64,000 bases of DNA, taken from Pseudonocardia sp. HH130629-09. Lineage in GTDB: Bacteria > Actinomycetota > Actinomycetes > Mycobacteriales > Pseudonocardiaceae. Below the pieces are notes generated by a model. That model searched no databases, was not told the origin of the DNA, and was given only the letters and a program-made list of their open reading frames with translations. Shown here one piece after another: positions 1 to 64,000 of the stretch; within the stretch, counting starts at the first letter, position 1; every line of letters begins with the position of its first letter. The position numbers were made by a program, and so were the translations under genes. The stretch spans positions 1,550,001-1,614,000 of the forward strand of contig NZ_CP011868.1 of assembly GCF_001294645.1 (NCBI RefSeq), written 5' to 3'.

Positions 1-199
1 TCTCCGCCTCCGGCCCGATCACGACCTGCACGACGGTCCCTGACCGGACCACACCGTGCGCCCCGGCGGCCTTCAGCGCGGCGTCGTCGACCAGGCCGGG
101 GTCGCCGACCTCGGTCCGCAGCCGGGTGATGCACGCCTCGATGTCGGTGATGTTCCCGGGCCCGCCCAGCCCCGCCACGATGTCGTCGGCCCTGCTCAT
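1..199 (-). CDS. nagF: PTS N-acetylglucosamine/glucose EIIB component (partial, N-terminal 66 aa)
   Basis: This minus-strand gene starts at ATG 199 and runs off the left edge. The visible protein has the compact EIIB fold sequence of the glucose/GlcNAc PTS family, including the phospho-acceptor cysteine in the motif EACITRLR at about residues 22-29. EIIB carries phosphate from EIIA to the sugar bound by EIIC at the inner face of the membrane. It is divergent from the EIIC gene at 369, and the shared 170-bp spacer holds two DasR-like operators, so the two are probably co-regulated. The nagF symbol follows the split EIIB/EIIC arrangement of actinomycetes and is inferred from context; a glucose-type EIIB is the alternative. 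Confidence 0.8.
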   Translation of the reverse strand, partial: MSRADDIVAGLGGPGNITDIEACITRLRTEVGDPGLVDDAALKAAGAHGVVRSGTVVQVVIGPEAE

Positions 200-224
200 G
201 GGGTTCCTCCGCTCTCCGGTCACT

Positions 225-240
225 ACTGGTCATGACCAGT
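225..240. promoter_or_regulatory. DasR-type operator (dre) 1
   Basis: ACTGGTCATGACCAGT is a perfect 16-bp palindrome in the spacer between the divergent EIIB and EIIC genes. It matches the known DasR-responsive element pattern (A[C/G]TGGTCTAGACCA[G/C]T) except in the centre. A TTGACA hexamer at 244-249 lies directly beside it, so a bound repressor would cover a promoter. The likely ligand-responsive regulator is the GntR/UTRA protein at 3941-4696. Confidence 0.8.
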
Positions 241-273
241 GTCTTGACAGTGCCGCGCTCGCCCCGCACCCTC

Positions 274-289
274 ACTGGTAATAACCAGA
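274..289. promoter_or_regulatory. DasR-type operator (dre) 2
   Basis: ACTGGTAATAACCAGA has perfect CTGGT/ACCAG arms around a 4-bp AT centre. It lies 49 bp (centre to centre) from the first palindrome and about 80 bp before the EIIC start. Two dre-like sites in one divergent spacer suggest repression of both transcription directions until amino-sugar phosphate accumulates. Confidence 0.72.
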
Positions 290-368
290 CCGTACCGGCT
301 GACGCGGCGGCTCCACAACGCCCGCGCACCGGCCCCGGTCGCCGACACCTCACGAGGAGTGCGAGCCC

Positions 369-1709
<1,341 letters not shown>

Positions 1710-1735
1710 CCACCCACGAGGAGCAGGAGAACACC

Positions 1736-2002
1736 GTGCACACCCGCACCGCCGTCGTCGCGTCCCGGGTGGGGCTGCACGCCCGCCCGGCCGCGCTGTT
1801 CGCCCGCGCGGCAGGCGCCACCGGACTGGACGTCACCGTCGCGACGCAGGGGAAGGACCCGGTCGACGCCCGCAGCGTCCTCGGGCTCATGACCCTCGGC
1901 GTCGTCTTCGGCGACGAGGTCGTCCTGCGGGCCGACGGCGACGACGCGCCCGCCGCGCTGGACGGCCTCGTGGCGCTGCTCGAGACGGACCACGACGCGT
2001 GA
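1736..2002 (+). CDS. ptsH: HPr-family phosphocarrier protein
   Basis: This 88-aa protein is a full-length HPr. The phosphorylated histidine lies in the motif VGLHARPAA near residue 15, and the Ser46-type region is present as ARSVLGLMTL. HPr takes phosphate from enzyme I and passes it to EIIA. GTG 1736 is chosen because a GAGGAGCAGGAG ribosome site sits just upstream and it gives the normal HPr length; GTG 1706, overlapping the nagE stop, would add ten residues. The gene sits between EIIC and nagA and overlaps the nagA start, so this HPr is apparently made together with the GlcNAc system. It may serve that system specifically or be the general HPr; the sequence does not decide. Confidence 0.9.
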   Translation: MHTRTAVVASRVGLHARPAALFARAAGATGLDVTVATQGKDPVDARSVLGLMTLGVVFGDEVVLRADGDDAPAALDGLVALLETDHDA

Positions 2003-3162
2003 CGGCGGACCGCGTGCTGCGCGGCACCGTCGTCACCGACGGCCGGCTGCTCCCGGACTCGGTCGTCGCGGTCGCGGGGGACCGGATCGTCGCGGTCGTC
2101 CCGGCCGCGGCGTACGACGGTCCGCTCCCGCCCGCGTCGTCGTCGCTGCTGCTGCCCGGGCTGGTCGACGTGCACGACCACGGCGGTGCCGGACACGGCT
2201 TCCCGGACGCGACGGCGGCCGGGGCCGCGGCGGCCGTCGCCCACCACCGGGCGCACGGCACGACGACGACGGTCGCCTCGCTCGTCTCGGCCCCGCCGAC
2301 CGTGCTGGCCGAACGGATCGCGACGCTGCGTCCGCTCGTCGTCGCCGGGGACCTCGCCGGGATCCACCTGGAGGGCCCGTTCCTGGCGACCGCGCGGTGC
2401 GGCGCGCACGACCCGCGCGCGATCCTCCCGGGCGACCCCGTGCTGCTCGACGAGCTGCTGACCAAGGCCGACGGCGCCGTCGCGTCGGTGACCTACGCGC
2501 CGGAGACCGCGCACGCGGCGGACCTGCTCGCGGTGCTCGCCACGCACGGCGTGCTGCCGAGCATCGGCCACACCGACGCCGACGCCCGCACCACCACGAC
2601 CGGGATCGAACGGGCCGGCGGGGCGCCGATGAGCGCCACCCACCTGTTCAACGCGATGCCCCCGGTGCACCACCGGGCGCCCGGGCCGGCCGCTGCGTGC
2701 CTGGCGGCGGCCGCGCGGGGCGAGCTCGTCGTGGAGCTCGTCGCGGACGGGGTGCACCTGGCCTCCGAGACCGTCGCCGCGGTGTTCGACCTCGTCGGGC
2801 CGGACCGGGTCGCGCTGGTCACCGACGCGATGGCCGCGGCCGGGATGCCCGACGGCCAGTACCGCCTGGGCACGATGCAGGTCCGGGTGGACGACGGCGT
2901 CGCCCGGATCCCGGACGGGCCCATCGCCGGCGGCACCGCGTGCCTGGTCGACGTCGTCCGGGCCACGGTGCGCGACGCGGGGGTCCGGCTGCCGGACGCG
3001 GTGCTCGCCGCGACCCGCACGCCGGCCCGGCTCCTCGGGCTCGACGGCGAGGTCGGGTCGCTGGTCCCGGGTCACCGCGCCGACGTGCTCGTCACCGACG
3101 CGGACCTGCGGCCGCGCCACGTGCTGCGCGCCGGGGAGCCCGTCACCGGTGGGGGTGCGTGA
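1999..3162 (+). CDS. nagA: N-acetylglucosamine-6-phosphate deacetylase
   Basis: NagA removes acetate from GlcNAc-6-phosphate to give glucosamine-6-phosphate in the cytoplasm. The 387-aa protein has the amidohydrolase metal motif VHDHGG near residue 58, the metal-ligand segment HLEGPF near 122, THLFNAM near 213 and the catalytic aspartate in LVTDAMAAAG near 274. GTG 1999 overlaps the HPr stop codon (GTGA), and the gene ends in a TGATG overlap with nagB, so the three are translationally coupled. Length is normal for the family. Confidence 0.94.
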   Translation: MTADRVLRGTVVTDGRLLPDSVVAVAGDRIVAVVPAAAYDGPLPPASSSLLLPGLVDVHDHGGAGHGFPDATAAGAAAAVAHHRAHGTTTTVASLVSAPPTVLAERIATLRPLVVAGDLAGIHLEGPFLATARCGAHDPRAILPGDPVLLDELLTKADGAVASVTYAPETAHAADLLAVLATHGVLPSIGHTDADARTTTTGIERAGGAPMSATHLFNAMPPVHHRAPGPAAACLAAAARGELVVELVADGVHLASETVAAVFDLVGPDRVALVTDAMAAAGMPDGQYRLGTMQVRVDDGVARIPDGPIAGGTACLVDVVRATVRDAGVRLPDAVLAATRTPARLLGLDGEVGSLVPGHRADVLVTDADLRPRHVLRAGEPVTGGGA

Positions 3163-3941
3163 TGGAGGTCGTGGTCCTCGACGACCCACGGGCCTGCGGG
3201 CGGGCGGTCGCCGACGCCGTCGCCGAGGTCCTGGCCCGTGACACCGGCCGGCCGGCGACCCTCGGGCTCGCCACCGGAAGCTCCCCGCTGCCCGCCTACG
3301 CCGAGCTGATCCGGCGGCACCGCGAGGAGGGGCTGTCCTTCGCCGGGGCGCGGGCGTTCCTGCTCGACGAGTACCTGGGCCTGCCCGCGGGGCATCCGCA
3401 GTCCTACCGCGAGGTCATCCGCCGTGAGCTGACCGACCACCTCGACATCGACCCGGCCGCGGTGCACGCCCCCGACGGCACCCGCGCCGACCCGGAGGCG
3501 GCCGCCGCCGACTACGAGCGTCTGCTCGCCGCGCACGGCCCGGTGGACCTGCAGATCCTGGGCATCGGCGGGAACGGCCACATCGGGTTCAACGAGCCCG
3601 GCTCGGCGTTCGACTCGCGCACCCGGGTCACGACGCTGACCGAGCGGACCCGCGCCGACAACGCACGGTTCTTCGACCGTCCGGCCGACGTGCCGCACCG
3701 GGTGCTCACCCAGGGGCTGGCCACCATCACCGGCGCGCGGCGGATCGTGCTCGTCGCGACCGGGGAGGGCAAGCGCGCGGCCGTGGCGGCGACGGTGTCC
3801 GGACCGGTCACGACCGACGTGCCCGCGACCGTGCTGCGCACCCACCCGCACTGCACGCTCGTGCTCGACCGGGCGGCCGCCGGGGAGCGGGCCGGGCCCG
3901 TCGCGGCCGGGCAGGTCGGCGCACCGGGACGGGGGCGGTAG
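3162..3941 (+). CDS. nagB: Glucosamine-6-phosphate deaminase
   Basis: NagB converts glucosamine-6-phosphate to fructose-6-phosphate and ammonia, completing GlcNAc catabolism after NagA. The 259-aa protein carries the family motifs LLDEYLGLP near residue 67 and GIGGNGHIGFNEPG near 135, which hold the general base and catalytic histidine. The start ATG 3162 overlaps the nagA stop. The stop TAG overlaps a GTG used or usable by the next gene, the regulator. The C-terminal end is Gly/Ala-rich and slightly irregular but the length is normal. Confidence 0.94.
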   Translation: MEVVVLDDPRACGRAVADAVAEVLARDTGRPATLGLATGSSPLPAYAELIRRHREEGLSFAGARAFLLDEYLGLPAGHPQSYREVIRRELTDHLDIDPAAVHAPDGTRADPEAAAADYERLLAAHGPVDLQILGIGGNGHIGFNEPGSAFDSRTRVTTLTERTRADNARFFDRPADVPHRVLTQGLATITGARRIVLVATGEGKRAAVAATVSGPVTTDVPATVLRTHPHCTLVLDRAAAGERAGPVAAGQVGAPGRGR

Positions 3942-4696
3942 TGGCTACGGTGGACGGCACCATGAACGGCGAGGTCCGGATCGGCGACGGGGTCGTGCCC
4001 AAGCACGAGCAGCTCCGCACCCTGCTCGCGGAGACGATCGCGCGGGACTTCTCACCGGGCGACCCCTTCCCCAGCGAGCGCAGGCTGTGTCTGGACCACG
4101 GCGTGAGCCGGGTGACGGTGCGGGCCGCCGTCGGCGAGTTGGAGCGCGACGGGCTGCTGACCCGGGTCCGCGGCAAGGGCACCTACGTCGCCGCCCGCAC
4201 CGCGCGCTCCCGGCTGCACCTCGCGTCCTTCCACGACGACATGCGCCGGCTCGGACTGACCCCGACCACGGTCGTCCTCGATGTCGCCTGCACCACCGGG
4301 CCGCCGGAGGCCGTCCGTGCGCTCGGCCAGGGCCCCGACGGCCGGTGCTGGCACCTGCGGCGGTTGCGCGTCGCCGACGGGGTGCCGATGTCGATCGACG
4401 ACGCCTGGTACGACGCCGAGCGGGTCCCCGACCTCGACGCGCACGACCTCAGCGGCTCGGTCTACAAGATCCTGCAGGACCACTACCGGCTCCCCATCGA
4501 CCGCGCCGAGCAGACCGTCGCCGCCCGGCAGGCCGACGAGGCCTCGGCGGTCCTGCTCGGGATCCCCGCCGGGCACCCGGTCCTGGTGTTCGACCGGACC
4601 GCCAGCTCCGGCGACCGGCCGGTCGAGTACACCGTGTCCCACTACCGCGGTGACCGCTACGAGCTGCACATGTCGCTCGACCGGAGCTGGGCCTGA
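3941..4696 (+). CDS. GntR/HutC-family transcriptional regulator (DasR-like)
   Basis: The 251-aa protein has an N-terminal winged helix-turn-helix of the GntR type (about residues 18-85, with FPSERRLCLDHGVSRVTVR) and a C-terminal UTRA effector domain (about 100-250). This is the architecture of DasR/NagR, which bind dre sites and respond to amino-sugar phosphates. Its position right after nagB and the two dre palindromes at 225-289 support that role. GTG 3941 overlaps the nagB stop, but ATG 3962, preceded by GGTGGA and by a TACGGT hexamer at 3946-3951, is an equally good start and would allow separate expression. The target assignment is inferred. Confidence 0.85.
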   Translation: MATVDGTMNGEVRIGDGVVPKHEQLRTLLAETIARDFSPGDPFPSERRLCLDHGVSRVTVRAAVGELERDGLLTRVRGKGTYVAARTARSRLHLASFHDDMRRLGLTPTTVVLDVACTTGPPEAVRALGQGPDGRCWHLRRLRVADGVPMSIDDAWYDAERVPDLDAHDLSGSVYKILQDHYRLPIDRAEQTVAARQADEASAVLLGIPAGHPVLVFDRTASSGDRPVEYTVSHYRGDRYELHMSLDRSWA

Positions 4697-4720
4697 CCGG
4701 TGATCACCGGCTGATAGGTT
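4697..4720 (+). promoter_or_regulatory. Palindrome and -10-like element before coaD
   Basis: CCGGTGATCACCGG (4697-4710) is a perfect 14-bp palindrome starting in the regulator's stop codon. The hexamer TAGGTT (4715-4720) follows and ends 7 nt before the coaD ATG at 4728. That spacing places a transcription start at or next to the start codon, which predicts a leaderless mRNA. The palindrome would lie in the -10/-35 spacer and could be an operator or a small terminator hairpin. Confidence 0.5.
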
Positions 4721-4727
4721 CCGCTCC

Positions 4728-5213
4728 ATGCCCGAGGTCCGCCGCGCCGTCTGCCCCGGTTCCTACGACCCGCCGACGGTGGGGCATCTCGACGTCATCG
4801 CCCGCACCGCGGGGCTGTTCGACGAGGTGTTCGTCGCGATCCTCGTGAACCCCCGCAAGGAGGGGCTGTTCTCCGTCGACGAGCGTGTCGCGATGCTCAC
4901 CGAGATCACCGCGGACCTCCCGGGCGTGCGGGTCGAGTCGTTCCAGGGCCTCGTCGTCGACTACTGCCGTGAGCGCGGCGCCCGGGCGATGGTCAAGGGC
5001 CTGCGCGGCGCGACGGACTACGACTACGAGCTGCCGATGGCGCACATGAACCGGCACCTGACCGGAGTCGAGACGCTGTTCCTGCCCGGCGCGCCCGGGC
5101 AGGTCTACGTGTCGAGCTCGCTGGTCAAGGAGGTCGCCCGCGGCGGCGGCGACGTCACCGCGTTCCTCCCGCCGAGCGTGCACACCCGGCTGCTGGAGCG
5201 CCTGTCCGGCTGA
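4728..5213 (+). CDS. coaD: Phosphopantetheine adenylyltransferase
   Basis: CoaD transfers AMP from ATP to 4'-phosphopantetheine, the fourth step of coenzyme A synthesis. The 161-aa protein has the nucleotidyltransferase motif TVGH at residues 18-21 after CPGSYDPP, and the C-terminal signature SSSLVKE near residue 128. The family usually has PGSFDP(V/I)TxGH, so the tyrosine and second proline are minor variants. No ribosome site is visible upstream, and the -10-like TAGGTT seven bases away suggests leaderless translation. Confidence 0.95.
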   Translation: MPEVRRAVCPGSYDPPTVGHLDVIARTAGLFDEVFVAILVNPRKEGLFSVDERVAMLTEITADLPGVRVESFQGLVVDYCRERGARAMVKGLRGATDYDYELPMAHMNRHLTGVETLFLPGAPGQVYVSSSLVKEVARGGGDVTAFLPPSVHTRLLERLSG

Positions 5214-5310
5214 GCCCGGACCCCTGCCAGGCTCACCCGGTCGGAACTTGACACGCGGGAGCGGCGCCGAATAACGGGTCCGCGCCCGCGACGGTGAGAG
5301 GATCGCTCGC

Positions 5311-6063
5311 GTGTACCGGGTCTTCGAGTCGCTGGACGCGCTGGTGACGATCGTCGAAGAGGCGCGCAGCGTCCCGATGACGTCGAACTGCGTGGTCCCG
5401 CGCGGCGACGTGCTGGAGCTGCTCGACGACGTCCGCGAGGCGATCCCGGGCGAGATGGACGACGCCCAGGACGTGCTCGACCGGCGCGACGACATCGTGT
5501 CCGAGGCCGAGCGCGAGGCGGAGGAGACCCGGACAGCGGCGAACTCCGAGGCCGAGGAGACGCTGCAGAACGCGCGCACCGAGGCCGAGCGGCTCGTCGC
5601 CGAGGCGCAGGAGGAGGCCGGGCGCACACTGGCCGAGGCCCGCCACGAGGCGGAGCGCGCGGTCGCCGAGGGCCGCCGTCAGTACGCCGAGCTCACCGAC
5701 CGGGCCCGTGACGAGGCCGAACGGATGAGCCACGCCGGGCGGGCCGCGCACGACCGGCTCATCGCCGACGGGCAGAACGAGCAGACCCGGCTGGTGTCCC
5801 AGACCGAGGTCGTCCGCGCCGCGCACGCCGAGGCCGGCCGGATCGTCGACGGCGCGCACGCCGAGGCCGACCGGCTGCGCCGCGAGTGCGACGACTACGT
5901 CGACACCACCCTCGGCGAGCTGGAGACCACCCTGAACAACGCGCTGGGCGTCGTCGGGCGCGGGCGCAGCCAGATCTGGCGCGGTCAGTACGGTCCGAAC
6001 TACGGCGCCGGGCTGCCCCCGGAGCAGGGGCGCACCGGCACCGGGATGGACCTGATCGACTGA
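5311..6063 (+). CDS. sepIVA: DivIVA-family septation protein (SepIVA-like)
   Basis: The 250-aa protein starts with a short DivIVA-like N-terminal segment (MYRVFESLDALVTIVEEAR) followed by a long Glu/Ala/Arg-rich coiled coil (about residues 45-210) with a regular AEAER/EAER heptad pattern, and a Gly/Pro-rich tail. In mycobacteria the homologous SepIVA acts in septum formation and polar growth and sits next to DUF177-rnc, as here apart from the 6.1-9.1 kb insertion. GTG 5311 is preceded seven bases upstream by GAGGAT, so a leaderless start is possible. A TTGACA at 5248 may mark an additional promoter. The function is inferred from family and position. Confidence 0.82.
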   Translation: MYRVFESLDALVTIVEEARSVPMTSNCVVPRGDVLELLDDVREAIPGEMDDAQDVLDRRDDIVSEAEREAEETRTAANSEAEETLQNARTEAERLVAEAQEEAGRTLAEARHEAERAVAEGRRQYAELTDRARDEAERMSHAGRAAHDRLIADGQNEQTRLVSQTEVVRAAHAEAGRIVDGAHAEADRLRRECDDYVDTTLGELETTLNNALGVVGRGRSQIWRGQYGPNYGAGLPPEQGRTGTGMDLID

Positions 6064-6085
6064 CGGCCGCCGGCACCGGGTCGGG

Positions 6086-6217
6086 TCAGTCCGCTCCGCG
6101 GTAGGCGCGCCCGGTGGGTGTCGTGGTCGTGACCCCGTCCGGACCGCGGGCGACGTGCCATCCGGGTTGTTCGCGGATGTGGTTGTCGAACTCGCACACC
6201 CCGCGTCCGTCGTCGAG
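6086..6217 (-). pseudogene. Remnant of a DUF222/HNH endonuclease (13E12-repeat type) C-terminus
   Basis: Reading the minus strand from 6217 to the TGA at 6086 gives 43 residues that look like the extreme C-terminus of DUF222/HNH-endonuclease proteins: a CEFDNHIREQPGWHV segment, then a PDGVTTTTPTGRAYR ending, the typical H-x-W-x-V ... TPTGxxY tail of that family. An in-frame TAA at 6218-6220 closes the frame upstream, and no HNH core or DUF222 domain follows. These genes are numerous and recombine often in actinobacteria, so this is probably a degraded copy left by recombination. The call rests on motif resemblance only. Confidence 0.5.
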
Positions 6218-6220
6218 TTA

Positions 6221-6316
6221 GTTCTCGTTCACCATTGCGAACTCGTGAGCTCCGAGAACGGTGAAGGTCCTGCGTCCCAGGCATCAGCGGGAGCACGATG
6301 CGCCGGCATCCCGGAC
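6221..6316. other. Non-coding stretch beside the HNH remnant
   Basis: Together with the remnant and the following hairpin, this makes a gene-free interval from 6064 to 6410. I see no convincing coding sequence in it; its base composition is less GC-skewed by codon position than its surroundings, as expected for decayed DNA. Confidence 0.4.
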
Positions 6317-6352
6317 CACGGCAGGGCCGAGGTCCCGGCCGGCCCTGCCGTG
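6317..6352. terminator. Perfect 13-bp stem hairpin
   Basis: CACGGCAGGGCCG (6317-6329) pairs perfectly with CGGCCCTGCCGTG (6340-6352) around a 10-nt loop. There is no T-run, as is usual for high-GC actinobacterial terminators. It lies between sepIVA (plus) and the VOC gene (minus), so it could end transcription from both sides. Confidence 0.6.
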
Positions 6353-6410
6353 TGCCGTCGGCTGCGGCCGGGACGCCGGCGCGCCGATCAGGGACCCGCC
6401 CGCCGCACCG

Positions 6411-6908
6411 TCAGCCCTGCTCCGCCGCCCACTCGGCGACCCGCCGCGCGCTCTCCTCCGGCGACAGGTCCTCCACCCGGGTCATCACCGCCCACCGCAC
6501 CCCGTACGGGTCGACGACCGAGCCGAACCGGTCCCCGGACACGAACGTCGAGACCGGCTCCCGCACGGTCGACCCGGCCTCGGTCAGCGTGGCGACGGTC
6601 GCGTCGGTGTCGGGCACGTACACCGCGAGCGACAGCGACACCGGGTGGTCGCCCGCCGGGGCGGAGACGAGGCCGTAGTCGGGCATCGCGTCGGAGACGG
6701 TGAACCGGCCGGCCGCCAGCTCCAGCTCGGCGTGCCCGATCATGTCGCCCATCTCGGTGACCGAGAGCACCCGGGCCCCGAAGGCGGCACAGTAGAGTTC
6801 GATCGCTGTGCGGGCGGGCGACGCCACCAGGTGCGGGGTGAGCGAGGTGACCCAGTGCGGGCGGCCGTCGGTGGTGTGGGTGCCGGTGACGCTGCTCGTG
6901 AGCTCCAT
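6411..6908 (-). CDS. VOC-family (glyoxalase/PhnB-like) protein
   Basis: The 165-aa protein is a single PhnB-like VOC domain: an N-terminal half with TPHLVASPARTAIELYCAAF and a C-terminal half ending in DPYGVRWAVMTRVEDLSPEE, the typical strand that carries the last metal ligand in this family. Such proteins are often annotated as glyoxalase or bleomycin-resistance-like, but substrates are mostly unknown. It is divergent from the AraC regulator at 6968 with only 59 bp between starts, containing a CCGCCCC/GGGGCGG inverted repeat near 6917-6940, so that regulator probably controls it. Confidence 0.75.
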   Translation of the reverse strand: MELTSSVTGTHTTDGRPHWVTSLTPHLVASPARTAIELYCAAFGARVLSVTEMGDMIGHAELELAAGRFTVSDAMPDYGLVSAPAGDHPVSLSLAVYVPDTDATVATLTEAGSTVREPVSTFVSGDRFGSVVDPYGVRWAVMTRVEDLSPEESARRVAEWAAEQG

Positions 6909-6967
6909 GGGTCGAGCGTGCCCGCCCCGCGACGGGGCGGATTGAACATTGCCGACAGGAGTGGCCG

Positions 6968-7756
6968 ATGACCGTCGAGTCGCGCGGGCACCTGAACCCG
7001 GGCGCCCCGGAGGTCGCGCTCGACCGGGTTCGGATCGGGCTCGACGACCTCGTGCGCTGGGTGTGGACCGCCCGCTGGGACGTGCCGCCCGGGCGCACGG
7101 TGCGCCAGCGGGTGCTGCAGTACCCGGCGTTCAACCTCGTCACCGACCCGGTCACCGCGACACTGCACGGGCCGCGCACCGGCGTCGACGTCCGGGAGCT
7201 GACCGGGCGGTCCTGGGTCGTCGGCGTGCTGCTCCGGCCCGGCGCGACCCCGCTGCTCACGGCCACCGCGCCGGCCGCACTGCGTGGCGCCGACGAGGAG
7301 GTCCACGGCGCGCCGGTGGCGGAGCTGGCCACGGTCGTGGCGTGCGGCGACCCGGCCGCGACGGTGCGGGACTGGCTCGCCCCGCTGGCCGACCGGGTCA
7401 CCGACGCCGGACGCCTGGTCAACCGGGCCTGCACGCTGGCCGAGTCCCGCACCGACGTCGTACGCGCCGACCAGCTCGCCGAGCTCGTCGGCGTCGCGCC
7501 GCGGACGCTGGAACGGCTGGTCCGCGGCCACATCGGGCTGACCCCGCTGTGGCTGATCGAGTGCCGTCGCCTGCAGCACGCCGCCGCGGTGCTCCGGACC
7601 GACCCGGACGCCGCGCTGGCCGGGCTGGCCGCCGCGCTGGCCGGGCTGGCCGCCGAACTCGGCTACGCCGACCAGGCCCACTTCACCCGTCGCTACCGGG
7701 CCGTGCTCGGCGAGACCCCCGGCGCCACCCGGCAGGCGGCCCGCGCGGCCGGGTGA
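6968..7756 (+). CDS. AraC-family transcriptional regulator
   Basis: The 262-aa protein has an N-terminal DUF6597-like sensor half (RVLQYPAFNLVTD, near residues 48-60, typical of this regulator group) and a C-terminal double helix-turn-helix AraC domain (about residues 160-255, with ELVGVAPRTLERLVR and ELGYADQAHFTRRYR). Within the second HTH a 7-residue block, ALAGLAA, is present twice because of a perfect 21-bp tandem duplication at 7610-7651; relatives normally have one copy. The extra residues lie just before the second recognition region and could weaken DNA binding. It probably regulates the divergent VOC gene. Confidence 0.85.
   Translation: MTVESRGHLNPGAPEVALDRVRIGLDDLVRWVWTARWDVPPGRTVRQRVLQYPAFNLVTDPVTATLHGPRTGVDVRELTGRSWVVGVLLRPGATPLLTATAPAALRGADEEVHGAPVAELATVVACGDPAATVRDWLAPLADRVTDAGRLVNRACTLAESRTDVVRADQLAELVGVAPRTLERLVRGHIGLTPLWLIECRRLQHAAAVLRTDPDAALAGLAAALAGLAAELGYADQAHFTRRYRAVLGETPGATRQAARAAG
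7610..7651 (+). repeat. 21-bp perfect tandem duplication inside the AraC gene
   Basis: The unit GCCGCGCTGGCCGGGCTGGC plus C occurs twice in direct tandem (7610-7630 and 7631-7651) and keeps the reading frame. It adds seven residues to the second helix-turn-helix. The absence of any mismatch points to a recent slippage or duplication. Confidence 0.9.
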
Positions 7757-7802
7757 TCGCGGCAACGGCTGCGGCGCAGGTGCTTCACCGCGGGCAGTCA
7801 CT

Positions 7803-7967
7803 GAGCCTTTTTCAACCTGACCAGCGAGCTTCTGCGTCAGGAGATCGCGAAGGTTGCAGCGCAACTGCTCTGACCACAGCTGCACAGGTCACCGGCTCGC
7901 TAGCTCGGCGTCTGCACCCACACAACCAGGCCCCTGAGCTGCCGGAACGGCAGGTTGAAAAAGGCTC
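7803..7967. mobile_element. MITE / non-autonomous IS remnant with 17-bp perfect inverted ends
   Basis: GAGCCTTTTTCAACCTG at 7803-7819 is repeated exactly as its reverse complement at 7951-7967. The 165-bp element is flanked by the direct repeat ACT (7800-7802 and 7968-7970), a plausible 3-bp target duplication. It contains no transposase; its T5/A5 runs and AT-richer interior differ from the surrounding DNA. Short elements of this type are moved in trans by a full-length IS with the same ends. The family is not certain; a 3-bp duplication is compatible with some IS5-like groups. It lies between the AraC gene and the MinD/ParA-like gene, 46 bp after the araC stop. Confidence 0.8.
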
Positions 7968-8028
7968 ACTGTGATCGGATACGCCGGAAGCAGGAAGCCA
8001 GGTCACCCGCCGTACTACTCTCCCGCGC

Positions 8029-9102
8029 ATGGCACGCCGGCCCGAACCCGACCCGACGACCTGGTGGGAACGCTATGGGCACCGGCTGGAAGGACCCCCC
8101 GTGACGAACCCGGCCCCGCCCCCCGAGGCCCCGCGTCCCGAGCTGCCCCGCTCCGAGGCTCGGCGTGGGAACGCCGGGGCGGTCGCGGCGGACCTGCGTG
8201 AGGACTCCATGCTGCGGCCCCGGCCCGACCGGCCGCGCACCGGTTGGCGTCGCGCCCTCTACGACATCACCGGTGGCCGGGTGAACCCCGGCCCGAGCGA
8301 CGCCGAGGAGCTCCGCACCGGGATGCTGGCGCGGGTCCGCGCACCACTGGCCGGTGCGCACCGGGTGGCGGTCATGTCGGTGAAGGGCGGCGTCGGCAAG
8401 ACCACGGTCGCGGCCTGCCTCGGGCAGGCGCTGGCCGAGCACCGAGGGGACCGGGCCGTCGTCCTCGACGCGAACCCCGACGCCGGCACGCTCGCCGACC
8501 GGCTGACCGGCGACTCCCGGATCACCGTCCGCGAGCTGCTGAACGACCTGGAGGGGGTCGGCACCTGGACCGACGTGTCCCGTTACACGAGCCTCGCCGG
8601 GCGCCTGCAGGTCCTGGCCTCGGAGCAGGACCCCGCCTCCGGTGAGGCGTTCTCCCGCGACGAGTACGAGCGCGTCGTCGACCTGCTGGGCCGCTTCTTC
8701 AACATCATCATCACCGACTCGGGCACCGGGATGGTGCACTCCACGATGCAGGGCACCCTCGCGCGCGCCGACTCCGTGGTCGTCGTGGGGGCCCCCACCG
8801 TCGACGGGGCGGGCCGGGCCAGCAAGACGCTGGACTGGCTGGTCGCGCACGGCCACGGCGACCTCGTCCGCAACGCGGTGGTCGTGCTGTCCTGCGACCG
8901 GCGCAGCGCCGAGGTCGACGCCGCCCGGATCCGCGAGCACTTCGCCCAGCGGGTGCGCGGCGTCGTCGAGGTGCCGCACGACCCGCACCTGGCCACCGGC
9001 GGGCGGATCGACCCGGCCCGGCTCCGGCCGGCGACCGCGGACGCGTTCCTGGAGCTGGGCGCCCTGGTCGCCGACGCGTTCGACGTGCGACGACGCGACT
9101 GA
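8029..9102 (+). CDS. MinD/ParA-like P-loop ATPase with disordered N-terminus
   Basis: The 357-aa protein has about 80 Pro/Arg-rich residues, a conserved linker (TGWRRALYDITGGRVNPGPS near 77-96), then a deviant Walker A motif KGGVGKTT at 119-126, typical of the MinD/ParA/Mrp ATPases, and a C-terminal switch region with NIIITDSGTGMVHSTM near residue 224. Similar actinobacterial proteins occur near type VII secretion or as orphan ATPases; no ParB or partition site lies nearby, so a segregation role is not supported. A TACTCT hexamer (8016-8021) ends seven bases before ATG 8029, suggesting a leaderless transcript. It separates sepIVA from DUF177, which are adjacent in mycobacteria. Confidence 0.8.
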   Translation: MARRPEPDPTTWWERYGHRLEGPPVTNPAPPPEAPRPELPRSEARRGNAGAVAADLREDSMLRPRPDRPRTGWRRALYDITGGRVNPGPSDAEELRTGMLARVRAPLAGAHRVAVMSVKGGVGKTTVAACLGQALAEHRGDRAVVLDANPDAGTLADRLTGDSRITVRELLNDLEGVGTWTDVSRYTSLAGRLQVLASEQDPASGEAFSRDEYERVVDLLGRFFNIIITDSGTGMVHSTMQGTLARADSVVVVGAPTVDGAGRASKTLDWLVAHGHGDLVRNAVVVLSCDRRSAEVDAARIREHFAQRVRGVVEVPHDPHLATGGRIDPARLRPATADAFLELGALVADAFDVRRRD

Positions 9103-9128
9103 CCGGGCCGCGTACGCTGGTCGGCGAG

Positions 9129-9704
9129 ATGAACACCGCGCGCAGCCAGAACCGTCCCGACGACAACCCCTGGGTCCTCTCCACCCGCGAGCTGGCCCGC
9201 CGCCCCGGCAACCAGCGCACCGTGGCCCGCACGGTCCCCGCGCCGTCCGGCGACGCCGAGATCGGCCTGACCGGGGTGATCACCGTCCCCGGCGGGTCCG
9301 ACGTCGAGCTCGACGTGTCCCTGGAGTCGGTGACCGAGGGCGTCTACGTCTCCGGCACCGCCGACGCCCGGCTGGCGGGGGAGTGCTCGCGCTGCCTGGA
9401 GCCGATCGGGGAGGACGTGCAGGTCCGGATCGGCGAGCTGTTCGCCTACCCGGACTCGGTCACCGAGGAGACCACCGACGCCGACGAGATCCCGCGCCTG
9501 GTCGACGAGCGCATCGACCTCACCCAGGCCGTGCGCGACGCGATCGTGACCGAGCTGCCGATGGCACCGCTGTGCCGCGAGGACTGCCCTGGTCTGTGCG
9601 TCGAGTGCGGGGAGAGGTGGGCCGATCTCCCATCGGATCACGGGCATGAGACACTGGATCCTCGTTGGGCGGCGCTCCGTGAGCGCCTGCCCTCCACCGA
9701 CTGA
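9129..9704 (+). CDS. DUF177 (YceD-type) protein
   Basis: The 191-aa protein belongs to the DUF177/YceD family that almost always precedes rpmF; in plants and bacteria it has been linked to 23S rRNA accumulation. It has a central ECSRCLEPIG segment and a C-terminal cysteine cluster (CREDCPGLCVECGERW, near residues 152-168), which looks like a metal site. A TACGCT hexamer at 9113-9118 lies ten bases before the ATG. It is followed by rpmF and rnc in the conserved order. Confidence 0.9.
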   Translation: MNTARSQNRPDDNPWVLSTRELARRPGNQRTVARTVPAPSGDAEIGLTGVITVPGGSDVELDVSLESVTEGVYVSGTADARLAGECSRCLEPIGEDVQVRIGELFAYPDSVTEETTDADEIPRLVDERIDLTQAVRDAIVTELPMAPLCREDCPGLCVECGERWADLPSDHGHETLDPRWAALRERLPSTD

Positions 9705-9774
9705 GCGGCGGCTCCTCGTGAGCCCGCTCCCCGGTGGGCAGACCTGATCGTTCGAAGTACCGAGGAGTGTCATC

Positions 9775-9957
9775 ATGGCCGTTCCCAAGCGCCGGATGTC
9801 GCGGTCGAACACGCGTGCGCGCCGGTCGCAGTGGAAGGCCACTGCGCCGACCCTGGTCGCCTGCTCGAACCGCGCCTGCCGTGAGCCGAAGCTGCAGCAC
9901 ATCGCCTGCCCGACCTGTGGGCAGTACGACGGTCGTCAGGTCACCAGCCCGGCCTGA
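9775..9957 (+). CDS. rpmF: 50S ribosomal protein bL32
   Basis: The 60-aa basic protein matches bL32: it begins [17 protein letters not shown] after the start Met and has the paired cysteine motif C-x5-C ... C-x2-C (residues about 37-50, including [13 protein letters not shown]). The zinc-binding cysteines are retained, so this is the Zn-containing form. An SD-like GAGGAG precedes the ATG. It lies between DUF177 and rnc, a typical arrangement. Confidence 0.96.
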
Positions 9958-9965
9958 TCGCAGCA

Positions 9966-10715
9966 GTGGGCGACAAGAGTGTGACCGGTCCGGTGACGGA
10001 CCGGTCACCTCTGCTGTCCGCACTCGGTGTGGACCTGGACGAGACGCTGCTCACGCTGGCGCTGACCCACCGGTCCTACGCCTACGAGCACGGTGGACTG
10101 CCGACCAACGAGCGCCTGGAGTTCCTGGGCGACTCGGTGCTGTCGATCGTGATCACCGAGCGGCTGTACCGGGACCACCCGGACCTGCCCGAGGGGCAGC
10201 TGGCGAAGCTGCGCGCGAGCGTGGTCAACATGCACGCGCTCGCCACCGTCGCCGTGGCGTTGCCCACACCGGACGGTGTGCCGCACGGCCTCGGCGCGTA
10301 CCTGTACCTGGGGCGCGGTGAGGAGCTGACCGGTGGCCGGTCGAAGGCCAGCATCCTGGCCGACGCCACCGAGGCGCTGCTCGGCGCGGTGTACCTCGCG
10401 CACGGCCTCGAGCCGTCCCGCGAGCTGATCCACCGGCTGTTCGCGGACCTGCTGCACAGTGCCCCGTTGCTCGGCGCGGGCCTGGACTGGAAGACCAGCC
10501 TGCAGGAGCTCACCGCCGCCGGCGGGCACGGTGTGCCCGAGTACCGGATCGACGAGGAGGGCCCGGACCACCTGAAGGTGTTCACCGCGACGGCCGTGGT
10601 CGGGGGTCGTGACCTCGGCAGCGGCGCGGGACGCACCAAGAAGGAGGCCGAGCAGAAGGCGGCCGAGATCGCCTGGCACGCGCTGTCCGACGAGAGTGCC
10701 GGCTCCGGGCGGTAG
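9966..10715 (+). CDS. rnc: Ribonuclease III
   Basis: RNase III cuts double-stranded RNA in rRNA maturation and mRNA turnover. The 249-aa protein has the catalytic signature [12 protein letters not shown] at about residues 48-59, a second acidic cluster [15 protein letters not shown] near 136, and a C-terminal double-stranded-RNA-binding domain (about 170-240) with [20 protein letters not shown] 9966 lies only eight bases after rpmF; a start slightly downstream is possible because the first 15 residues are not conserved. Confidence 0.95.
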
Positions 10716-10720
10716 CCGCG

Positions 10721-11599
10721 ATGCCGGAGCTGCCCGAGGTCGAGGTCGTCCGCCGCGGCCTCGCCGACCACGTGCTGGACCGGCGGATCGCGCGCGTCGA
10801 GGTACTGCATCCGCGCGCGGTGCGCCGGCACCCCACCGGGGCGGACGACTTCACCGCCCGGCTGGCCGGGCGCACGCTGTCCGCGGTCGCCCGGCGCGGC
10901 AAGTACCTCTGGCTGGAGCTGGACACCGCCGGCCCCGGTGACGACGCGCTGCTCGCGCACCTGGGCATGTCCGGGCAGATGCTCGTCGAATCCCCGGACG
11001 CGCCCGACGAGAAGCACCTGCGGGTCCGCGTCCGGTTCGACGACGACGGCCCCGAGCTCCGCTTCGTCGACCAGCGCACCTTCGGCGGGCTGTCGGTGCA
11101 CCCCCTCGCCGCGGGCGCGGGCGGCGGCCTGGTGCCCGAGCCGGTCGCCCACATCGCCCGCGACCCGATGGACCCGGCGTTCTCGGCCGACGACGCCGTC
11201 GCGGCGATGCGTCGCCGTCGCACCGAGGTCAAGCGGGCACTGCTCGACCAGACCGTCGTCTCCGGGATCGGCAACATCTACGCCGACGAGGCGCTCTGGC
11301 GGGCCCGGCTGCACGGCAGCCGGCCCACCGAGAAGCTGACCCGGGCCCAGGGCCACACCGTCCTCGACGCCGCGACGACCGTCATGCACGAGGCGCTCGT
11401 CCAGGGCGGCACCTCCTTCGACGCGCTGTACGTCAACGTCAACGGCGCCTCGGGCTACTTCGACCGATCCCTGAACGTCTACGGCCAGGCGGACCGGGCG
11501 TGCCGTCGCTGCGGCACCCCGATCCGCCGGGACGCGTTCATGAACCGCTCGTCGTTCACCTGCCCGCGGTGCCAGCCGGCCCCGCGGCCCCGCCGCTGA
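10721..11599 (+). CDS. mutM: Formamidopyrimidine-DNA glycosylase
   Basis: MutM removes 8-oxoguanine and FaPy lesions from DNA and cleaves the abasic site. The 292-aa protein begins with [14 protein letters not shown], which holds the catalytic Pro and Glu after Met removal, and ends with the zinc finger C-x2-C-x16-C-x2-C (CRRCGTPI ... CPRCQ, near residues 260-286). The lesion-recognition stretch [13 protein letters not shown] is present near 184. It follows rnc by five bases, as in mycobacteria, and converges on the lysA gene. Confidence 0.96.
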
Positions 11600-11623
11600 C
11601 CGGGCGCCGACCGGCGTGGGGCC

Positions 11624-12957
11624 TCAGGAGCAGTCGCGGCGCAGCAGGTCCTCCGGGGTGTCGCGGCGCAGCAGCGGCAGCGACGCCCCCGCGGCGACGG
11701 CGACCACCGGCGGGCGCGGGACCTGGTTGTAGGTCGAGGCCATCGAGGCGTGGTACGCGCCGGACACCGGCACCGCCAGCAGGTCCCCGGTGGCGACGTC
11801 GGCGGGCAGCCGGACGCCGTCGGCGATCACGTCGGAGGACTCGCAGTGCCGCCCCGCCACGCGGACCGACTCCAGCGGTGCCCGGGTGGCGCGCCCGACG
11901 AGCCGGACCGGGTAGCGGGCGCCGTAGAGGGCGGGGCGGGGGTCGTCGCTCATGCCGCCGTCGACCAGCACGGTGGTGCGGCCGTCGCCGCAGCGCTGCA
12001 CCGCGCCGACCCGGTAGAGCGTCACCCCGGCCCGGGCGACGATCGCGCGCCCCGGCTCGACGAGCAGCCGCGGCTCGTCGATGCCGTGCGCCGCGCAGGC
12101 CCGGGCCAGGGTGCCCCGCACGGCCCGGCCGAAGATCGCCGGGTCCAGGCAGGGCTCGCCCTCGGCGTAGCCGACCGCGTGCCCGCCGCCCAGGTCCAGC
12201 TCCGCGACGGTGACCCCGTACCGCGCACGCAGTGCCGCAATCACGCCCACCATCCGGACCGCGGCCCGCTCGTAGCGCGACACCGACGGCACCTGCGAGC
12301 CGAGATGGCAGTGCAGCCCGGCCAGCTCCAGCTCGGGGCGGCCAGTACCCGTCCGGCGACCTCCAGCGCCTCGGCGGGCGGCATCCCGAACCACGACGAC
12401 GCGGTGCCGGTGGTGAGCCCCGGGTGGGTGCCGGCGTCGACGTCCGGGCTGATCCGCAGCAGCACCTTCTGCCGGCGCGGCGCGAGCGCGGCGATCCGGT
12501 CGACCTCCGCCGCCGAGTCCAGCACGATCCGCCCGACGCCCGCGGCGAACGCCGCCTTCAGGTCCTCGTCGGTCTTGACGGTGCCGTGCAGCACGATGCG
12601 GTCCCCGGGCAGCCCCGCGGCCGCGGCCACCGCGACCTCGCCGCCGGAGCACGCGTCGACCGAGCAGCCCTCGTCGGCGACCAGGCGGGCCATTCCGCGG
12701 CAGAGGAACGCCTTGCCGGCGTAGACGATCTCGGCGTCGGGCAGCGCGGCCCGGTAGGCGCGGCAGCGGGCGCGGACGTCGGCGGTGTCGAGCACCTGCA
12801 CCGGGGTGCCGAAGCGGGCGGCGAGCTCGGTGAGGTCGACCCCGCCGATCTGCAGGGCGCCGTCGGAGGTCGTGCGGGTCGTGACCGGCCACAGGCCCGG
12901 CTCGAGACGGGCGGCGAGGGTCGGGCGGAGGGAGGGGAGCAGGTCGGCGAGGGTCAC
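11624..12957 (-). pseudogene. lysA: Diaminopimelate decarboxylase with a one-base frameshift
   Basis: LysA converts meso-diaminopimelate to lysine with pyridoxal phosphate. The N-terminal part (start GTG 12957, AAGGAG eight bases upstream) has the PLP lysine in EIVYAGKAFLCRG and a glycine-rich barrel. Near 12335-12338 the frame breaks: GCCGCCCCGAG on the minus strand needs one more C to read AAPELELAGLHCHLGSQ. After that shift the C-terminal half is intact, with ELDLGGGHAVGY, EPGRAIVARAG and CESSDVIADG. With one base restored the product would be 444 aa, normal for LysA. Because only one base in a C-run is missing and lysine synthesis is usually needed, a sequencing error is at least as likely as a real pseudogene. 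A second lysA elsewhere would allow real loss. Confidence 0.85.
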
Positions 12958-13139
12958 CGGGATGACTCCTTGGTGGCGGGCGCCCGGTGCGGGCGCCGTG
13001 CCCCTCCGTTGTCGCCCCGTGGAGCCGCGCGTGTCCGCCGTCGCTACGCCGCCCTGACGCCGTCCGGCGCAGGACTGGCGGCCCGTTGACACCCGGCTCC
13101 GACACCCGGCTCGACACGCGCCCGGTGCAGCGGTGCGCG
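12958..13139. promoter_or_regulatory. Spacer between lysA and padR
   Basis: This 180-bp divergent spacer holds no gene. It contains the lysA ribosome site (minus-strand AAGGAG at 12966-12971) and a TTGAC at 13085-13089 that could be a -35 element for the padR direction. Confidence 0.4.
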
Positions 13140-13164
13140 GACTACTGCGCATCGCGTAGTAGTC
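13140..13164. promoter_or_regulatory. PadR-type operator palindrome
   Basis: The 25-bp sequence has perfect 7-bp outer arms (GACTACT ... AGTAGTC) and matching CGC/GCG inner bases around a central AT. It ends 21 bp before the padR ATG and overlaps where the core promoter must be. Actinobacterial PadR regulators of this size normally repress their own operon through such a palindrome. Confidence 0.7.
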
Positions 13165-13185
13165 TGCGACGCGTAAGGAGGTGCG

Positions 13186-13503
13186 ATGGACACCAGCCAG
13201 CTGCTCAAGGGAGTGCTCGACCTCGCGGTGCTCGCGGTCCTGGACCGCGCGGACGGATACGGCTACGAGGTCGTCCGGGCCCTGCGCGGTGCCGGCCTCG
13301 CCGAGGTGGGCGACGCCTCGGTCTACGGCACGCTGCGCCGGCTCTACGGCGCGGGCCTGCTGACCTCGTACGTGGTCCCCAGCGAGGAGGGGCCGCACCG
13401 CAAGTACTACGCGATCAACGAACCGGGCCGGGTCCGGCTGCGGGAGACGACCGACCGGTGGCGCGCGTTCGCCACCACGATGGAAGGCCTGGTGGGCACG
13501 TGA
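13186..13503 (+). CDS. PadR-family transcriptional regulator
   Basis: The 105-aa protein is a one-domain PadR winged-helix regulator with the typical start LLKGVLDLAVLAVLDRADGYGYE and the wing segment LRRLYGAGLLTSY ... GPHRKYYAINEPGR. AAGGAGG precedes the ATG. It overlaps by GTGA with a membrane protein that starts with a DUF1700/HAAS-like domain, a common PadR partner arrangement in which the two genes sense and respond to membrane or drug stress. The effector is unknown. Confidence 0.92.
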   Translation: MDTSQLLKGVLDLAVLAVLDRADGYGYEVVRALRGAGLAEVGDASVYGTLRRLYGAGLLTSYVVPSEEGPHRKYYAINEPGRVRLRETTDRWRAFATTMEGLVGT

Positions 13504-14747
13504 GCACCGAGCAGAGCGGGGGCGGCCGCGGCGGCGGCAGCAACGGCGGCAACGGCGGCAACGGCGGCAACGGCACTGACACCGATGTCACGGCACGCAT
13601 CGGCGACCCGGTCACCGACGACTACCTGGTGGGCCTGCGGGTCGCCCTGACCGGCCTGCCTCACACCGAGGTCGCCGAGATCGTCGACGACGCGCGCGGG
13701 CACCTCGCGGAGCTCGCCGAGGAGCTGGGCGCCGGCTACGGCCGCGACGCGGTGCACGCCCGGCTCGGCAGCCCGCAGGACTACGCGGCCGAGCTGCGCG
13801 CGGCGGCCGGGTACCCGCCCGCACAGCAGGAGCCCGTGCAGCGCCCGCGCACCGGGCAGGCCGGGTTCGCCCTGGCCGCGCTCGTCGTCGCGACCGCCGC
13901 GGCGGGGGCCGCGGGGCTCGCGGTGGGGCAGGTCGGGCCGTCGACGGTGGCGCCGCTGTTCCTCGCGGTGCCGCTGGCCGCGGCCGGTGCCCTGGCCGCC
14001 TGGTCCGACGGGCCGGGGCAGTCCGCGGCGGCGTCGCTGCCGTCGGTCGTGGCGCTGCGCGAACGGCTCGCCCGGGCCCGCACCGACGGCGCGGCCGGGG
14101 GGGTCGTACTGTCCCTGCAACCCGGCTGGTGGGTGCTGCGCGCGCTGGTCGCGGCCGGGGTCATCGGGTGGGTGTTCGGCGGCGGCGGGTCCGCCGGGCT
14201 GGTGACGGCGCTGGTCCTCGCCGTGCCGGCGGTGCCGCTGTCGGTGCTGCTGGGCCGGCGCAGTGCGGCCGACCGGCGGCTGCTGTGGGCCGTCGTACCG
14301 CTCAACGCGTTCGCGGTGGGACTGCTGGTGGCCGCGGTGCTGGCGCAGGGGCAGGACCGCACCGGGGACGTGGTGTCCTACTCGACCCCGCCGGGGCTGA
14401 GCCTCGACGGCACCACCGTCGCCGACGTGCGGCCCTTCGACGCGAAAGGGAGCCCGCTGAGCGATGTGTACCTGTTCGACGAGAACGGCCGCCCGCTCGC
14501 GGTCGACGACCACTCCTGCGTCGACGAGGGGTACGCCGCCACGTCCACCCCGCCGGCGCCCGGGCCGTACCCGCGGGGCGTGCGCACGACCGACCCGACG
14601 ACCGGGCGCTGCGTGACCCGGCCGCCGCAACCGCTGATCGTGACGATCCCGCAGACCACGGCGCCCCGTCCGACGAGCGCGGCTCGTGCCCCGTCGCCCG
14701 CGCAGTCGACCGCGCCGGGGCCGGCCGCGCCGACCACGACGGGCTGA
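13500..14747 (+). CDS. HAAS-domain membrane protein, PadR partner
   Basis: The 415-aa protein has a Gly/Asn repeat leader (GGN repeats near residues 14-25), then a HAAS/DUF1700-like helical segment (VGLRVALTGLPHTEVAEIV ... HLAELAEELG, about 42-85) that usually accompanies PadR regulators, then about six hydrophobic helices (120-295) and an extracytoplasmic Thr/Pro-rich tail. Two cysteines near 340 and 370 lie in the predicted outer part and could form a disulfide. Its function is not known. GTG 13500 overlaps the padR stop. Confidence 0.75.
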   Translation: MSTEQSGGGRGGGSNGGNGGNGGNGTDTDVTARIGDPVTDDYLVGLRVALTGLPHTEVAEIVDDARGHLAELAEELGAGYGRDAVHARLGSPQDYAAELRAAAGYPPAQQEPVQRPRTGQAGFALAALVVATAAAGAAGLAVGQVGPSTVAPLFLAVPLAAAGALAAWSDGPGQSAAASLPSVVALRERLARARTDGAAGGVVLSLQPGWWVLRALVAAGVIGWVFGGGGSAGLVTALVLAVPAVPLSVLLGRRSAADRRLLWAVVPLNAFAVGLLVAAVLAQGQDRTGDVVSYSTPPGLSLDGTTVADVRPFDAKGSPLSDVYLFDENGRPLAVDDHSCVDEGYAATSTPPAPGPYPRGVRTTDPTTGRCVTRPPQPLIVTIPQTTAPRPTSAARAPSPAQSTAPGPAAPTTTG

Positions 14748-14758
14748 CGCCGGGGCCG

Positions 14759-14781
14759 GGTGCCCACGGGGGGTGGGCGCC
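14759..14781. terminator. Hairpin between convergent genes
   Basis: GGTGCCCAC (14759-14767) pairs with GTGGGCGCC (14773-14781) with one mismatch, around a 5-nt loop, and the stem can extend outward through GGCC pairs. It lies in the 40-bp gap between the HAAS gene (plus) and corA (minus), so it can act as a bidirectional terminator. Confidence 0.55.
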
Positions 14782-14787
14782 TGGCCC

Positions 14788-15834
14788 TCACAGCCAGTCG
14801 TTGTGCTTGAACGCCACGTACAGCACGAGGCCGAGCAGCAGCATCAGCCCGATGGCCATCGGGTAGCCCAGGGCCCAGTGCAGCTCCGGCATCTCGTCGA
14901 AGTTCATGCCGTAGATGCCGGCGATCAGGGTCGGCGCGAACAGGATCGCCGCCCACGACGACACCCGCTTCATCTGCTCGTTCTGCGCGTAGCCCGCCTC
15001 GGTGAGCCGGGTCATCTCCTCGTTCTGGCGCTGCGCGACGAGCGTCGAGTTGACGGTGAGGATGTTGCCGAGCAGGTCCCGGAAGCCCTCGACGCGCTCC
15101 CGGACCCGGGTCGCGTGGTCGATCACGTCGCGCATCGCGCGGCGCAGCTCCAGGTCCGGGGCGTCGCCGGACTTGGCGAACCGGGCCCGCAGCTCGACGA
15201 AGATCTCCTGCAGCGGCTCGACGGCCCGCTGGAACGCGATGACCTGCCGGGTCAGCTGGTAGATGCGCCGCGACACGTTCGGGTCGCCGCGGAACACCTC
15301 CTCCTCGATCCCGTCGATGTCGTCCTGCAGGCCGTCGAGGACGGGGAAGTAGTCGTCGACGACCCGGTCGAGCACCGCGTAGAGCACCGCCATCGGGCCG
15401 TGCGCGAGCAGCTCGGGGTCGCTCTCCAACCGGTCGCGGACCTCGCTGAGCTGCGGCTCGACGGCGTGCCGCACGGTGATCACGAAGTCGGGTCCGAGGA
15501 ACAGGTGGACCTCGCCGATCTCCACGACCTCGTCGGCGTCGACGTAGCGGGCGGGGCGCAGCACCACGAACTCGGCGCTGCCGTAGCGCTCCAGCTTCGG
15601 GCGCTGATGGGCGTTGACGGTGTCCTCGATCGCGAGCGAGTGGAGGTCGAACTCCCGCGCTACCTGGTGGAGCTCCTCGACGTCCGGGCGGAGCATCCCG
15701 ATCCAGCAGAACGCCGTGGAGCCCTCGCCGTGGTCGGCGCGGCAGCCCTGCAACACCTCGACCGCGCTGTCGATGGACTCCGGCGCCGCGGCGCGCTTGC
15801 CGTCGACGTAGACCGCGTTGTCGATCACGGACAT
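14788..15834 (-). CDS. corA: CorA-family magnesium/cobalt transporter
   Basis: The 348-aa protein is a CorA channel: a large cytoplasmic N-terminal domain, a long helix, and two C-terminal membrane helices (about 288-308 and 320-340) with the signature YGMNF between them. It imports Mg2+ as a pentamer. It starts at ATG 15834, 42 bp after the stop of the small membrane gene on the same strand, with which it may be cotranscribed. Confidence 0.93.
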   Translation of the reverse strand: MSVIDNAVYVDGKRAAAPESIDSAVEVLQGCRADHGEGSTAFCWIGMLRPDVEELHQVAREFDLHSLAIEDTVNAHQRPKLERYGSAEFVVLRPARYVDADEVVEIGEVHLFLGPDFVITVRHAVEPQLSEVRDRLESDPELLAHGPMAVLYAVLDRVVDDYFPVLDGLQDDIDGIEEEVFRGDPNVSRRIYQLTRQVIAFQRAVEPLQEIFVELRARFAKSGDAPDLELRRAMRDVIDHATRVRERVEGFRDLLGNILTVNSTLVAQRQNEEMTRLTEAGYAQNEQMKRVSSWAAILFAPTLIAGIYGMNFDEMPELHWALGYPMAIGLMLLLGLVLYVAFKHNDWL

Positions 15835-15876
15835 GCGTGGGCCTCCTCCGGTCCCGGCCGGGGAGCGCCCCCGCCG

Positions 15877-16379
15877 TCACCGGAAAGGGTAACCAGCGCT
15901 GCGGTCCGCAACCGTGCGACGACGAGCGGGCCGCCGACGCGCCACCGCCGACGGTGCGACCGCCGCGGCACGGGTGAGCAGCGCGGCTCCGAGCAGCACC
16001 GCCAGCAGCCACAGGTCCGGGCCCCCGAGGTGCAGCTCGGCCAGGTGGTGGAGGCCGAAGCCGTCGCTGAACCCCAGCAGACCACGGCGACGGCGAGTGC
16101 GCCCACCGCCGTCGTCGCGGCGGCCAGCAGCACGGTTCCCACCCCGGCGACCACGACCGCGGCCGCGGCGGAGCCGCCGGGCCCCGCACCGGTGAGGGCC
16201 GCGGCGCCGGCGGTCAGGCCCGCGGCGACACCGGCGGCGATCCCCGCGACGAAGCCGGCGCCCCCGGTCAGGGGCGGCGGTGGGACCGGACGGGCGGGGC
16301 GGCGCTGCAGCATGCGCGGGAGCGTGCGCCCCCCGGTGGGCCGCCGGCCGGGCTCCTGACGCGGTGTTGGCGTCGTCAC
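15877..16379 (-). pseudogene. Small hydrophobic membrane protein with a one-base frameshift
   Basis: Two overlapping minus-strand frames join into one sensible membrane protein if a single G is added near 16082-16083. The first part (GTG 16379) has a basic Pro-rich head and two Ala/Gly hydrophobic helices; after the shift comes GLLGFSDGFGLHHLAEL and another helix, LWLLAVLLGAALL, ending in an Arg-rich tail. The restored protein would be 167 aa. I do not recognise a family. The gene is divergent from kdp and upstream of corA. Whether the shift is real or a sequencing error is open. Confidence 0.5.
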
Positions 16380-16443
16380 ACGCGTGTGTTGACGGGTTCC
16401 TGAGACCGACCGCCCGTCCGGGGGACGTGATGGCCACCACCGG

Positions 16444-16494
16444 GCGTCAAGAACGCGTCAACGCGGGAGCCGGTGGGCGTCAATCCGCCGTCAT
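16444..16494 (+). promoter_or_regulatory. Putative KdpE operator: two 11-bp-spaced direct-repeat pairs
   Basis: GCGTCAA occurs at 16444-16450 and again at 16455-16461, exactly 11 bp apart. A second pair, GCGTCAA at 16477 and CCGTCAT at 16488, has the same 11-bp step and starts 33 bp (three helical turns) after the first. Head-to-tail half-sites with 11-bp spacing are the usual target form of OmpR/PhoB-family regulators, to which KdpE belongs. They lie 90-140 bp before the first kdp gene. Confidence 0.6.
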
Positions 16495-16583
16495 CGACCG
16501 GCCCCGCGGGTCCTCGTTCGGCGCACGATCCCCGGCGGCCCGCCGGAGATCCCCGGCGGGTGAGCACGACCGAGGAGAGTCCC

Positions 16584-16667
16584 GTGGCCGACCTGGCCTA
16601 CATCGCGTTGCTGGTGGCGTCCTTCGCCGTCCTCGCGCTCACCCTGCGCGGGATGGAGAAGCTGTGA
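16584..16667 (+). CDS. Small membrane peptide upstream of kdpF (27 aa)
   Basis: GTG 16584 follows a GAGGAG-type ribosome site and encodes 27 residues: a short acidic start, one hydrophobic helix (AYIALLVASFAVLALTL) and a basic end RGMEKL. It overlaps the kdpF start. The organisation, with helix then short charged tail, mirrors KdpF, which sits beside KdpA in the Kdp complex, so it may be a second small Kdp subunit or regulator. The ribosome site and coupling support real translation; the function is unknown. Confidence 0.6.
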   Translation: MADLAYIALLVASFAVLALTLRGMEKL

Positions 16668-16762
16668 TCGCGACCGTCGTCGAGAACGTGGCCGGGGGCC
16701 TGCTCGCCCTGGGCCTGCTGGTGTACCTGGTCGTCGCGCTGCTCCGCCCGGAGCGGTTCTGA
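16664..16762 (+). CDS. kdpF: Potassium-transporting ATPase KdpF subunit
   Basis: The 32-aa single-helix protein has the KdpF pattern: a hydrophobic segment (GGLLALGLLVYLVVALLRP) and the end PERF. KdpF stabilises the KdpFABC complex. GTG 16664 overlaps the stop of the upstream small gene, and its own stop overlaps the kdpA start (TGATG), so translation is coupled through the operon. Confidence 0.88.
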   Translation: MIATVVENVAGGLLALGLLVYLVVALLRPERF

Positions 16763-18444
16763 TGGCCGGGCTCGCGCAGGCGGCGGCGCTGGTGGCGCTG
16801 CTCGCCGTGACCTGGAAGCCGCTGGGCGACTGGATGGCGCGGGTCTACACCGACACCCGGCACTGGCGGATCGAGCGGCTCGTCTACCGGATCTGCCGCA
16901 TCGACGCCACGTCCACGCAGCGCTGGACGACCTACGCCGCGGGCGTGCTGGGCTTCTCGTTCGTCTCGATCGTGCTGCTCTACCTGGTGCAGCGGCTGCA
17001 GGCCTTCCTCCCGCTCGGCTTCGGCCGCGGCACCGACGGCGGCACCTCGGTGTCCCCGGCGATGGCGTTCAACACCGCGGTGTCGTTCGTGACCAACACG
17101 AACTGGCAGTCCTACGTGCCCGAGCAGGTGCTCGGCCACACCGTGCAGATGGCCGGGCTGACCGTGCAGAACGTCGTGTCCGCCGCCGTCGGCATGGCGG
17201 TCGCGATCGCGCTGGTCCGTGGCTTCGTGGCCCACGGCGCGACCGGCGACGACGAGGGGGGCCGGATCGGTAACTTCTGGGTCGACCTGACCCGTGGCGT
17301 CGTCCGGATCCTGCTGCCGCTCGCCGCCGTCGCCGCGGTCGTGCTCGTCGCCACCGGGGTGGTGCAGTCGCTGCGATCGGGCGTCGACGTGACGACGGTC
17401 GACGGCAGCACCCACACCCTGGCGCTCGCCCCGGCCGCCTCGCAGGAGGCGGTCAAGGAGCTCGGCACCAACGGCGGCGGCATCCTCAACGCCAACTCCG
17501 CGCACCCCTTCGAGAACCCGAGCCCGCTGTCGAACCTGCTCGAGATCTTCCTGATGCTCGTGATCCCGGTCGCGCTGACCCGCACGTTCGGCGTGCTGGT
17601 CGGACGGGTCCGCCAGGGCGTCGTGCTGCTGTCGGTCATGGGCGGGCTGTGGGCGCTGTTCCTCGCCGCGACCTGGCTGGCCGAGCTGCACCCCAACGGC
17701 CCGGCCGCGCTCGCCGCGGGCGGGGCGATGGAGGGCAAGGAGGTGCGGTTCGGCATCCCCGGCTCCGCACTGTTCGTCGTGTCCACCACGGGCACGTCCA
17801 CCGGCGCGGTCAACTCCACCCACGACAGCCTCACCGGCGCGGGCGGTGGCGTCGCGCTGCTGAACATGCTGCTCGGTGAGGTCGCGCCCGGCGGAGTCGG
17901 CTCCGGGCTCTACGGCCTGCTGGTCCTCGCGGTCATCGCGGTGTTCCTGGCCGGACTGATGGTCGGGCGCACCCCGGAGTACCTGGGCAAGAAGCTCGGC
18001 CGGCGCGAGATCACCTACGCCGCGGTGTCGATCCTGGTCATGCCGACGTTCGTCCTCATCGGCGCCGGGTCGGCCATCGCGCTGCCGGGCACCGCCGACG
18101 CGCTGGGCAACTCGGGGGCGCACGGCTTCTCCGAGGTCCTCTACGCCTGGGCCTCGGCGGCCAACAACAACGGCTCCGCGTTCGGCGGTCTCACCGCGAC
18201 CAGCGACTTCTTCCAGGCCGGTCTGGGGCTGGCCATGCTCTTCGGACGGTTCGTGCCGATGCTGGCGGTGCTGGCGCTCGCCGGCTCGCTGGCCCGCCAG
18301 CGCCGCGTCCCGGCCGGTGCCGGGACCCTCCCGACCGACGGGCCGCTGTTCGCGGGTCTGGTCGGCGGCACCGTGCTGCTGGTGTCGGCGCTGACCTTCT
18401 TCCCGGCGCTCGCGCTCGGCCCGATCGCCGAGGCCCTGTCGTGA
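16762..18444 (+). CDS. kdpA: Potassium-transporting ATPase KdpA subunit
   Basis: KdpA is the channel-like K+-binding subunit of the high-affinity Kdp pump in the cytoplasmic membrane. The 560-aa protein has ten hydrophobic helices and the selectivity-filter loops of the family, seen as [33 protein letters not shown] and [11 protein letters not shown]. The length is normal. It overlaps kdpF and kdpB by a few bases. Confidence 0.97.
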
Positions 18445-20570
18445 CCGCCACCCACCACCGTGCCGAGTCGGAGGAATCCGTGTCCGTGACGACCGAGCCG
18501 CAGGCGGCGCCGCAGAGCGCGGCGCCCGTCGCCGCCGGGGCGTTCGCGCCGCGCCAGCTGCTGGCCGCCCTGCCCGAGGCACTGCGCAAGCTCGACCCGC
18601 GCGTGCAGGCCCGCAACCCGGTCATGTTCGTCGTCTGGGTCGGGTCCGTGCTGGTCCCGGTGCTCGCCGTCGCCGACCCGAGCGTGTTCGCGGTGCTCGT
18701 CGCGGTGTGGCTGTGGTTCACCGTGCTGTTCGCCAACCTCGCCGAGGCCGTCGCCGAGGGACGAGGCAAGGCCCAGGCCGCGTCGCTGCGCGCCACCCAG
18801 CGCGACACCGTCGCCCGCCGCCTGCTGGGCACCGACCCGGCCGACCCGGCCGCGGCCGAGGAGCAGGTCCCCGGCGCCACGCTGACGCTCGGCGACCTGG
18901 TCGTCGTCGAGGCGGGGGAGACGATCCCCGGCGACGGCGACGTCGTGCACGGCATCGCCTCGGTCGACGAGTCCGCCATCACCGGCGAGTCCGCACCGGT
19001 CATCCGGGAGGCGGGCGGCGACCGCTGCGCTGTCACCGGCGGCACCACCGTGCTGTCGGACCGGATCGTCGTGCGGATCACGACGAAGCCGGGGGAGTCC
19101 TTCGTCGACCGGATGATCGCCCTGGTCGAGGGCGCCGCCCGGCAGAAGACCCCGAACGAGATCGCGCTGACCATCCTGTTGTCGGCGCTGACGATCATCT
19201 TCCTGCTCGCCGTCGTCGCGATCGCGCCGATGAGCGCCTACGCCGGCACCCAGGTGCCGCTGCTGGTGCTCACCGCGCTGCTGGTCTGCCTCATCCCGAC
19301 CACCATCGGCGCGTTGCTGTCGGCGATCGGCATCGCCGGGATGGACCGGCTGGTGCAGCGCAACGTGCTCGCCACCTCCGGGCGCGCCGTCGAGGCCGCG
19401 GGCGACGTCGACACCCTGCTGCTCGACAAGACCGGCACGATCACCTTCGGCAACCGGCGTGCCACCGCGCTGCACCCGGTCGGCGGCACCGACCTCGACG
19501 AGCTGGCGCGGTCGGCGCGGCTGTCCAGCCTCGCCGACCAGACCCCCGAGGGACGCAGCATCGTCGAGCTCTGCGCCGCCGAGCACGGCCTGCCCCCCGA
19601 GGCCGACGCGACCGAGGCCGTCGCCGAGTTCGTGCCCTTCACCGCCCAGACCCGGATGTCGGGCATCGACCTGCCCGGCGGCGTCGTCCGCAAGGGCGCC
19701 GCGGCCGCGGTCCTCGACTGGGCCCACGCGGGCGACCGCGCCGAGGTGGACCGGCTGGTGGAGACCATCTCCGACGGCGGCGGCACCCCGCTGGTCGTCG
19801 CCAGGGCCTCCTGGCCGGCCGGCACCGACGGGCGCGTGCTCGGCGTCATCGAGCTGTCCGACGTCGTGAAACCCGGCATGGCCGAGCGGTTCGCCGAGCT
19901 GCGCGCGATGGGCATCCGCACCGTCATGGTCACCGGCGACAACCCGCGCACCGCGGCCGCGATCGCCGCGCGGGCCGGCGTCGACGACCACATCGCCGAG
20001 GCCACCCCGGAGGACAAGCTCGCCTACATCCGGCGCGAGCAGGAGGGGGGCCGGCTCGTCGCGATGACCGGTGACGGCACCAACGACGCGCCCGCGCTCG
20101 CCCAGGCCGACGTCGGCGTCGCCATGAACACCGGAACCTCCGCCGCCAAGGAGGCGGGGAACATGGTGGACCTGGACTCCGACCCGACCAAGCTCATCGA
20201 GATCGTCGAGATCGGCAAACAGCTGCTGATCACCCGCGGCGCGCTGACGACGTTCTCCGTCGCCAACGACCTCGCGAAGTACTTCGCGATCCTGCCGGCG
20301 ATGTTCGTCGCGCTGTACCCGTCGCTCGGACTGCTCAACGTGATGGGCCTGGCGACGCCGGAGTCCGCGATCCTGTCCGCAGTGATCTTCAACGCGCTGG
20401 TCATCGTCGCGCTGATCCCGCTGGCGCTGCGCGGGGTGCGGTACCGGCCGTCGTCGGCGGCGTCGCTGCTGCGGCGGAACCTGCTGATCTACGGCCTCGG
20501 CGGGGTCGTCACCCCGTTCGTCGGGATCTTCCTCATCGACCTGCTCGTCCGCTTCGTCCCGGGGATCTGA
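18441..20570 (+). CDS. kdpB: Potassium-transporting P-type ATPase KdpB
   Basis: KdpB is the ATP-hydrolysing subunit. The 709-aa protein shows the P-type motifs ITGES near residue 180, the phosphorylated aspartate in [11 protein letters not shown] (about residue 329), MVTGDNPRT and [19 protein letters not shown] near 544. GTG 18441 overlaps the kdpA stop, but GTG 18480 in frame has a stronger GGAGG ribosome site six bases upstream and would remove 13 unconserved residues, so it may be the true start. Confidence 0.97.
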
Positions 20571-21178
20571 TGCTCACCACCCTGCGCCGCCAGACCGCGA
20601 CCGGTCTGCGCGTGCTCCTCGTCATGACCGTGCTGTGCGGCATCTTGTACCCGCTCGCGATCTGGGGGGTCGCGCGGATCCCCGGGCTGTCCACCGTGGC
20701 GGAGGGCTCGGTGCTGCCGGGCGGGACCGGCTCGTCGCTCATCGGGATCGACCCGGTCGCCGCCGACCCGGCCGCCGACCCGTACTTCCACACCCGGCCC
20801 TCGGCGACCGCGGAGGCCGACCTGGGGCTCGGCCCGGCCGACACCACGACCTCCGGGGCGTCCAACAAGGGCGGCTTCGACTCCGGGCTGCTGGAGACGG
20901 TGCAGCAGCGCCGCGCGGTGATCGCCGCCCAGGAGGGTGTCGCACCCGCCGCCGTCCCCACCGACGCGGTGACCGCGTCCGCCTCCGGGCTCGACCCCGA
21001 CATCAGCCCGGCCTACGCCGCGCTCCAGGCGCCGCGGGTCGCCCGAGTCACCGGGCTGTCGCTCGACCGGGTGGAACAGCTGGTCGCCGACGCGACCAGC
21101 GGCCGCACCCTCGGCTTCCTCGGCGAGCCCAGGGTGAACGTCACCGAACTCAACCTGTCCGTGCGGGACGCGCGGTAG
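20570..21178 (+). CDS. kdpC: Potassium-transporting ATPase KdpC subunit
   Basis: KdpC anchors the complex and raises ATP affinity. The 202-aa protein has one N-terminal membrane helix (VLLVMTVLCGILYPLAIWG) and an extracytoplasmic domain with the conserved SNKGGFDSGLLE and GLDPDISPAYAALQAPRVA segments. ATG 20570 overlaps the kdpB stop. Confidence 0.95.
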   Translation: MLTTLRRQTATGLRVLLVMTVLCGILYPLAIWGVARIPGLSTVAEGSVLPGGTGSSLIGIDPVAADPAADPYFHTRPSATAEADLGLGPADTTTSGASNKGGFDSGLLETVQQRRAVIAAQEGVAPAAVPTDAVTASASGLDPDISPAYAALQAPRVARVTGLSLDRVEQLVADATSGRTLGFLGEPRVNVTELNLSVRDAR

Positions 21179-21201
21179 TGGGGCGGGACCACAATGGCCG
21201 G

Positions 21202-23703
21202 GTGAGGGGAGAACTGCGCATCCATCTCGGTGCCGCACCCGGGGTCGGGAAGACCTTCGCCATGCTCGGCGAGGCCCACCGGCGGGTCGGCCGCGGTGCC
21301 GACGTGGTCGTCGGGGTCGTCGAGACCCACGGCCGCGAGCGCACCGCCGGGCTGCTCGAGGGACTGGAGGTGGTGCCGCGGCGCACCGTCCTGCACGGCG
21401 GCACCGAGCTGCACGAGATGGACGTCGACGCGGTGCTGGCCCGCCGCCCCCAGGTCGCTCTGGTCGACGAGCTCGCCCACACCAACGCGCCCGGCTCGCG
21501 CAACGCCAAGCGCTGGCAGGACGTCGAGGAGCTGCTCGATGCCGGCATCGACGTCATCTCCACGGTCAACGTGCAGCACCTGGAGTCCCTCGGCGACGTC
21601 GTCGAGACCATCACCGGGGCCCGCCAACAGGAGACCGTCCCCGACGAGGTGGTCCGCCGCGCCGAGCAGATCGAGATCGTCGACATCACCCCGGAGGCGC
21701 TGCGCCGCAGGCTCGCGCACGGCAACGTCTACCCGCCCGAACGCGTCGACGCCGCCCTGGCGCACTACTTCCGGGTCCCCAACCTCGTCGCGCTGCGGGA
21801 GCTCGCGCTGCTGTGGATCGCCGACGAGGTGGACGTGGTGCTGCGCCGCTACCGCACCGCGCAGCAGGTGTCCGACGTGTGGGAGACCCGCGAGCGGGTG
21901 GTGGTCGCGCTGACCGGCGGCCGGGAGTCCGAGACCGTGCTGCGCCGCGCAGCGCGGATCGCGAAACGCTCCGGCGGCGCCGACCTGATGGCGGTGCACG
22001 TGCTGCGCGGCGACGGCCTCGCCGCCACCGGTGTCGGGGCCGCGGACCGGGTCCGGCGGATGGCCGAGGGGGTCGGCGCGAGCTTCCACACCGTCGTCGG
22101 GGAGTCCGTCGACGACGCCCTGCTCGACTTCGCCCGCGGGGCCAACGCCACCCAGCTGGTGCTCGGCACCTCCCGGCGCTCCCGGCTGGACCGGGTGTTC
22201 GACCCCGGCATCGGGGCGCGGGTGGTGCAGGAGTCCGGACCGATCGACGTGCACATGGTCACCCACTCGGCCGCCGGGCGGGCCCTGCGGCTGCCGAGGC
22301 TGCGCAACGGGCTGCCGGCGGGGCGCCAGGCGCTCGGCTGGGCGACCGCCGTGCTCGCCCCGGCGGCGGCGACCGTGATCGGGATCGCGCTGACCGACTG
22401 GGTGGACCTGTCCACCGACGTCGTCCTCTACTTCCTCGCGACCGTGCTCGCCGCGCTGGCGGGCGGGCTCGGTCCGGCGCTGCTCGCCGCGCTGCTCGGT
22501 GGGCTGCTGCTGAACTTCTTCCTGTCCCCGCCGCTGTACTCGCTCGCGATCGCCAACCCCGGCAACGTCATCACCGTGTCCACGATGCTGCTGGTGGGGG
22601 TGCTGGTGGCGCTCGTCGTCGACCGGGCGGCCCGGCGCGCGGAGCAGGCGGTGCGGGCCCGGGCCGAGGCGGCGCTGCTGGCGTCGTTCGCGCGGACCGT
22701 GCTGACCCGGTCCGATCCGCTGCCGCGGCTGCTGGACCGGGTCCGCGAGACCTGGGCGCTGCAGTCGGTGGCCCTGCTCGAGCAGGGCGAGGACCGGGTG
22801 TGGCGCCGGGTGGCGTGCACCGGCGACGCCGGGGCGTGCGACCGGCCGGAGAAGGCCGACGTGGACGTCGTCGTCGACGAGGGTCTGCACCTGGTCGGGA
22901 CCGGCCGGGCCCTGCCCGCCGCCGACCGCAGGCTGCTGGAGGTCGTCGGCGGGCAGGCGCTGCTGGCGCTGCGCGGGCAGCGTGCCGAGGCGGGCGCCGC
23001 CGACGCCGAGCGCCGCGCGGCCGCGAACGAGACCCGGGGAGCGCTGCTCTCCGCCGTCGGACACGACCTGCGCAGCCCGCTGACCTCGATCAAGGCCGCC
23101 GCGAGCAGCCTGCGCGACGAGCACCTCCCGCTCGGGCCCGACGACCGCGCCGAGCTGCTGGCGACCGTCGAGGAGTCCGCGGACCGGCTCACCGGCCTGG
23201 TGGACAACCTGCTCGACTCCTCCCGGCTCGCCGCGGGCGCGGTGACCCCGCTGCTCGCCCCGGTCGGCTACGACGAGGTGGCCGCCACCGCGCTGCTCGG
23301 CCTGGAGGGCGCCGACCGGGTCCGGGTCGAGATCGACGAGGACCTGCCCGATGTGCTCGCCGACGCGGGCCTGCTCGACCGGGTGGTCGCCAACGTCGTC
23401 GACAACGCGCTGCGGCACGGCGGGACGGAGGTGGTCCTGCGCGCCAGCGCCTACTCCGACCGGGTCAAGCTGCGCATCGTCGACCGGGGCCGCGGTGTGG
23501 CCCCGCGCGAACGCGGCGCGCTGTTCGCCGCCTTCCAGCGCCTCGGTGACCGCGACGCGACGTCCGGGCTCGGCCTGGGCCTGTCGGTGGCGCAGGGGCT
23601 GACCGTGGTGATGGGCGGCGAGCTGACCGCGGAGGACACCCCGGGCGGCGGTCTCACCGTGGTCATCTCGCTGCCCGCCGCACCGGTGGGGGCGGCCCGA
23701 TGA
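21202..23703 (+). CDS. kdpD: Sensor histidine kinase KdpD
   Basis: KdpD senses low K+ or turgor and phosphorylates KdpE. In the 833-aa protein, residues 1-210 form the KdpD domain with Walker A GAAPGVGKT (11-19); a USP-like domain follows (about 230-350), then four close membrane helices (DUF4118, about 375-480), a GAF-like region, the histidine in AVGHDLRSPLTS near 620 and an ATPase domain with NVVDNALRHGG near 730. GTG 21202 fits the family N-terminus; GTG 21178 at the kdpC stop is an alternative. CACAAT six bases before GTG 21202 may be an internal promoter element. Confidence 0.95.
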   Translation: MRGELRIHLGAAPGVGKTFAMLGEAHRRVGRGADVVVGVVETHGRERTAGLLEGLEVVPRRTVLHGGTELHEMDVDAVLARRPQVALVDELAHTNAPGSRNAKRWQDVEELLDAGIDVISTVNVQHLESLGDVVETITGARQQETVPDEVVRRAEQIEIVDITPEALRRRLAHGNVYPPERVDAALAHYFRVPNLVALRELALLWIADEVDVVLRRYRTAQQVSDVWETRERVVVALTGGRESETVLRRAARIAKRSGGADLMAVHVLRGDGLAATGVGAADRVRRMAEGVGASFHTVVGESVDDALLDFARGANATQLVLGTSRRSRLDRVFDPGIGARVVQESGPIDVHMVTHSAAGRALRLPRLRNGLPAGRQALGWATAVLAPAAATVIGIALTDWVDLSTDVVLYFLATVLAALAGGLGPALLAALLGGLLLNFFLSPPLYSLAIANPGNVITVSTMLLVGVLVALVVDRAARRAEQAVRARAEAALLASFARTVLTRSDPLPRLLDRVRETWALQSVALLEQGEDRVWRRVACTGDAGACDRPEKADVDVVVDEGLHLVGTGRALPAADRRLLEVVGGQALLALRGQRAEAGAADAERRAAANETRGALLSAVGHDLRSPLTSIKAAASSLRDEHLPLGPDDRAELLATVEESADRLTGLVDNLLDSSRLAAGAVTPLLAPVGYDEVAATALLGLEGADRVRVEIDEDLPDVLADAGLLDRVVANVVDNALRHGGTEVVLRASAYSDRVKLRIVDRGRGVAPRERGALFAAFQRLGDRDATSGLGLGLSVAQGLTVVMGGELTAEDTPGGGLTVVISLPAAPVGAAR

Positions 23704-24401
23704 GCGGGGGCGGGAACGGGGTGCGGGTGCTGGTCGTCGACGACGACCCGCAGATCCTGCGGGCCCTGCGGATCAACCTCACCGCGCACGGCTACACGGT
23801 GCTCGTCGCCGCGGACGGCTCGGCGGCGCTGCGGGTGGCCGCGGACGGGCACCCGGACGTCGTCGTGCTCGACCTGGGGCTGCCCGACCTCGACGGCACC
23901 GAGGTCGTCGAGGGGCTGCGCGGCTGGAGCACGGTGCCGGTGATCGTGCTGTCCGCGCGCACCGACTCCACCGACAAGGTGCGGGCGCTCGACGCCGGCG
24001 CCGACGACTACGTCACCAAGCCGTTCGGGATGGCCGAGCTGCTGGCCCGGCTGCGGGCCGCCGTGCGCCGCGCCGCGGTGTCGTCCGTCGACGGCGAGGC
24101 CGTGGTGACCACCGCGGACTTCACCGTCGACCTGGCGGCCAAGACGGTCGTGCGCGCCGACGGCGCCGAGGTGCACCTGACCCCGACCGAATGGGGGATC
24201 CTGGAGCTGCTGGTGCGCCACCGCGGGAAGCTCGTCGAGCAGAAGCGGCTGCTGCGCGAGGTCTGGGGGCCGCAGTACGGCACCGAGACCCACTACCTGC
24301 GGGTCTACCTAGCTCAGCTGCGGCGCAAGCTGGAGCCGGTGCCGTCGCGGCCGAAGTACCTGATCACCGAGGCGGGGATGGGGTACCGGTTCGACGGCTG
24401 A
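23700..24401 (+). CDS. kdpE: Response regulator KdpE
   Basis: The 233-aa OmpR-family regulator has a receiver domain with the phospho-acceptor Asp58 (VVVLDLGLPDLDG) and the switch lysine in DYVTKPFG near 105, and a C-terminal winged-helix DNA-binding domain ending in TEAGMGYRF. It overlaps kdpD by ATGA. It probably activates the kdp promoter through the direct repeats at 16444-16494. Confidence 0.96.
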   Translation: MSGGGNGVRVLVVDDDPQILRALRINLTAHGYTVLVAADGSAALRVAADGHPDVVVLDLGLPDLDGTEVVEGLRGWSTVPVIVLSARTDSTDKVRALDAGADDYVTKPFGMAELLARLRAAVRRAAVSSVDGEAVVTTADFTVDLAAKTVVRADGAEVHLTPTEWGILELLVRHRGKLVEQKRLLREVWGPQYGTETHYLRVYLAQLRRKLEPVPSRPKYLITEAGMGYRFDG

Positions 24402-24414
24402 GGCGGCGTGTCCC

Positions 24415-25221
24415 TCAGCGGCCGAAGTCCTGGGTCCAGTAACCGTCGGCCAGCCCGACGCCGATCGTGGTCAGCGAGCAGTCGAGGATGTTCTTCCGGT
24501 GCCCGGGGGACTCCATCCAGTCCGCGACCACGGTCGCCGCGTCCGGCTGTCCCATCGCGATGTTCTCCGCGCCGGGGGAGGCGTAGCCCGCCGCGGTGAT
24601 GCGGTCGGCGAAGTCGCGCCCGTCGCGGCTGTCGTGGGCGAAGTAGCCCTGGGCCGCCATGTCCTCGCTGTGGCCCTGGGCGGCCGCGCTGATCCGCGGG
24701 TCGGCCCGCAGCGCACCGCATCCCGCGGCGGCCCGCTCGGCGTTGGTCAGCGCGACGACCCGGGCGAGCTCACCGGACAGCCCCGCCACGACACCCGTCG
24801 CCGACGGGGCCGCCGAGCGGGCCGCGGGGACCTGCCCGGTGGCGGGGCCGGTCGTCCTCGCGGCGGCCGTGGTGGTCGCGGCCTCGTGCGCGGCGAGCGC
24901 GTCGAGTGCGGTGCGGACGGAGGAGCCCGGGGCGGCCGGGGCCGCGGCGAGCACGCCGAGGACGAGTGCGGCGCCGTCGACGGGGGCGCCGTCGACCGTG
25001 GGGCGTGCACCGGTCCCGGTCGGGGCCGTCGTCGCGTACGCGGCACCGACCGACCGGAGGGGCACGGTGTCGGACGTCCGTCCACCGGCCCGTTCGGCGT
25101 CGGTCCAGCCCGCCGCGGTGAGCACCGGTGCGGCGAGCGGGGCGGCCATGGCCAGCACGGCGCCGGCCCCCACCCCGCCGAGCACGGCGCTCGCGGCGCG
25201 CGGTGTGCGTCGTCGGGTCAC
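24415..25221 (-). CDS. CAP/SCP-domain (YkwD-like) exported protein
   Basis: The 268-aa protein has a Tat/Sec-like N-terminus (RRRTPRAA then a hydrophobic stretch), an Ala/Thr-rich linker and a C-terminal CAP domain (about residues 145-268) with LTNAERAAAGC, GHSEDMAAQGYFAHDS and VADWMESPGHRKNIL. Bacterial CAP proteins of this type are extracytoplasmic; their biochemical role is mostly unknown. GTG 25221 is chosen because it precedes the basic signal-like head. It converges on kdpE and is divergent from acyP, 21 bp away. Confidence 0.85.
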   Translation of the reverse strand: MTRRRTPRAASAVLGGVGAGAVLAMAAPLAAPVLTAAGWTDAERAGGRTSDTVPLRSVGAAYATTAPTGTGARPTVDGAPVDGAALVLGVLAAAPAAPGSSVRTALDALAAHEAATTTAAARTTGPATGQVPAARSAAPSATGVVAGLSGELARVVALTNAERAAAGCGALRADPRISAAAQGHSEDMAAQGYFAHDSRDGRDFADRITAAGYASPGAENIAMGQPDAATVVADWMESPGHRKNILDCSLTTIGVGLADGYWTQDFGR

Positions 25222-25242
25222 GGCCGGTAACGTATCAGCACT

Positions 25243-25533
25243 GTGAGTGGCAACACAGATTCGACCGTTCGGCTGATCGCATGGGTCCAGGGGGAGGTAC
25301 AGGGCGTCGGTTTCCGCTGGTGGACGCGGTCGCGGGGACTCGAGTTCGGCCTCGTCGGCCAGGCCCGCAACCTGTCCGACGGCCGGGTCGCAGTGACCGC
25401 GGAGGGTGACCGCGCCTCCTGCGAGCGCCTGCTGGAGCTGCTGCGCGGCGGGGGCACCCCGGGGCGGGTGACGTCGGTGTCGGAGCAGTGGGCTGAGCCG
25501 TCCGGCGCATTCTCCGGGTTCGTCGAGGCCTGA
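25243..25533 (+). CDS. acyP: Acylphosphatase
   Basis: The 96-aa protein hydrolyses acyl-phosphates. It has the family motif VQGEVQGVGFRWW near residues 15-27, which holds the catalytic arginine, and the conserved asparagine in ARNLSDGRV near 42. It lies upstream of smc, as in mycobacteria, with only a VOC gene between. TAACGT at 25228-25233 is nine bases before GTG 25243, and no ribosome site is seen. Confidence 0.93.
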   Translation: MSGNTDSTVRLIAWVQGEVQGVGFRWWTRSRGLEFGLVGQARNLSDGRVAVTAEGDRASCERLLELLRGGGTPGRVTSVSEQWAEPSGAFSGFVEA

Positions 25534-25610
25534 CCGCTCAGTTCTGTCGGTGCCGGGGTCTACACCTGTGTCCACACCGAAGCTGCCGACACCGAACCCC
25601 GGAGGTCCCG

Positions 25611-26027
25611 ATGCCCGTCCAGATGACCCCGTACCTGCACCTCGACGGCCGTGCGCGCGAGGCGATGGAGTTCTACCGGTCCGTGCTGTGCGGCGAGCTG
25701 CAGGTCATGACCTTCGGTGACATGGGGGCCGAGGGCCCCGTCCCGCTGCCGGACGGCGTGATGCACTCCTACCTCGGCACCCCCGACGGGTTCGCCCTGA
25801 TGGCGTCCGACGGTGACCCGCAGCGCCCGACCGGGGCACCCTCGGGCATCTCGGTCAGCCTCGCCGGCGACGAACCGGAGAAGCTGCGCGGCTTCTTCGC
25901 CGGGCTCGCCGAGGGCGGCATCGTCGACGTCCCGATGGAGAAGCAGATGTGGGGCGACGAGTTCGGCCAGCTCACCGACCGGTTCGGGGTCCGCTGGCTG
26001 GTCAACGCCTCGGCACCGCTCGCCTGA
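25611..26027 (+). CDS. VOC-family PhnB-like protein
   Basis: The 138-aa protein is a PhnB/3-demethylubiquinone-like VOC protein with MTPYLHLDGRAREAMEFYRS at its start and FGQLTDRFGVRWLVN at its end. A GGAGG ribosome site precedes the ATG. The substrate is not known. It is a second, distinct VOC gene from the one at 6411-6908. Confidence 0.82.
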   Translation: MPVQMTPYLHLDGRAREAMEFYRSVLCGELQVMTFGDMGAEGPVPLPDGVMHSYLGTPDGFALMASDGDPQRPTGAPSGISVSLAGDEPEKLRGFFAGLAEGGIVDVPMEKQMWGDEFGQLTDRFGVRWLVNASAPLA

Positions 26028-26074
26028 GGTCCCCCGCTACCCTGTGGGCCCCCGCGCACCTGGAGACCCCGCCC

Positions 26075-29000
26075 GTGCACCTGAAGACGCTGACGATGAA
26101 GGGCTTCAAGTCCTTCGCCTCGGCCACCACGCTGCGCCTGGAACCGGGGATCACCTGCGTCGTCGGGCCGAACGGCTCGGGCAAGTCCAACGTCGTCGAC
26201 GCGATCAGCTGGGTGCTCGGCGAGCAGGGCGCCAAGGCGCTGCGCGGCGGCAAGATGGAGGACGTGATCTTCGCCGGCACGTACGGCCGCGCGGCGCTGG
26301 GCCGTGCCGAGGTCACCCTCACCGTCGACAACTCCGACGGCGCCCTGCCGATCGACTACTCCGAGGTCTCGGTGACCCGGCGGATGTTCCGCGACGGCGC
26401 CGGCGAGTACGAGATCAACGGCTCCCGCGCCCGGCTGCTCGACGTGCAGGAGCTGCTCAGCGACTCCGGCATCGGCAGGGAGATGCACGTCATCGTCGGG
26501 CAGGGCCAGCTCGACGGGGTGCTGCAGTCCAAGCCGGAGGACCGCCGCTCCTACATCGAGGAGGCGGCCGGGGTCCTCAAGCACCGCAAGCGCAAGGAGA
26601 AGGCGCTCCGCAAGCTCGACGCGATGCAGGCCAACCTCACCCGGCTCACCGACCTCACCGCCGAGCTGCGCCGCCAGCTCAAACCGCTGGGCCGGCAGGC
26701 CGAGATCGCCCGCCGCGCCCAGGCCGTGCAGACCGAGCTGCGCGACGCGCGGCTCCGCCTGGCCGCCGACGACTACGTGACCCTGTCCGAGGAGACCCAG
26801 CGCGAGGAGGCGTCCCAGGAGCAGGCCCGGCGTCGCCGCGCCGAGGTCGAGGAGCAGCTCGACGTCGCCCGCGAGCGCCAGGAGGAGCTGGAGACCGCGC
26901 TCGCCGCGGACGCGCCGCGGCTGCAGCTCGCGCAGGACACCTGGTACCAGCTCTCCGCGCTGGCCGAGCGGCTGCGCGGCACCGTCCGCCTCGCCGAGGA
27001 ACGCGTCCGCCACCTCACCTCCTCGGCCGAGGCCGGGCGCACCCCCGGCCGGGACCCGGACGAGACCGAGGCCGAGGCCGACGCGATCGCCGAGCAGGAG
27101 GAGGAGCTGGTCGCCGCCGTCGCCGAGGCCCGGCGCCGGCTCGACGAGGTCGTCACCGAGAAGGCCGAGCGCGAGCGGACCCTCGCCGCCGCCGAACGCG
27201 AGCACCTGGCGGCCGTGCGCGCCATCGCCGACCGTCGTGCCGGGATCGCCACCCTCGCCGGGAAGGCCGACGCGCTGCGCTCCGGCGTCGCCGCGACCGC
27301 CGAGGAGATCGAGCGGCTGTCCGAGGCGCTCGCCGAGGCGGGCGCCCGCACCGCCGAGGCCGAGACCGAGCTGGAGACCGCGCGGGAGTCCCTCGGCGTC
27401 TCCGGGGACGCGGCCGACACCGACGCGCTGGCCACGCGGGTCGAGCAGGCCGAGGCCGCGCACCGCAGCGCCGCCGAGCGGGTCGCCGAGCTGGTCGCCG
27501 CCGAACGCGACGCCGAGCAGCGCCGCGCGCACTGGCGGGCCCGGGTCGACGCCCTGCAGGTCGGCCTGGTCCGCCGTGACGGCACCGGCGCCCTGCTGGA
27601 CTCCGGCGCCGACGGCGTGCTCGGCGCCGTCGCCGAGCTCGTCGAGGTCGAGCCGTCCTGTCGGGCCGCGGTCGCCGCGGCGCTGGGCGAGCTCGCCGAG
27701 GGCGTCGCCGTCGCCTCCGTGGCGTCCGCGGCCGACGCGCTGCGGTCCCTGCGCCGTGGCGACGCCGGCCGGGCCGCGCTGCTCGTCGGCGCCGGGTCCG
27801 CCGGGGCCGACCGCTCCGCCGGGCGGGTGCCGGTCCCGGTCCCCGATGGCGACCCGCCCGCCGGGCGCTGGGCGGCCGCGCTGGTCACCGCACCGCCCGC
27901 GCTCGCCCCGGCGCTGGGGGAGCTGCTGGCCGGGGTGGTCGTCGTCGACGGTCTGGACGCCGCGGCCACCGCCGTGGGGGCCCGGCCGGGGCTGACCGCG
28001 GTCACGACCGAAGGGGACCTGCTCACCGCACACGCCGCGCGCGGCGGCACCGGCGCCGGGGAGGGCGCGCTGCAGCTGCAGGCCGCCGTCGACGACGCGC
28101 TGGCCGCACGCGACGCCGTCGACGCCGAGCTGGAGTCGCTGCGCCCCACCCTCGACGGTGCCCGCGCCGAGGAGGCCGCCCGCGGCACCGACCTGACCGC
28201 GGCCCGTGCCGCGGTCGCCGACGCCGACCGCCGCCGCGCGGCCGCCGCCGCCCAGCTCGGGCGGCTCGAACAGGTCGTCACCTCGGCCCGCGCCGAGGCC
28301 CAGCGGCTGCGCGAGCGCCGCGACACCGTGGAGCGGCGGCGGTCGGACTCGCTGATCGAGCTGGAGGCCGCCGAGCACCAGCTGTCCCTGGCCTCCGACG
28401 CCCCGGTCGACGACGAGCCCGACACCGAGCTGCGCGACGAGGCCGCCGAGCGCGTGGAGGAGGTCCGCTCCGAGGAGGTCGAGTGCCGCCTCGCGCTGCG
28501 CACGGCCGAGGAGCGGGCCCGCGCCATCGCCGGGCGCGCGGAGACCCTGCGCCGCCAGGCGCACGGCGAGCGCGTCGCCCGGTCCCGGGCCGCCGCCGCG
28601 GCCGCCGAACGGGAGCGGGCCTCGGAGGTCGCCCGGCTCGTCGTCGACGCCGGGCACGTCGCTGCCGAGCGGATCGAACGCTCGCTGGCCGCCGCGGCCG
28701 CGGAGCGCGACGAGATCCAGTCCGCCCGCGCCGAACGGGAGCGCGCACACGCCGAGGCCCGCGACACCACCACGAAGCTGACCGCGCTGCTGGAGAAGCT
28801 CACCGACACCGTCCACCGCGACGAGATGGTGCGCCAGCAGACCCGGATGCGGCTGGAGCAGCTGACCGAGAAGATCCTCGGCGACCACGGCATCGGCGTC
28901 GACGACCTCGTCGCCGAGTACGGGCCCGAGGTCCCGGTACCGCCGTCGGCCGACGAGACCGCCGAGTACGAGGCCGCCCGCGAGCGCGGCGAGCAGGTGT

Positions 29001-29680
29001 CCGCGCCGCCGCCGGTCCCGTTCGACCGGCCCACCCAGGAACGCCGCCTCAAGCGAGCGGAGAAGGACCTGTCGCTGCTCGGCAAGGTCAACCCGCTCGC
29101 GCTGGAGGAGTTCGCGGCGCTGGATGAGCGCTACAAGTTCCTGTCCACCCAGCTCGAGGACCTCAAGAACACCCGGCGTGACCTGCTCACCGTCGTCCGC
29201 GAGGTCGACGACAAGATCCTCGAGGTCTTCACCACCGCCTACCACGACGTCGCCGCCGAGTTCGAGACCGTGTTCGCGACGCTGTTCCCCGGTGGCGACG
29301 GCCGGCTCGTGCTCACCGACCCCGACGACATGCTCACCACCGGCATCGAGGTCGAGGCCCGCCCGCCCGGCAAGAAGGTCAAGCGGCTGTCGCTGCTGTC
29401 TGGTGGGGAGCGCTCGCTCACCGCGATGGCGCTGCTCGTCGCGATCTTCCGGGCCCGTCCCTCGCCGTTCTACGTGCTCGACGAGATCGAGGCGGCCCTC
29501 GACGACGTCAACCTGCGCCGGCTCATCTCGCTGATGGAGGAGCTGCGCACGACCAGCCAGCTCATCGTCATCACCCACCAGAAGCCGACGATGGAGGTCG
29601 CCGACGCCCTCTACGGCGTCTCGATGCGCGGCGACGGCATCACCCAGGTCATCTCCCAGCGCCTGCGACCCGCCTCCTGA
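26075..29680 (+). CDS. smc: Chromosome segregation protein SMC
   Basis: SMC dimers with ScpA/ScpB fold and segregate the chromosome. The 1201-aa protein begins with MHLKTLTMKGFKSFA and Walker A VGPNGSGKSNVVDA near residue 32, has two long coiled coils rich in Glu/Ala/Arg, a hinge around residues 500-650, and the C-terminal signature LSLLSGGERSLTAMALL with Walker B FYVLDEIEAALDDVN. The coiled coils are very Ala/Arg-rich from the GC bias. GTG 26075 fits the family N-terminus. Confidence 0.97.
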   Translation: MHLKTLTMKGFKSFASATTLRLEPGITCVVGPNGSGKSNVVDAISWVLGEQGAKALRGGKMEDVIFAGTYGRAALGRAEVTLTVDNSDGALPIDYSEVSVTRRMFRDGAGEYEINGSRARLLDVQELLSDSGIGREMHVIVGQGQLDGVLQSKPEDRRSYIEEAAGVLKHRKRKEKALRKLDAMQANLTRLTDLTAELRRQLKPLGRQAEIARRAQAVQTELRDARLRLAADDYVTLSEETQREEASQEQARRRRAEVEEQLDVARERQEELETALAADAPRLQLAQDTWYQLSALAERLRGTVRLAEERVRHLTSSAEAGRTPGRDPDETEAEADAIAEQEEELVAAVAEARRRLDEVVTEKAERERTLAAAEREHLAAVRAIADRRAGIATLAGKADALRSGVAATAEEIERLSEALAEAGARTAEAETELETARESLGVSGDAADTDALATRVEQAEAAHRSAAERVAELVAAERDAEQRRAHWRARVDALQVGLVRRDGTGALLDSGADGVLGAVAELVEVEPSCRAAVAAALGELAEGVAVASVASAADALRSLRRGDAGRAALLVGAGSAGADRSAGRVPVPVPDGDPPAGRWAAALVTAPPALAPALGELLAGVVVVDGLDAAATAVGARPGLTAVTTEGDLLTAHAARGGTGAGEGALQLQAAVDDALAARDAVDAELESLRPTLDGARAEEAARGTDLTAARAAVADADRRRAAAAAQLGRLEQVVTSARAEAQRLRERRDTVERRRSDSLIELEAAEHQLSLASDAPVDDEPDTELRDEAAERVEEVRSEEVECRLALRTAEERARAIAGRAETLRRQAHGERVARSRAAAAAAERERASEVARLVVDAGHVAAERIERSLAAAAAERDEIQSARAERERAHAEARDTTTKLTALLEKLTDTVHRDEMVRQQTRMRLEQLTEKILGDHGIGVDDLVAEYGPEVPVPPSADETAEYEAARERGEQVSAPPPVPFDRPTQERRLKRAEKDLSLLGKVNPLALEEFAALDERYKFLSTQLEDLKNTRRDLLTVVREVDDKILEVFTTAYHDVAAEFETVFATLFPGGDGRLVLTDPDDMLTTGIEVEARPPGKKVKRLSLLSGGERSLTAMALLVAIFRARPSPFYVLDEIEAALDDVNLRRLISLMEELRTTSQLIVITHQKPTMEVADALYGVSMRGDGITQVISQRLRPAS

Positions 29681-29736
29681 CCGGCTGACCGGCCCGTCCT
29701 GCGCGGCGCGTCGACCGGGCGTGGCAGGGTGGCGTC

Positions 29737-31461
29737 GTGACCACGCAGACCCTCTGGATCGTCGTCGCGATCGTCGTGGCGGTGTTGCTGATCGCCGTCG
29801 TCGCAGGGCTGGTGATCGCCCGCCGACGGCGCATCAGCCTGCGGTCCGACGAGCAGCAGCGCGAGCTCGGGACCGGTACCGACGAGCCACCGCGCACCGG
29901 CGGCGGCTACCAGGCCGGGAGCGGGTTCGCCTTCTCCTCCGGGACGGCCACCGCACCCGAGCGGCCGCGCGCCCCCGGCGACGACGCACCGACCGCCGCC
30001 ACCCCGTCCGCCCCGGCGTCGCCCGCCGACGCCGCCGCCGACGCGCCGACGGCCGCCACACCGACCACCACCCCGTCCGCCCCGGAGGCCCCCGCCGAGG
30101 CCGCCGACGCGCCGACCGCCGACGAGGTCCGCACCCCGCCCGGTGGCACCCCCGTCGTCGACGGCGCCACCGAGGCCCGCACCCCGCCGCGCGGCGTCCC
30201 GGTCAGCACCGCCCCGCCGGTCCCGTCGACCGCGCCGCTCAGCAGCCCGCCCGTGCCGACCGAGCAGACCGGGACCGTCACCGGCACCCCGGACGCCCGC
30301 GTCATCGACACGGCCCAGGCCAGCAAGGACCCGGCCACCCGGCAGCTCCGCCGCCCCGAGGGCCCCGCCGGGACCGACGGGGCCGACGCACCCGCGGCGA
30401 GCGCGCCCACCCGGCCGGTCGCCCGCCCGGAGGCCGCGCCCCCGCCGGCAGCACCCCCCGCGCCGTCTGCACCGACCGAGCCGGTCGCGCGCCCGGGGAC
30501 GGCGGACACGCAGGCCCCCGGCACCCCCACTGAGGAGATCGCCCCGGCCGAGGGCCGGATCGGCCGGCTGCGCGGCAGGCTGTCCCGGTCGCGCTCCGGG
30601 CTCGGCCAGAGCCTTCTGGGCCTGCTCGGCGCGGGCGACCTCGACGAGGAGTCGTGGGAGGACGTCGAGGCCACCCTCCTGCAGGCCGACCTGGGGCCCG
30701 AGACGACCGCCGAGATCGTCGAGGCGCTGCGCGGGCAGATCGCCACCCGTGGTGTCCGCACCGCCGAGCAGGCCCGCGCCGCCCTGCGTGACGTGCTCGT
30801 CGAGGCCCTCGGCACCGGCCAGGACCGCTCCGTGCACGCCCTGCCGCACGACGGGCGCCCCGCGGTGCTGCTGATCGTCGGGGTCAACGGCACCGGCAAG
30901 ACCACCACCACCGGCAAGCTCGCCCGGGTGCTGGTCGCCGGGGGGCACCGGGTGACCCTGGGCGCGGCCGACACCTTCCGGGCCGCTGCCGCCGAGCAGC
31001 TCGTCACCTGGGGCGAGCGCTCCGGAGCGGGCGTCGTCCGCGGACCCGAGGGCGCCGACCCGGCCTCGGTCGCCTTCGACGCCGTCTCGCGCGGCACCGA
31101 CGACGGCGTCGACGCCGTTCTGCTCGACACCGCGGGCCGGCTGCACACCAAGACCGGGCTGATGGACGAGCTCGGCAAGGTCAAGCGCGTCGTCGAGAAG
31201 CAGGCCCGGGTCGACGAGGTCCTGCTCGTCCTCGACGCCACCACCGGCCAGAACGGGCTGGCCCAGGCCCGGGTGTTCGGCGAGGTCGTCGACGTCACCG
31301 GGGTGGTGCTCACCAAGCTCGACGGCACGGCCAAGGGCGGCATCGTGTTCCGCGTCCAGCGCGAGCTGGGCGTGCCGGTCAAGCTCGTCGGGCTCGGTGA
31401 GGGCCCCGACGACCTGGCCCCGTTCGAGCCCGCCGCGTTCGTCGAGGCACTGCTCGACTGA
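29737..31461 (+). CDS. ftsY: Signal recognition particle receptor FtsY
   Basis: FtsY receives ribosome-SRP complexes at the membrane. The 574-aa protein has an N-terminal membrane helix (about 5-26), as in other actinobacteria, then about 230 residues of disordered Ala/Pro/Thr-rich linker, and the SRP GTPase NG domain with GVNGTGKTTTTGKLAR at 383-398, DTAGRLHTK near 465 and LTKLDGTAKGG near 525. CAGGGT at 29725-29730 ends six bases before GTG 29737, a possible leaderless start. Confidence 0.96.
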   Translation: MTTQTLWIVVAIVVAVLLIAVVAGLVIARRRRISLRSDEQQRELGTGTDEPPRTGGGYQAGSGFAFSSGTATAPERPRAPGDDAPTAATPSAPASPADAAADAPTAATPTTTPSAPEAPAEAADAPTADEVRTPPGGTPVVDGATEARTPPRGVPVSTAPPVPSTAPLSSPPVPTEQTGTVTGTPDARVIDTAQASKDPATRQLRRPEGPAGTDGADAPAASAPTRPVARPEAAPPPAAPPAPSAPTEPVARPGTADTQAPGTPTEEIAPAEGRIGRLRGRLSRSRSGLGQSLLGLLGAGDLDEESWEDVEATLLQADLGPETTAEIVEALRGQIATRGVRTAEQARAALRDVLVEALGTGQDRSVHALPHDGRPAVLLIVGVNGTGKTTTTGKLARVLVAGGHRVTLGAADTFRAAAAEQLVTWGERSGAGVVRGPEGADPASVAFDAVSRGTDDGVDAVLLDTAGRLHTKTGLMDELGKVKRVVEKQARVDEVLLVLDATTGQNGLAQARVFGEVVDVTGVVLTKLDGTAKGGIVFRVQRELGVPVKLVGLGEGPDDLAPFEPAAFVEALLD

Positions 31462-31467
31462 GGTCGT

Positions 31468-31499
31468 GGCGCGGGTCGTCCCTGCGGGCGACCCGCGCC
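31468..31499. terminator. Perfect 11-bp stem after ftsY
   Basis: GGCGCGGGTCG (31468-31478) pairs with CGACCCGCGCC (31489-31499) around a 10-nt loop, six bases after the ftsY stop. It separates ftsY from the nitrogen operon. Confidence 0.7.
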
Positions 31500-31590
31500 G
31501 TGCGCCACGTCACGAACCGGACCATTCGGATGACCTTCGGTCCTCCGGATCCGGTTGAGTAACGCAACCGTCATCTTGCTCGACGCCCTG

Positions 31591-31628
31591 TTAACCGGTG
31601 CGAAACGGACAGGCGTCGAATGCGAAAC
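31591..31628 (+). promoter_or_regulatory. GlnR-type box before amtB
   Basis: The spacing fits the actinobacterial GlnR site of four half-boxes separated by 6 bp: TTAAC-N6-GAAAC-N6-GCGTC-N6-GAAAC. Both b-type halves are perfect GAAAC and the first a-type half is close to GTnAC; the second is weaker. It ends 60 bp before the amtB start. GlnR activates ammonium uptake genes under nitrogen limitation. The regulator itself is not in this window. Confidence 0.75.
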
Positions 31629-31688
31629 ACGCGATCATCATCCTTCCTCCCCAGTCGGACTAACGACAGACGTGGGAGGGACTAACCC

Positions 31689-33014
31689 GTGGAAGGCCTC
31701 AACAGCGGTGATACCGCCTGGCTCCTGACGAGCGCAGCACTCGTCATGCTCATGACTCCGGGGGTGGCGCTGTTCTACGGCGGCCAGGCCCGGTCCAAGA
31801 GCGTGCTCAACATGTTCATGATGTGCTTCAGCGCCCTCGGCGTCGTCGGCGTGCTGTGGATCCTCTACGGCTACTCGACGGTCTTCGGCACCGAGCTCGT
31901 CGGCGGCGGTCTGCTGGGCAACCCGGCCGAGTACTTCGGGCTCACCGCGCTGCTGCCCGACGACGAGGCCACCGAGACCTACCCGGCGCTGGCCTTCGTC
32001 AGCTTCCAGGGCATGTTCGCCATCCTCACCGTCGCCCTGATCGCCGGTGCCGCGGCCGACCGCATGAAGTTCGGCGCCTGGGTGCTGTTCTCCGGTCTCT
32101 GGGCCACGCTGGTCTACTTCCCCGTCGCCCACTGGGTCTTCGACCTGGAGCAGGGCTGGATCCCGGTCATCCTCGGCGCGAAGGACTTCGCCGGTGGCAC
32201 CGCGGTCCACATCAACGCCGGTATCGCCGCCCTCGTGCTCTGCATCGTCCTGGGCAAGCGCCGCGGCTGGCCGCGTGAGGCCATGCGCCCGCACAACCTG
32301 ACCATGGTCATGCTCGGTGCCGGCGTCCTCTGGTTCGGCTGGTTCGGCTTCAACGCCGGTTCGGCCACCTCGGCCGGCTGGGCCGCGGGCTACGCGTTCG
32401 TCAACTCCCTCGCCGCCACCGCCGCCGCCATCCTCGGCTGGCTGCTGGTCGAGAAGATCCGCTACGGCAAGGCCACCTCGCTGGGTGCCGCGTCGGGCAT
32501 CGTGGCCGGTCTGGTCGCCATCACCCCGGCCTGTGCCTCGGTCTCCCCGCTCGGCGCGCTGGCCATCGGCGCCATCGCCGGTGCCCTCTGCGCCTGGGCC
32601 GTCGGCCTGAAGTACAAGCTGGGCTACGACGACTCCTTCGACGTCGTCGGTGTGCACTTCTTCGGTGGTCTCTGGGGCACCCTGGCCATCGGCTTCTTCG
32701 CCACCGACGTCGCCCCCGACGCCGTCAACGGCCTGTTCTACGGCGGCGGATTCACCCAGCTGGGCCTGCAGGCGGTCGCGGCGCTCGCCGTCATCGCCTA
32801 CACCGCGATCGTCACCACGATCATCGTCTTCATCGTCAAGTTCACCATCGGCCTCCGGATCGACGACGAGGTCGAGCAGAGCGGCATCGACGAGGGCGAG
32901 CACGCCGAGACCGGCTACGAGTTCTCCGGCCTGCGCGGCGGCAGCGGTATCGGTTCCTCGCCGAAGCCCGCCACCGAGGCGAAGGCCACCCCCGCCGCGA
33001 AGCAGGAGGTCTGA
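31689..33014 (+). CDS. amtB: Ammonium transporter
   Basis: The 441-aa membrane protein is an Amt/Rh channel with eleven predicted helices, the motif DFAGGTAVHINAG near residues 168-180 and the twin-histidine pore, with VHFFGG near 321. A strong GGGAGGG ribosome site lies eight bases before GTG 31689. It is followed after three bases by glnB and then by glnD, the standard nitrogen operon. The C-terminal cytoplasmic tail (RGGSG ...) interacts with GlnB/GlnK in relatives. Confidence 0.96.
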   Translation: MEGLNSGDTAWLLTSAALVMLMTPGVALFYGGQARSKSVLNMFMMCFSALGVVGVLWILYGYSTVFGTELVGGGLLGNPAEYFGLTALLPDDEATETYPALAFVSFQGMFAILTVALIAGAAADRMKFGAWVLFSGLWATLVYFPVAHWVFDLEQGWIPVILGAKDFAGGTAVHINAGIAALVLCIVLGKRRGWPREAMRPHNLTMVMLGAGVLWFGWFGFNAGSATSAGWAAGYAFVNSLAATAAAILGWLLVEKIRYGKATSLGAASGIVAGLVAITPACASVSPLGALAIGAIAGALCAWAVGLKYKLGYDDSFDVVGVHFFGGLWGTLAIGFFATDVAPDAVNGLFYGGGFTQLGLQAVAALAVIAYTAIVTTIIVFIVKFTIGLRIDDEVEQSGIDEGEHAETGYEFSGLRGGSGIGSSPKPATEAKATPAAKQEV

Positions 33015-33356
<342 letters not shown>

Positions 33357-33371
33357 TCGACGGAACCCTGC

Positions 33372-33413
33372 GACGGCCCGTCGCGCTCCCTTTCCGGAGT
33401 GCGGCGGGCCGTC
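33372..33413. terminator. Long hairpin after glnB
   Basis: GACGGCCCG (33372-33380) pairs with CGGGCCGTC (33405-33413), and the inner CGCGCTCC/GGAGTGCG pairs with one mismatch around CTTTCC. The stem of about 17 bp lies 15 bases after the glnB stop and 80 bases before glnD, so it may lower glnD expression relative to amtB-glnB. Confidence 0.7.
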
Positions 33414-33494
33414 CGCCGTCCAGGCTCGAAACGGACATCACGACATGTATGCGGTCGACTACTCGAACGAACAGGAAGCGGGTGGCGCAGGGCG

Positions 33495-35890
33495 ATGACG
33501 GTCCTGGGGTCGGGCGAAGCGGCGGACCTGGTCAAGGCGAAAGCGGTCCTCCTGGAATCCAACGGCCGGCACCACCACGGCCCGGAAGCGCTACGGGCCG
33601 CGCTGGTCGACCTGCACGACTTCTGGCTCTCCTCCCGGTGCGCCGCACTCGGGGTCGGCGGTGAGGGAAGCGGGACGGCGCTGGCGGCCGTCGGCGCGCT
33701 CGGCCGGCGCGAGCTCTGCCCGTGGTCCGATCTCGACCTCGTGCTCCTGCACGACGGCCGGACCGACGTCGACACGCTCGCCGAGAAGCTCTGGTACCCG
33801 CTCTGGGACGCCGGGATCGGCCTCGACCACTCGGTGCGCACGCCCGGCCAGGCCGTCCAGGTCGCGGCGACCGACCTGCGGGCGGCCTTCGGGCTGCTGG
33901 AACTGCGGCACGTCGCCGGGGACGCGGCGCTCACCGGCAAGGTCCGCGACGCCGTCCGCACGGCCTGGCGGGCCGGGATGCGCAGCCGCTTCGACGAGAT
34001 CGTCGACACCACCACCGACCGCTGGCAGCGCAACGGCGACGTCGCCCACCGCGTCGAGCCGGACCTGAAGAACGGCCACGGTGGCCTGCGGGACGTGCAG
34101 CTGCTCGACGCCCTGGCCACCGCCCAGCTCGTCGACCGGCCGGGGGCCGACGTCGTCGCCGCCCGGTCGCTGCTGCTGGACGTGCGCACCGAGCTGCACC
34201 GGCTGTCGGGGCGGGCGCGCGACGTCCTGCGGGCCCAGGAGGCCGACGAGATCGCCGCGACCCTCGACGTCGGTGACCGCTTCGACCTGGCCCGCGCCCT
34301 GTCGGGGGCGGCCCGCGCGGTCGCCTTCGCGACCGAGGTCGGGCTGCGCCAGGCCCGCAACGCGCTGCCCCGCCGGGGACTCGCCGCGCTCCGCCGCGCG
34401 CCGGTGCGCCGGCCGCTGGACTCCGGCGTCGTCGAGCACGCGGGGGAGGTCGGGCTCGCCCGCGACGCGTCGGCGACGAAGGACCCGGCCCTGGTCCTGC
34501 GGGTCGCCGCCACCGCCGCGCGCACCGGGCTGCCGATCTCGGCGGGCACCCTGTCACGGCTCGCCGACACCGCCCCGGAGCTGCGCGCACCGTGGCCGCG
34601 GACCGCGCTGGCCGAGCTGCTCGCCCTGCTCGGGACCGGCAAGGCGGCCGTCGCGGTGATCGAGTCGCTGGACCGCACCGGGCTGTGGGGACGGCTGTTC
34701 CCCGAGTGGGGCGCGGTCCGTGACCTGCCGCCGCGGGACCGCACGCACGTCTGGACGGTCGACCGTCATCTCGTCGAGGTCTGCGCCGAGGCCGCTCGGC
34801 TCACCACCCGGGTGGCGCGCCCGGACCTGTTGCTGGTCGGGGCGCTCCTGCACGACATCGGCAAGGGTCGCGGCGGCGACCACTCGGTGGTGGGGGAGTC
34901 GCTGGTCGGTCAGATCGGTGAGCGGCTCGGACTGCGCGAGGGTGACCTCGTGCTGCTGGCGGCGATGGTGCGCCACCACCTGCTGCTGCCGCACACCGCG
35001 ACCCGTCGCGACCCGGAGGACCCGGCGACGGTGTCGCGGGTGCTGGACACGCTGCGCGAGGCGGTCGCCCCCGGCGGCCGGGGCGACGCCGACGTGGCGT
35101 TGCTCGTCGAGCTGCTCGACGCCCTGGCCGAGGCCGACTCGCTGGGCACCGGGCCCGGCGTCTGGACCCCGTGGCGGCGGACCCTGATCCACGGGCTGGC
35201 CGGGCGCTGCCTGTCCGCGCTCGACGGCCGTCCGTTCGTCGAGCCCGGTCCGCCGGATCCGGCCCACCACGAGATGGTCGAGGCCGTCGCGGAGGGGGGA
35301 CCGCAGGTCCGCTTCACCGGCGACGGCGACGTCTCCTCGGTCACCGTCGCGCTGCCCGACGGGCGGGGGTGCTCTCGGCCGTCGCCGGGGTGCTCGCCCT
35401 GCATTCGCTGCAGGTGCACACCGCCGACGTGACCGTGTCCGACGGGGTGACGGTCGAGACGTTCGCGGTGACTCCGCGGTTCGGCGGTCTGCCCGACCCG
35501 GCGCTGGTCCGCTCGGACCTGACGCGGGTGCGTGCCGGAACCCTGGACCTGGCGCAGGCGCTGGCGCGCAAGGAGCGCGACTACGCGCCGTCGACGCCGG
35601 AGGTGGAACGGACCGCCCCGCCCCGGGTGCTGTGGTTCGACGACGAGGCCACCGGGGCGGTCGTGCTGGAGCTGCGCGGCACCGACCGTATCGGGCTGCT
35701 CCACCACGTCACCGCCGCGCTCGAACGGGCCGAGGTGGACCTCGTCTGGGCCCGGGTCGAGACGCTCGGCGCCTCGGTCGTCGACTCCTTCGGCATCGGC
35801 GGGTCCCCGGACGGGGCGGCCCGCGCCGCCATCGAGTCCGCGGTCCTCACGGTCGCCGCCGGGCAGGGCGAGGCCCACACGGGCACGTGA
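33495..35890 (+). pseudogene. glnD: PII nucleotidylyltransferase GlnD with a one-base frameshift
   Basis: GlnD modifies PII in response to glutamine. The part from ATG 33495 has the nucleotidyltransferase motif GRRELCPWSDLDL near residues 69-81 and the HD domain with LLHDIGKG near 452. At the G5 run 35365-35369 the frame breaks: one more G restores DGRGVLSAVAGVLALHSL and the two C-terminal ACT domains, including LRGTDRIGLLHHVTAAL. The repaired protein would be 798 aa, normal for GlnD. As it stands, the protein would lose most of both ACT domains, which sense glutamine. A sequencing error in the G run is a good alternative to real loss. Confidence 0.88.
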
Positions 35891-35952
35891 CGCAGCACGG
35901 TGCGGCGCGGTGTGAACGGAACGATTCGGGCGACCGGACCGTTCCACCACAC

Positions 35953-36630
35953 ATGACCACCGCCCGTGCCGTGCCGACCGGCGCCGTCCCGCCGACCCGC
36001 GACACCGAGCACCGCCCCGCCGACCCCGGTCCGCCCGGCGGCCCCGGCGCGGCGCCGCGCGTCGGGACCCCGTCCGACGACGATCCGGCGGCGCCGCTGG
36101 TCGTCGTGCTGCCGGGGCGGTCGCTGCTGCTGGTCGCGGGCCTGCCGGGAGCGGGCAAGTCCACCCTGCTCGCCGGGCTCGACGCACCGGCGGACACCCG
36201 GGTCCTCGACTCGGGGGCCACCCGGGCCACGCTGGCGCGGCTGCTCCCGGCCGCGACGCCGTATCCGGCGTACCGGTGGCTGACCCACCTGACCCACCGC
36301 GCGTCGGTGGTCACGGCGGTGCTCGGGCCCGCGGGCACCGTCGTCGTCCACCTGCCCGCGACCTCGTCGCGGGTACGGGCCGCGGTGCGTGCACTGGCCA
36401 GGCTCGGCCGCCGCGCACCGCACCTGCTGTGGCTCGACACCACCCCCGACCAGGCACTCGACGGCCAGCACGCCCGAGGACGGGTGGTCCGCTCGCGCCC
36501 GTTCGCGACGCACGCGCGGCGCGCCCGCGACACCGTCGACGCCCTGCGGGCGGGCACCGAGACCGGCTGGTCCTCGGTCCGCCGCACCGATCGCTCCGGT
36601 GCCCGTGGGGGACTGGCACTGGCCAAGTAG
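35953..36630 (+). CDS. P-loop ATP-binding protein, kinase-like
   Basis: The 225-aa protein has a disordered Pro-rich head and a zeta-toxin/AAA-type P-loop LLVAGLPGAGKSTLL at about residues 59-73, followed by segments LDSGATRATLARLLP and THLTHRASVV, as in small actinobacterial P-loop kinases of unknown substrate. It sits between glnD and ffh; its last codons overlap a TAGGCT hexamer used as the likely ffh -10 element. No partner is evident. Confidence 0.7.
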   Translation: MTTARAVPTGAVPPTRDTEHRPADPGPPGGPGAAPRVGTPSDDDPAAPLVVVLPGRSLLLVAGLPGAGKSTLLAGLDAPADTRVLDSGATRATLARLLPAATPYPAYRWLTHLTHRASVVTAVLGPAGTVVVHLPATSSRVRAAVRALARLGRRAPHLLWLDTTPDQALDGQHARGRVVRSRPFATHARRARDTVDALRAGTETGWSSVRRTDRSGARGGLALAK

Positions 36631-36633
36631 GCT
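36628..36633 (+). promoter_or_regulatory. -10-like element for a leaderless ffh transcript
   Basis: TAGGCT includes the stop codon of the upstream gene and ends seven bases before GTG 36641. No ribosome site is visible between them. This is the same geometry as before coaD and the ParA-like gene. Confidence 0.45.
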
Positions 36634-36640
36634 GGTAAGG

Positions 36641-38209
36641 GTGTTCGACTCCCTCTCCGAGCGGCTCGGATCCACGCTGCGCGACCTGCGCGGCAAGGGC
36701 CGGCTCTCCGACGCCGACATCGACGCCACCGCGCGCGAGATCCGGATCGCGCTGCTGGAGGCGGACGTCGCCCTGCCGGTGGTCCGCGGTTTCATCGCGC
36801 GGATCAAGGAGCGGGCCAAGGGGACGGAGGTCTCCCAGGCCCTGAACCCGGCCCAGCAGGTCGTCAAGATCGTCAACGAGGAGCTCGTCGCGATCCTCGG
36901 CGGCGAGACGCGGCGGCTGAACCTGACGAAGGAACCGCCGACGGTCATCATGCTGGCCGGTCTGCAGGGCGCCGGAAAGACGACCCTGGCCGGCAAGCTC
37001 GCCCGCTGGCTCCGGGGCCAGGGCCACACCCCGCTGCTCGTGGCGTGCGACCTGCAGCGCCCCAACGCGGTGAACCAGCTGCAGATCGTCGGTGAGCGCG
37101 CCGGCGTCCCGACCTACGCACCGCACCCCGGTGCCACCGGGTCCGGTGAGCTCCCCGAGGGCCCCGGCGACCCGGTCGGCGTCGCCCGCGACGGCATCGC
37201 GCACGCCCGCGACAAGCAGTACGACGTGGTCGTCGTCGACACGGCGGGCCGCCTCGGTGTCGACGAGGAGCTGATGCGCCAGGCGTCCGACATCCGGGAC
37301 GCGGTGCAGCCCGACGAGGTCCTGTTCGTCGTCGACGCGATGATCGGTCAGGACGCCGTGGCCACGGCCGAGGCGTTCCGCGACGGCGTCGGCTTCACCG
37401 GTGTCGTGCTGACCAAGCTCGACGGCGACGCCCGCGGTGGTGCCGCGCTGAGCGTCCGCGAGGTCACCGGCCAGCCGATCCTCTTCGCCTCCAACGGCGA
37501 GAAGCTCGAGGACTTCGACGTCTTCCACCCCGACCGGATGTCCTCGCGCATCCTCGGGATGGGTGACCTGCTCACCCTCATCGAGCAGGCCGAGCAGGTC
37601 TTCGACGCCGAGCAGTCCGCGGCCGCCGCCGCGAAGATCAGCTCCGGCGAGCTGTCCCTGGAGGACTTCCTCCAGCAGATGCTGCAGCTGCGCAAGATGG
37701 GGCCGATCGGCAACATCCTGAACATGCTCCCGGGGATGAACTCCGGGCAGGCGAAGGCCGCGCTGGAGCAGGTCGACGACCGTCAGATCGACCGCCTGCA
37801 GGCCATCATCCGCGGCATGACCCCCGCCGAGCGGGCGGACCCCAAGATCATCAACGCGTCGCGCCGGCAGCGCATCGCGAACGGGTCCGGTGTCTCCGTC
37901 TCCGACGTGAACGACCTGGTCAACCGCTTCTTCGAGGCCCGCAAGATGATGAAGCAGATGGCCGGCCAGTTCGGCTTCGGCGGTGGCGGGCGCAGCGCGA
38001 CCAAGAAGGTCCCGAAGAACCCGCGCAAGGCCCGCCAGGCGAAGAAGGGCCGGCGCAGCGGCAACCCCGCGAACCGCGCCGCCGCCGGCGCGCCGGACCT
38101 GTCGAACCTGCCGCCGAGCCTCCAGCAGCTCCCGCCCGGGTTGGGCAACCTCGACCAGCTGCCGCCCGGGTTCGACCCGTCGAAGCTGAACTTCGGCAAG
38201 AAGAAGTAG
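36641..38209 (+). CDS. ffh: Signal recognition particle protein Ffh
   Basis: Ffh binds signal sequences on nascent chains and docks with FtsY. The 522-aa protein has the N domain, the G domain with GLQGAGKTTLAGKLA at 106-120, DTAGRLGVDEELM and TKLDGDARGG, and a methionine-rich M domain with FLQQMLQLRKMGPIGNI. A basic and then Pro/Leu-rich C-terminal tail of about 70 residues extends beyond the M domain, as in other Pseudonocardiales-like sequences. Confidence 0.97.
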   Translation: MFDSLSERLGSTLRDLRGKGRLSDADIDATAREIRIALLEADVALPVVRGFIARIKERAKGTEVSQALNPAQQVVKIVNEELVAILGGETRRLNLTKEPPTVIMLAGLQGAGKTTLAGKLARWLRGQGHTPLLVACDLQRPNAVNQLQIVGERAGVPTYAPHPGATGSGELPEGPGDPVGVARDGIAHARDKQYDVVVVDTAGRLGVDEELMRQASDIRDAVQPDEVLFVVDAMIGQDAVATAEAFRDGVGFTGVVLTKLDGDARGGAALSVREVTGQPILFASNGEKLEDFDVFHPDRMSSRILGMGDLLTLIEQAEQVFDAEQSAAAAAKISSGELSLEDFLQQMLQLRKMGPIGNILNMLPGMNSGQAKAALEQVDDRQIDRLQAIIRGMTPAERADPKIINASRRQRIANGSGVSVSDVNDLVNRFFEARKMMKQMAGQFGFGGGGRSATKKVPKNPRKARQAKKGRRSGNPANRAAAGAPDLSNLPPSLQQLPPGLGNLDQLPPGFDPSKLNFGKKK

Positions 38210-38224
38210 CTAGGGTCGCCACCC

Positions 38225-39343
38225 ATGACCGATCTTCCGGCCGTGGGGTGGCGGCTCCGCGGGACGCTGCTGGGTCCTGACGGTGCCGGGGGCGCCGACC
38301 TGTACGTCGACGGCACCGGGCGGATCAGCCCGGAGCCGCTGCCCGGCGCCCAGGACCTGGTCACCGACGGCTGGATCGTCCCCGGTCTGGTCGACGCGCA
38401 CTGCCACGTCGGGCTCGGCCCGAACGGCCCGGTCACCGACCTGGAGGAGTGCGCGGCCCAGGCGCGCACCGACCGCGACGCGGGCACCCTGCTGCTGCGC
38501 GACTGCGGGTCCCCGGTCGACACCTCGCCGCTGCGGGCCCGCGACGACCTGCCCGAGATCATCCGCGCCGGGCGGCACGTCGCCCGCCCCAAGCGCTACA
38601 TCCCCGGCCTCGCCGCCGAGCTCGACGACCCGCGCCTGCTGGTCGACGAGGTCCGGACCCAGGCGGCCCGCGGCGACGGCTGGGTGAAGCTCGTGGGGGA
38701 CTGGATCGACCGTTCGGCGGGCCCCGACGACGCCGACCTCGCCCCGCTCTGGCCGGACGAGGTACTGGCCGAGGCGATCACCGCGGCCCACGGGGCCGGC
38801 GCCCGCGTCACCGCGCACGTCTTCGGCACCGAGGCGCTGCCCGGGCTGATCCGGGCCGGGATCGACTGCATCGAGCACGGCACCGGGCTCTCCGACGAGC
38901 TCATCGACGAGATGGCCGCCCGCGGCACCGCCCTGGTGCCCACGCTGATCAACGTCGAGACCTTCCCCGGCATCGCCGAGAAGGCGACGAAGTATCCCCG
39001 CTACGCCGGCCACATGCGTGACCTGCACGCCCATGCCTGGGAGACCGTCGGACGCGCGATCGAGGCCGGGGTCCCGGTCTACGCGGGCACCGACGCCGGC
39101 GGCGGCATCCGGCACGGCCGGATCGCCGACGAGATCGCCGAGCTCGCCCGGGCCGGGCACCCGGACCCGATCGGGGCGGCGAGCTGGGCGGCGCGTTCCT
39201 GGCTGGGCCGCCCGGCCGGCCCGACGCCCGGTGCGCCGGCCGACCTGGTCGTGTACAGCCGCGACCCGCGGGGGGATCTCGGCGTGCTGCGGGCCCCGTC
39301 GGTGGTCCTGATCCGCGGACGTCGGGTATCAACGGGGGCATGA
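38225..39343 (+). CDS. Amidohydrolase (imidazolonepropionase-like)
   Basis: The 372-aa protein is a metal-dependent amidohydrolase: PGLVDAHCHVGLG near residue 58 provides the first HxH ligands, GWVKLVGDW near 155 may provide the bridging lysine, TAHVFG and CIEHGTGL give further histidines and YAGTDAGG the catalytic aspartate. It occupies the place of the amidohydrolase next to ffh in mycobacteria. The substrate is unknown. TAGGGT at 38211-38216 lies eight bases before the ATG. Confidence 0.85.
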   Translation: MTDLPAVGWRLRGTLLGPDGAGGADLYVDGTGRISPEPLPGAQDLVTDGWIVPGLVDAHCHVGLGPNGPVTDLEECAAQARTDRDAGTLLLRDCGSPVDTSPLRARDDLPEIIRAGRHVARPKRYIPGLAAELDDPRLLVDEVRTQAARGDGWVKLVGDWIDRSAGPDDADLAPLWPDEVLAEAITAAHGAGARVTAHVFGTEALPGLIRAGIDCIEHGTGLSDELIDEMAARGTALVPTLINVETFPGIAEKATKYPRYAGHMRDLHAHAWETVGRAIEAGVPVYAGTDAGGGIRHGRIADEIAELARAGHPDPIGAASWAARSWLGRPAGPTPGAPADLVVYSRDPRGDLGVLRAPSVVLIRGRRVSTGA

Positions 39344-40362
39344 GCAGTTCGCCCGGTTCGCCGCGGGGATCACGCGGAGCCTCCGCCGACGACCCGGACG
39401 GCTCCAGCCCGTCCGGGGCCGCGGCACCGTCGCCCGCCGGATCGTCGCCCGCCGGATCGTCGTCGCCCGCCGGACCGCCGCCCACAGGGTGGCCGGGCGG
39501 GCCCGGGCCGAACGGCGCAGGCGGGCCCGGCCCGTACGGCCCGGGTGGGTCGACGCCGTACGGACCGGGTGTCCCGGCGCCCTGGGGGCCGGGTGGACCC
39601 GAGCAGCACGGCCCGGGTACGCCGTACGGTCCGCCTCCGCGGCGCGGGCTGTTCGGGATCGAGCCGTCCCCGCCCCCGCCGCGTCCGTTCCGCGGGCTGC
39701 TCGCGTTCCTCGTGGTCGAGATCGTGTTCCTCGGCTCGTCGTTCCTACTGGCCGTGGGCCTGGGGGAGGTCGACTCGGCACAGGAGGTCCTGCTCGCGAT
39801 CGTCGTCCCGACGATCCTGGCCGCGCTCACCTGCGTCGTCTGGACCCGGGTGTTCGGCAGCGGCCCCGTCTCCGACCTGGGCCTGCAGTTCCGCTGGGAG
39901 GACGTCGGCATCGGGCTGCTGATCGGCGTCGCCGGGCTGTTCGTGACGATCCCCGCCGCGCTGGCCTACCTCTACCTGGTCGGCCCGGACCTCACGACCT
40001 CGGTCGGCGTCGCCTTCGAGGGCATCCGCACGACGTGGCCGGTCGCGCTGGCCGTGATGGTCGGCGTCGTCGTGATCGCGCCGGTCTGCGAGGAGATCGT
40101 CTACCGAGGCCTGCTGTGGAACGCCGTCGCCCACTGGATCGGCAACCGCTGGGTCGTGTTCGTGCTGACCACGGCGGTGTTCGCCCTGGCCCACCTGGAG
40201 TTCCTCCGTGCTCCGCTGCTGTTTGTCGTCGCGCTGCCGTTGGGGATCGCACGGCTGCTGACCGGCCGCGTCACCGCCGGGATCGTGGCGCACGCGGTCA
40301 ACAACTTCCTGCCAGGGCTGGCCCTGGCCCTCATGCTGGTCGGGGCCTTTCCCGCGGTCTGA
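39340..40362 (+). CDS. CPBP-family intramembrane metalloprotease
   Basis: The 340-aa protein has a 110-residue Gly/Pro/Tyr-rich disordered head with repeats such as GPYGPG, then about seven membrane helices with the CPBP (CAAX-protease-like) motifs EEIVYRGLL (near 250), FALAHLEF and AHAVNNF. Targets are unknown. ATG 39340 overlaps the amidohydrolase stop. A 15-18 bp imperfect repeat (PAGSS) at 39429-39475 lies in the head. Confidence 0.88.
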   Translation: MSSSPGSPRGSRGASADDPDGSSPSGAAAPSPAGSSPAGSSSPAGPPPTGWPGGPGPNGAGGPGPYGPGGSTPYGPGVPAPWGPGGPEQHGPGTPYGPPPRRGLFGIEPSPPPPRPFRGLLAFLVVEIVFLGSSFLLAVGLGEVDSAQEVLLAIVVPTILAALTCVVWTRVFGSGPVSDLGLQFRWEDVGIGLLIGVAGLFVTIPAALAYLYLVGPDLTTSVGVAFEGIRTTWPVALAVMVGVVVIAPVCEEIVYRGLLWNAVAHWIGNRWVVFVLTTAVFALAHLEFLRAPLLFVVALPLGIARLLTGRVTAGIVAHAVNNFLPGLALALMLVGAFPAV

Positions 40363-40369
40363 ACGACGT

Positions 40370-40381
40370 CTGGCAGAATGG
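40370..40381 (+). promoter_or_regulatory. Extended -10 promoter of rpsP
   Basis: CTGGCAGAATGG contains a TGG extension before the -10-like CAGAAT. The same CTGGCAnnnTGG string occurs before rplS (44497) and rlmN (60411). A start here gives an rpsP leader of about 125 nt with a CCGTGGC/GCCACGG hairpin. Confidence 0.55.
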
Positions 40382-40509
40382 CCGATCGGGTCCGTGGCCG
40401 GCCCTCTACCTGCCACGGCCGACACCTACGAGTGAGCGAGCCCGTAACCCCACGCGAGGCAGGCTGACTCATCGCAGCACGAATCGACATTCGCGAGGAG
40501 CACCACAGC

Positions 40510-41013
40510 GTGGCCGTCAAGATCAAGCTGATGCGTCTGGGCAAGATCCGTCAGCCGTACTACCGCGTCGTCGTCGCGGACTCCCGTACGCGCCGCAACG
40601 GCCGGGCCATCGAGACGATCGGCAAGTACCACCCGAAGAACGAGCCGAGCCTGATCGAGATCGACTCGGACCGTGCGCAGTACTGGCTGGGCGTCGGCGC
40701 GCAGCCGACCGAGTCGGTGCAGAACCTGCTCGAGATCACCGGCGACTGGCAGAAGTTCAAGGGCCTGCCGGGCACCGAGGGCACCCTGAAGCCGCAGGCC
40801 GAGAAGGTCGACAAGCTGGCCCGCTTCAACGAGGCGCTGGCTGCGGCGAACGAGGAGCCGACCACCGCGGCCACCACCCCGAAGAAGAAGGGTGGCGACC
40901 GCGCCGGCAAGACCGCTGACGCCGCCCCGGCCGAGGCCGCGACGAAGAGCGACGACGTCGCCGACGCGACCAAGGACGCGGCCGCGCCGGCCACCGAGTC
41001 GACCCAGTCGTGA
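40510..41013 (+). CDS. rpsP: 30S ribosomal protein bS16
   Basis: The 167-aa protein begins with the bS16 core ([21 protein letters not shown], then [14 protein letters not shown]) in about 90 residues and continues with a long Ala/Lys/Asp-rich tail, as is usual in actinobacteria. GAGGAG lies nine bases before GTG 40510. It starts the rpsP-khpA-rimM operon and overlaps khpA by GTGA. Confidence 0.96.
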
Positions 41014-41249
41014 CTCTCATGGCGGACGCGCTCGAGCACCTCGTGCGCGGCATCGTCGACCACCCCGACGACGTCCGGGTGGACCTGGTCACCGGGCGTC
41101 GCGGTCGGATCCTCGAGGTCCGGGTGCACCCCGACGACCTCGGGAAGGTGATCGGCCGGGGTGGCCGCACCGCCACCGCCCTGCGCAACGTTATCGGTGG
41201 TGTGGGCGGTCGCGGCGTGCGCGTCGACGTCGTCGACACCGACCGGTGA
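41010..41249 (+). CDS. khpA: KH-domain RNA-binding protein KhpA
   Basis: The 79-aa protein is a single KH domain with the motif [15 protein letters not shown] near residues 48-62. KhpA with KhpB binds RNA and affects cell elongation in other Gram-positives. GTG 41010 overlaps the rpsP stop; ATG 41019 is an alternative start. It overlaps rimM by GTGA. Confidence 0.92.
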
Positions 41250-41797
41250 CGAGTTCCGCACCCGACGACGCCGGCCAGGTCCTGGTCGGCGTCGTCGTGC
41301 GTGTGCACGGTCTGCGGGGTGAGGTCGTCGTCGAGCCCCGCACCGACGACCCGCGGACGCGCTTCGCGCCCGGTGCCGTCCTGCAGGGCCACCGGACCCG
41401 GGGCGCGGGTCCCGGGCCGCTCACCGTCACCGGTGCGCGTGCCCACTCGGGTCGCTGGCTCGTGCTCTTCGAGGGCGTCGCCGACCGCGACGCCGCCGAG
41501 GCCCTGCGCGGGGTCCAGCTCAGGCTGCCGACCTCCGCGCTCGCCGAGCCGGAGGACCCGGAGGAGTTCCACGTCCACCAGCTGACCGGCCTGCGGGCCG
41601 AGCTGGCGGACGGGACCACGGCGGGCACCGTCTCCGACGTCGTGCACGGGCCCGGCGGGTCCCTGCTGGTCGTCACCCGGCCCGCCGGACACGAGGCGCT
41701 CGTCCCGTTCGTCGAGGTGATCGTGCCCACCGTCGACCTGGCGGGGGGACGCGTGGTCCTCGACCCGCCCGACGGGCTGCTCGACCCCCAGGACTGA
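41246..41797 (+). CDS. rimM: 16S rRNA processing protein RimM
   Basis: RimM helps assemble the 30S head by binding uS19. The 183-aa protein has the N-terminal beta-barrel with VGVVVRVHGLRGEVVV and the C-terminal PRC-barrel with EEFHVHQLTGLRAEL and VPFVEVIVPTVDLAGGRVVLDPPDG. GTG 41246 overlaps the khpA stop. TrmD, usually next, is displaced here by the HTH/Clp-N pair and mgtC. Confidence 0.94.
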   Translation: MTSSAPDDAGQVLVGVVVRVHGLRGEVVVEPRTDDPRTRFAPGAVLQGHRTRGAGPGPLTVTGARAHSGRWLVLFEGVADRDAAEALRGVQLRLPTSALAEPEDPEEFHVHQLTGLRAELADGTTAGTVSDVVHGPGGSLLVVTRPAGHEALVPFVEVIVPTVDLAGGRVVLDPPDGLLDPQD

Positions 41798-41799
41798 TC

Positions 41800-41832
41800 A
41801 CGGCCCGGCACCCTCCCGTGGTGCCGGGCCGT
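41800..41832. terminator. Perfect 13-bp stem after rimM
   Basis: ACGGCCCGGCACC (41800-41812) pairs perfectly with GGTGCCGGGCCGT (41820-41832) around a 7-nt loop, followed by TCTC. It starts three bases after the rimM stop and isolates the rpsP operon from the next unit. Confidence 0.8.
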
Positions 41833-41846
41833 TCTCACGGCGCCGG

Positions 41847-41892
41847 TGTCAACTCAGGTTGACAACCGGGCCGGTGTCAACCTACATTGACA
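41847..41892 (+). promoter_or_regulatory. Two TGTCAA-N6-TTGACA palindromes forming the promoter of the HTH/Clp-N unit
   Basis: TGTCAA-CTCAGG-TTGACA (41847-41864) and TGTCAA-CCTACA-TTGACA (41875-41892) have identical arms and lie 28 bp apart centre to centre. TTGACA of the first (41859-41864) is also a perfect -35, and TACATT (41883-41888) inside the second is an 18-bp-spaced -10. Transcription would begin at about the ATG 41895, so the mRNA is probably leaderless and any protein bound to these sites must block the promoter. Confidence 0.8.
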
Positions 41893-41894
41893 CC

Positions 41895-42110
41895 ATGAGC
41901 GATGCGACGGCAGTGGCCGCGGCGGCGTCCAGCACGGACCCGGCCGTGGGGCTGCGGGCGGTGGTGGCCCTGCGCGAGCTGCAGGAGTCCCTGGAGGAGC
42001 TGCAGGTCACCAACGCCCGCGACCAGGGGTGGTCCTGGCAGCAGATCGCCGACGCGCTGCGGATCAGCCGGCAGGCGGTGCACAAGAAGTACCGCCGGCT
42101 CGGCCTGTAG
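41895..42110 (+). CDS. Small helix-turn-helix protein
   Basis: The 71-aa protein has an Ala-rich start, a helix LRELQESLEELQVTNARDQG and a helix-turn-helix WSWQQIADALRISRQAVHKK with a short basic end. It resembles the N-terminal DNA-binding part of ClpC2-type proteins and other small actinobacterial HTH regulators. ATG 41895 immediately follows two palindromes, which it probably binds. The next gene, 13 bp later, encodes a Clp-N protein. Confidence 0.8.
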   Translation: MSDATAVAAAASSTDPAVGLRAVVALRELQESLEELQVTNARDQGWSWQQIADALRISRQAVHKKYRRLGL

Positions 42111-42123
42111 AGGGGAGACGCAC

Positions 42124-42669
42124 ATGTTCGAACGGTTCACCGACGAGGCCCGCAGGGTCGTCGTCCTGGCCCAGGAGATCGCGCGGACGAGGTACGCGGG
42201 GCGGATCGGGCCGGAGCACCTGCTGCTCGGGGTCCTGCGGTGTCCCGGTACGCCGGGGGAGGAGATCCTCTCCGCGGCCGGGGTCGACGCCCGCACCGTC
42301 ACCGAGGAGCTCGACCGGGTGGACGGCGCGCCCGCTCGCGACGCCGACGCCCTCGCCGCCCTGGGCATCGACCTCGACGCCGTCCGGAACGCGGTGGAGG
42401 CGGGCTTCGGCCCTGGCGCGCTCGACCGACCGCGGCGCGAGCGGTGGCGTGCCGGGCACATCCCGTTTGAGAAGTCGTCGAAGAAGGCGCTCGAGCTGGC
42501 GCTGCGCGAGGCGATCCGGCTGGGCGACCGGTTCATCGGGACCGAGCATGTCCTGCTCGGGCTGCTGCACCCGGACACTGCGGCCTCGCAGGTGCTCGAC
42601 CGGTGCGGGATGACGCTGTACGACACCCGGGAAACCGTGGAACGGCGGCGGCCCCGCCGGGCCGGCTGA
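42124..42669 (+). CDS. Clp N-terminal-domain protein (ClpC2-like, no ATPase)
   Basis: The 181-aa protein consists of two Clp-N repeats (about residues 1-65 and 110-170) related to the N-domain of ClpC1: MFERFTDEARRVVVLAQE, GPEHLLLGVL, then GHIPFEKSSKKALELALRE and IGTEHVLLGLLH. A 40-residue loop separates the repeats. No AAA module is present. The phenylalanines at positions 2 and 115 match those that line the cyclomarin pocket of ClpC1 (recalled as Phe2 and Phe80). AGGGGAG precedes the ATG. With the HTH protein (71 aa) it adds up to about the length of mycobacterial ClpC2. The role as decoy or sensor is inferred. Confidence 0.82.
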   Translation: MFERFTDEARRVVVLAQEIARTRYAGRIGPEHLLLGVLRCPGTPGEEILSAAGVDARTVTEELDRVDGAPARDADALAALGIDLDAVRNAVEAGFGPGALDRPRRERWRAGHIPFEKSSKKALELALREAIRLGDRFIGTEHVLLGLLHPDTAASQVLDRCGMTLYDTRETVERRRPRRAG

Positions 42670-42720
42670 GCCACCTGGCCGAGTCCCGCGCCCGGGCTTC
42701 CGCGCTCGAGTCGTCGGCGC

Positions 42721-43479
42721 TCAGTCGTCGGCGCGGTCCGGGTCGTCCGGGTCCTCCGTCGGGTCCACCCGGGTCTGGGCCGAGCGCACCCCGTCGGTCT
42801 CCGACAGCGCCGCGGCCAGGCCGTTCAGGTCGCCCCGGCCGTCGAGCCGCAGGGTGAGTGCGGCGACCCGACCGCCGTCGTCGGTGAGCGAGCCGCGGTG
42901 CACGGACACCCCGGCGACCGAGAAGCCGGCCGCGGTGCAGCGCTCCAGGACCCGGCGGAGCACGCCGTGGCCGTCGTCGTAGCGGATCCGCAGCACCGGC
43001 GGGCGACGACGGTGCCGCCGCACCACCCGCGCCACCGGCTGCAGACCGCGGGTGACCAGGAAGTGCGCCGCTGTCGCGAGGACGGCCAGCGGGGCCAGGC
43101 CCGCGCCGCACGCCGTCCCGACCGCGGCGGCCAGCCAGATTGTGGCCGCGGTGGTGAGCCCGCGCACCACGTCCTGCCGGACGAAGATCAGTCCGGCGCC
43201 GATGAACCCGATCCCGGACACGATCTGCGCCGCGATCCGGGACGGGTCCAGCGCGACGTGCTCGGTCGTGAGCAGGTCGGCGAAGCCGTACTTGGAGATG
43301 ACCATGAACACCGCCGCGCCGACGCCGACCAGCACGTGCGTGCGCAGTCCGGCGCTCTTCGCCCCGGCCTCGCGTTCCAGACCGATCGCCGTCGTCAGCA
43401 GCAGGGCGAGCAGCACCGGCGGCAGCAGGCTCCACTGCGCCGCCGTCGACCAGAGCGGCTCGGTCCAGGATTCCGACAT
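42721..43479 (-). CDS. MgtC/SapB-family membrane protein
   Basis: The 252-aa protein has five hydrophobic helices with the MgtC/SapB motifs [19 protein letters not shown] and [11 protein letters not shown], followed by a cytoplasmic ACT-like C-terminal domain (about 155-240). MgtC proteins affect adaptation to low Mg2+ and inhibit the F-type ATP synthase in some pathogens. ATG 43479 follows AAGGAGG. The gene is transcribed against trmD, whose start is only 50 bp away. Confidence 0.88.
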
Positions 43480-43529
43480 GCGCGACCTCCTTCGGGGCGG
43501 GGGGACGGGCGCCTGCGACGATCCGCGCC

Positions 43530-44306
43530 GTGCGGATCGACGTCGTGACCATCTTCCCGTCCTACCTGCAACCGTTGCGCGAGGCACTGCTGGGGCGGGC
43601 GATCGACCGCGGGCTGCTGGACGTCGCCGTGCACGACCTGCGGGACTGGACCCACGACGTGCACCAGGCCGTCGACGACTCCCCGTACGGCGGCGGGCCG
43701 GGCATGGTCATGCGCCCCCAGGTGTGGGGCGAGGCCCTCGACGACGTGCTGGCCACCCCGGACCCGCCCGCCCGGCTGGTCGTCCCCACCCCGGCCGGGC
43801 GGCCGTTCACCCAGGCCACCGCGCACGCCTGGACCGCCGAGGAGCGGCTGGTGTTCGCCTGCGGCCGCTACGAGGGCATCGACGAGCGCGTGCTGCTCGA
43901 CGCCCGGGCCCGCGGCATCACCGTCGACGAGGTCTCGATCGGGGACTACGTGCTCGTCGGCGGGGAGGTCGCGGTGTTGGTGATGGTCGAGGCCGTCGCC
44001 CGGCTGCTGCCCGGCGTGCTGGGCAACCCGCGCTCGGCCGCCGAGGACTCCTTCTCCGACGGGTTGCTCGAAGGCCCGTCCTACACCCGTCCCGAGGTGT
44101 GGCGGGGGCTGGCCGTGCCGGAGGTGCTCCGCGGCGGGAACCACGCCGCGATCGCCCGCTGGCGTCGCGACCGGGCCCTGGAACGGACCCGGGACCGGCG
44201 CCCCGACCTGCTCGACGCGCTCGGACCGGACGCCCTGGACGCCGCCGACCGCGCGGTGCTCGCCGCCGGGCGCCCCGACGACGACGCCGACGGCCCCACC
44301 GGCTGA
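43530..44306 (+). CDS. trmD: tRNA (guanine-N1)-methyltransferase
   Basis: TrmD methylates G37 of tRNAs that read CNN codons. The 258-aa protein begins with [15 protein letters not shown] and has [14 protein letters not shown] and the knotted SAM site with [12 protein letters not shown]-like sequence ([18 protein letters not shown], about residues 135-152). The length is slightly more than usual because of an Asp-rich end. GTG 43530 is divergent from mgtC. Confidence 0.96.
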
Positions 44307-44717
44307 GCGTTCCCGCCGGTCGCGTCCTCGGCCCGGCACCGCGGGGCCGGCCCAGGGCCGTGCGGGGGACCCTCCGGCCGTCGCCCGGCGGGCCCCCACC
44401 GGCGACCGGCGGTGCCCGGTGCGTCCGGTGCGACCGGCCCCGCGGAGCCGTTCCCGGAGGCCCCGGACCACCGGGTGTCCGGGGCGATCTGCCCGTCTGG
44501 CACTATGGACGGGTTGCCAGCGCCGCGTGTGGCGCCCGGTGACGGTCACGTGTGCCCCCCGGTCCCGCCGGTGGTGCCGGCCGTACCGAGCCCGCCACGT
44601 GAGGAGCGTCGTCGCCAGTACGGCACGACCGCCCCGTGGCCCGGGCGCGATCCCGGATCGACCCGGGACCGGCACCGCACGACCCGCACGAACGACACAC
44701 GAGGACGGACCGTCGAC
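44307..44717. other. 411-bp non-coding interval with the rplS promoter and long leader
   Basis: No gene is seen here. It holds an 8-bp-stem hairpin at 44461-44484 (CCCCGGAC/GTCCGGGG) that may end trmD transcription, the extended -10 element CTGGCACTATGG at 44497-44508, and then about 200 bases of leader before rplS. The rest is Gly/Pro-biased GC-rich sequence without a ribosome site before the one at rplS. Confidence 0.55.
44497..44508 (+). promoter_or_regulatory. Extended -10 promoter of rplS
   Basis: CTGGCACTATGG has TGG before the -10-like CACTAT, the same layout as before rpsP and rlmN. It predicts an rplS leader of about 205 nt. Confidence 0.5.
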
Positions 44718-45074
44718 ATGAACACCCTGGACGCACTGGACGCGGAGACCCTGCGCTCCGACATCCCGAACTTCCGCCCCGGGGACACCCTCAAGGTGCA
44801 CGTGAAGGTCATCGAGGGCAACCGCACCCGTACCCAGATCTTCCAGGGCGTCGTCATCCGTCGCCACGGCTCGGGTGCCCGCGAGACCTTCACCGTGCGC
44901 AAGATCTCGTTCGGCGTCGGCGTCGAGCGCACCTTCCCGGTGCACACGCCGAACATCGAGAAGATCGAGGTCGCCACCCGCGGTGACGTCCGCCGGGCGA
45001 AGCTGTACTACCTCCGCGACCTCCGCGGCAAGGCCGCGAAGATCAAGGAGCGCCGGGAGACCACCGCGTCCTGA
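44718..45074 (+). CDS. rplS: 50S ribosomal protein bL19
   Basis: The 118-aa protein is bL19, with [20 protein letters not shown], the signature [19 protein letters not shown] and the end [17 protein letters not shown]. It lies at the 30S-50S interface. It is followed by lepB after 42 bp, in the conserved rplS-lepB-rnhB order. Confidence 0.97.
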
Positions 45075-45116
45075 CCGTCACCCAGTCGTGACGGACCGGT
45101 GACGTAATCTCGAAGC

Positions 45117-48100
45117 GTGGCCTTCCCCGAGCTCCCCGACGACCGCCGGGCCCGCCCCCGGCGGTATCGCGGCAGCGATGTCCCCGAGCACCCCGGTCGG
45201 CGGCGGGCCCCCGAGGACCCGCCGCAGACCGGTGGTGAACCGGGCGGTGCCGAGCAGCAGTGGCTGCTCGGCACCGCGTTGCAGCACGGGGTGCCCGTCC
45301 GGGACGGCTCCGCGGACGGTGAGCCCGAGGGCGCACCGCGCGGGGTCCGTACCCGGCACACGGGCCCGGAGGACGGCGCCGACGGCGCAGGCCCCCGTGG
45401 ACGTCGCTACCGCAACGGGTTCGACGAGCTCGCCGCCGGGCGCTCCGGTCGGCACGGCGTCGACGCGGTCGCCCCGGCCCCCGGGGACCGGCCCGCCCCG
45501 GCCACCGAGGGTCCGGACACGCTGCGGGCCCGCTACGCGGCCCGGCTGAACCGGCCCGACGGCCCCGAGGCCGGCGCCGCACCGAACGGCAGGTCGTGGC
45601 CACCGCCCGGCGGTCGCCCGGAGCACGACCCGGACCCCCGGTACCCGGCACCGCCGGCCGGACGCCCCGAGGGCGCCGGCCGCCACGGCATCCGGCCGGC
45701 TCCCGACCAGCCCCTCCCCGACGGCGGGCCCGGTCGTCGCGCCGCCGGGTACGACCCGAACCGCGCCGCCGGGTTCGACCCGAACCGCGCCGCCGGGTAC
45801 GACCCGAACAGCGCCGCCGGGTTCGACCCGAACCGCGCCGCGGGGTTCGACCCGAGCCGTGCTGCCGGGTTCGACGCGAACGCCGTCCCGCCCGTCCGGG
45901 GCCCCGAGGCACCTCGTCGCAACGGCCGGCCGGACGGCCGTTCCCCCGAGGGCCACGCGCCCGACGGGTACGGCCGCCCCGACCCGCGTGGTCGTGGGGC
46001 CGGCCGCCCGCCGCTGCGCGGCCCGTCCGGCGAGTACACCAACGGTGCCCACCCGTACCAGCGCCCCGACGGAGCGGCCCCCGGTCAGCCGGACGGCACC
46101 GGTGCGTTCGGCGGTCCCGAGCGGTCCGCTCCGCGCGCCGGTCGCCGGCCCGCCGGGCCGCTCGCCGACGGCGCCGTCCCGCCGCCGGTCGACGCCGACG
46201 CGACCACGCGCCGCCGGGTGCCGACCGACGCCGACCCGCGGCGTACCCGCGCCGCCGCGGCCCCGGCCGGCGACGACGTCGACCCCGGCGCCGACCCCGA
46301 GACCGCCGCCGTCCCGCACCCCGGTTCCGATGCGCCGCCGCGGCCCCCCCGCCGCCGTCCGGCGGCCGCGTCGCCGGAACCGTCCGAGGACCCCGACGAG
46401 AACCCCGACGGGATTCCCGCCGAGCCGGAGGACGGGACGGACGAGCCGGAGCGCGCCACGGGTGGACGCGCCGCACGCCGCAACCGCCCCGTCGGCATCG
46501 GCGGCCGGATCGCCGCGCTCACCGTGCGGGGTTCCGCCGCGGCCGCCGCGGGCGAGGAGAAGCCCAAGACGGCGTTCTGGAAGGAGATCCTGCTCCTGGC
46601 CGGGGTCGCCATCCTGCTGACGGTCCTCATCCAGACCTTCCTCGCGAAGGTCTACGTCATCCCGTCGGGCTCGATGGAGACGACGCTGCACGGCTGCACC
46701 GGCTGCAACAACGACCGGGTGCTCGTCGACAAGGTCACCTACAACTTCACCGACATCAGCCCGGGCGACATCGTGGTCTTCCGCGGCACCGACGGCTGGG
46801 CCAGCGAGACCTACAGCGGCGAGGGCAGCGAGAACCCGCTGGTCAAGGGCATGCAGACGCTCGGCTCGCTGGTCGGGATCGCCCCGCCGGACGAGAAGGA
46901 CTTCGTCAAGCGGGTCATCGCCGTGGGGGGCCAGACCGTCTCCTGCTGCGACGCGCTCAACCAGGTCGTCGTCGACGGGCAGCCGCTGACGGAGCCCTAC
47001 ATCTACTACCTGCCCGAGGCGGGGCCGGCCCGGCAGATCCCGTTCGGCCCGATCACCGTCCCCGAGGGCCAGTACTGGATGATGGGCGACTCGCGGAACA
47101 ACTCCGCGGACTCCCGGGCGGCGGGGCACGGCCCCATCCCCGAGTCCAACATCATCGGCAAGGTCCGGCTGATCGTGCTGCCCTTCGACCGGTTCGGCTG
47201 GGTCAGTGCGGTCGACCCGCAGACCACGGCCGACGCGGCCGGGCTGCCGGGGCTGCCCGACGGTCTGCCGCTGGCACTGGGCATCATGGGGACACTGCCG
47301 CTCGCGTCCGGCCGCCGACGGGCCCTGCTCGCCCGCGCCGAGGCCGAGCGGTTCCTGCCCGCGACGCGCCCCCCCGCACGGGTGGCGCCGGAGAACCTGA
47401 CCGGGAGCACCGTGCCGGTTCCGCCCACCCGCGCCAGTACCGCCGGACGGCCGCGTGCCCGCCGCCGCCCCGTACGGGTGCTGCCCGACGGGCTGCGTCC
47501 GCCGCGTGCCGTCGTCCGCGACGGCGGCACCTGGACCCTGCAGACCGTCCTGCAACGCCACGGGCTCGGCCCGGTCGCCGGCGTCGACGAGGCCGGTCGC
47601 GGTGCCAGCGCCGGACCGCTGGTCGTCGCCGCGGCGGTGCTGCGGCCCGCGGACGCGAAGGCCCTCGCCGGGCTGACCGACTCGAAGCTGCTGCCCCCGG
47701 CCGCCCGTGACCACTGGTACGACCGCATCCGGGCCCGTGCGCTGGACCACGCCGTCGTCGTGATCCCGGCGTCGGAGGTCGATCGTCGCGGGGTGCACGT
47801 CGCCAACATCGAGGGCATGCGCCGCGCGGTGGCCGCGCTGACCGCGGTCACGCCCGGCTACGTCTTGACCGACGGCTTCCCGGTCCGCGGCTTCGGGAGC
47901 CCGGCCCTCGCGGTGCCGAAGGGGGACCGGGTGGCGGCCTGCATCGCGGCGGCGTCGGTGCTGGCCAAGGTGACCCGGGACCGCATCATGACCGCGCTCG
48001 ACGCCGAGCACGACCGCTACGGCTTCGCCGTGCACAAGGGCTACAACACCCCGGACCACGAGGCCGCGCTGCGCGCACACGGGCCCTGTCCGGAGCACCG

Positions 48101-48263
48101 GTTCTCCTTCGCGAACGTCGCGGCGGTGGCCGGGCGCGAGGCCCCGGCGGGGCTGGTCCACAATGGGGCGCTCCCCGAGCAGGAACCCGACCCCGGAGAC
48201 CCGGGGGACACGGTCGGGGCGTGGGAGCCGTTGGAGATCGTCACAGGAGGAGCGGGCCGGTGA
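45117..48263 (+). CDS. lepB: Signal peptidase I with long disordered head, read in frame into RNase HII
   Basis: The frame from GTG 45117 has 1048 codons. Residues 1-470 are Pro/Arg/Gly/Asp-rich and disordered, with six AAG(Y/F)DPN(R) repeats. A membrane helix ([18 protein letters not shown], near 490-507) precedes the signal peptidase I domain, with the catalytic serine in IPSGSMETT (Ser519) and the lysine in [10 protein letters not shown] (Lys598), and the [11 protein letters not shown] box near 660. LepB proper ends near residue 750, after which the frame continues into a complete RNase HII. In relatives these are two adjacent genes. One C less in the C7 run at 47369-47375 would stop lepB at 47400, so the fusion may be a sequencing artefact. 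Confidence 0.85.
45741..45884 (+). repeat. Six 24-bp tandem repeats in lepB (AAGxDPNR)
   Basis: Six consecutive 24-bp units encode [40 protein letters not shown] and AAGFDANA (residues 209-256). The units alternate Tyr and Phe at one position and drift towards the end. They lie in the cytoplasmic disordered head of signal peptidase I and are prone to copy-number change. Confidence 0.92.
47369..47375 (+). other. C7 run at the lepB-rnhB junction
   Basis: Seven consecutive C's lie just before the point where lepB would normally end. With six C's the frame would stop at TGA 47398-47400, and rnhB could begin at GTG 47412 or 47478. The run decides whether the two enzymes are fused. Confidence 0.7.
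47412..48263 (+). CDS. rnhB: Ribonuclease HII (separate gene or fused domain)
   Basis: RNase HII removes ribonucleotides from DNA. The region encodes a full catalytic domain: [15 protein letters not shown] with the first Asp-Glu pair, TDSKLLPP with the next aspartate, and the end [23 protein letters not shown] that typifies the family. If it is a separate gene, GTG 47412 (283 aa) or GTG 47478 (261 aa) would start it; the latter is closer to family length. It overlaps the DUF2469 gene by GTGA. As the sequence stands it has no stop separating it from lepB. Confidence 0.85.
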
Positions 48264-48583
48264 GCGCCGAGGATCTCGAGAAGTACGAGACCGAGATGGA
48301 GCTCACGCTCTACAAGGAGTACCGCGACATCGTCGCCCAGTTCTCCTACGTCGTGGAGACGGAGCGCCGGTTCTACCTGGCCAACTCCGTCGACGTCGCC
48401 CCGCGCAACGCCGACGGCGAGGTCTACTTCGAGGTGCGCATGTCCGACGCGTGGGTGTGGGACATGTACCGCCCGGCGCGGTTCGTCAAGAACGTGCGGG
48501 TCGTGACGTTCAAGGACGTCAACATCGAGGAGCTCGACACCCCGGACCTGCGGCTGCCCGACGACGACCAGTTCCCGGGCTGA
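48260..48583 (+). CDS. DUF2469 family protein
   Basis: The 107-aa acidic protein is a DUF2469 protein, restricted to actinobacteria and always near rnhB and yraN. Typical sequence is seen in [35 protein letters not shown] and [23 protein letters not shown] 48260 overlaps the rnhB stop, with AGGAGGAGC eight bases upstream. Its function is unknown; strong conservation suggests a role with replication or envelope genes nearby. Confidence 0.93.
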
Positions 48584-48718
48584 GCCGGGTAGCAGACCCC
48601 ACCGACGGTTCCGCCGTCCCGGCCGCGCGGCCGACGGTGCCCATCCACAACCGTCGGATCCGTCCACAGCCGGCCGATCCACCCCCGCGACGGGCCCACC
48701 CGGCCCGATCGTGGACCC

Positions 48719-49081
48719 ATGGCAGCGAAGGACGAGCTCGGGCGCCGCGGTGAGGACACCGCCGCCGAGTACCTCGAGCGGGCACACGGGATGGTCGTGC
48801 TCAGCCGCAACTGGCGGTGCACGCACGGCGAGATCGACATCGTCGCGGTCGACCCGGAGCGACGGCTGGTGTTCTGCGAGGTCAAGACCCGTTCCGGTCT
48901 CCGCTACGGCGAGCCCGCCGAGGCGGTGACCCCCCGCAAGACACGCCGGATCCGGATGCTGGCCAAGGCGTTCATGGCCGCCCACCGGGTCAGCTGGGTC
49001 GAGATCAGGTTCGACGTCGTGGCGGTCCTGATCCGACCCGGCCTGCCGGTCACCCTCACCCACTACCCGGCGGCGTTCTGA
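48719..49081 (+). CDS. yraN: UPF0102 (YraN) endonuclease-like protein
   Basis: The 120-aa protein has the YraN/UPF0102 nuclease-like fold, with KDELGRRGEDTAAEYLE, the active-site-like GEIDIVAVD and VFCEVKTRS (Asp and Glu-x-Lys). A precise substrate is not known. It overlaps the yifB start by one base and follows a 135-bp spacer. Confidence 0.94.
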   Translation: MAAKDELGRRGEDTAAEYLERAHGMVVLSRNWRCTHGEIDIVAVDPERRLVFCEVKTRSGLRYGEPAEAVTPRKTRRIRMLAKAFMAAHRVSWVEIRFDVVAVLIRPGLPVTLTHYPAAF

Positions 49082-50595
49082 TGCGGCCCCCGGCACGCAT
49101 CTGGTCGGTCGCGCTGCACGGCGTCGACGGCGTCCCCGTCGAGATCGAGGCGGTCATCGGCGGTGGGATGCCCGGCGTGCACCTCGTCGGCCTGCCCGAC
49201 GCCGCGCTCAACGAGTCCAAGGACCGGGTGCGGTCCGCGATCGTGCACTCCGGCCGCACCTGGCCCAACGAGCGGATCGTGCTCGCCCTCTCCCCGGCGA
49301 CGCTGCGCAAGACCGGCAGCCGCTTCGATCTCGCACTGGCGCTCGGCGTCCTGGTCGCCGCGGACGTGGTGCCGCCCGACCGGCTGCGCGGCACCGTGCT
49401 GCTCGGCGAGCTCGCTCTCGACGGCAGGCTGCGCCCGGTGCGCGGCGTGCTGCCCTGCCTGCTCGCCGCGCGGGACGCCGGGATGGTCCGCGCCGTCGTG
49501 CCCCGCGCCACGCTCGCCGAGGCCGCGCTGGTCGACGGCATCGAGGCGTTCGGCGCCGACAGCCTCGGCGACGTCCTGGACTGGGCGGCGGGCAACCGGC
49601 TGCTGCACCGGCACGACGGCGGACCGGAGGAGGCCCCGGCCGCCGTGGCCCCCGAGCTGGCCGACGTGCTCGGCCAGCACGATGCCCGGCGCGCCCTGGA
49701 GATCGCCGCCGCGGGCGGGCACCACCTGCTGATGGTCGGCCCGCCCGGCACCGGCAAGACGATGCTCGCCCAGCGGGTGGTGGGGTTGCTGCCCGAGCTC
49801 GACCGCTCCGAGGCGCTGCAGCTCGCCGCGATCCGCTCGGTGGCCGGGCGGCTCGGCGACACCGGGGCGCTCAGCACGTGCGCGCCGTTCGTCGCGCCGC
49901 ACCACTCGGCGTCGACCGCGGCGCTGCTCGGCGGGGGAAGCGGCGTCGCCCGGCCCGGTGCGGTCTCGCTCGCCCACCGCGGGGTGCTGTTCCTCGACGA
50001 GTGCCCGCACTGGCCCGCCTCGGTCCTCGACGGGCTGCGCACCCCGCTGGAGGAGGGCGAGGTCCGGCTGTCCCGCGCCGACGGCACCGTGCGCTATCCG
50101 GCCCGTTTCCAGCTCGTCCTCGCGGCGAACCCGTGCCCGTGCGCCCCGCCGATCGACCGTGACTGCACCTGCCGCCCCGACGTCCGTCGCCGCTACCTGT
50201 CCCGGCTGTCCGGTCCGCTGCTCGACCGGGTCGACCTGCGGGTGGCGATGGAGCCGGTTACCGCGCTGCGGGTGACGGAGCAGCGGGGCGAGGACACCGC
50301 GACCGTCCGCCGCCGGGTGCTCGACGCGCGTGCCGCCGCCGTCGCACGGTGGTCGGAGCACGGGTGGCGGTGCAACGCCGAGGTGCCGGGCCCCGCTCTG
50401 CGGACCCGTTTCCCGTTGCCAGCCCGCGTGATCGCACCGCTGGAGGCCCGGTTGCGCGCCGGTGACCTCAGCGCCCGCGGCGCGGACCGCGCGCTACGGG
50501 TCGCGTGGACGCTCAGCGACCTCGCCGGGGCCGACCGGCCCGACCGCGGTCTGGTCGACGCGGCGCTGTACTTCCGCGAGCGGGGTGCCGCGTGA
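49081..50595 (+). CDS. yifB: YifB/ComM-family AAA+ Mg-chelatase-like ATPase
   Basis: The 504-aa protein has the YifB N-terminal Lon-like domain (PGVHLVGLPDAALNESKDRVRSA), the AAA+ core with GPPGTGKTM near residue 220, Walker B VLFLDECPHW and a C-terminal Mg-chelatase segment. ComM of this family is a branch-migration helicase in natural transformation. It overlaps dprA by GTGA; yraN-yifB-dprA is a conserved DNA-processing cluster. Confidence 0.94.
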   Translation: MRPPARIWSVALHGVDGVPVEIEAVIGGGMPGVHLVGLPDAALNESKDRVRSAIVHSGRTWPNERIVLALSPATLRKTGSRFDLALALGVLVAADVVPPDRLRGTVLLGELALDGRLRPVRGVLPCLLAARDAGMVRAVVPRATLAEAALVDGIEAFGADSLGDVLDWAAGNRLLHRHDGGPEEAPAAVAPELADVLGQHDARRALEIAAAGGHHLLMVGPPGTGKTMLAQRVVGLLPELDRSEALQLAAIRSVAGRLGDTGALSTCAPFVAPHHSASTAALLGGGSGVARPGAVSLAHRGVLFLDECPHWPASVLDGLRTPLEEGEVRLSRADGTVRYPARFQLVLAANPCPCAPPIDRDCTCRPDVRRRYLSRLSGPLLDRVDLRVAMEPVTALRVTEQRGEDTATVRRRVLDARAAAVARWSEHGWRCNAEVPGPALRTRFPLPARVIAPLEARLRAGDLSARGADRALRVAWTLSDLAGADRPDRGLVDAALYFRERGAA

Positions 50596-51803
50596 GCGCC
50601 CCGGGCCCGGCCGCCCGCACGGGCACCGACATCGCCCGGGGCGCCGACATCGGCCAGGGCGTCGGCAGGGTGCCCGAGGAGGTCCTGCGCGCCCGCGCCT
50701 ACCTGATGCGCTGCGTCGAACCCCCGAACCGGCACCTCGTCGCGCTGGTCGACCGGTACGGGCCGGTCGAGGCGGCCGACCGGCTGCGTCGCGGCGCGGT
50801 CCCCGAGGAGCTGCTGCGCGCCGCCGCGGCCCGGCGGGGCACCGACCGGTCCGAGGCCGACCTGGAAGCGGCCGCCCACGCCGGAGCGCGCCTGCTCGTG
50901 CCGGAGGACCCGGGATGGCCGTCGTGGCCGTTCCGGTCGTTCGCCGAGGCCCCGCGGGCCGACCTCGCGCCCCCGATCGCGTTGTGGGCCCGTGGGCCGG
51001 GGGAGATCGCGACGCTCGCCGACCGGTCGGTCACCGTCGTCGGCTCGCGTGCCGCGACCCCGTACGGGTTGGGCGTGGCCGCGGACTTCTCCGCGACGCT
51101 GGCCCGGCGCGGCGTCGCGGTCCTGTCCGGCGCCGCGTTCGGCATCGACGCGGCCGCGCACCGGGGGGCCCTCGCCGTCGACGGTGCGACGGTCGCGGTC
51201 CTGGCCTGTGGCCCGGACCGGGTCTACCCGGCCGCGCACACCGGTCTCCTGGAACGGATCGCCGCGACCGGACTGGTGCTCACCGAGTACCCGCCCGGCA
51301 CGATCCCCGGGCGGCTGCGGTTCCTGGTCCGCAACCGGCTGCTGGCCGCACTCGGTGTCGGGACCCTCGTCGTCGAGGCCGGGGCGCGCAGCGGGACGAA
51401 ACGGACCGCTGCCGACGCGACCGCGCTCGGGCGCCCGCTGATGGCGGTGCCGGGCCCGGTCACGTCGGGGATGTCGGTCGGCTGCCACGAGCTGGTCCGC
51501 TCGCACCAGGCGGGCCTCGTCGGGCGGCCCGAGGACGTCCTGGAGGTCGTCGGCCGGCTGGGCGTGGATCTCGCCCTGCCCCCGCAGGGAGAGTCCCGCC
51601 CGACCGACGGGCTCGACCCGCGGGTGCTCGCGGTCCACGACGCGCTGCCCGCCCGGGCCGCGTGGCCGCCGGGACGGATCGGCGAGGCCGCGGGCGTCGG
51701 CCCCGACGAGCTGCGCGCGGCGCTGACCGAGCTGGAGGACCGTGGGCTCGCCGAGTACCACCAGGGCCTGTGGCAGCGCCCGGCACGCCGGGCGGGTCCT
51801 TGA
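50592..51803 (+). CDS. dprA: DNA-processing protein DprA
   Basis: DprA loads RecA on incoming single-stranded DNA. The 403-aa protein has an N-terminal SAM-like region, the Rossmann core with [32 protein letters not shown] and [15 protein letters not shown], and a C-terminal winged-helix part (about 335-395). The first 25 residues are poorly conserved, so a later start is possible. It overlaps yifB. Confidence 0.95.
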
Positions 51804-51834
51804 CCGGCGGCCCTCGGCGGCGGACCGTCCGGGC

Positions 51835-52884
51835 ATGGCGCGCACAGAGTCCTCCGGTCCCGCGGCCGAGCCGGGCCCCGACGCGGCCGCGTGTCCGGAC
51901 GACCGGGCCCGGCCCGACGCCGACGGCCCGGCCGCGGACCGGGCGGGCGCTTGTGCCGCAGGGGACCCGACCGCCGCCGGTGACGGGCTCGCGCCGGACG
52001 TCGCCACCGCGATCGATGAGTTCACCGGGCACCTGCGCCTCGAGCGGAACCGCTCGCCGCACACCGTCCGCGGCTACCGCTCGGACCTCACCGACCTGCT
52101 CCGTGGTCTCCCCGGCCTCGGCGCGCTCGACCTGGACCACCTGCGTCGGCGGCTCGGCGCGACGCACGCCGCCGGCGCCGGGCGGGCCACCGTCGCGCGG
52201 CGCACCGCCGCGGCCCGCACGTTCTGCGCCTGGGCGGTGCGCACCGGGCGGCTCGACCACGACCCGGCGGCCCGGCTCGGGTCACCGCGCGCGGGCACCG
52301 TCCTGCCGGAGGTACCCGCCGCGGCCGAGACCGCGGCGGTGCTGGACGCGGTGACCTCGGGTGCGGCGGAGGACGCCCCGGAGGCCCTGCGCGACCTGCT
52401 GGTCCTCGAACTCCTCTACGCGACCGGGATCCGGGTCGCCGAGCTGTGCGGACTCGACGTCGGTGCGGTCGACGAGTCCGCCCGTACGTTGCGGGTCCGG
52501 GGCAAGGGCGACCGGGAACGGACCGTGGTGTTCGGGGTCCCCGCCGCGCGCGCCCTGCGCCGCTGGCTCGACCACGGCCGACCGGCGCTGGCGACCCCGT
52601 CGTCGCCGCCGGCACTGCTGCTGGGCGTGCGGGGAGGGCGGCTGGACCCGCGCGTAGCCCGGACCGTCGTGCACCGCGCGATCCGGGCGGTATCGGGCGT
52701 CCCCGACGTCGGGCCGCACGGTCTGCGACACGCCGCGGCGACCCATCTGCTCGAGGGCGGAGCCGACCTTCGTTACGTACAGGAGTTACTCGGTCACGCT
52801 ACGCTGTCGACCACGCAGCTCTACACGCACGTGACCGTCGACCGGTTGAAGGTGGTTCATGACCAGGCGCACCCTCGGGCGTGA
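51835..52884 (+). CDS. xerC: Site-specific tyrosine recombinase XerC
   Basis: XerC with XerD resolves chromosome dimers at dif. The 349-aa protein has about 50 unconserved residues, then the core-binding domain ([25 protein letters not shown]) and the catalytic domain with [42 protein letters not shown] (catalytic Arg, His, Arg, His and Tyr all present). It overlaps the whiG start by 26 bp. ATG 51835 gives the long form; a later start would remove the acidic head. Confidence 0.93.
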
Positions 52885-53902
52885 GGTGTCCCCGACGACA
52901 CCGCGCCGGCCCGACGCGTTCCCCGCCGCCCTGGCCACGGCCCTCGACCGGGTGGCTGCGGGGGCCGACACACCCCGCGCGGCCGTCCTCGGAGCGGTCC
53001 CCGACCCACCCGGGTCCCCGCGTCGCGGTCCTCTCGACGCCACCTCCGGGCAACCGCCGGCGGACGTGGCACCGGGGTGCATCGCGCTGGTCCCGTCGAC
53101 GGGCCGGTCGCCCCGCGACACGCCCGACGGCGTCCGAGGTCACCTGAACGAGACCGTCGAGCCGGCGGTCGTGCCGCTGTGGCGCGAGTTCCTCGCCACC
53201 CGCGCCCCCGCCGCTCGGCGACGCCTGGTCGAGCACCACGCCCCGCTGGTGCGCGGCGTGGGCACGAAGCTGGCGGTGCGGCTGCCGTCGTCGATAGAGC
53301 TGGCCGACCTGCTCCAGTCCGGGACGTTCGGCCTGATGGAGGCCGTCGACCGGTTCGACCCCGCACGCAGGATCCGCTTCGAGGCCTATGCGGCCCAGCG
53401 CGTCCGGGGGGCCATGCTCGACGAGCTGCGCGCCCAGGACTGGGTACCCCGCACCGTGCGGGCGCGCAGCCGCGAGGTCGAGCGGGCCCGCGAGGCGGTG
53501 CAGCTCCGGGCCGGGCGCCCCGCGACCGACGGGGAGCTCGCCGCGGAGCTGGGTGTCGCGGTGCGCGAGCTCCGTCAGGCCCGGCGGCCGATGTACCTGG
53601 TCAGCGCCGAGGACCTCGGTGCGGGCGGTCCCGCGGGCTCGCCGCTGTCCACGCTCGCGGCCGACGACTCGGTGGACCCGGTGACCGCGGCGGTCCGGCG
53701 GGAGACCGGGGCGGAGCTGCGTGCCGCGATCGGCCTGCTGGGGGTGCGGGACCGGCTGGTCGTGCACCTCTACTACGTCGAGAACCGGACACTCGCCGAG
53801 ATCGGCGGGATCCTCGGGGTCACCGAGTCCCGGGTCTGTCAGCTCCACGCCCGGACGATCACCCGCCTGCGGGCCTCGTTGGAGCCGGCGCTGGCGGGCT
53901 GA
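52859..53902 (+). CDS. whiG: FliA/WhiG-family sigma factor
   Basis: The 347-aa protein is a sigma-28-type factor. From about residue 105 it has region 2 ([21 protein letters not shown], then [18 protein letters not shown]), region 3 (ARDWVPR-like [17 protein letters not shown]) and region 4 ([33 protein letters not shown]). WhiG controls the start of sporulation in filamentous actinomycetes. The first 100 residues are disordered and absent from the family; a later in-frame start is possible, for example GTG 53169. It overlaps xerC at its 5' end and the M23 gene at its 3' end. Confidence 0.9.
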
Positions 53903-54647
53903 GCTCCGCCGGAGCGTCCTCCGTGGGCTCGGGTGCCCCGTCCCAGGGCAGCAGCCGCACCCGGGGAGGGCGCAGCAGCACCAGCGGGTCGAGGTGGTCG
54001 AGCCGCTCCCGTCGCACCCCCCAGTGCAGGCAGGCCGCGACCGGGCACCCGGTGTGCCCGGGTTCCAGCGTCCCCACCGGGTCGCCCCCGGCGAGCCGCG
54101 CCCCCGCCACGACGCCGGCGGTCACCGGCTCGTAGGTGCTCCGCAACCCGTCGGGGTGGTCGACCGAGACGACGCCGCGCCCTGCGATCCGGCCGGCGAA
54201 CACCACGACTCCCTCCCGCGCGACGAGCACCGCCTGTCCGGGGGAACCGGCGAGGTCGGCGCCGCGGTGCCCGCGGCCGTAGCGGAACGCGGGCTTGCGG
54301 AACACCGCCGTGACCGCCGGGGGCGGGAGCAGGGGCCACGCGTAGTCCGCCCCCGGTGCCGGTATCCCCGCCCCGGGTGGCCGCGGCGATGCGGGCGCGG
54401 GGCCGACCCCGTCCGGGGGTCCGCCCGGAGCGGGTTCGACGGGCGCGGGTTCGACGGACGCGGGCGCCGCGGACGCAGGCGCGGCGACCGCCGCCCCCGG
54501 CGGCACGAGCGCGACACCGATCACCACCACGGCGAGCAGCACCGTCCCCGCCCGCAGCCCGGCCCGCCAGCCCGGCGGGCGGGACACGGGGCGCGGGCTC
54601 CGGGGCAGGTCGTCGAGCGGGGGAGCGGACGGGACGGGCAGAGGCAC
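53859..54647 (-). CDS. M23-family peptidase (LytM-like)
   Basis: The 262-aa protein has an N-terminal basic region and membrane/signal helix (LLAVVVIGVALVPP), a Pro/Ala linker and a LytM/M23 domain with FRYGRGHRGADLAG (first zinc ligands) and LHWGVRRER (HxG). It probably cleaves or binds peptidoglycan outside the cell. Its last 44 bp overlap whiG on the other strand, so the two 3' ends are antisense to each other. Confidence 0.88.
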   Translation of the reverse strand: MPLPVPSAPPLDDLPRSPRPVSRPPGWRAGLRAGTVLLAVVVIGVALVPPGAAVAAPASAAPASVEPAPVEPAPGGPPDGVGPAPASPRPPGAGIPAPGADYAWPLLPPPAVTAVFRKPAFRYGRGHRGADLAGSPGQAVLVAREGVVVFAGRIAGRGVVSVDHPDGLRSTYEPVTAGVVAGARLAGGDPVGTLEPGHTGCPVAACLHWGVRRERLDHLDPLVLLRPPRVRLLPWDGAPEPTEDAPAELSPPAPAPTRPAGG

Positions 54648-55021
54648 CCGTCCAGCCTGCGGCGGCGACTGCTCGTCGCCGGGGTGGACCGCCGTCCTGT
54701 GGACGTACCGGCCGGTTGTGGACAGCCACCGTCGGAACCGGGCTCCGCCGCGATCGGCCCGGAGGCCCCGGCGTACACTGGATCCCGCACCACGTCCGTC
54801 GTGGTGACTTCGCGCGCCCGCTCGCCCGTCGCGCCGTTCCCCCAGGGTACGGCGTCGGGAGCGGAGGCCGGGCGGTCCTGCGATCCCGATGTCACGCTCA
54901 CGTGTGGCCAGGGGGAGCGGGTCCGGCTCCGCCGCGGGCGCCAGGGTGGTCCACCGACCGGTGGGCCCACGAACCGCCTGCGCGGCACCCGCCGCGCCCG
55001 ACCGAGAGGTGAACGCAGCCG
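54648..55021 (+). promoter_or_regulatory. 374-bp non-coding interval with the rpsB promoter and long leader
   Basis: The interval contains no gene. TACACT at 54774-54779 is a good -10, which predicts an rpsB leader of about 235 nt. Such long leaders before rpsB can carry a binding site for uS2 that represses translation. I did not find a clear conserved RNA fold. Two TGTGGAC copies (near 54698 and 54716) lie upstream of the promoter. Confidence 0.55.
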
Positions 55022-55885
55022 ATGGCCGTCGTCACCATGAAGCAGCTGCTCGACAGCGGCGTGCACTTCGGGCACCAGACCCGTCGCTGGAACCCGAAGA
55101 TGAAGCGCTACATCCTCACCGAGCGCAACGGCATCTACATCATCGACCTCCAGCAGACTCTGTCGTACATCGACCGCGCCTACGAGTTCGTGCGCGAGAC
55201 CGTCGCGCACGGCGGGACGATCATGTTCGTCGGTACCAAGAAGCAGGCCCAGGAGGTCATCGCCGAGGAGGCGGCCCGGGTCAACATGCCGTACGTCAAC
55301 CAGCGCTGGCTGGGTGGCATGCTCACGAACTTCCAGACCGTCCACCGTCGCCTGCAGCGCCTCAAGGAGCTCGAGGCGATGGAGCAGAACGGTGGCTTCG
55401 AGGGCCGCTCGAAGCGCGAGATCCTCACGCTGACCCGCGAGAAGGACAAGCTCGAGAAGACCCTCGGCGGTATTCGCGACATGTCCAAGGTCCCGTCCGC
55501 CGTCTGGATCGTGGACACCAAGAAGGAGCACATCGCCGTCGGCGAGGCCCGGAAGCTCAAGATCCCGGTCGTCTCCATCCTGGACACGAACTGCGACCCG
55601 GACGAGGTCGACTTCCCGATCCCGGGCAACGACGACGCGATCCGCTCGGCCGCGCTGCTGACCAAGGTCATCGCCAAGGCCGCCGCCGACGGTCTGGTCT
55701 CCCGTGGCCAGCGCCGTGGCGAGGGTGGCGAGGCCGCCGCCGAGCAGCCGCTCGCCGAGTGGGAGCAGGACGTCCTGGCGGGCAACGAGGTCGGCTCCGA
55801 CGGTGCCAGCCTCTCCGCCGCCGGTGGCGACGGTGCGGCCGCTGCGACCGCCCCGGCGTCGACCAGCAACGGCACCCAGAACTGA
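55022..55885 (+). CDS. rpsB: 30S ribosomal protein uS2
   Basis: The 287-aa protein is uS2, with [36 protein letters not shown] and [22 protein letters not shown]. The last 50 residues are an acidic Ala/Gly-rich tail found in actinobacteria. It precedes tsf with a 16-bp-stem hairpin between them. Confidence 0.97.
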
Positions 55886-55890
55886 GTACG

Positions 55891-55930
55891 CGCACCGGGC
55901 GGGCCCGCTTCCGTGGGCCCGCCCGGTGCG
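55891..55930. terminator. Perfect 16-bp stem between rpsB and tsf
   Basis: CGCACCGGGCGGGCCC (55891-55906) pairs perfectly with GGGCCCGCCCGGTGCG (55915-55930) around an 8-nt loop. It has no T-run. Between two genes of one operon it may act as a partial terminator or mRNA-stabilising hairpin that sets the rpsB to tsf ratio. Confidence 0.75.
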
Positions 55931-55977
55931 ACCCGGTGACCCATTCCCGTCACGACCCAGAGGACGAGAGACACCCG

Positions 55978-56793
55978 ATGGCGAACTACACCGCCGCCGA
56001 CGTCAAGCGGCTCCGTGAGCTCACCGGCTCCGGGATGATGGACTGCAAGAAGGCGCTCGAGGAGTCCGAGGGCGACTTCGACAAGGCCGTCGAGCTCCTC
56101 CGCATCAAGGGCGCGAAGGACGTGGGCAAGCGCGCCGAGCGCGCCACCGCCAACGGCCTGGTCGTCGCCGACGGCGGCACCCTGGTCGAGCTGGACTGCG
56201 AGACCGACTTCGTCGCCAAGTCCGACGACTTCATCGCGCTGGCCGAGAAGATCCTGGCCGCCGCGGTCGCCGAGAAGCCGGCCGACCTCGACGCGCTGCT
56301 CGAGACCAAGCTCGACGACGGCACCGTGGGCGAGGCCGTGCAGGCCCTGTCCGCCCGCATCGGCGAGAAGTTCGAGCTGAAGCGCTACGCCCGGGTCGAC
56401 GGCCAGGCCGCCGTCTACCTGCACAAGCGCGCCACCGACCTGCCCCCGCAGATCGGCGTCCTGCTCGCCTACGAGGGCGACGACGCCGAGGCCGCCCGCG
56501 GTCTCGCGATGCAGGTCGCGGCGGCCCGGCCGGAGTACCTGACCCGTGAGCAGGTCCCCGCCGAGATCGTCGAGAACGAGAAGAAGATCGCGGAGGCGAC
56601 CGCCCGCGAGGAGGGCAAGCCCGAGCAGGTCCTCCCCCGCATCGTCGAGGGCCGGGTCAACGGCTACTACAAGGACGTCGTGCTCCTGGAGCAGGCCTCC
56701 GTGGTCGACCCGAAGAAGTCGGTCAAGGCCGTCGCCGACGAGGCGGGTCTGACCATCAACGACTTCGTCCGTTTCGAGGTCGGCCAGAACTGA
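55978..56793 (+). CDS. tsf: Elongation factor Ts
   Basis: EF-Ts exchanges GDP on EF-Tu. The 271-aa protein starts [17 protein letters not shown] with the [10 protein letters not shown] motif and has [12 protein letters not shown] near 77. The C-terminal end [22 protein letters not shown] is normal. It ends the rpsB-tsf unit and is followed by a hairpin and frr; pyrH, usually next, is missing. Confidence 0.97.
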
Positions 56794-56808
56794 TCCTCCC
56801 CGCCCCCA

Positions 56809-56837
56809 CCCGGGTGGTGCTCCGCGCACCGCCCGGG
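56809..56837. terminator. 12-bp stem hairpin after tsf
   Basis: CCCGGGTGGTGC (56809-56820) pairs with GCACCGCCCGGG (56826-56837) with one mismatch around TCCGC. It lies 15 bases after the tsf stop, so frr is probably a separate transcription unit. GAGGAT at 56848-56853, in the string GGTGAGAGGATCG also seen before sepIVA, may be the frr -10. Confidence 0.6.
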
Positions 56838-56894
56838 CGGAGGGTGAGAGGATCGTGACAGCCAGCGAGTACGACCAGGCCGGGGGATGCAAGC

Positions 56895-57452
56895 GTGATC
56901 GAGGAAACCCTCTTCGACGTCGAGGAGAAGATGGAGAAGGCCGTCACGGTCGCCCGTGACGACCTGGCGTCGGTGCGTACCGGCCGGGCCACTCCGAACA
57001 TGTTCTCCAGGATCGTCGTGGACTACTACGGCGCGTGGACCCCGCTGAACCAGCTCGCCTCGGTGTCGATCCCCGAGGCGCGGATGGCGGTCATCAAGCC
57101 CTACGACGCCAGCCAGCTCAAGCAGCTCGAGAAGGCGATCGCCGACTCGGACCTCGGCGTCAACCCGTCGAACGACGGGCAGATCATCCGAGTGATCATC
57201 CCGCAGCTCTCCGAGGAGCGGCGCCGGGACATGGTCAAGGTCGCCCGTGGCAAGGGCGAGGACGCGCGTGTCGTGCTCCGTGGCCTGCGCCGCAAGGCGA
57301 TGGACGAGCTGCACCGCATCCAGCGTGACGGCGAGGCCGGCGAGGACGAGGTCGCCCGCGCCGAGAAGGAACTGCAGGGCGTCACGGACCGCTACGTCGC
57401 GCAGATCGACGAGCTGGTCAAGAACAAGGAATCCGAGCTCCTCGAGGTCTGA
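56895..57452 (+). CDS. frr: Ribosome recycling factor
   Basis: RRF with EF-G splits terminated ribosomes. The 185-aa protein begins [20 protein letters not shown] and has [21 protein letters not shown] and the typical three-helix coiled end. GGGGGA lies seven bases before GTG 56895. cdsA follows after five bases, as in most actinobacteria. Confidence 0.96.
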
Positions 57453-57457
57453 GCCCG

Positions 57458-58393
57458 GTGCCCTCCTCCTCCGACGCCGCCGTCCCCGTGACCTCCGACC
57501 TCCCCGGTGACGGGCCCGCCGGCGTGTCGGCGACCCCGGACGTGCCGAAGCCCGTCCGGGGACAGAAGGGGTACAAGCGGTCCCGGCTGGGTCGCAACCT
57601 CGTCGCGGCGATCGCGGTCGGCATCGGGCTCGGCGTCGTCATCCTGCTGAGCCTCCTGATCCATCGTCAGGGCTTCGTCCTCGTGCTCGCCTGCGTCACC
57701 GCGGTCGGGACCTGGGAGCTCGCGGGCGCGCTGCGCCGGGGCGCCGACATCCGCGTGTCGCTGCCGGTGCTGCTGGTCGGCGGCCAGGCCGTCGTCTGGT
57801 TGTCCTGGCCGTTCGGCCTGCACGGCGCCGCGATCGCCGTCACCGCCACGGTGCTGGGCTGCCTGCTGTGGCGGATGCGGAGCGGGGCGGCGCACTTCGT
57901 GCGCGACATCAGCGCCTCGCTGTTCGTCGCCGTCTACGTGCCGCTGCTCGTGGCCTTCGCCGTCCAGCTGACCGTAGCCCCGGACGGCGTGGGCCGGGTC
58001 CTGACCTTCCTGCTCTGCGTGGTCGCCTCCGACGTCGGCGGGTACGCCGCGGGCGTCGTCGCGGGCCAGCACCCGATGGCCCCCACGATCAGCCCGAAGA
58101 AGTCCTGGGAGGGCTTCGCGGGCTCGCTGATCGCCGGCATGGCAGTGGGCTCGCTCTGCATGGGGCTGCTGCTCGACGCGCCCTGGTACTGGGGGCCGCT
58201 GGTCGGCGCGCTGCTCGTCGCGACGGCCACCCTGGGTGACCTCGTCGAGTCGCTGGTGAAGCGCGACATCGGGGTCAAGGACATGGGCAACCTGCTGCCC
58301 GGGCACGGCGGTCTGATGGACCGTCTGGACTCGCTGCTGCCGGCCGCGTTCGTCGCCTGGGCGATCCTCGGGATCGTCGTCCCGATCGCGTGA
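57458..58393 (+). CDS. cdsA: Phosphatidate cytidylyltransferase
   Basis: CdsA makes CDP-diacylglycerol for phospholipid synthesis. The 311-aa membrane protein has about eight helices and the signature SLVKRDIGVKDMGNLLPGHGG near residues 266-285, with the metal-binding end MDRLDS. About 60 N-terminal residues are polar. It overlaps the methyltransferase by GTGA. Confidence 0.96.
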   Translation: MPSSSDAAVPVTSDLPGDGPAGVSATPDVPKPVRGQKGYKRSRLGRNLVAAIAVGIGLGVVILLSLLIHRQGFVLVLACVTAVGTWELAGALRRGADIRVSLPVLLVGGQAVVWLSWPFGLHGAAIAVTATVLGCLLWRMRSGAAHFVRDISASLFVAVYVPLLVAFAVQLTVAPDGVGRVLTFLLCVVASDVGGYAAGVVAGQHPMAPTISPKKSWEGFAGSLIAGMAVGSLCMGLLLDAPWYWGPLVGALLVATATLGDLVESLVKRDIGVKDMGNLLPGHGGLMDRLDSLLPAAFVAWAILGIVVPIA

Positions 58394-59142
58394 GGCGCAC
58401 CTACCAGGGGTTCGGCGGACAGCCGAAGCCCGGCCCGGCCATCCCCAGCCCGAACATCTGGAACTGGCCCGAGGTCTATGAGACCGAGAACCGCGCCCAG
58501 GACGCCGACGGCGAGCTCTGGGCGGCGCTGTGGGCCGAGACCGGGGGCTGGGCGGGCGCCGACGTCGTCGACGTCGGGTGCGGCGACGGCTTCCACCTGC
58601 CGCGCTTCGCCGAACGGGCCGCCACCGTCACCGGTGTCGAGCCGCACCCTCCGCTGGTCGAGCGGGCACGTCGGCGCGTCGCCGACGACCCCCGCATCAC
58701 CCTGCACACCGCGGGCGCCGAGCGGCTCCCGCTGCCGGACGCGAGTGCCGACCTGGTCCACGCCCGCACCGCGTACTTCTTCGGGCCGGGCTGCGAGCCG
58801 GGGCTCGCCGAGGCCGAGCGGGTGCTCCGCCCGGGCGGGGTGCTCGCCGTCGTCGACCTGGACTTCACGGCGCGGCCCTACGGGACGTGGCTGCGCGCGG
58901 ACCTGCCGCGCTACGACGCGCCCGCGGTCGACCGGTTCTTCGCCGCCCACGGTTTCGCGCTGCGCCGGGTCACCTCGACCTGGCGGTTCGACTCCCGCGC
59001 GGACCTGGAGGAGGTCCTGCGCATCGAGTTCTCCCCGCGCACCGCGCGCCGGGCGATCGACGACGTCGCCGACCGCACCGTGCGCGTGGGCTACCGGCTC
59101 CACACCTGGCGCCGCGCGGACGGCCTCGTGCTGCCGTCCTGA
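58390..59142 (+). CDS. Class I SAM-dependent methyltransferase
   Basis: The 250-aa protein has the SAM-binding motif VVDVGCGDGFHLP near residues 58-70 and a later VLRPGGVLAVVDLDF. Its substrate is unknown. GTG 58390 overlaps the cdsA stop, so it is cotranscribed with cdsA and may act on a lipid or quinone, but this is only context. Confidence 0.85.
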   Translation: MRRTYQGFGGQPKPGPAIPSPNIWNWPEVYETENRAQDADGELWAALWAETGGWAGADVVDVGCGDGFHLPRFAERAATVTGVEPHPPLVERARRRVADDPRITLHTAGAERLPLPDASADLVHARTAYFFGPGCEPGLAEAERVLRPGGVLAVVDLDFTARPYGTWLRADLPRYDAPAVDRFFAAHGFALRRVTSTWRFDSRADLEEVLRIEFSPRTARRAIDDVADRTVRVGYRLHTWRRADGLVLPS

Positions 59143-59163
59143 GCCGCGGCGCCGGGAGCGGGC

Positions 59164-59646
59164 TCAGGACAGGGTGATCGACCCGTCCGCGACGGTGACC
59201 TGCCGCGGGTCGAGCGGCCGCTGGGCCGGTCCGTCGAGGACGGCGCCGTCGAGGGAGAAACGGCTGTTGTGGCACGGGCAGACGATCTGCCCGTCGGTGA
59301 TCTGGCTGACGGCGCAGCCCTGGTGCGGGCAGATCGCGGACAGCCCGGTGAAGGTCCCCTGCTGCGGCTGGGTGACGACGACCTGGGCGTCGGCGAAGAT
59401 CGCGCCGCCGCCGACCGGCACCGCGGACGCCGGGCCGAGGACGGTGCCGGGGGAGCCCTGCGGGGCGTCCCCGCTCTGGGCCTGGCCACCGTTGTCGGTG
59501 GTGGCACCGCTGCCGCCACCGCAGGCGGCGACCGCGCCGATCGCGGCCACGCCGGCGCCGGCGATCATCGCGCGGCGACCGAGGGCGGGACCTCCGGTGC
59601 GCGGGGCGGGCTCGGGGTCGGTGGAGGACGTCGTGGGGAGGGTCAT
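59164..59646 (-). CDS. Rieske [2Fe-2S] lipoprotein
   Basis: The 160-aa protein has a Tat-like signal (GRRAMIAGAGVAAIGAVAACG) with a lipobox cysteine and a C-terminal Rieske domain with ICPHQGCAVSQ and IVCPCHNSRFSLDG, the Cys-x-His ... Cys-x2-His cluster ligands. It is probably an exported membrane-anchored electron carrier. ATG 59646 is chosen because AGGAGAG is just upstream; a longer frame exists but lacks a ribosome site. Its partner is not visible. Confidence 0.88.
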   Translation of the reverse strand: MTLPTTSSTDPEPAPRTGGPALGRRAMIAGAGVAAIGAVAACGGGSGATTDNGGQAQSGDAPQGSPGTVLGPASAVPVGGGAIFADAQVVVTQPQQGTFTGLSAICPHQGCAVSQITDGQIVCPCHNSRFSLDGAVLDGPAQRPLDPRQVTVADGSITLS

Positions 59647-59819
59647 GGCTCTCCTGGGGGGAGGCCGGGCGGGGCCCGGCGGTGTGGTGGTGGCGGCCCG
59701 GGGGTTCGGGGACCCGGGCACGTGACGAGCCTCCCATGATGTCCGGTTCGGGGGAGGACGGGTGTGCCGTTCCGCCACACCCGCGCCGTGTCCCGGGCCG
59801 CTCTCGCTACCGTGGGTGC

Positions 59820-60398
59820 ATGCCGTACACGATGCGCCAGCCGTCGCTGGGCGTTCCCGTGCCGAGTCTGGAGATCGTCCTGGGACTGCTCGCCTGGGCG
59901 GTCGGCGCGGGTGGCCTCGGGAACGGGTTCGCCACCGTCCTCGTCGCGCTCGGGATCTTCCTGACCGCGTACCTGTGGATCGTGCGCCGGCGCAACGCCG
60001 CGATGGCGGTGACCCTGCACCCCGAGCGCAAGCGCCGGATGCAGCGGCTGATCGTGATCGGCGTCGCGGGGGTCGTGCTGCTGCCGTTGCTGCTGTCCCT
60101 GGTCGGCTACGGCGAGCTGTCCACCCCCCTGTCCGCCGCGCTCGTCGGAGTGCTGCTGATCCAGGCGTCCACCGTGCTGGAGGAGCGCAGCCTCGTCGCG
60201 ACCGGCGGCCTGGTCCTGCTCATCGCCGCGTTCGGCGCCTTCCTGGCCCTGACCTACCAGGGGCAGGGGACCGGGTCCGCGGTGCCGGTGACCGGTCTCT
60301 GCGCCGGGATCGTGCTGTGGGTCGCAGCCGCGCGCAGGCTCGGGATCCTGGAGGACCTGTCCCGGCGCTTCAACGTGCGGATCCCCGGGATCCGCTGA
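59820..60398 (+). CDS. Hypothetical membrane protein
   Basis: The 192-aa protein has a short head, one or two N-terminal helices ([16 protein letters not shown] ... [14 protein letters not shown]) and three more hydrophobic segments, with basic loops such as [10 protein letters not shown] do not recognise a family. TACCGT at 59808-59813 ends six bases before the ATG, so the mRNA may be leaderless. It precedes rlmN by 32 bp. Confidence 0.65.
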
Positions 60399-60410
60399 CC
60401 CGCGACCGGG

Positions 60411-60422
60411 CTGGCACACTGG
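60411..60422 (+). promoter_or_regulatory. Extended -10 promoter of rlmN
   Basis: CTGGCACACTGG has TGG before the -10-like CACACT, as before rpsP and rplS. It ends nine bases before the rlmN ATG. Confidence 0.45.
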
Positions 60423-60430
60423 TGGGTGCC

Positions 60431-61540
60431 ATGTCCAGCCTCCCGCTCGTCTTCGACGCACCCCGCCACGGTACTCCGCCCCGCCACCTCGCCGACCTCG
60501 ACCCGGCCGACCGTGCCGCCGTCGCGCAGGAGCTCGGCGTACCGCGGTTCCGCCTCGACCAGTTGGCCCGCCACTGGTTCGGTCGTCTCACCGACGACCT
60601 CGACGCCATGAGCGACCTCGGCGGTGATGTCCGGGAGAAGCTGCGCCCGCTGCTCCCGCCGCTGGTCACGCCGTTGACCGAGAAGGCGTGCGACGGCGGC
60701 GCCACTCGCAAGACGCTGTGGCGCGGCCACGACGGCGTGCTCGCCGAGAGCGTCCTGATGCGCTACCCGGACCGGGCGACGGTCTGCATCTCCAGCCAGG
60801 CGGGCTGCGGGATGGCGTGTCCGTTCTGCGCGACCGGCCAGGGCGGTCTGCAGCGCAACCTGTCGACCGCCGAGATCGTCGACCAGGTCCGCCGCGCCGC
60901 GGCCCAGGCGCGCGACGGCGTGCTGGACGAGCCGACCCGGTTGTCGAACGTCGTGTTCATGGGGATGGGCGAGCCGCTCGCCAACTACAAGCGGGTCGTC
61001 GCCGCCGTCCGCCGGATCACCGAGCCCACCCCGGACGGGCTGGGCATCTCCGCCCGCGGGGTCACCGTGTCCACCGTCGGGCTGGTCCCGGCGATCGACC
61101 GGCTCCGCGAGGAGGGCATCCCGGTCACCCTGGCGATCTCGCTGCACTGCCCGGACGACGAGCTGCGCGACACCCTCGTCCCGGTCAACAACCGCTGGAA
61201 GGTCGCCGAGGTCCTCGACGCGGGCCGCCGCTACGCCACCACGACCGGCCGCCGCGTCTCCATCGAGTACGCGCTGATCCGTGACGTGAACGACCAGCCG
61301 TGGCGCGCCGACATGCTGGGGAAGGTCCTGCGGCAGCACATCGGGACCTCGAGGGTGCACGTCAACCTGATCCCGCTGAACCCGACGCCCGGCAGCGAGT
61401 GGGACGCCTCGCCCAAGCCCGTCGAGGAGGAGTTCGTGCGCCGGGTCCGGGCGGCCGGCGTCGCCTGCACCGTCCGCGACACCCGCGGCCAGGAGATCGA
61501 CGCGGCCTGCGGCCAGCTCGCCGCCTCCCACCCGGGCTGA
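60431..61540 (+). CDS. rlmN: 23S rRNA (adenine-C2)-methyltransferase RlmN
   Basis: RlmN is a radical SAM enzyme that methylates A2503 of 23S rRNA and A37 of some tRNAs. The 369-aa protein has the cluster motif CGMACPFC (Cys126, Cys130, Cys133), GMGEPLANY and the conserved C-terminal cysteine in [14 protein letters not shown]. It is normal in length; its last codons lie in a tandem duplication at 61517-61612. Confidence 0.96.
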
Positions 61541-61612
61541 CCCGCCCGGCGGCCCCTCGTGCCGCTTGCCGCGTCGCATCCGGGCCGGCCCGCCCGGCGC
61601 CCCCTCGCGCCG
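61517..61612 (+). repeat. 48-bp imperfect tandem duplication across the rlmN stop
   Basis: 61517-61564 and 61565-61612 are 48-bp units with 8 differences (about 83% identity). The first holds the last codons of rlmN, the stop TGA and 24 bases after it; in the second the stop has become CGG. If rlmN were read through, it would add a second copy of LAASHPG-x-PARRPL. It suggests an old 3'-end duplication. Confidence 0.85.
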
Positions 61613-61626
61613 CCGGGCAGAGCCGC

Positions 61627-62751
<1,125 letters not shown>

Positions 62752-62781
62752 GGCGGGCTCCCATCCTGTTCACGAACACGA

Positions 62782-63648
62782 TCATTTGACGGCCCCGAAG
62801 GACAGGCCCTGGACGAGCTTGTTCTGCGCGATCCAGCCGGCGATGACGACGGGCAGCGCTGCCACGGTGGCCGCGGCGCACAGGCTGGCGAAGTAGAGGC
62901 CCTCGGAGGTGATGAACCCGACGAGGTACACGGGCACGGTCGCGGCCCGGGACGCGGTGAGGTTCACCGCGAAGAAGAACTCGTTCCAGGCGAAGATCAT
63001 GCAGATCAGCGCCGTGGCGGCCATGCCGGGCGAGATGATCGGCAGCACGACCTCGCGCAGCGAGCGCCACAGCGACGCGCCGTCCATGCTCGCGGCCTCC
63101 AGGAGCTCCCTGGGGACCTCCAGGAAGAACGACCGCATCATCCAGACCGCGATCGGCAGGTTCATCGCCGTGTAGAGCACGACGAGGGTCCAGACGTTGT
63201 CCAGCGCGCCCAGGTAGTTCACGACGACGTAGATCGGCACGATCGCTGCGACGACCGGCAGCATCTTGGTCGAGATGAAGAAGAACAGCACGTCCTGGGT
63301 CTTCTTCACCGGTCGCAACGACAGCGCGAACGCGGCCGGGGTGCCGAGCAGGAGCACCAGGACCGTCGAGGCGACCGTCGCGAACAGCGAGTTGAGCAGG
63401 TAGGGCCCGACGCCGCCGCCGAAGACCTCGGCGAAGTTGTCGAACGTGGGCGTGAAGATCACCGTCGGCGGGATGGTGACGGCCTGCGCCTCGGTCTTGA
63501 AGGCGGTCATCACCATCCACAGCACGGGGAAGAAGAACCCGAGCCCGACGATCCAGGCGAGCATGCTCAGCAGCGGCCCGGCTCCGCGCGAGGCCCTGCG
63601 GGGCGTCGTGGCGGGTGTGGCGGCCCGTTCGGCGACTGCGGTCATCAC
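62782..63648 (-). CDS. Carbohydrate ABC transporter permease (MalG-like)
   Basis: The 288-aa permease has six membrane helices and the EAA loop LEAASMDGASLWRSLREVVLPI near residue 195. It is the inner-membrane partner of the permease next to it. GTG 63648 or ATG 63645 starts it, overlapping the stop of the upstream permease (GTGATGA). The substrate may be a sugar or polyol; no binding protein is in the window. Confidence 0.9.
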   Translation of the reverse strand: MMTAVAERAATPATTPRRASRGAGPLLSMLAWIVGLGFFFPVLWMVMTAFKTEAQAVTIPPTVIFTPTFDNFAEVFGGGVGPYLLNSLFATVASTVLVLLLGTPAAFALSLRPVKKTQDVLFFFISTKMLPVVAAIVPIYVVVNYLGALDNVWTLVVLYTAMNLPIAVWMMRSFFLEVPRELLEAASMDGASLWRSLREVVLPIISPGMAATALICMIFAWNEFFFAVNLTASRAATVPVYLVGFITSEGLYFASLCAAATVAALPVVIAGWIAQNKLVQGLSFGAVK

Positions 63649-64000
63649 GCCTCCTCGGCGGCGGAGAAGCTGCGGAAGATCAGGCGCAGCGCCAGGGTGG
63701 CGACGACGATCGTCGCGACCACGGTGACCACGCCCATCGCGGCGGACTCGCCGATGTCGAAGCCCAGGAACGCCCGCTGGTAGATGTAGAACGGCAGGTT
63801 CGCCGACGCCGTACCCGGCCCGCCCTGGGTCATCATGTAGATCGTGTCGAAGGTGTTGACCAGGTAGATCGCACCGAGTACGACACCGAGCTCGATGAAG
63901 CGCTGCAGGTGCGGCAGGGTCACCTCGCGGAACACGGCGAACCCGGTCGCACCGTCCATCCGCGCGGCCTCGAGGACCTCCGGCGGCTGCGAGCCGAGCC
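63645..64000 (-). CDS. Carbohydrate ABC transporter permease (MalF-like), partial
   Basis: The gene runs in from the right edge. The visible 117 codons include the EAA-loop sequence PPEVLEAARMDGATGFAVF and two C-terminal membrane helices. It overlaps the second permease by four bases, as usual for MalF-MalG pairs. The substrate is not decided. Confidence 0.88.
   Translation of the reverse strand, partial: LGSQPPEVLEAARMDGATGFAVFREVTLPHLQRFIELGVVLGAIYLVNTFDTIYMMTQGGPGTASANLPFYIYQRAFLGFDIGESAAMGVVTVVATIVVATLALRLIFRSFSAAEEA

What the first reader, a model, noticed from the sequence alone, without database searches (positions are those of the whole stretch)
41847..42669. A split ClpC2-like unit: HTH protein plus double Clp-N protein behind twin palindromes
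A 71-aa HTH protein and a 181-aa ATPase-less Clp-N protein follow two identical-armed TGTCAA-N6-TTGACA sites that contain the -35 and -10. Together they have about the size and order of mycobacterial ClpC2, described (from memory) as a self-repressing protein that binds ClpC1-targeting cyclomarin. Phe2 and Phe115 match pocket residues of ClpC1. The split form would separate DNA binding from antibiotic sensing, acting as a two-part switch and decoy that protects ClpC1.
Basis: partly seen in the sequence, partly recalled or inferred. Interest (0 to 1): 0.75.

Follow-up and report, generated by a model that had tools for sequence, protein, structure and literature searches.

The report
Two-gene ClpC2-like stress repressor operon
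This is a conserved two-gene unit of actinobacteria in which a small DNA-binding protein probably represses itself and a decoy copy of the substrate-binding domain of the ClpC1 protease, a two-protein counterpart of the known one-protein antibiotic sponge ClpC2.

Summary
Two GTCAA-N6-TTGAC palindromes, the only exact ones in the 6.3-Mb genome, carry the promoter of a 71-aa HTH gene and a 181-aa ATPase-less Clp-N gene. It is no oddity of this strain: in 112 units picked by protein similarity 206 of 206 exact palindromes have spacer 6, while in 27 fused ClpC2 units picked the same way 46 of 46 have spacer 7. This genome has both systems. The HTH is homologous to the ClpC2 N-terminal region. HTH residue 64 covaries with operator base 6 in split units, fused units and one HTH-DUF3887 protein, and in distant loci fetched later, where two loci carry a changed residue. 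So the HTH very likely reads the DNA, by inference also in ClpC2, where published work pointed to the other domain. Clp-N keeps the cyclomarin-pocket residues and has one helical hairpin more. The closest known protein is mycobacterial ClpC3 (MSMEG_3761); the neighbouring gene MSMEG_3760 carries twin 16-bp palindromes at the same distances from its start. That Clp-N passes ligand or client occupancy to the HTH (co-repressor titration) is inferred, not shown. New variant of a known kind.

The parts
41847..41864 (.). distal operator TGTCAACTCAGGTTGACA (GTCAA-N6-TTGAC core 41848-41863)
   Evidence: one of only two exact N6 sites in the genome; spacer 6 in 206 of 206 exact sites of 112 protein-selected split units
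41875..41892 (.). proximal operator TGTCAACCTACATTGACA, 2 nt before the ATG
   Evidence: a TANNNT box lies in the proximal, not the distal operator (102 of 114 versus 8 of 114 two-site split units held)
41859..41864 (+). -35 hexamer TTGACA, right arm of the distal operator
   Evidence: sequence
41883..41888 (+). -10 hexamer TACATT inside the proximal operator; predicted start at or next to the ATG (leaderless, inferred)
   Evidence: sequence; layout conserved
41895..42110 (+). HTH repressor gene, 71 aa
   Evidence: HTH_23 4.2e-06; model pLDDT 93.1, helices 2-10, 16-43, 48-55, 59-69; hhalign to ClpC2 N-terminal regions 97.0%, E 9e-11
42036..42101 (+). helix-turn-helix (residues 48-69); recognition helix holds SRQAVHKK
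   Evidence: codon of K64 = 42084-42086, the residue that covaries with operator base 6
42111..42117 (+). likely ribosome-binding site AGGGGAG of the Clp-N gene
   Evidence: sequence, (by eye)
42124..42669 (+). ATPase-less double Clp-N protein gene, 181 aa (ClpC3-like)
   Evidence: Clp_N 2.9e-28; model pLDDT 91.4; best Foldseek match ClpC1 NTD with lassomycin 8ibo, E 7.2e-10, TM 0.65 by query length
42127..42129 (+). codon of Phe2 (ClpC1 F2, cyclomarin pocket)
   Evidence: F in 115 of 126 distinct split Clp-N proteins
42466..42468 (+). codon of Phe115 (ClpC1 F80)
   Evidence: F in 115 of 126
42493..42495 (+). codon of Glu124 (ClpC1 E89)
   Evidence: E in 98 of 126
42253..42408 (+). residues 44-95: four helices (44-51, 56-67, 70-79, 84-95) between the start of repeat 1 and repeat 2, about 28 residues (one hairpin) longer than in ClpC1 or fused ClpC2; G81 and G96 invariant; candidate docking face for the HTH protein (inferred)
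   Evidence: model; alignment gaps: ClpC1 lacks columns 46-73, fused ClpC2 lacks 55-82; G81 and G96 in 126 of 126

Best explanation
It is an autorepressed two-gene stress unit, a two-protein counterpart of ClpC2. A dimer of the HTH protein binds two palindromes that contain the -35 and -10 boxes and shuts off its own leaderless promoter (operator architecture and recognition code shown here by comparison; binding itself inferred). The downstream Clp-N protein mimics the substrate-binding domain of ClpC1 without its motor, so it can hold misfolded clients or ClpC1-binding cyclic peptides away from the protease (inferred from fold, pocket residues and reports on ClpC2 and ClpC3). The likeliest link between the two is co-repressor titration, as with HspR and DnaK (recalled): free Clp-N helps the HTH dimer hold the operators; when Clp-N is filled with clients or peptide the complex lets go and the unit is induced until free Clp-N is restored (inferred). 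My step estimates: HTH is the operator-reading autorepressor 0.93; Clp-N is a ClpC1-NTD-like scavenger 0.7; Clp-N gates the HTH 0.5. The 1-bp difference in spacing probably keeps it apart from the fused ClpC2 circuit in the same cell (inferred).
For: Twin N6 operators at the promoter. Protein-selected units: 206 of 206 exact sites N6 in 112 split units, 46 of 46 N7 in 27 fused units. Operator-only search: of 30 fetched loci each, 23 twin-N6 loci lead to the HTH with Clp-N (truncated in one) and 28 twin-N7 loci to fused ClpC2. Covariation of HTH residue 64 with half-site base 6: K/R 684 C of 764; Q/E 17 G, 8 T, 9 C of 34, from 10 units; in later-fetched distant loci K/R 43 C, 11 T, 0 G of 54, and 5 G, 1 T of 6 in the two loci with E or A. 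HTH homology to the ClpC2 N-terminal region; the D46-R57 dimer salt bridge of ClpC2 (PMC10030653) falls on E31-R42, which are E or D (40 and 9) and R in 49 of 49 rows. Linkage: of 148 HTH units held (repeats included; 125 distinct HTH sequences) 145 had a Clp-N hit downstream; of the other three one has Clp-N cut by the contig end, one a Clp-N start seen by eye, one a truncated Clp-N. Of 20 more distant HTH loci 17 had Clp-N. Pocket residues kept. clpC3 (MSMEG_3761) rises up to 10.9-fold in cold (PMC10454040, passages read).
Against: No experiment on this pair. In M. [quoted passage not shown] Taylor et al. found that two Clp-N arginines (R185/R189) matter for DNA binding by ClpC2, which a pure HTH reader does not explain; of their counterparts R128 is kept in 105 of 126 split proteins but also in ClpC1, and R132 in 38 of 126 against 26 of 29 fused. 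The covariation counts are not independent: 10 Q/E units and 2 E/A loci, from a handful of lineages; 80 of 764 K/R half-sites are not C. Three of 20 distant HTH loci have no Clp-N hit, two of them with twin N6 sites (L294, L295). Of the 30 twin-N6 loci 7 show no such HTH. No contact between the two proteins was modelled. E124 is not E in 28 of 126. Foldseek gave no significant match for the HTH model.
Confidence: 0.62

Rival explanations
1. Simple autorepressor plus passive scavenger: the HTH protein represses alone and sets a ceiling; Clp-N has no part in regulation and induction comes from elsewhere (for example dilution or proteolysis of the HTH protein).
For: The HTH protein keeps the DNA-reading helix and the likely dimer bridge by itself; R132 of Clp-N, one of the two ClpC2 DNA-contact arginine positions, is kept in only 38 of 126; a few HTH loci have N6 sites and no Clp-N hit (L294, L295).
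Against: Clp-N follows the HTH in nearly every unit fetched, and in the fused relative the ligand-binding domain affects DNA binding (PMC10030653).
Confidence: 0.25
2. Degradation switch: the HTH repressor is a ClpC1P substrate protected or delivered by Clp-N; stress or peptide loading of ClpC1 or Clp-N changes repressor half-life.
For: Clp-N resembles the ClpC1 substrate domain; small HTH proteins are often short-lived (general knowledge).
Against: No degron or adaptor evidence was looked for; ClpC2 was reported to work by direct gating (PMC10030653).
Confidence: 0.12
3. Toxin-antitoxin pair: the HTH is a RelI-like antitoxin and Clp-N a toxin.
For: The HTH is weakly similar to RelI (E 0.027), and RelI was proposed to come from ClpC2 (PMC13284704, section 22 read).
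Against: The partner is a Clp-N fold with a conserved ligand pocket; no other Pfam match.
Confidence: 0.02

Closest known systems
ClpC3 of Mycobacterium smegmatis (MSMEG_3761) with the neighbouring gene MSMEG_3760
   Same: MSMEG_3760 carries two 16-bp palindromic motifs at -47 and -19 from its ATG (PMC5660060, section 19 read); the 16-bp window cores start at exactly -47 and -19. ClpC3 is described as a small Clp protein that binds cyclomarin and ecumicin (PMC10864484 passages); induction by these drugs is recalled from Hoi et al. 2023, not held.
   Different: The paper reports two separate transcripts; in the passages read no regulator is assigned to the motif beyond showing that the TetR under study does not bind it.
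ClpC2 (Rv2667; PDB 8ADA, 8AD9; M. smegmatis 8B9O)
   Same: HTH region homologous, double Clp-N domain with the F/F/E pocket, doubled promoter-embedded operators, leaderless start (PMC10030653).
   Different: One fused chain, not two genes; operator GTCAA-N7-TTGAC, not N6; about 28 residues fewer between the two Clp-N repeats. The same genome has its own fused ClpC2.
RelI antitoxin (Rv2664; PDB 9SDC) and HTH-DUF3887 fusions
   Same: Same HTH family (PMC13284704); the own-genome HTH-DUF3887 protein (DUF3887 2.5e-13) also has a palindrome just before its start.
   Different: Partner is a RelS toxin or a fused DUF3887, not Clp-N.
HspR with DnaK (recalled)
   Same: Proposed logic: a chaperone-like product acts as co-repressor and is titrated by clients.
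   Different: Unrelated proteins; co-repression by Clp-N is not shown.

Membership tests
ClpC2 | single chain with N-terminal dimer/HTH region and C-terminal Clp-N | tested here: not met
   two ORFs in different frames, 41895-42110 and 42124-42669
ClpC2 | HTH region homologous to the ClpC2 N-terminal region | tested here: met
   hhalign 97.0%, E 9e-11 over residues 25-68; residues 1-24 not aligned
ClpC2 | cyclomarin pocket residues F, F, E | tested here: met
   F2, F115, E124
ClpC2 | operator CGTCAAC-n5-GTTGACG (GTCAA-N7-TTGAC) | tested here: not met
   N6 in the window and in 206 of 206 exact sites of split units
ClpC2 | represses its own promoter; released by cyclomarin | not testable with these tools
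   needs binding and expression assays
ClpC3 (MSMEG_3761) | stand-alone ATPase-less Clp-N protein | tested here: met
   that ClpC3 is of this kind is from reviews and recall
ClpC3 (MSMEG_3761) | neighbouring gene with twin 16-bp palindromes at -47 and -19 from its ATG | tested here: met
   window cores start at 41848 and 41876, ATG 41895; positions for MSMEG_3760 from PMC5660060
ClpC3 (MSMEG_3761) | sequence orthology to MSMEG_3761 | not tested
RelS-RelI toxin-antitoxin | partner is a RelE/BrnT-like toxin | tested here: not met
   partner is Clp_N 2.9e-28
HspR/DnaK-type co-repression | the chaperone-like product is needed for operator binding | not testable with these tools
   no complex prediction or assay available

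The most novel reading that the evidence does not exclude
Actinobacteria run two parallel proteostasis and antibiotic sensors built from the same parts: a fused one (ClpC2, operator spacing 7) and a split one (HTH plus ClpC3-like Clp-N, spacing 6). They are insulated by one base pair of operator spacing, and a one-residue to one-base recognition code links HTH position 64 with operator base 6. In the split form the Clp-N protein is a diffusible co-repressor titrated by damaged proteins or ClpC1-binding peptides. The DNA-reading part of ClpC2 itself is then the recognition helix in the stretch between its two crystal structures (after residue 72, before residue 94).
Probability: 0.4. Interest if true: 0.78.

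Novelty: new variant of a known kind. Interest (0 to 1): 0.6.

Why it matters
ClpC1 is a drug target, and ClpC2 (by the papers read) and ClpC3 (by reviews) are small proteins that bind drugs aimed at it. This work proposes a regulator and operator for the ClpC3-type protein, offers an owner for a palindrome pair in M. smegmatis that was tested against a TetR and not bound, shows the unit in many actinobacterial genera, and gives a testable recognition code that points to the HTH, not the Clp-N domain, as the DNA reader in ClpC2 too. Having sensor and DNA binder as separate proteins opens the gating step to direct test.

Tried and rejected
Rejected: the 255-aa ORF 41902-42669 as a fused ClpC2-like protein (GC3 0.76 over the HTH part against 0.97 for the HTH frame; among the relatives the HTH lies in differing frames relative to Clp-N). 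Rejected: that 8B9O is the structure of the ClpC3-type protein; it is the C-terminal domain of M. smegmatis ClpC2 (title). Considered and dropped: self-resistance inside antibiotic clusters; a two-motif scan found no NRPS-like motif in 80 of 80 named loci (up to 6 kb each side, less at contig ends), a weak test. The tree of 77 Clp-N rows (40 of the other split sequences and 24 of 29 fused drawn at random) did not settle whether split came from fused or the reverse: the 11 ClpC1 rows and 21 of 24 fused rows form clades, split rows need 3 changes, and three long-branched fused rows (L194, L195, L197) fall in a supported clade with 25 split rows. The fused counts are partly circular (28 of 29 fused units were fetched by the N7 pattern), so one search replaces them; there 27 of the 30 fetched fused loci matched my HTH regex, and the 3 missed (L260, L274, L275) show N7 sites. 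In one search one of 127 distinct split Clp-N proteins (under 151 aa) was dropped. In the distance count my matcher found no start for 36 of 108 units, so I use. In one search the query for the minus-strand neighbour gene found nothing, not even in the window's own locus (wrong frame), so it says nothing. Foldseek gave nothing significant for the HTH model.

Full report
1. Observation. The window carries two palindromes, TGTCAACTCAGGTTGACA (41847-41864) and TGTCAACCTACATTGACA (41875-41892), an HTH ORF (41895-42110, 71 aa) and a Clp-N ORF (42124-42669, 181 aa). TTGACA of the first site and TACATT of the second form a promoter with an 18-bp spacer that puts the start at or next to the ATG. Pfam finds HTH_23 (4.2e-06) and Clp_N (2.9e-28) and no ATPase. 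The exact pattern GTCAA-N6-TTGAC occurs only at these two places in the 6.3-Mb genome; the reversed control pattern occurs nowhere.

2. Two systems in one genome. The genome holds eight Clp_N matches in four proteins: ClpC1 (N-domain read), a larger protein that I take for ClpB, the window protein, and a 242-aa fused protein. The N-terminal part of the fused protein hits Rv2667 (ClpC2, PDB 8ADA) at 1.7e-30, and its C-terminal part hits ClpC2 structures best (2.4e-45 to 1.3e-39). It is a true ClpC2 by sequence, and its own twin operators have spacing 7, ending 1 nt before its ATG. The window pair is a second system.

3. How widespread. Among the 30 best Clp-N hits fetched from 150 genomes of the family, 30 of 30 are split HTH plus Clp-N, and 27 of 30 have two exact N6 sites, two have one and one has none. 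Of 148 HTH units then held (overlapping loci counted again; 125 distinct HTH sequences), 145 have a Clp-N hit; one more is cut by the contig end, one shows a Clp-N start by eye and one a truncated Clp-N. Of 20 more distant HTH loci, 17 have Clp-N. Of 396 phylum genomes, 83 have an HTH match at E <= 1e-8 (this also counts some other HTH proteins of the family) and 42 a fused N-terminal match at E <= 1e-6. Read by hand from the two tables, 18 genomes have both at E <= 1e-20. In 30 of 30 family loci the Clp-N match starts between 1 nt of overlap with and 25 nt after the HTH stop.

4. Operator spacing separates the two systems. In 112 split units chosen by protein similarity, 206 of 206 exact GTCAA-Nx-TTGAC sites (x from 3 to 10 allowed) have x = 6 (two sites in 97 units, one in 12, none in 3). 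In 27 fused units chosen by protein similarity (of 30 fetched), 46 of 46 have x = 7 (two in 21, one in 4, none in 2). Searching by operator alone in 150 family genomes, twin N6 occurs in 89 and twin N7 in 103, with the reversed control at 0 in every genome. Of 30 fetched N6 loci 23 lead to the HTH with Clp-N (truncated in one) and 7 show no such HTH; of 30 N7 loci 28 lead to fused ClpC2 and 2 do not. The -10-like TANNNT box sits in the proximal and not the distal operator: 102 of 114 versus 8 of 114 two-site split units held then, some of them fetched by operator. In the window's genus (Pseudonocardia by its nearest named relatives) the unit lies with rimM and trmD; in the stretches held from other genera these neighbours were not found.

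5. The HTH reads the DNA. Profile comparison matches window HTH residues 25-68 with ClpC2 residues 40-83 (97.0%, E 9e-11). In that register the D46-R57 salt bridge that supports the ClpC2 dimer (PMC10030653, section 7 read) falls on residues 31 and 42: E or D (40 and 9) and R in 49 of 49 rows. Residue 64, in the recognition helix, covaries with the sixth base of the half-site: K or R goes with C (684 of 764 half-sites; 76 T, 3 G, 1 A), Q or E with G or T (25 of 34; C in 9; 10 units). This includes split units, two fused units and the own-genome HTH-DUF3887 protein. Loci fetched afterwards fit: K/R 43 C, 11 T, 0 G of 54; the two loci with E or A 5 G, 1 T of 6; 30 of 30 sites N6 (17 of the 20 loci have a site). 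The counts are inflated by common descent and the changed cases are few, but they come from separate lineages and architectures. The ClpC2 paper assigned DNA binding to the Clp-N domain (R185/R189; section 11 read), from crystal pieces 4-72 and 94-252; the 8ADA chain ends at residue 72, just before the recognition helix. In the split Clp-N proteins the second arginine is kept in 38 of 126 (26 of 29 fused), the first in 105 of 126, but the first is also in ClpC1. A 2026 paper already notes the HTH similarity between RelI and ClpC2 (PMC13284704, section 22 read), so an HTH in ClpC2 is in print.

6. The Clp-N protein. The model (pLDDT 91.4) matches ClpC1 N-domains best (8ibo 7.2e-10; complexes with rufomycin, ecumicin and cyclomarin among the top 10). 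F2 and F115 are each F in 115 of 126 distinct proteins and E124 is E in 98 of 126. Between the repeats the chain is about 28 residues longer than in ClpC1 or fused ClpC2: four helices (44-51, 56-67, 70-79, 84-95), the alignment gap falling at 46-73 against ClpC1 and at 55-82 against fused ClpC2. G81 and G96 there are invariant in 126 of 126. By sequence search no solved structure of this type was seen.

7. Known work. M. smegmatis MSMEG_3761 is named clpC3 and rises up to 10.9-fold in cold (PMC10454040, passages). A review describes ClpC3 as a small Clp protein that cyclomarin and ecumicin bind (PMC10864484, passages); the primary paper (Hoi et al. 2023) is not held and is recalled only. The neighbouring gene MSMEG_3760 has two 16-bp palindromic motifs at -47 and -19 from its ATG, not bound by the TetR under study, with a weakly active promoter (PMC5660060, sections 16 and 19 and passages read). 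The window cores start at exactly -47 and -19. That paper reports MSMEG_3760 and 3761 as separate transcripts, which speaks against a simple operon there. In the listings of my searches I saw no paper that joins such an HTH gene, these operators and ClpC3; most subscription papers are not in that library.

8. Reading. Best: HTH autorepressor plus ClpC1-mimic scavenger, with Clp-N gating the HTH by titration. Shown here: architecture, conservation, operator class, covariation, predicted fold and pocket. Inferred: binding, repression, gating and protection of ClpC1. It works like ClpC2 but is not a member by two tested features (single chain, operator spacing); it is probably the ClpC3 type.

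Noticed in passing
L161 (G000:C1:1403000-1411000), HTH at genome 1406636-1406806: A third HTH of the same family, fused to DUF3887 (2.5e-13), with TGTCAAGATAGACTTGACA a few nt before its GTG: another palindrome-before-start gene.
   Followed up: partly
   Followed up: partly
G000:C1:2032990-2033324 and 2377783-2380003 (L162, L163 fetched, not examined): Two further pairs of GTCAA-N7-TTGAC sites, about 0.3 kb and 2.2 kb apart.
   Followed up: no
L227, L228: Split Clp-N proteins of 272 and 292 aa with a long Gly/Arg-rich linker between the two Clp-N repeats.
   Followed up: no
L194, L195, L197: Fused proteins with ClpC2-type HTH and N7 operators whose Clp-N domains group with split Clp-N rows (long branches): possible domain exchange.
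   Followed up: partly
L169, L174, L175, L177-L179: The twin operators also face a divergent gene encoding a similar protein (VAERPGVGLDG..RPSEDVV-like start), which may share the control region.
   Followed up: no
window 42721-43587 (minus strand): A MgtC-family gene (1.6e-35) on the opposite strand lies between the unit and trmD; rimM and trmD are usual neighbours (recalled), so the unit and this gene sit inside a housekeeping cluster.
   Followed up: partly
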